DNA from: Candidatus Paceibacter sp.
GTDB lineage: Bacteria; Patescibacteriota; Minisyncoccia; Phycocordibacterales; JABAAK01
Reading direction: 5' to 3'
NCBI GenBank assembly: GCA_014238475.1
Contig: JABAAZ010000003.1
Coordinates: forward strand, 1-11,623
DNA: 11,623 nt
Under the pieces are notes generated by a model. The model was given only the letters and a program-made list of their open reading frames with translations. It ran no database searches and had not been told where the DNA came from. The translations under genes were made by a program, and so were the position numbers. The number at the start of each line of letters is the position of its first letter. The first letter of the stretch is position 1. Positions 1 through 11,623 of the stretch are shown in pieces.

Positions 1-9
1 AATTGTATT

Positions 10-73
10 AAAAAACAAAAACCACTCATTTTTAAATTATAATCTGTGTAAACACAGAATTTAAAAATGAGTG
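10..73 (-). terminator. Intrinsic terminator of array gene 1
   Basis: A strong inverted repeat: arms 23-38 and 58-73 pair perfectly over 16 bp, then after a 5-nt bulge a further 5 bp pairs (44-48 with 53-57). Read on the minus strand it is followed by a U-rich tail (complement of the A runs at 10-21). It lies just downstream of the stop of the first small ORF. Confidence 0.85.
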
Positions 74-91
74 ATACCCCGTGGTATTTTT

Positions 92-460
92 TTATTTGTG
101 GGAGAGACTGTTGCCCTCGATTGCTTTTTCTGAAACAAGGTACCAACCCTTCTTGATGCTCAAACTGCTTACAAATCGTTTGTACTGGTCTTTTGTATAC
201 AAAATTCCAAACTGTAAGACAATTGAACCTCGTAATGGATTCAGATAAGTACAGACTAAAACCTCATTGTTTTTAATGCTCTTCCATCGAGGTCTTCGAC
301 GTAGTTTTTTTCCATGTTTTTCCAGGAAAGCTTCTTCAAAATCATGATAGTGCATATATAGACGGTGATCTATTTCTGCGAAATCATCCTGCTCCTTTAT
401 CCACTTGTCATCAAGCTCTACCCTAAACAGCCCACAAAAAAAATAATAAATTTTATTCAT
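92..460 (-). CDS. Array protein 1, unknown small family (long form, 122 aa)
   Basis: I do not recognise this protein. I chose the ATG at 460 rather than a TTG at 520, because from 460 the N-terminus (MNKIYYFFCGLF) aligns with that of array protein 3 (MRKLKYYFFQMFG), both proteins become 122 aa, and the upstream part is occupied by a conserved leader hairpin. The shared family core starts with LEKHGKKL, continues through a strand ending in EVLVC, and closes near the C-terminus with a GWYLV aromatic motif. The N-terminal stretch is aromatic and mildly hydrophobic but is not a convincing signal peptide. It has its own promoter, leader and terminator, so it is a monocistronic unit in a row of five. 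No Shine-Dalgarno is visible. Function unknown. Confidence 0.75.
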   Translation of the reverse strand: MNKIYYFFCGLFRVELDDKWIKEQDDFAEIDHRLYMHYHDFEEAFLEKHGKKLRRRPRWKSIKNNEVLVCTYLNPLRGSIVLQFGILYTKDQYKRFVSSLSIKKGWYLVSEKAIEGNSLSHK

Positions 461-543
461 AAGAATAATAATATGTACAGTCTTGTGTTTAAACAATAAA
501 CAAGACTGGGGGTTGAACAAACTATAGTAGGAAACTACTATAG
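461..543 (-). promoter_or_regulatory. Structured 5' leader of array gene 1
   Basis: Two stem-loops in the predicted leader. Hairpin 1 (522-530 with 535-543, perfect 9 bp, 4-nt loop) begins exactly at the predicted first transcribed base. Hairpin 2 (CAGTCTTG 478-485 with CAAGACTG 501-508, perfect 8 bp) ends 17 nt before the ATG. The same layout recurs before the other four array genes; this copy has a C-G/G-C pair in hairpin 2 where copies 3-5 have A-T/T-A. Confidence 0.7.
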
Positions 544-549
544 ATTAGT

Positions 550-578
550 ATTATATACTATTGTGTAGAATATGTCAA
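550..578 (-). promoter_or_regulatory. Sigma70-type promoter of array gene 1
   Basis: On the minus strand, TTGACA (573-578), a 17-bp spacer and TATAAT (550-555): both hexamers match the consensus perfectly. Predicted start near 543. Confidence 0.85.
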
Positions 579-593
579 TATTTTGAATTGTTT

Positions 594-650
594 TAAAAAA
601 CAAATATAAAAATAGAGATCCACTCAATCCTGTAATAAGATTAAGTGGAT
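594..650 (-). terminator. Intrinsic terminator of array gene 2
   Basis: ATCCACT (618-624) pairs with AGTGGAT (644-650), and AATC (626-629) with GATT (639-642) after one mismatch. The minus-strand tail is U-rich (complement of 594-617). It lies 18 nt past the stop of array gene 2. Confidence 0.75.
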
Positions 651-668
651 TTTCTTGGAAGGAAAGAT

Positions 669-953
669 TTATCCATTACTATCAGAAGCAGTTTTAACCG
701 CAGCTTTCGGAACAAAAAACCACATTTTAGGCACGCTTTCATCTTTTTTACAGGAGCTGTACTCTTCATTTGTGGATAGTATGACTGTTTTTCTCCTCCC
801 GTCTAAAAAATAGGAGCATATTAAAACCTTGTCGGATGGAATATCAGAAAACTCTGGTATCTTAGTGTGTTCTAATATTTTACCGTCGTGAGTTGCACAG
901 TATTTTTCTATCGAAAGACCTTTTGGAATAGATAAGCAATGTTCTATTTTCAT
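669..953 (-). CDS. Array protein 2, unknown small family (short form, 94 aa)
   Basis: Unrecognised. The ATG at 953 is preferred over a TTG at 974, since the TTG falls inside the 3' arm of leader hairpin 2 and the shorter form (MKIEHCLSIPKGLSIEKY) lines up with the starts of array proteins 4 and 5. The core is recognisable but most diverged: IEKYCATHDG replaces the usual YLEKHG, followed by IPSDKVLICSYF with the family-wide cysteine and by MWFFVPKAA at the aromatic motif. No signal peptide or transmembrane helix is evident. Own promoter, leader and terminator. Function unknown. Confidence 0.75.
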   Translation of the reverse strand: MKIEHCLSIPKGLSIEKYCATHDGKILEHTKIPEFSDIPSDKVLICSYFLDGRRKTVILSTNEEYSSCKKDESVPKMWFFVPKAAVKTASDSNG

Positions 954-1048
954 AGATTTGTATTTTTTGTACAACCTTGTTATTGTGATTTACAAGATTG
1001 GTTTTTGATTAAAAATAAAGAAATATAGTAGCAACATGACTACTATAG
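954..1048 (-). promoter_or_regulatory. Structured 5' leader of array gene 2
   Basis: Hairpin 1: TATAGTAG (1024-1031) with CTACTATA (1040-1047), 8-nt loop, one base inside the predicted start. Hairpin 2: CAACCTTG (972-979) with CAAGATTG (993-1000); the single non-identical position is a G-U wobble in the minus-strand RNA, so the stem is kept. Hairpin 2 ends 18 nt before the ATG. Confidence 0.7.
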
Positions 1049-1054
1049 ATTAGT

Positions 1055-1083
1055 ATTATATACTCTTGCAAACAATGTTCCAA
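1055..1083 (-). promoter_or_regulatory. Sigma70-type promoter of array gene 2
   Basis: Minus strand TTGGAA (1078-1083), 17-bp spacer, TATAAT (1055-1060). The bases between the -10 box and hairpin 1 match those of copy 1. Confidence 0.8.
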
Positions 1084-1099
1084 GATTTATTTAAATTTA

Positions 1100-1156
1100 A
1101 AAAATATAAAAATCAAACCCGCTTTAAAATATGTATAAACATATCATAAAAGCGGG
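1100..1156 (-). terminator. Intrinsic terminator of array gene 3
   Basis: CCCGCTTT (1118-1125) pairs with AAAGCGGG (1149-1156), with inner ATATGT/ACATAT pairing. The minus-strand transcript then runs into a U-rich tail. Confidence 0.8.
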
Positions 1157-1183
1157 AGATTACCTTTTTTGCAAACATTTCTG

Positions 1184-1552
1184 CTAAAAAGGGTAGTCGG
1201 AATTTTTGCCTTGAAGACGATGAACAGGGAAAATATGCCAAAATAATACTGTATTTACACTCTTCACACACCTATCATACTGAGCAGGATTATCTATAAT
1301 ACCAGCATAAACCCTTTTTGATCCTAAATGATCAGTCGCTATATAAACGCATATCAAAAAGTATTCCCTAGAAATTTTTTTCGATCTTCGCTGCCACCAC
1401 CGAAGTTGTGTCCCATACTTTTCCAGGAGTTTCAACTCATATCTTGGGGTTAAATGGTATTGTATTTTACCCATCTTATTCCAATGTTTTTTATCTTCTT
1501 CGGAAAGTTTGATTCCAAACATCTGAAAAAAATAATATTTTAGTTTTCGCAT
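1184..1552 (-). CDS. Array protein 3, unknown small family (long form, 122 aa)
   Basis: Unrecognised. Same length as array protein 1 and sharing its N-terminal extension (Y-F-F-x-x-M/L-F-x-I/V-x-L), which the three short members lack. The core reads LLEKYGTQL, then REYFLICVYI with the conserved cysteine, and FWHIFPVHRL at the aromatic motif. The ATG at 1552 lies 14 nt after leader hairpin 2 and has no Shine-Dalgarno in front of it. Basic and aromatic residues are abundant (KKHWNKMGK, RWWQRRSKK), so nucleic-acid or membrane contact is possible, but this is speculation. Own promoter, leader and terminator. Confidence 0.8.
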   Translation of the reverse strand: MRKLKYYFFQMFGIKLSEEDKKHWNKMGKIQYHLTPRYELKLLEKYGTQLRWWQRRSKKISREYFLICVYIATDHLGSKRVYAGIIDNPAQYDRCVKSVNTVLFWHIFPVHRLQGKNSDYPF

Positions 1553-1651
1553 AGAAATAGTTTGTGCAATCTTGTTGATATTGTGCTTTACAAGATTGGG
1601 TTTTTATTAAAAATTAAGAACAAACAAATAGCAGCAGCACAACTACTATAG
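1553..1651 (-). promoter_or_regulatory. Structured 5' leader of array gene 3
   Basis: Hairpin 1: ATAGCAG (1628-1634) with CTACTAT (1643-1649); the one changed position becomes a U-G wobble in the minus-strand RNA; 8-nt loop. Hairpin 2: CAATCTTG (1567-1574) with CAAGATTG (1591-1598), perfect 8 bp, ending 14 nt before the ATG. Confidence 0.7.
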
Positions 1652-1657
1652 ATTAGT

Positions 1658-1686
1658 ATTATACACTCTCGCAGACAATGTTCCAA
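1658..1686 (-). promoter_or_regulatory. Sigma70-type promoter of array gene 3
   Basis: Minus strand TTGGAA (1681-1686), 17-bp spacer, TATAAT (1658-1663). It abuts the U-tract of the terminator of array gene 4, so modules are packed end to end. Confidence 0.8.
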
Positions 1687-1722
1687 CAAAAAAAACCGCC
1701 AAGCTGTTGCAAACTTGGACGG
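1687..1722 (-). terminator. Intrinsic terminator of array gene 4
   Basis: Arms beginning CCGCCAAG at 1696 and ending CTTGGACGG at 1722 pair with one bulged base. On the minus strand the stem is followed by eight U residues (complement of 1688-1695). Confidence 0.85.
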
Positions 1723-1747
1723 GTAAAAATAAACAACAAAATAATTT

Positions 1748-2014
1748 TTATTTGAACAAACAGAGTGCATTTTTAGGAAAATACCAGTTTTCTAGTATTT
1801 TATCATTGTTTTTATAGTCATCAAAATGTTCTTTTCTATAGACTACATCATAGTACTTGTTTTTTTCATACTTAAAATAACATACCAAAAATTTATCGTC
1901 TGGAATCATGTTCCATTTTTTTGGCATCTTTTTTAACTTCGTTCCGTGTTTTTCCAGATATTCTTCTGAAGAACATCCATACCCAGGGCGCAAAGGATTA
2001 AATGGTTTCATCAT
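1748..2014 (-). CDS. Array protein 4, unknown small family (short form, 88 aa)
   Basis: Unrecognised. It begins MMKPFNPLRPGYG; the second ATG (2011) aligns with the start of array protein 5 and may be the true start. The core is the clearest of the five: EEYLEKHGTKL, then W-N-M-I-P-D-D-KFLVC, a basic/aromatic strand (KYYDVVY) and NWYFPKNA. Closest relative is array protein 5, with roughly half of the positions identical by eye. No signal peptide or membrane helix. Own promoter, leader and terminator. Function unknown. Confidence 0.8.
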   Translation of the reverse strand: MMKPFNPLRPGYGCSSEEYLEKHGTKLKKMPKKWNMIPDDKFLVCYFKYEKNKYYDVVYRKEHFDDYKNNDKILENWYFPKNALCLFK

Positions 2015-2110
2015 TTATTTTAGTTTTTTCAATCTTATTACTGTTATGCTTTACACAGCAAGATTGACTATTGGACATTAAAAAAGAAAAAAGGTAGCAG
2101 CATAACTACC
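2015..2110 (-). promoter_or_regulatory. Structured 5' leader of array gene 4
   Basis: Hairpin 1: GGTAG (2093-2097) with CTACC (2106-2110), 8-nt loop, starting at the predicted first base. Compared with copies 1-3 the fifth pair is G-C instead of A-T, a change on both sides. Hairpin 2: CAATCTT (2030-2036) with AAGATTG (2060-2066), with an inner CTGT/ACAG helix (2041-2044 with 2055-2058). Confidence 0.7.
2021..2072. repeat. 52-bp identical leader repeat, copy A
   Basis: Identical base for base to 2511-2562 (offset 490). It covers hairpin 2 and flanks of the leader of array gene 4. The identity is far higher than between the adjoining coding regions. Confidence 0.9.
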
Positions 2111-2116
2111 ATTAAT

Positions 2117-2145
2117 ATTATATACTGTCGCAGACAATGTTCCAA
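2117..2145 (-). promoter_or_regulatory. Sigma70-type promoter of array gene 4
   Basis: Minus strand TTGGAA (2140-2145), 17-bp spacer, TATAAT (2117-2122). Predicted start at 2110, the first base of hairpin 1. Confidence 0.8.
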
Positions 2146-2146
2146 C

Positions 2147-2193
2147 CAAAGAAAAACAGAAACCGCCTACGCTCATAATAAGCTTTGGCGGTT
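2147..2193 (-). terminator. Intrinsic terminator of array gene 5
   Basis: AACCGCC (2161-2167) pairs with GGCGGTT (2187-2193), with an inner GCT/AGC helix. The minus-strand tail is U-rich (complement of 2147-2160). Confidence 0.8.
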
Positions 2194-2218
2194 TGAAATC
2201 AAATAAAAAAGAATTTTT

Positions 2219-2500
2219 TTATTTATAGAAATAGGTTACAGAGAGGGTTTTCTCTTGTGGAAGATACCAGTATTTTAGTATTGTAGTCTTGCTTTTATAG
2301 TAAGCAAGATGTCCTTCTGTAAAGATTACAGCATAGAGTGTGTCTTTCTTATGTTTAAAAGAGCATACCAAAAATTTATCTTGTGGAATATTATTCCACT
2401 TTGGCTCTGGTTTGCTGTTCAACTCCTCTCCATGTTTTTTAAGATACTGTTTTGGAGAAACCCCTTTTTTAGTAGGGCACAAAGAATGAAATGGTTTCAT
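2219..2500 (-). CDS. Array protein 5, unknown small family (short form, 93 aa)
   Basis: Unrecognised. It begins MKPFHSLCPTKKG, followed by the family core: KQYLKKHGEEL, KWNNIPQDKFLVCSF with the conserved cysteine, LYAVIF, and YWYLPQE. It is the nearest paralogue of array protein 4 and shares with it a 52-bp identical leader segment. It is the first module in transcription order. The ATG sits 19 nt after leader hairpin 2 without a Shine-Dalgarno. No membrane or export signal. An opposite-strand ORF over this gene (2309-2557) is a shadow. Confidence 0.8.
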   Translation of the reverse strand: MKPFHSLCPTKKGVSPKQYLKKHGEELNSKPEPKWNNIPQDKFLVCSFKHKKDTLYAVIFTEGHLAYYKSKTTILKYWYLPQEKTLSVTYFYK

Positions 2501-2601
2501 AGTTTTGTATTAGTTTTTTCAATCTTATTACTGTTATGCTTTACACAGCAAGATTGACTATTAGGCATTAAAAAACGAAAAGAGGTAGAAGCATAGCTAC
2601 C
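2501..2601 (-). promoter_or_regulatory. Structured 5' leader of array gene 5
   Basis: Hairpin 1: GGTAG (2584-2588) with CTACC (2597-2601), 8-nt loop, starting at the predicted first base. Hairpin 2: CAATCTT (2520-2526) with AAGATTG (2550-2556), plus the same inner CTGT/ACAG helix as copy 4. Confidence 0.7.
2511..2562. repeat. 52-bp identical leader repeat, copy B
   Basis: Second copy of the segment at 2021-2072; it contains the complete hairpin 2 of array gene 5. Confidence 0.9.
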
Positions 2602-2607
2602 ATTAGT

Positions 2608-2636
2608 ATTATCTACTATTACATACAATATGTCAA
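2608..2636 (-). promoter_or_regulatory. Sigma70-type promoter of array gene 5
   Basis: Minus strand TTGACA (2631-2636), 17-bp spacer, GATAAT (2608-2613). Spacing to hairpin 1 is the same as in the other four copies. Confidence 0.8.
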
Positions 2637-2653
2637 TATTTTAAACTGATTTA

Positions 2654-2698
2654 AATAATAAAAAACAAAAAACGACCCACAGAAGTAAGTCGTTTTTT
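2654..2698 (-). terminator. Terminator of the Nudix gene (duplicate of the ssrA terminator)
   Basis: AAAAAACGAC (2667-2676) pairs with GTCGTTTTTT (2689-2698) and the minus-strand tail is U-rich. T runs on both strands could make it bidirectional. Bases 2665-2700 match 3444-3479 at 35 of 36 positions. Confidence 0.85.
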
Positions 2699-2753
2699 GG
2701 TAATTTCCATATAAGATGAATTGGTTGTCAAAAATTATAAACTGTAAAATATT

Positions 2754-3386
2754 TTAAAAAAATTGTGATATAAATTTTTCTGCTTTTTTAAACACCAAAG
2801 GAAGTGTTGAGCAATAATTTGTTTCTGTGTCTATAAAGTTTTGTAATTCGTCAGGAGTAAGCCATTTGAAGTCGGCAACTTCGTCGTCTACAAAGATAAC
2901 ATTTTGTGTAGGAACAGCAACAAAACCAAGTCCGACCCATTCGTTGTCTTTTTCAGTTTTGTAATGAAATTTGTCAAAAATAAAACCAACAGCTTCTTTT
3001 GCTTCTTTTGCACTTTCTACAAACGAACTCACATCTTCAAACATTTTTAAATTAATTCCAATTTCTTCTTGTGCTTCTTTTTTCAAATTTTCACTAAAAT
3101 CTAATGGAATATAGTTGTCGTTCTGTTTTTGATATATATTATGTCCAGCTACACCTATATCCCACTTTCCAGCTGTGAGTTTGTCTAAATTAGCAGAGCT
3201 CTTTAATTGAATTCCATATTTACCTGATGGTAAATGATAAATCATTGACCAAGTACTATAGTGTGTTAGGTTGGCTCGGACACCTTCAGTGTGTGCGTGT
3301 ATTTTTGAGATTGGGCCAATAATATTTCCTTTGTTGTCCGAGTGAATGGAATATTCAATATCATCTCGTAATTTTATATGTGCCAT
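2754..3386 (-). CDS. Nudix hydrolase (210 aa)
   Basis: Nudix enzymes hydrolyse nucleoside diphosphates linked to another group, using Mg2+ held by the Nudix box. Here the box core is KKEAQEEIGI (about residues 102-111), with lysine where the usual arginine stands in REUxEExGU; its glycine end is probably WDIGVAGH (75-82), separated from the helix by a longer insertion than normal. The preceding region (HAHTEGVRANLTHYSTWSMIYHLPSGKYGIQLKSSANLDK) has the look of the isopentenyl-diphosphate isomerase/YfcD-like Nudix branch: histidines, then a strand, then a glutamine-rich strand. The late FKWLTPDEL motif is typical of Nudix C-termini. Substrate cannot be assigned. The gene is flanked by two copies of one terminator and stands alone between ssrA and the array. 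Confidence 0.8.
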   Translation of the reverse strand: MAHIKLRDDIEYSIHSDNKGNIIGPISKIHAHTEGVRANLTHYSTWSMIYHLPSGKYGIQLKSSANLDKLTAGKWDIGVAGHNIYQKQNDNYIPLDFSENLKKEAQEEIGINLKMFEDVSSFVESAKEAKEAVGFIFDKFHYKTEKDNEWVGLGFVAVPTQNVIFVDDEVADFKWLTPDELQNFIDTETNYCSTLPLVFKKAEKFISQFF

Positions 3387-3437
3387 ATCTTGTTTGTTTT
3401 CAATAAAAAAATAATTAGTTCCTTTGTATAATAAGAT

Positions 3438-3466
3438 ATTATAACAAAAAACGACTCACAGAAGTA
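3438..3466 (-). promoter_or_regulatory. Possible promoter of the Nudix gene
   Basis: A perfect TATAAT (minus strand, 3438-3443) directly follows the ssrA terminator. Any -35 box (TACTTC at 17 bp or TTACTT at 18 bp) would lie inside the terminator stem and is weak. Confidence 0.35.
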
Positions 3467-3477
3467 AGTCGTTTTTT
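3440..3477 (-). terminator. Intrinsic terminator of ssrA
   Basis: AAAAAACGAC (3446-3455) pairs with GTCGTTTTTT (3468-3477) and is followed on the minus strand by a U run. It lies 14 nt past the tmRNA 3' end. Near-identical copy at 2665-2700. Confidence 0.85.
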
Positions 3478-3490
3478 GGGTTTTATCTTG

Positions 3491-3853
3491 TGGAGATGGA
3501 GGGAGTTGAACCCTCGTCCGAACAAAGTCAGAGAAAGCGTCTACATAGTATATCCTGTTTTAAATCTTTCGAAATGAAACTCTAAGCAGGCAAAATATTT
3601 CACTCGGCAGTTCCTAAATACTTCTTTAATCGGAACAAATTAAAAAAGGTTGCCTCAAGTTTTACGCATCATGTGGTTATGAGACATCACCACAAGACAC
3701 GGCCTACATTAAGCGTAAGCTAAAGCCGGCACCTTAAAAAAGGATTCGACTTTTGCAAATATGTTTTTTGCAACTTTTCGATTTTTTAGAGAAATCTATA
3801 ACTCGCTATGCAACTTTCAAAGATTATTTTGCCGTCAAAGCCTACACACCCCC
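3491..3853 (-). ncRNA. ssrA: tmRNA (transfer-messenger RNA)
   Basis: Rescues stalled ribosomes with SmpB: it acts as an alanyl-tRNA, then supplies a short reading frame that tags the broken protein. The tRNA-like end is clear: 5' GGGGGTG (3853-3847) pairs with 3' CATCTCC (3498-3492) using two G-U pairs, discriminator A at 3491, and a T-arm GAGGG-TTCAACT-CCCTC. The conserved TTTGACGGC block follows the 5' end. No CCA is encoded (C-A-A follows the discriminator), so CCA must be added. The tag frame is listed separately. Length, about 363 nt, is normal. smpB is immediately upstream on the same strand, and the pair is probably one transcript processed at a hairpin junction. Confidence 0.95.
3709..3771 (-). 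other. tmRNA tag reading frame
   Basis: Resume codon GCA at 3771-3769, 83 nt from the tmRNA 5' end (E. coli uses nt 90). The frame gives a 20-residue tag that starts A-K-N-I and ends A-L-A-Y-A, stop TAA at 3711-3709. A second in-frame GCA at 3756 would give a 15-residue tag with the same end. Confidence 0.8.
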
Positions 3854-3909
3854 AAAGGAGAGCTTGAAAAATTTGTGGTGGATAAACCAATCAAACTCTC
3901 CTTTTGGGG
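3850..3909 (-). promoter_or_regulatory. Long hairpin at the smpB-ssrA junction
   Basis: Arms 3850-3867 and 3891-3909 pair over about 17 bp with one mismatch and one bulge (CCCC-AAA-GGAGAG-TTGA against TCAA-CTCTCC-TTT-GGGG), loop of 23 nt. The last four bases of the minus-strand 3' arm are the first four Gs of mature tmRNA. No U tract follows, so it is not a terminator; it is probably a processing or folding element. Confidence 0.7.
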
Positions 3910-3912
3910 AAT

Positions 3913-4350
3913 CTAGCCCTTAAAAAGCCTGCGAATTGACCTGTCTGCCTCTCTCTTTTTGATCTTTTCTCTTTTATCGTGCTTTTTAAGTTTTTTTGCA
4001 ACCGCGATAGTTACCTTTATCGCTCTACCTTTATTATACACCTCAAGGGGTATTATCACCAAATCACTACGAGCATCATAACCTGCAAGTTCTCTTATTT
4101 CTTTTTTATTCAAAAGAAGTCTCCTTGCCCGAAGAGGGTCATAGCTTTTTGATGTGTTTGCTTTTTGATATGGAGGTATGTCAACACCAAGCAAAAACAT
4201 TTCACCACCACGAACCACACACGAAGATCCGCGAAGGGAGCACTGTCCTGACCTAATACTTTTTACCTCATTTCCCAAGAGCTCTATCCCGGCACTATAT
4301 TTGTGCATGTAATCAAGACCGAAAGTTGGATTTTTTATTCTTTGTATCAT
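3913..4350 (-). CDS. smpB: SsrA-binding protein SmpB (145 aa)
   Basis: Binds the tRNA-like part of tmRNA and places it in the A site of stalled ribosomes. Family signatures in order: YMHKYSAGIELLGNEVKSIRSGQCSL (early beta strands), RGGEMFLLGVDIPPYQKAN, the YDPLRARRLLLNKKEI motif, VIIPLEVYNKGRAIKVTIAVAKKLKKHDKRE, and a basic C-terminal tail (KKREADRSIRRLFKG) that in known SmpB proteins enters the mRNA channel. Length is normal for the family. I chose the ATG at 4350 because MIQRIKNPTFGLDY matches the usual short N-terminus; an in-frame ATG at 4377 would add nine residues, and longer readings enter ftsH. Only 39 bp separate it from the divergent ftsH. The gene ends 59 nt before the tmRNA 5' end. 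Confidence 0.93.
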   Translation of the reverse strand: MIQRIKNPTFGLDYMHKYSAGIELLGNEVKSIRSGQCSLRGSSCVVRGGEMFLLGVDIPPYQKANTSKSYDPLRARRLLLNKKEIRELAGYDARSDLVIIPLEVYNKGRAIKVTIAVAKKLKKHDKREKIKKREADRSIRRLFKG

Positions 4351-4370
4351 AAGCCCTATCAGTGTATAAT
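4342..4370 (+). promoter_or_regulatory. Probable ftsH promoter
   Basis: TTGTAT (4342-4347), 17-bp spacer, perfect TATAAT (4365-4370). Predicted start near 4377, giving a leader of about 13 nt. The -35 box overlaps the smpB start codon, so both divergent genes share this control region. Confidence 0.6.
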
Positions 4371-4389
4371 CTAACATATTGAGTATAAA

Positions 4390-6303
4390 ATGAAAAAACC
4401 ACAAAACATCAAAAGAAAGAAAAAAACAAAAAACAAAAAACAAAAACCAATAATAAATTTAATACGAATTTTTTTGTGGTCTGTTGTTGCTTTTGGTGTC
4501 TTGATTTTGGTTTTTTCTGAAACAGAAAAAAACAAAGAAAGGGTGTCAGAAAACCCTTCAATCTCAAAAATAGCAGAGTCAATAAAAAACGGAGAAATAG
4601 AAAAGATAATCGTAAAAGGTGTAGATGTAAATATAATATACAAAGACACGACAGATATTGTCGTGAGGAGATCAGCTTCATCTGATTTTGATGAAACTCT
4701 CTCTCGTTTCGGCGTCACACCAGAGCTGATATCCAGCATAGATTACAGAGTAGAAAAGGAGACTGGGTTTGCACACTGGGTAAAACTAATACTTCCGTTC
4801 TTGTTTCCTATATTTATATTACTTGTCTTTATATGGTTTATCACAAAGCAGGCAAAAGGAGTTGGTATGCAGGCTTTTAACTTTGGAAAATCAAAAGCAA
4901 GATTTATCTCTCCAGATGACAAAGAAAAAAGGATTACATTTGCAGATGTAGCAGGAGCAGACGAAGCAAAAGAAGAGTTGGTAGAATTCGTTGATTTTTT
5001 AAAGGCACCAGAAAAATACTTTGCAATAGGAGCGAAAATACCAAAAGGTATCATCCTAACTGGTTCACCAGGAACAGGTAAAACCCTTTTGGCTCGAGCC
5101 GTGTCCGGTGAGGCGTCTGTACCTTTCTTTTCTATTGCTGGATCTGAGTTCGTAGAAATGTTTGTCGGTGTCGGTGCAGCTCGTGTCCGTGACTTGTTTG
5201 CTGTAGCAAAAAAACATTCTCCATCTATTATTTTTATAGACGAGATAGACGCCGTGGGAAGGACAAGAGGTGGAGGCACGGGCGGAGGTAACGATGAGAG
5301 AGAGCAAGCACTTAACCAGATATTAGTTGAGATGGATGGATTTGAACAAAAGGACAAGGTCATAGTAATAGCAGCGACAAACAGGGCAGATGTACTGGAT
5401 CGAGCACTTCTTAGACCAGGAAGATTTGACCGAAAAGTAGTAGTTTTAAATCCAGATATAAAAGGAAGAAAAGAAATATTGAAAGTACACTCAAAAGGTA
5501 AAAAGTTTGAGGAAGGTGTGGACCTTGGTGTGATTGCTCGCAGGACACCTGGACTCTCTGGTGCTGACTTGGAGTCAGTTATAAATGAAGCCGCAATACT
5601 TGCAGTGCGAAAGAAAAGGGAAAAGGTTTCACAACAAGATCTTTTGAGTTCTATAGAGAAAGTTTTAATGGGACCAGAAAGGAAGAGTTCTATCATCACA
5701 CCAGAAGAAAAAAAGGTCATAGCATATCACGAAGCAGGACATGCTTTGCTTGGGTCAGTTCTTTCATACTCAGATCCAGTCCAAAAAATAACAATAGTTC
5801 CTCGTGGTGTCGCTGGCGGATATGTACTTTCTTTGCCAGATAAAGAAAGGAGATTAAAAACCAAACAAGAATACATAGACAACATCACAATGGCTCTTGG
5901 TGGGTATGTCGCAGAAGAGCTTGTGTTTGGGGATATAAGCACAGGACCTAGCTCAGACTTAGACACAGTGTCAGATATAGCACTAAGCATGGTCACTAAA
6001 TGGGGTATGACTAAAAGCATCGGACCACTTGTACTCAGGAGGTCTCAGTTTGTAGGCTTTGGATCTGGCAGGGAAGTGCACTCCGAGGAAATGGAAAAAC
6101 TCATAGACAAAGAGGTAAACAAAATCATAAATGACTGCTACAAAAATGCAAAAAAGATATTAAAGAGCCACAGAAAAGCTATGGATGTACTTGTAGCGAA
6201 ACTATTTGAAGTAGAAACTCTTGAAAGAGAAGAGTATGAAAAACTATTAAAGGAAAATGGAGTTGTTATAAAAAATCATCACGACATACATCACAAAGAA
6301 TAA
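4390..6303 (+). CDS. ftsH: ATP-dependent zinc metalloprotease FtsH (637 aa)
   Basis: Membrane-anchored hexameric AAA+ protease that extracts and degrades membrane proteins and tmRNA-tagged substrates. A lysine-rich cytoplasmic start (residues 1-20) precedes helix 1 (about 22-43), a short extracytoplasmic domain, and helix 2 (about 130-152). The ATPase has Walker A GSPGTGKT (225-232; the second residue is usually P), pore motif FVGVG, Walker B IIFIDE (D284, E285), and the second-region-of-homology stretch ending [11 protein letters not shown]. The protease has HEAGH (447-451) as zinc ligands and catalytic glutamate, with D523 in [11 protein letters not shown] as likely third ligand. The C-terminus is histidine-rich (NHHDIHHKE). 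Full length for the family. Its place beside smpB-ssrA suits its role as a tag-directed protease. Confidence 0.97.
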
Positions 6304-6330
6304 ACCTATAAAAGTAATTTGTTTTATATC

Positions 6331-7011
6331 TTACCACTTTATAGTGGTTTTTTTGTTTTCTTTTAGATATTTGTTTGCTTTACTAAAATGTTTACAACCA
6401 AAAAATCCTCCATATGCAGAAAAGGGTGATGGATGTGTTGCTTCTAAAATCAAATGCTTGTCTTTATCTATCAAACTCTTTTTATTTTTTGCATAATTAC
6501 CCCACAACATAAAAACAACATTGTTTTTTTTATCAGAAATTGATTTTAAAACTTCATCTGTAAATCTCTCCCATCCCAGATCTCGATGAGATGCTGGTGA
6601 TCCGGCACCAACTGTAAGTATGGAGTTTAAAAGTAAAACTCCTTGGTTTGCAAAACCTGATAAATCCCCTGAGGCTTTTCTTTCTATACCGCAATCACTT
6701 TCTATTTCTTTGTAGATGTTTTTGAGAGAAGGTGGCAGTGGTGTGTCTACGGAAACAGAAAAAGAAAGTCCATTTGCTTGTCCTTTACTGTGGTAAGGGT
6801 CTTGTCCTAAAATAACGATTTTAACCTTATTAAATGGGCACAAATCAAAGGCTCTAAAAATATTTTGAAATTCTGGATATATTTCCTTTTCTTTGTATTC
6901 TTTTTTGACACTTTCCATAAGCGATAAAAACCAATCTGAATCGAATGTATTTTTAAGTGCACTTTTCCAGCCAGCTTCTATGTCTATCTTATTTTCTAGA
7001 TTCTTTGTCAT
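6331..7011 (-). CDS. ung: Uracil-DNA glycosylase, family 1 (226 aa)
   Basis: Removes uracil from DNA to start base-excision repair. All family-1 motifs are visible: the water-activating GQDPYH (residues 69-74), the uracil-stacking region in GLSFSV, NQGVLLLNSILTV, the LWGNYAK strand, and the DNA-intercalating HPSPFSAYGGFFGCKHFSKAN (193 onward) with its catalytic histidine. Length is normal. I chose ATG at 7011; an in-frame TTG at 7029 would add six residues. The start lies inside the end of dcd (23-nt overlap), so the two are translationally coupled. Gene logic: dcd produces the dUTP/dUMP pool, ung corrects uracil incorporated in DNA. Its final codons double as the ftsH terminator. Confidence 0.96.
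   Translation of the reverse strand: MTKNLENKIDIEAGWKSALKNTFDSDWFLSLMESVKKEYKEKEIYPEFQNIFRAFDLCPFNKVKIVILGQDPYHSKGQANGLSFSVSVDTPLPPSLKNIYKEIESDCGIERKASGDLSGFANQGVLLLNSILTVGAGSPASHRDLGWERFTDEVLKSISDKKNNVVFMLWGNYAKNKKSLIDKDKHLILEATHPSPFSAYGGFFGCKHFSKANKYLKENKKTTIKW
6333..6354 (+). terminator. Intrinsic terminator of ftsH, inside the ung 3' end
   Basis: ACCACT (6333-6338), loop TTAT, AGTGGT (6343-6348), then seven T. The hairpin is built from the last codons of the convergent ung gene, so the two genes overlap functionally at their ends. On the minus strand no U run follows. Confidence 0.75.
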
Positions 7012-7645
7012 TGTAGGTTTTTGGAACAAGAGAATATGGGTCCCATTCTTTTTTAAGCTTTTTCATATCGTCTGTTGTTTGATATTTTCCGCTTGTTGCG
7101 TAGTCACTGCCTTCTATCTCACCTGTCTCAAAAAAGATTATCTGTGCTATTCTCCTGCCAACAACAAGCACTATTGTATGTTCTTGCGATGAATTTGAAA
7201 TTTCCATTGCCCACCTGTTTGTAAAACCTACATCACCCCAACCAGCACACTTACACACTTGAATAAAATTCCTACCGAGAGACGACCTTGCTTTCATCAT
7301 TGTGGTTATGTGATTTTTTCCACCTATAAATTCATCCGTATGACCGAGTATAGTTTCGCCTGGGTTTATTAAAATAATTTTTTCATTTTCATATATTCCA
7401 GCCGGGGTTTTGTCAAAAAGTTTTTCTGCAGTGATGGCTTGCAAGGGTTCACCCCAAAGACTTTTTACATGATCTTCATCATAAAAATTATAGAAAAATT
7501 TATCCTTTAGTTTATTTTCCCTAAAATAATATTCTCCCAAACGTACATCATAACTTGATGTATTTAGATTAGATTCTTCGTATGGAGATATAATAATGTT
7601 TCCATTATCAATTTCTTTTTTTATTGTTTTGTCTGATAGTGCCAT
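6989..7645 (-). CDS. dcd: dCTP deaminase (218 aa)
   Basis: Deaminates dCTP to dUTP (or dUMP in bifunctional forms), feeding dTMP synthesis. Motifs: MKARSSLGR (about 117-125) matches the R-S-S-x-x-R nucleotide-binding motif; CAGWGDVGFTNRWAMEIS carries the likely catalytic glutamate E148; GRRIAQIIF (163-171) and the SGKYQ end motif (185-189) complete the trimeric dCTP deaminase/dUTPase-like jelly roll. At 218 aa it is somewhat longer than the usual 190, with extra residues at about 45-75 and at the C-terminus. Mono- versus bifunctionality cannot be told from sequence alone. It starts 21 nt after a tRNA 3' end and overlaps ung, suggesting a tRNA-dcd-ung transcript. No Shine-Dalgarno seen. Confidence 0.9.
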   Translation of the reverse strand: MALSDKTIKKEIDNGNIIISPYEESNLNTSSYDVRLGEYYFRENKLKDKFFYNFYDEDHVKSLWGEPLQAITAEKLFDKTPAGIYENEKIILINPGETILGHTDEFIGGKNHITTMMKARSSLGRNFIQVCKCAGWGDVGFTNRWAMEISNSSQEHTIVLVVGRRIAQIIFFETGEIEGSDYATSGKYQTTDDMKKLKKEWDPYSLVPKTYNDKESRK

Positions 7646-7666
7646 ATGTATATATTATATTTTATG

Positions 7667-7739
7667 TGCGTTCGATAGGACTTGAACCTATAACCGGTCG
7701 TGTATAAGACGACTGCTCTACCAATTGAGCTACGAACGC
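7667..7739 (-). tRNA. tRNA-Ile (anticodon UAU)
   Basis: A standard 73-nt cloverleaf: acceptor GCGTTCG/CGAACGC with discriminator A, D-stem GCTC/GAGC, anticodon stem GTCGT/ACGAC, 7-nt loop CTTATAC, variable CGGTT, T-arm ATAGG-TTCAAGT-CCTAT. The anticodon at 7706-7704 reads UAU, which decodes AUA. Isoleucine identity features known from E. coli are present: A73, U12-A23, C29-G41 and U36-A37; C4-G69 is not (it is U-A here). CCA is not encoded (C-A-T follows). Most bacteria instead use a CAU tRNA modified with lysidine for AUA. Confidence 0.9.
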
Positions 7740-7747
7740 ATAATGCT

Positions 7748-7776
7748 ATTTTATGCTAAAATAACTATGTATGCAA
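7748..7776 (-). promoter_or_regulatory. Probable promoter of the tRNA-dcd-ung unit
   Basis: Minus strand TTGCAT (7771-7776), 17-bp spacer, TAAAAT (7748-7753). Predicted start at 7741, two bases before the tRNA 5' end. Confidence 0.55.
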
Positions 7777-7944
7777 AACTCTAAAACCCTTGGTATTATA
7801 TCTTTGTTGATGGCAATACTTGTTGTTGTCTTTATTGTTTTGTCTAACAGGTTTGGTGTTATCTCAGAAAATGCTTGGTATTTGCTCGATGTTTTGATAG
7901 TTGTAGTGTTTTTGGCAAATGCTATGCATATGCTCAAAAAATAG
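7771..7944 (+). CDS. Small two-helix membrane protein (57 aa)
   Basis: Unrecognised. An uninterrupted ATG-to-TAG frame encoding MQNSKTLGIISLLMAILVVV and onward, with two hydrophobic segments (about residues 7-25 and 36-55) joined by a polar turn (SNRFGVISENA) and a basic end (MLKK). The hydrophobic pattern and the fit in the gap between the divergent tRNA unit and the following operon favour a real gene. A TAAAAT box at 7757-7762 would allow a nearly leaderless transcript. An opposite-strand frame (7746-7937) is likely a shadow. Function unknown; the two-helix arrangement resembles many small uncharacterised membrane proteins. Confidence 0.55.
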   Translation: MQNSKTLGIISLLMAILVVVFIVLSNRFGVISENAWYLLDVLIVVVFLANAMHMLKK

Positions 7945-7970
7945 ACAAAACTTTAGGCAAAATGTTATAT
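7942..7970 (+). promoter_or_regulatory. Possible promoter of the spondin-msrAB operon
   Basis: TAGACA (7942-7947), 17-bp spacer, TTATAT (7965-7970); a TATACT (7968-7973) lies beside it. Predicted leader of only a few bases before the ATG at 7982. Confidence 0.4.
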
Positions 7971-7981
7971 ACTAGTATTAT

Positions 7982-8587
7982 ATGAATAAAACATTATCAA
8001 TTATTCTTGCAGCAATATTTTGTGTAATTGTAGGTGCTGGTATCTATCTTTACACAAAAGTATCCGATTCATTTGAAGTAACCATATCAAATGCATCACA
8101 AGACAGATCTGTGTATGGAGGAGTGCTTCTGGTTCACGGCACTGACATCAGCCTAAATTTTCTAGGAAACTCTTTTCCAGAAGATTTTTCTGACCTTCCT
8201 TTACTCGGAAACCCTGATAATTTTATAAGCGCTGTTAAGGAATTAAAAAAACAAAATAAAAAACTATACCAAGTAATAAGACTTGATGAACTGTCTGCTG
8301 GAGAAAATCTTTCGGTATTAATAGATAAGACACCAGAAGACGCAACTATTTCTATAGTATATAAAGTAGCAAAATCAGAAGATACAATAGCAATAATCAA
8401 ATCATACCCTCTCTACACCAAAAAAGGTGAGAAATACAAACCAAATGAGTTCAAACACTTTTTTAATTTGATAGACGCAGGACTAACTAGTGGCGGAGTA
8501 AGGACTCCTGGTGTAAAAGCTTTTTTAAGTACTGATGTTCCTTCAAACATATTATCTTTTGATTTAAAGTACGGAGGTAAGAAATAA
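7982..8587 (+). CDS. Membrane-anchored spondin-domain-like protein (201 aa)
   Basis: An N-terminal hydrophobic segment (residues 4-24, MNKTLSIILAAIFCVIVGAG) is an uncleaved anchor or signal peptide, so the rest lies outside the membrane. The body resembles bacterial spondin_N-type domains: FEVTISNAS-x-x-x-S-x-x-GGVLLVHG at the start, a LPLLGNPDNFISAVKEL segment, a LSAGENLSVLID strand, and a DAGLTSGGVRTPG stretch near the end like the DAGTE region of that family. This is family resemblance by eye, not a search result. It starts a four-gene operon (3 nt before msrA), so it is probably an envelope protein made together with the methionine sulfoxide reductases. No cysteine-based lipobox is evident. 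Confidence 0.6.
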   Translation: MNKTLSIILAAIFCVIVGAGIYLYTKVSDSFEVTISNASQDRSVYGGVLLVHGTDISLNFLGNSFPEDFSDLPLLGNPDNFISAVKELKKQNKKLYQVIRLDELSAGENLSVLIDKTPEDATISIVYKVAKSEDTIAIIKSYPLYTKKGEKYKPNEFKHFFNLIDAGLTSGGVRTPGVKAFLSTDVPSNILSFDLKYGGKK

Positions 8588-8590
8588 CAT

Positions 8591-9049
8591 ATGGATGAAA
8601 ACAAAAAAGCGATTTTTGCAGCTGGATGTTTTTGGGGAGTTGAAGATAAATTTAGTAAAATACCAGGAGTTACTGATGTAAAATCAGGATACATAGGTGG
8701 AACGACGGACGATCCTACATATGAAAGTGTTTGCAGCGGCACAACCGAACACGCAGAAGCGGTGGAGGTAATATATAAAGAAGATGCTGTCAGCTATGAA
8801 AAATTAGTGGATTTTTTCTTTCAAATACACAATCCGTCTACAAAAGACAGACAAGGATTTGATGTGGGTAGTCAGTACAGATCAGCTATTTTTTATATTG
8901 ATGAAGAACAAAAGGAAATTGCAACAAATGTGAAAAACAAAATAGAAAAAGAAAAAGGGATTAAGATAGTTACAGAGATCACAAAAGCAAAAACCTTTTA
9001 TGATGCAGAAGAATATCATCAGGACTATATACAAAAGAGAAATACTTAA
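8591..9049 (+). CDS. msrA: Peptide methionine-S-sulfoxide reductase MsrA (152 aa)
   Basis: Reduces the S-epimer of methionine sulfoxide in proteins. The catalytic motif GCFWG is at residues 12-16 (C13), followed by SGYIGG, the VCSGTTEHAEAV signature, HNPSTKDRQGFDVGSQYRSAIFY, and the FYDAEEYHQDY end motif. The only other cysteine is C48 in VCSGTT; the C-terminal recycling cysteines of E. coli MsrA are absent, so regeneration may need direct attack by an external reductant. No signal peptide is seen, so it appears cytoplasmic. It starts 3 nt after the spondin-like gene and ends 6 nt before msrB; co-translation is likely. Confidence 0.96.
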   Translation: MDENKKAIFAAGCFWGVEDKFSKIPGVTDVKSGYIGGTTDDPTYESVCSGTTEHAEAVEVIYKEDAVSYEKLVDFFFQIHNPSTKDRQGFDVGSQYRSAIFYIDEEQKEIATNVKNKIEKEKGIKIVTEITKAKTFYDAEEYHQDYIQKRNT

Positions 9050-9055
9050 TAAAAT

Positions 9056-9454
9056 ATGGAACACAAAAAAGAAACAAAGGACGAACTAAGAAGAAGAATA
9101 GGGGACACAGCATATGATGTCACACAAAATGCTGGATCAGAGATGCCGTTTACAGGCAAGCACAACAGCACAAAAGACAAAGGAACATTTAAGTGCATGG
9201 TTTGCGGACAAGAGTTATTTGACTCAAAAACAAAGTTTGACTCCGGAAGTGGTTGGCCAAGTTTTTATGATGCGTATAAACCAGACTCAGTAAAACTTCT
9301 ACCAGATGGTTCACACTTCTCACACAGGACTGAAGTTAGGTGTAACAAATGTGATGCTCACTTAGGGCATGTGTTTGATGATGCTATAGATCAACCAACA
9401 CAAAAAAGATTTTGTATAAACTCCGTGGCTCTTGATTTTAAAAAGGAACAATGA
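9056..9454 (+). CDS. msrB: Peptide methionine-R-sulfoxide reductase MsrB (132 aa)
   Basis: Reduces the R-epimer of methionine sulfoxide, complementing MsrA. Zinc ligands C47, C50 (CMVC) and C96, C99 (CNKC), GSGWPSF (65-70 region), the histidine-rich HFSHRTEVRC stretch, LGHVFDD, and the catalytic cysteine C120 in RFCINSVAL. Where many MsrB proteins carry a recycling cysteine in GCGWPSF, this one has serine, as many one-cysteine forms do. It ends with TGA, which overlaps the start of the next gene as ATGA. It is a separate gene rather than an MsrAB fusion. Confidence 0.96.
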   Translation: MEHKKETKDELRRRIGDTAYDVTQNAGSEMPFTGKHNSTKDKGTFKCMVCGQELFDSKTKFDSGSGWPSFYDAYKPDSVKLLPDGSHFSHRTEVRCNKCDAHLGHVFDDAIDQPTQKRFCINSVALDFKKEQ

Positions 9455-9987
9455 GTATTTTTCAAAAATTCTTTTTAGGTTTTGTTTTAGTTGGAGGAGT
9501 TACATTTAGCATCCAGGATAACCTAGTAGACGGCAAAGAAGAATACAAACTAGAAAAAGTTGTAAAAAATACAGAGCAATCAAAACAGATACAACAAAAA
9601 AATAAAACAAGGGAAGTCAAAAAAGAGTGGAATACCGATTCTCTGATTTTTTTTGATAAATATAAGTTTGCTACTGAGACTGCAAGTACTCCTAGTAGAA
9701 AGACACGAGGGTTATCTGGAAGGAAAACTTTCCCAAAAAATCACGCAATGCTTTTTGTGTTTTCAGATAATACTTATAATGGTTTTTGGATGAAAGACAT
9801 GTATTTGTCTATTGATATGGTGTGGCTAGATGAAAATAGAAATGTTGTACACATAGAAAGAGAAGTTGACCCAAATACTTTCCCTAAAGTTTTTGGAGAT
9901 CACAAAAAATCTAAGTATGTTCTAGAATTTGAAAGTGGGACAAGTGAAAAAATAGGGATTAAAATAGGAAGTCATTTTAAATTTTAA
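9451..9987 (+). CDS. Membrane-anchored DUF192 protein (178 aa)
   Basis: N-terminal hydrophobic anchor (about residues 4-20), a charged lysine/glutamine-rich linker (30-60), and a C-terminal DUF192 domain (about 72-178). The domain's hallmarks are present: A-S-T-P-x-x-x-x-RGLSGR (78-91), AMLFVF (99-104), NGFWMKDMYLSIDMVWLDENRNVVHIE (110-136), and YVLEFESGTSEKIGIKIG (156-173). The biochemical role of DUF192 is not established. The ATG overlaps the msrB stop by 4 nt (ATGA) and an AAGGA lies 3 nt before it, one of the few Shine-Dalgarno-like sites here. It is last in the operon; no clear terminator follows before rnpB. Confidence 0.88.
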   Translation: MSIFQKFFLGFVLVGGVTFSIQDNLVDGKEEYKLEKVVKNTEQSKQIQQKNKTREVKKEWNTDSLIFFDKYKFATETASTPSRKTRGLSGRKTFPKNHAMLFVFSDNTYNGFWMKDMYLSIDMVWLDENRNVVHIEREVDPNTFPKVFGDHKKSKYVLEFESGTSEKIGIKIGSHFKF

Positions 9988-10043
9988 ATAAGACGTTCTC
10001 AATAAAACCCGAGTATTAGTGAATACAGAAGAATTATAAAACT

Positions 10044-10072
10044 TTGACTGGCTGATAATTGGGTGGTAATCT
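10044..10072 (+). promoter_or_regulatory. rnpB promoter
   Basis: TTGACT (10044-10049), 17-bp spacer, extended -10 TGG-TAATCT (10064-10072). Predicted start at about 10079, which coincides with the first base pairs of helix P1 of the RNA. Confidence 0.7.
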
Positions 10073-10077
10073 TATAT

Positions 10078-10411
10078 TATGCCTCTGTCGGGTAATTGCA
10101 TTTTTTAAATGAGGAAAGTCCGGACACTCCCCGAGCAATCGGGAGCATGGTAGCGGGTAACGCCCGTCCACCGCAAGGTGAGGGATGCGAGCAGAGACGC
10201 TCAAACTGAGAAGTGAGAGAACCCCTAGTTGGGTTAGTTTGTGTGGCAACACACAAAGTGAAACGGCAAAATTCCTACCTGAGTGCAAGGCCGTACCCGC
10301 TTGTCTTTTATGGCAGGTTGGGAGTGCCGCACGAGGTGTTTGGCAACAAACATCCCAGATGAATAATTACCGCTTTTTAAGTACAGAATCCGGCTTACAG
10401 ATTGAGGCATA
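10078..10411 (+). ncRNA. rnpB: RNase P RNA, class A
   Basis: Catalytic RNA that trims 5' leaders from tRNA precursors. The ends are set by helix P1: TATGCCTC (10078-10085) pairs with GAGGCATA (10404-10411). The diagnostic GAGGAAAGTCCGGACACTCC block (CR-I, P4) starts at 10111, the AGATGAATAATTACCGC block lies near 10358, and the universal ACAGAATCCGGCTTA (CR-V) ends near 10397. The L15 segment reads ACGGCAAAATTCC, with GGC where E. coli has the GGU that binds the tRNA CCA end. An ORF over its 3' half (10185-10412) is an artefact. The gene is directly followed by murJ. Confidence 0.96.
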
Positions 10412-10419
10412 AAATAAAA

Positions 10420-11623
10420 ATGAGGAAGAAAATAATAGAACTGTTAAATAAAAAATATGATAACCCAAATATCATTGCATACCTAATAGGTTCTACTGCA
10501 CTAGTATCTGCGATTTTAGGTTTAATTAGAAACAGGCTACTTGCTCATTTTATTGGGGCAGGGGAAACCCTGGATATTTATTTTGCTGCGTTTAAGATTC
10601 CAGATTTCATATTTTTGTTCTCTACATCTTTCATATCTATTTTTGCAATACTTCCATTTTTTTCTGACAAAGAAAATGAATCAAAAGAAGCTCTTAAAAA
10701 ATTTATGGATGCGTGTTTTACCGTGTTTATAATAATTTTGCTTTTAATATCTACAATAACATTTGTAATATTGCCATATTTAACAGAAAGACTTTTTTCT
10801 TTTGAAGGTGAAGCCTTACAAACTCTGATCTCTTTTTCTCGACTGTTTTTACTTCAGGTGATCTTGCTTGCTGTGTCTACTTTTCTTTTGTCGATAGTTC
10901 AATCAAAACATAAATTTTTATCATATGCACTTTCACCAATTGTATATAATGCAGGTATATTATTAGGTGTTGTGGGATACCTCTTTTTTGGACCATATGC
11001 ACTTGTTTTTGGTGTTATATTTGGAGCATTCTTACATTTTGCATTACAGATACCACCAATAATAAAAGAAAAATTAATACCAAAATTATCAGCAGGAGTG
11101 GGGTCTAGCAGAGATGTTTTGAAGGTAATAAAGCATTCTTTTCCAAGAAGCTTGTCAATATCATTTGAGGCATTGAGTGCTGTAATTATTATAGGAATCA
11201 TATCATCTGTCGGAATAGGTTCTGTTACTATTTTTTCTCTTGCAGACGGTGTATCGAAAGTGCCGCTTATAGTTATAGGAATAAGTTATTCTGTTGCATC
11301 TTTTCCGCTTCTTTCAAAACATTTCTCCAGCGAAAGGTATGATGAGTTTGTTAAACTGTTAACCCTGGTTTTGAAAAATGTTTTTCTTCTTGCTATACCA
11401 ACAGCTGTGATATTTTTCTTGTTAAGGTTTCAAATAATAAAAGTTATTATAGGATCCACAGGATCGTTTGGTCTTGAAAATCTAAAATTAACATCCGCTG
11501 CTTTTGGAATATTGGTTCCAGCGATCGTTACACAAAGTATAACAACTATCATTATAAGAGCTTTTTTTGCAGCTAAAAAAACATTAGTGCCGTTTTTAAT
11601 TTCTTTAACAAAATTTGTTCTTA
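10420..11623 (+). CDS. murJ: Lipid II flippase MurJ-like protein, truncated by the window edge (401+ aa)
   Basis: Polytopic MATE/MOP-superfamily protein that moves the peptidoglycan precursor lipid II across the membrane. Reading from ATG at 10420 stays open to the window end. The N-terminus (IGSTALVSAILGLIRNRLLAHFIGAGETLDIYFAAFKIPDFIF) matches the MurJ helix 1-2 signature, with the RNRLLA arginines. At least nine further hydrophobic segments are visible, for example FVILPYLTERLF, FLLQVILLAVSTFLLSI, LLGVVGYLFFGPYALVFGVIFGAFLHF and VPLIVIGISYSVASFPLLSKH. MurJ is normally about 500 aa, so roughly the last 100 are missing here. Compared with E. coli, the AFRLPN arginine is lysine (AFKIPD) and the arginine of the later YADR motif is absent (LADGVSK). 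The start is 8 nt after rnpB with no terminator between. Confidence 0.88.
   Translation, partial: MRKKIIELLNKKYDNPNIIAYLIGSTALVSAILGLIRNRLLAHFIGAGETLDIYFAAFKIPDFIFLFSTSFISIFAILPFFSDKENESKEALKKFMDACFTVFIIILLLISTITFVILPYLTERLFSFEGEALQTLISFSRLFLLQVILLAVSTFLLSIVQSKHKFLSYALSPIVYNAGILLGVVGYLFFGPYALVFGVIFGAFLHFALQIPPIIKEKLIPKLSAGVGSSRDVLKVIKHSFPRSLSISFEALSAVIIIGIISSVGIGSVTIFSLADGVSKVPLIVIGISYSVASFPLLSKHFSSERYDEFVKLLTLVLKNVFLLAIPTAVIFFLLRFQIIKVIIGSTGSFGLENLKLTSAAFGILVPAIVTQSITTIIIRAFFAAKKTLVPFLISLTKFVL

Follow-up and report, generated by a model that had tools for sequence, protein, structure and literature searches.

A tandem array of five small-protein cassettes with similar two-hairpin leaders behind the tmRNA gene of a Candidatus Paceibacter genome

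Background

A phage moron is a small gene that carries its own promoter and terminator. Among bacterial tandem arrays, the esaG and tipC T7SS immunity paralogues are reported to evolve by recombination at blocks of homology (PMC9484751). Extended polyimmunity loci have been described in one study only from other lineages (PMC3482391). Here we describe an array in a Candidatus Paceibacter genome for which a literature search returned no published account. We tentatively read it as a bank of small binding proteins that diverge fast and serve in genetic conflict, immunity-like or defense-like in function and expressed via a shared structured leader, and this reading may well prove wrong.

Organization of the array

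The window, which is the whole 11,623-nucleotide contig JABAAZ010000003.1, holds five consecutive minus-strand units (u1 to u5) between positions 92 and 2636, each composed of a promoter, a two-hairpin leader, a single ORF (88-122 aa) and a terminator. The initial annotation had proposed this array, and the five units lie where it placed them. The contig ends at base 1, so further units may lie beyond it. The features, with two neighboring genes for context, are as follows.

2608..2636, minus strand: u5 promoter, 11 of 12 consensus bases, 17-nt spacer
2584..2601, minus strand: u5 leader hairpin 1, loop complementary to hairpin 2 loop (7 Watson-Crick pairs)
2520..2556, minus strand: u5 leader hairpin 2
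2219..2500, minus strand: u5 ORF, 93 aa
2160..2194, minus strand: u5 terminator hairpin
2117..2145, minus strand: u4 promoter, 10 of 12, 17-nt spacer
2093..2110, minus strand: u4 leader hairpin 1, loop complementary to hairpin 2 loop (7 Watson-Crick pairs)
2030..2066, minus strand: u4 leader hairpin 2
1748..2014, minus strand: u4 ORF, 88 aa
1696..1722, minus strand: u4 terminator hairpin
1658..1686, minus strand: u3 promoter, 10 of 12, 17-nt spacer
1628..1649, minus strand: u3 leader hairpin 1, 7 Watson-Crick loop-loop pairs, compensated change relative to u4
1567..1598, minus strand: u3 leader hairpin 2
1184..1552, minus strand: u3 ORF, 122 aa, N-terminal extension
1118..1156, minus strand: u3 terminator hairpin
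1055..1083, minus strand: u2 promoter, 10 of 12, 17-nt spacer
1024..1047, minus strand: u2 leader hairpin 1, loop pairing lost
972..1000, minus strand: u2 leader hairpin 2
669..953, minus strand: u2 ORF, 94 aa
618..650, minus strand: u2 terminator hairpin
550..578, minus strand: u1 promoter, 12 of 12, 17-nt spacer
522..543, minus strand: u1 leader hairpin 1, loop down to 4 nt and without loop pairing
478..508, minus strand: u1 leader hairpin 2
92..460, minus strand: u1 ORF, 122 aa, N-terminal extension
23..73, minus strand: u1 terminator hairpin
2754..3386, minus strand: NUDIX-domain gene sharing the variable slot but lying outside the array (context)
3488..3853, minus strand: tmRNA gene, with the array and the NUDIX gene on its 3' side (context)

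The promoters are of the sigma-70 type and lie near consensus in every unit, as had been proposed, with 12, 10, 10, 10 and 11 of 12 bases matching in u1 to u5 and a 17-nt spacer in all five. They account for five of the eight sites in the window that score at least 10 of 12. Promoter-like sites in the window number 52 against a shuffle mean of 42.3 (sd 8.3), which is not a clear excess, so the case for the promoters depends on the alignment and similarity of those in the five units. For terminator-like sites the count is 23 against 6.2 expected from shuffles. The window-wide terminator scan lists only the u2 and u4 sites of the array, and each of the five ORFs has a hairpin and then T-rich sequence on its 3' side, in agreement with the private terminator ascribed to each unit. 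No Shine-Dalgarno-like motif is present in the 25 nt upstream of the ATG in any unit. The further suggestion of separately tuned expression is not favored, because the promoters and leaders are similar to each other and point to the same control for all units.

The five proteins are paralogous and strongly diverged (18-46% identity over ten pairs), and the shared motifs that were originally noticed occur in every one: K/T-H/Y-(D)G, the L-[VI]-C cysteine and a late tryptophan. An additional aromatic N-terminus occurs in two of them, u1 and u3. The predicted structure of u5 is a compact alpha/beta fold (pLDDT 80, pTM 0.73). Papain-like peptidases have a catalytic cysteine at the start of a helix and a histidine partner; by comparison, the invariant cysteine here falls within a strand predicted at 42-50, and tyrosine takes the place of the motif histidine in u3.

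Distribution of the protein family

The family is a near-orphan, with ten distinct proteins in a database of 5.8 billion. Three protein searches returned 7, 7 and 3 rows, from which the distinct set consists of the five window proteins together with P0006, P0008, P0009, P0010 and P0012; P0007 and P0011 are not counted, since they correspond to u2 and u3 of this window read from alternative starts. No copy was found in seven other genomes of the same taxonomic family, and a phylum-scale profile search matched one of 379 genomes, which is the array's own. The family thus appears nearly confined to close strains. Profile matches in three other genomes among 397 of the order (E from 9.6e-5 to 0.0038) were set aside as chance because one has an internal stop (L006), one lies inside a 478-aa frame (L007) and one covers only 34 positions (L008), and because no leader was found in that genome set. 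No Pfam family exceeded its cut-off for any of the five window proteins, and neither NCBIfam nor PADLOC matched any of the ten family members. The initial annotation had called the family unrecognized and suggested a profile search; its absence from these databases supports that description, and the search placed the proteins in no described family.

The variable slot behind tmRNA

SmpB and FtsH adjoin tmRNA in all five relatives compared. The array and the NUDIX gene occur in the slot of none of them and other genes lie there instead, so the content 3' of tmRNA is variable. Restriction-modification genes fill the slot in two relatives, and no recognized defense gene was found there in the other three, for which the comparison covered the ORF list (L040), one scanned protein (L041) or three (L039). 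The earlier guess of a defense-type role therefore gains indirect support from the location of the array, but it gains none from Pfam, NCBIfam or PADLOC, where there is no match to an immunity or defense family. No toxin gene is seen beside the array. A search of the array's own genome (95 contigs, 73% complete, with this contig ending at base 1) for a duplicate of the tmRNA 3' end as an att site, allowing up to 3 mismatches, found none, which leaves insertion at this place unproven.

The same slot, and the autonomous promoter-ORF-terminator plan of the cassettes, could also be explained if these are counter-defense or moron cassettes left by a former mobile element, each acting on a protein of the host or of a rival element. 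Residues 33-72 of u4 have a weak match (E = 4.4e-4) to phrog_8788, a phage family of unknown function, as does the near-identical P0006 (E = 0.003). However, the match extends over 40 of 180 profile positions and involves two of the ten proteins. Searches with tblastn found no relative of P0001 in 50,697 phage records, a single match at E = 3 for P0004 in phage records, and no match for P0005 in plasmids. Protein scans of viral contigs gave ten pattern matches for P0001, none of them confirmed, and none for P0005, and a genome contig scan with A5 gave 277 pattern matches, again with none confirmed. The promoter pattern has no match in the viral contigs or in the genome contigs, two collections from which close records were possibly left out. 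Among the window ORFs, the subset of proteins that was scanned includes no integrase or other mobile gene. On balance, we consider a mobile-element origin unlikely.

Structure of the leader RNA

The leaders are 83-101 nt long, and both of the hairpins originally proposed were located in all five. Relative to shuffled sequences they fold with z scores of -5.2, -4.2, -2.0, -2.9 and -1.8 for u1 to u5, of which those of u3 and u5 are marginal. In u3, u4 and u5, the hairpin 1 loop is complementary to the hairpin 2 loop through seven Watson-Crick pairs (shuffle P = 0.0044, 0.0038 and 0.006, respectively), with one compensated change. These loops probably kiss in the three leaders concerned; the same complementarity check across the five units found the pairing missing from u1 and u2. 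Comparison of the five leaders reveals changes on both sides that preserve the stems in three helices, but their number was reached by 41 of 500 shuffles, and pair statistics are weak with five related sequences. A T-rich stretch follows hairpin 1 on its 3' side in u4 and u5.

The 25-nt leader core occurs at three places in the array's own genome and a leader covariance model has five matches there, all of them within the array. The leader has no match in seven other genomes of the family, nor in 396 genomes of the order in a scan with stricter filters and ten candidates scored per genome. At the leaders no Rfam family reaches its gathering score, and the window matches that exceed theirs are tmRNA, RNase P and tRNA only. 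Two candidates were rejected as chance-level, a CrcZ match at 434-490 on the plus strand (21.1 bits against a gathering score of 95) and a mir-32 match at 15-81.

Divergence and possible exchange between units

Promoter-leader identity (65-88%) exceeds protein identity in all ten pairs of units. In the closest pair, u4 and u5, the leader distance is 0.13 and dS is 0.48, a divergence about 3.6-fold lower in the leader than at synonymous sites. This difference from the adjacent synonymous sites gives good support to conservation of the leader for a function of its own, probably as a folded 5' module. The dN/dS of u4 and u5, the one pair used because the others are too diverged, is 0.73 (bootstrap 0.35-1.74). 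This interval spans 1, so positive selection is neither demonstrated nor ruled out. Differences are spread flatly over the three codon positions (31, 21 and 25), a pattern equally compatible with relaxed constraint and with diversification. The selection to keep several variants that was suggested at the outset is plausible on these values, and they do not amount to proof of it.

Different parts of a unit can have different nearest neighbors. The u4 promoter is closer to those of u2 and u3 (89-91%) than to that of u5 (74%), and the end of its leader and its ORF are closest to u5 (96% nt, 46% aa). The u3 leader is closest to that of u2, yet its N-terminal extension is common to u1 only. This disagreement between promoter, leader and ORF, read off pairwise identities and not from a recombination test, hints at exchange between units.

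Gene conversion could also account for the likeness of the leaders, which is high enough for it, if a stress or housekeeping family had been duplicated in tandem for dosage and had then drifted. The dN/dS value, with its interval from 0.35, and the flat codon-position pattern would be in keeping with this history. However, conversion alone does not predict both-side changes that keep the stems, all five ORFs are still open, and absence from the seven relatives of the same family would be odd for a housekeeping function. We judge that this explanation, too, is probably incorrect.

A new riboswitch-like element, in which the leader would sense a metabolite or temperature and so control the paralogues as a regulon, is a poor prospect. 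Its appeal lies in a conserved kissing two-hairpin fold just past the transcription start and in the lack of a Shine-Dalgarno-like motif, but the leader corresponds to no Rfam family, is confined to the array in the genomes scanned and has partly lost its fold in u1 and u2. Five type III-style toxin-antitoxin pairs, in which the leader RNA would neutralize the protein from its own transcript, are very improbable, and the original toxin-antitoxin guess is unsupported in this type III form: a structured RNA does precede each small ORF, its loop pairing resembles a tertiary fold and hairpin 1 is followed by T-rich sequence in u4 and u5, but there is one two-hairpin leader per ORF instead of tandem antitoxin repeats, no ToxN/CptN/TenpN-type toxin match in Pfam, NCBIfam or PADLOC, no loop pairing in u1 and u2, and 84% identity between the u2 and u3 leaders against 18% between their proteins, the opposite of what cognate pairs would give.

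A possible repertoire for genetic conflict

Under the conflict-repertoire reading that we tentatively prefer, the array is specific to its lineage and consists of five tandem cassettes, each of which would be transcribed on its own. A hairpin at the extreme 5' end would shield and steady each mRNA, and all cassettes would thereby be expressed at the same, high level. The proteins may be small soluble binders that diversify after duplication, with the similar leaders mediating exchange between units, and the resulting bank could be directed at a partner that itself changes. A product of genetic conflict, such as a competitor toxin or a phage or mobile-element factor, would be the likeliest candidate, given that the variable slot behind tmRNA in which the array lies holds restriction-modification genes in some relatives. 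Its mode of action would then be that of an immunity-gene array and not of an enzyme operon. A more specific claim, that this is a new type of variable-protein repertoire in which one conserved promoter and kissing-hairpin leader is both the expression module and the homology block that generates variants, is doubtful.

An organism with a very small genome would not be expected to spend five transcription units on copies of a gene without a recognized use. Their retention here, with a leader more conserved than neighboring synonymous sites, suggests a strong need for the array. If the conflict repertoire is real, it would give insight into the defense of bacteria with small genomes, and in this diversifying family the part that stays constant would be a regulatory RNA and not the coding sequence. 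As a candidate kissing-hairpin mRNA module, the leader is also open to test.

Comparison with known systems

Unlike phage morons, the array has five consecutive paralogues next to core genes, and no phage relative was found. It resembles the type III toxin-antitoxin systems ToxIN and CptIN in that a small ORF is preceded by a folded RNA with tertiary contacts, but it has neither antitoxin repeats nor a toxin match, and its leaders and proteins do not co-diverge.

Homogeneous polyimmunity loci (PMC3482391) offer another likeness, since in these, too, paralogues of a single small family stand in tandem with no toxin gene next to them and have a limited phyletic spread. Two differences are that the array proteins match no Imm or SUKH family in Pfam and that polyimmunity proteins are described as synthesized jointly, whereas the array would produce five predicted private transcripts. 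Compared with the esaG and tipC loci (PMC9484751), the array has no toxin in view where theirs is known, and each of its units has its own promoter and terminator. Both are strings of nonidentical small paralogues with known or possible exchange at their more similar blocks, which are the genes and downstream intergenic regions in esaG and tipC and the promoter-leader in the array.

Organization of the array

The initial annotation had proposed five modules here, each with its own promoter, leader, ORF, and terminator, and this arrangement is borne out in every unit. The window is the entire contig (C33) of a 307-kb assembly that is 73% complete and divided among 95 contigs; the case is built on this one contig and a few outside proteins. 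Judging by how small its relatives' genomes are, the organism may belong to the Candidate Phyla Radiation.

2636 down to 23, minus strand: five consecutive units, from u5 (farthest from base 1) to u1 (nearest)

All five promoters are of sigma-70 type, with a spacer of 17 nt and 12, 10, 10, 10, and 11 of 12 matches for u1-u5, respectively. Each is followed by a predicted leader of 83-101 nt, an ORF (122, 94, 122, 88, and 93 aa), and, 3' of the ORF, a hairpin with a T-rich stretch. A Shine-Dalgarno-like motif is absent before the ATG in all five. The -10 region of u1 forms an imperfect inverted repeat, AGTAT-ATA-ATACT (535-567), which has a counterpart at the corresponding position of every other promoter; it is full in u1 and u2 and has one arm altered in u3, u4, and u5. 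This repeat could be an operator or a product of chance.

Genomic location

The array and an adjacent NUDIX gene (2754-3386) lie on the 3' side of the tmRNA. We compared this region with those of five relatives in the same family, those whose tmRNA scores over the Rfam cut-off (6/8 genomes including its own); the two same-genus genomes yielded no tmRNA at this threshold and stand outside the comparison. Neighboring genes are shared, with SmpB and FtsH in 5/5 relatives and uracil-DNA glycosylase in 4/5. None of these five tmRNA regions encodes the NUDIX protein or any of the five array proteins, and the NUDIX gene is missing from all seven other family genomes. Two relatives carry restriction-modification genes on the tmRNA 3' side.

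L042 (tmRNA region of one relative), 4278-6173: type II restriction enzyme (PADLOC REase_II, E 1.1e-64) and DNA methylase (PF01555, E 7.3e-38)
L038 (tmRNA region of another), 3975-8118: hydrolase, specificity subunit (PF01420, E 9.1e-27), N-6 methylase (PF02384, E 1.8e-32), and helix-turn-helix protein

No defence gene was recognized at this position in the other three, which hold ORFs without a Pfam match in L039 (three scanned, two also by PADLOC) and OMP decarboxylase and transporter-like ORFs in L041; L040 was judged by its ORF list only. Because the contents differ among relatives, the array sits in a variable slot that is occupied by restriction-modification genes in 2/5. A search of the 73% complete assembly for another copy of the tmRNA 3' end found none. 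One rival explanation is that the units are leftover mobile-element cassettes.

Elsewhere in the window, a tRNA-Ile gene (7666-7739, anticodon TAT as DNA) has the same gene neighbors in one relative, L040, and two adjacent ORFs (8591-9454) resemble, by eye, methionine sulfoxide reductases A and B.

A protein family new to the searched libraries

The five proteins are 18-46% identical, and their alignment has K, L, I, L, C, and W in common, which places them in one family at the sequence level; u1 and u3 also share an aromatic N-terminal extension. Profile searches of 5.8 billion proteins, as the initial annotation had suggested, bring the family to ten distinct members, each recognizably like one unit (for example, P0010 is 86% identical to u1, and P0012 is 66-67% identical to u5). 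All ten keep M, L, G, L, I, L, C, and W without exception, and L, K, and H almost without exception. No Pfam family matches the unit proteins above cut-off (best, WG repeat, E 0.12, u1), and PADLOC and NCBIfam match none of the ten. The family is thus new to the libraries searched, in agreement with the original claim that it was unrecognized. A weak lead comes from PHROGs, where phrog_8788 (function not described) matches u4 (E 4.4e-4) and the outside member P0006 (E 0.003) over 40 positions. The u4 match spans residues 33-72 (ORF 1748-2014), and Deinobacterium chartae, one of 14 control genomes, also matches this entry.

The fold that AlphaFold2 predicts for u5 is compact and of alpha/beta type (pLDDT 80, pTM 0.73), and its prediction for u1 is less certain (pLDDT 69.7, pTM 0.65); structure comparison gave no confident match among solved or viral proteins. 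The protein profile finds the family in 1/8 genomes of the taxonomic family, 4/397 of the order, and 1/379 of a phylum sample. Three of the four order-level matches are weak and were discounted. The leader model finds 1/8 and, with stricter filters, 1/397, and pattern and protein scans of contig collections found no match.

Constant leaders and divergent proteins

Promoter-leader identity (65-88%) exceeds protein identity in all ten pairs, most visibly in u2/u3 (leaders 84%, proteins 18%), which marks the promoter-leader as the constant part of the units by sequence comparison. In u4/u5, the pair similar enough for an estimate, leader distance is 0.13 versus a dS of 0.48, so the leader is either constrained or homogenized. 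The dN/dS of this pair is 0.73 (YN00 value, 1.24), with a bootstrap range of 0.35-1.74 that does not demonstrate positive selection, and differences at codon positions 1, 2, and 3 number 31, 21, and 25. Protein constraint is therefore weak, or offset by diversification. A dosage family adrift is another rival explanation of the units.

Different segments have different closest relatives, which suggests exchange among units. The 35-nt promoter of u4 is 89-91% identical to those of u2/u3 and 74% to that of u5, and u1 is closest to u5 (86%). In the final 60 leader nucleotides, u4/u5 are 96% identical and u2/u3 80%. The u4 ORF pairs with that of u5, and the N-terminal extension joins u1 to u3. P0010 is also identical to P0001, the u1 protein, across residues 68-106 and different on either side.

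A predicted loop-loop contact

Two hairpins are predicted in every leader, with folding energies lower than those of shuffled sequences, by a clear margin for u1, u2, and u4 and a marginal one for u3 and u5. One pair in each hairpin changes on both sides with pairing kept. In u3, u4, and u5, the hairpin 1 loop can form seven Watson-Crick pairs with the hairpin 2 loop (shuffle P = 0.0044, 0.0038, and 0.006), including a compensated G-C/A-U change between u3 and u4. The u1 and u2 loops form at most three pairs, and the first loop of u1 has 4 nt. With loop pairing included, 89.7% of cells are paired, versus 29-51% when slid; at least as many both-side changes arise in 41/500 shuffles, and at least as large a paired share in 19/500. 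A kissing contact is probable in these three leaders, a grade short of proof because the sequences are five and related. This likely tertiary contact, the location, and the distribution go beyond the initial annotation.

Such a leader might be a sensing element. Type III toxin-antitoxin pairs are the least likely reading of the units.

Comparison with known systems

Similar promoters, leaders, and terminators thus accompany one protein family in all five units, as far as sequence can tell. We favor a model in which the 5'-end hairpin would steady the mRNA and give all units like expression, the proteins would be small soluble binders diversifying against a changing partner, and the leader would serve as a homology block for exchange. 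The closest analogue in design is the tandem immunity array (esaG, tipC; PMC9484751), including polyimmunity loci (PMC3482391). Because the unit proteins gave no match to an immunity family, the feature that defines membership, the array may work like a tandem immunity array rather than be one. In its plan, the locus varies on tandem arrays of paralogues that are already known.
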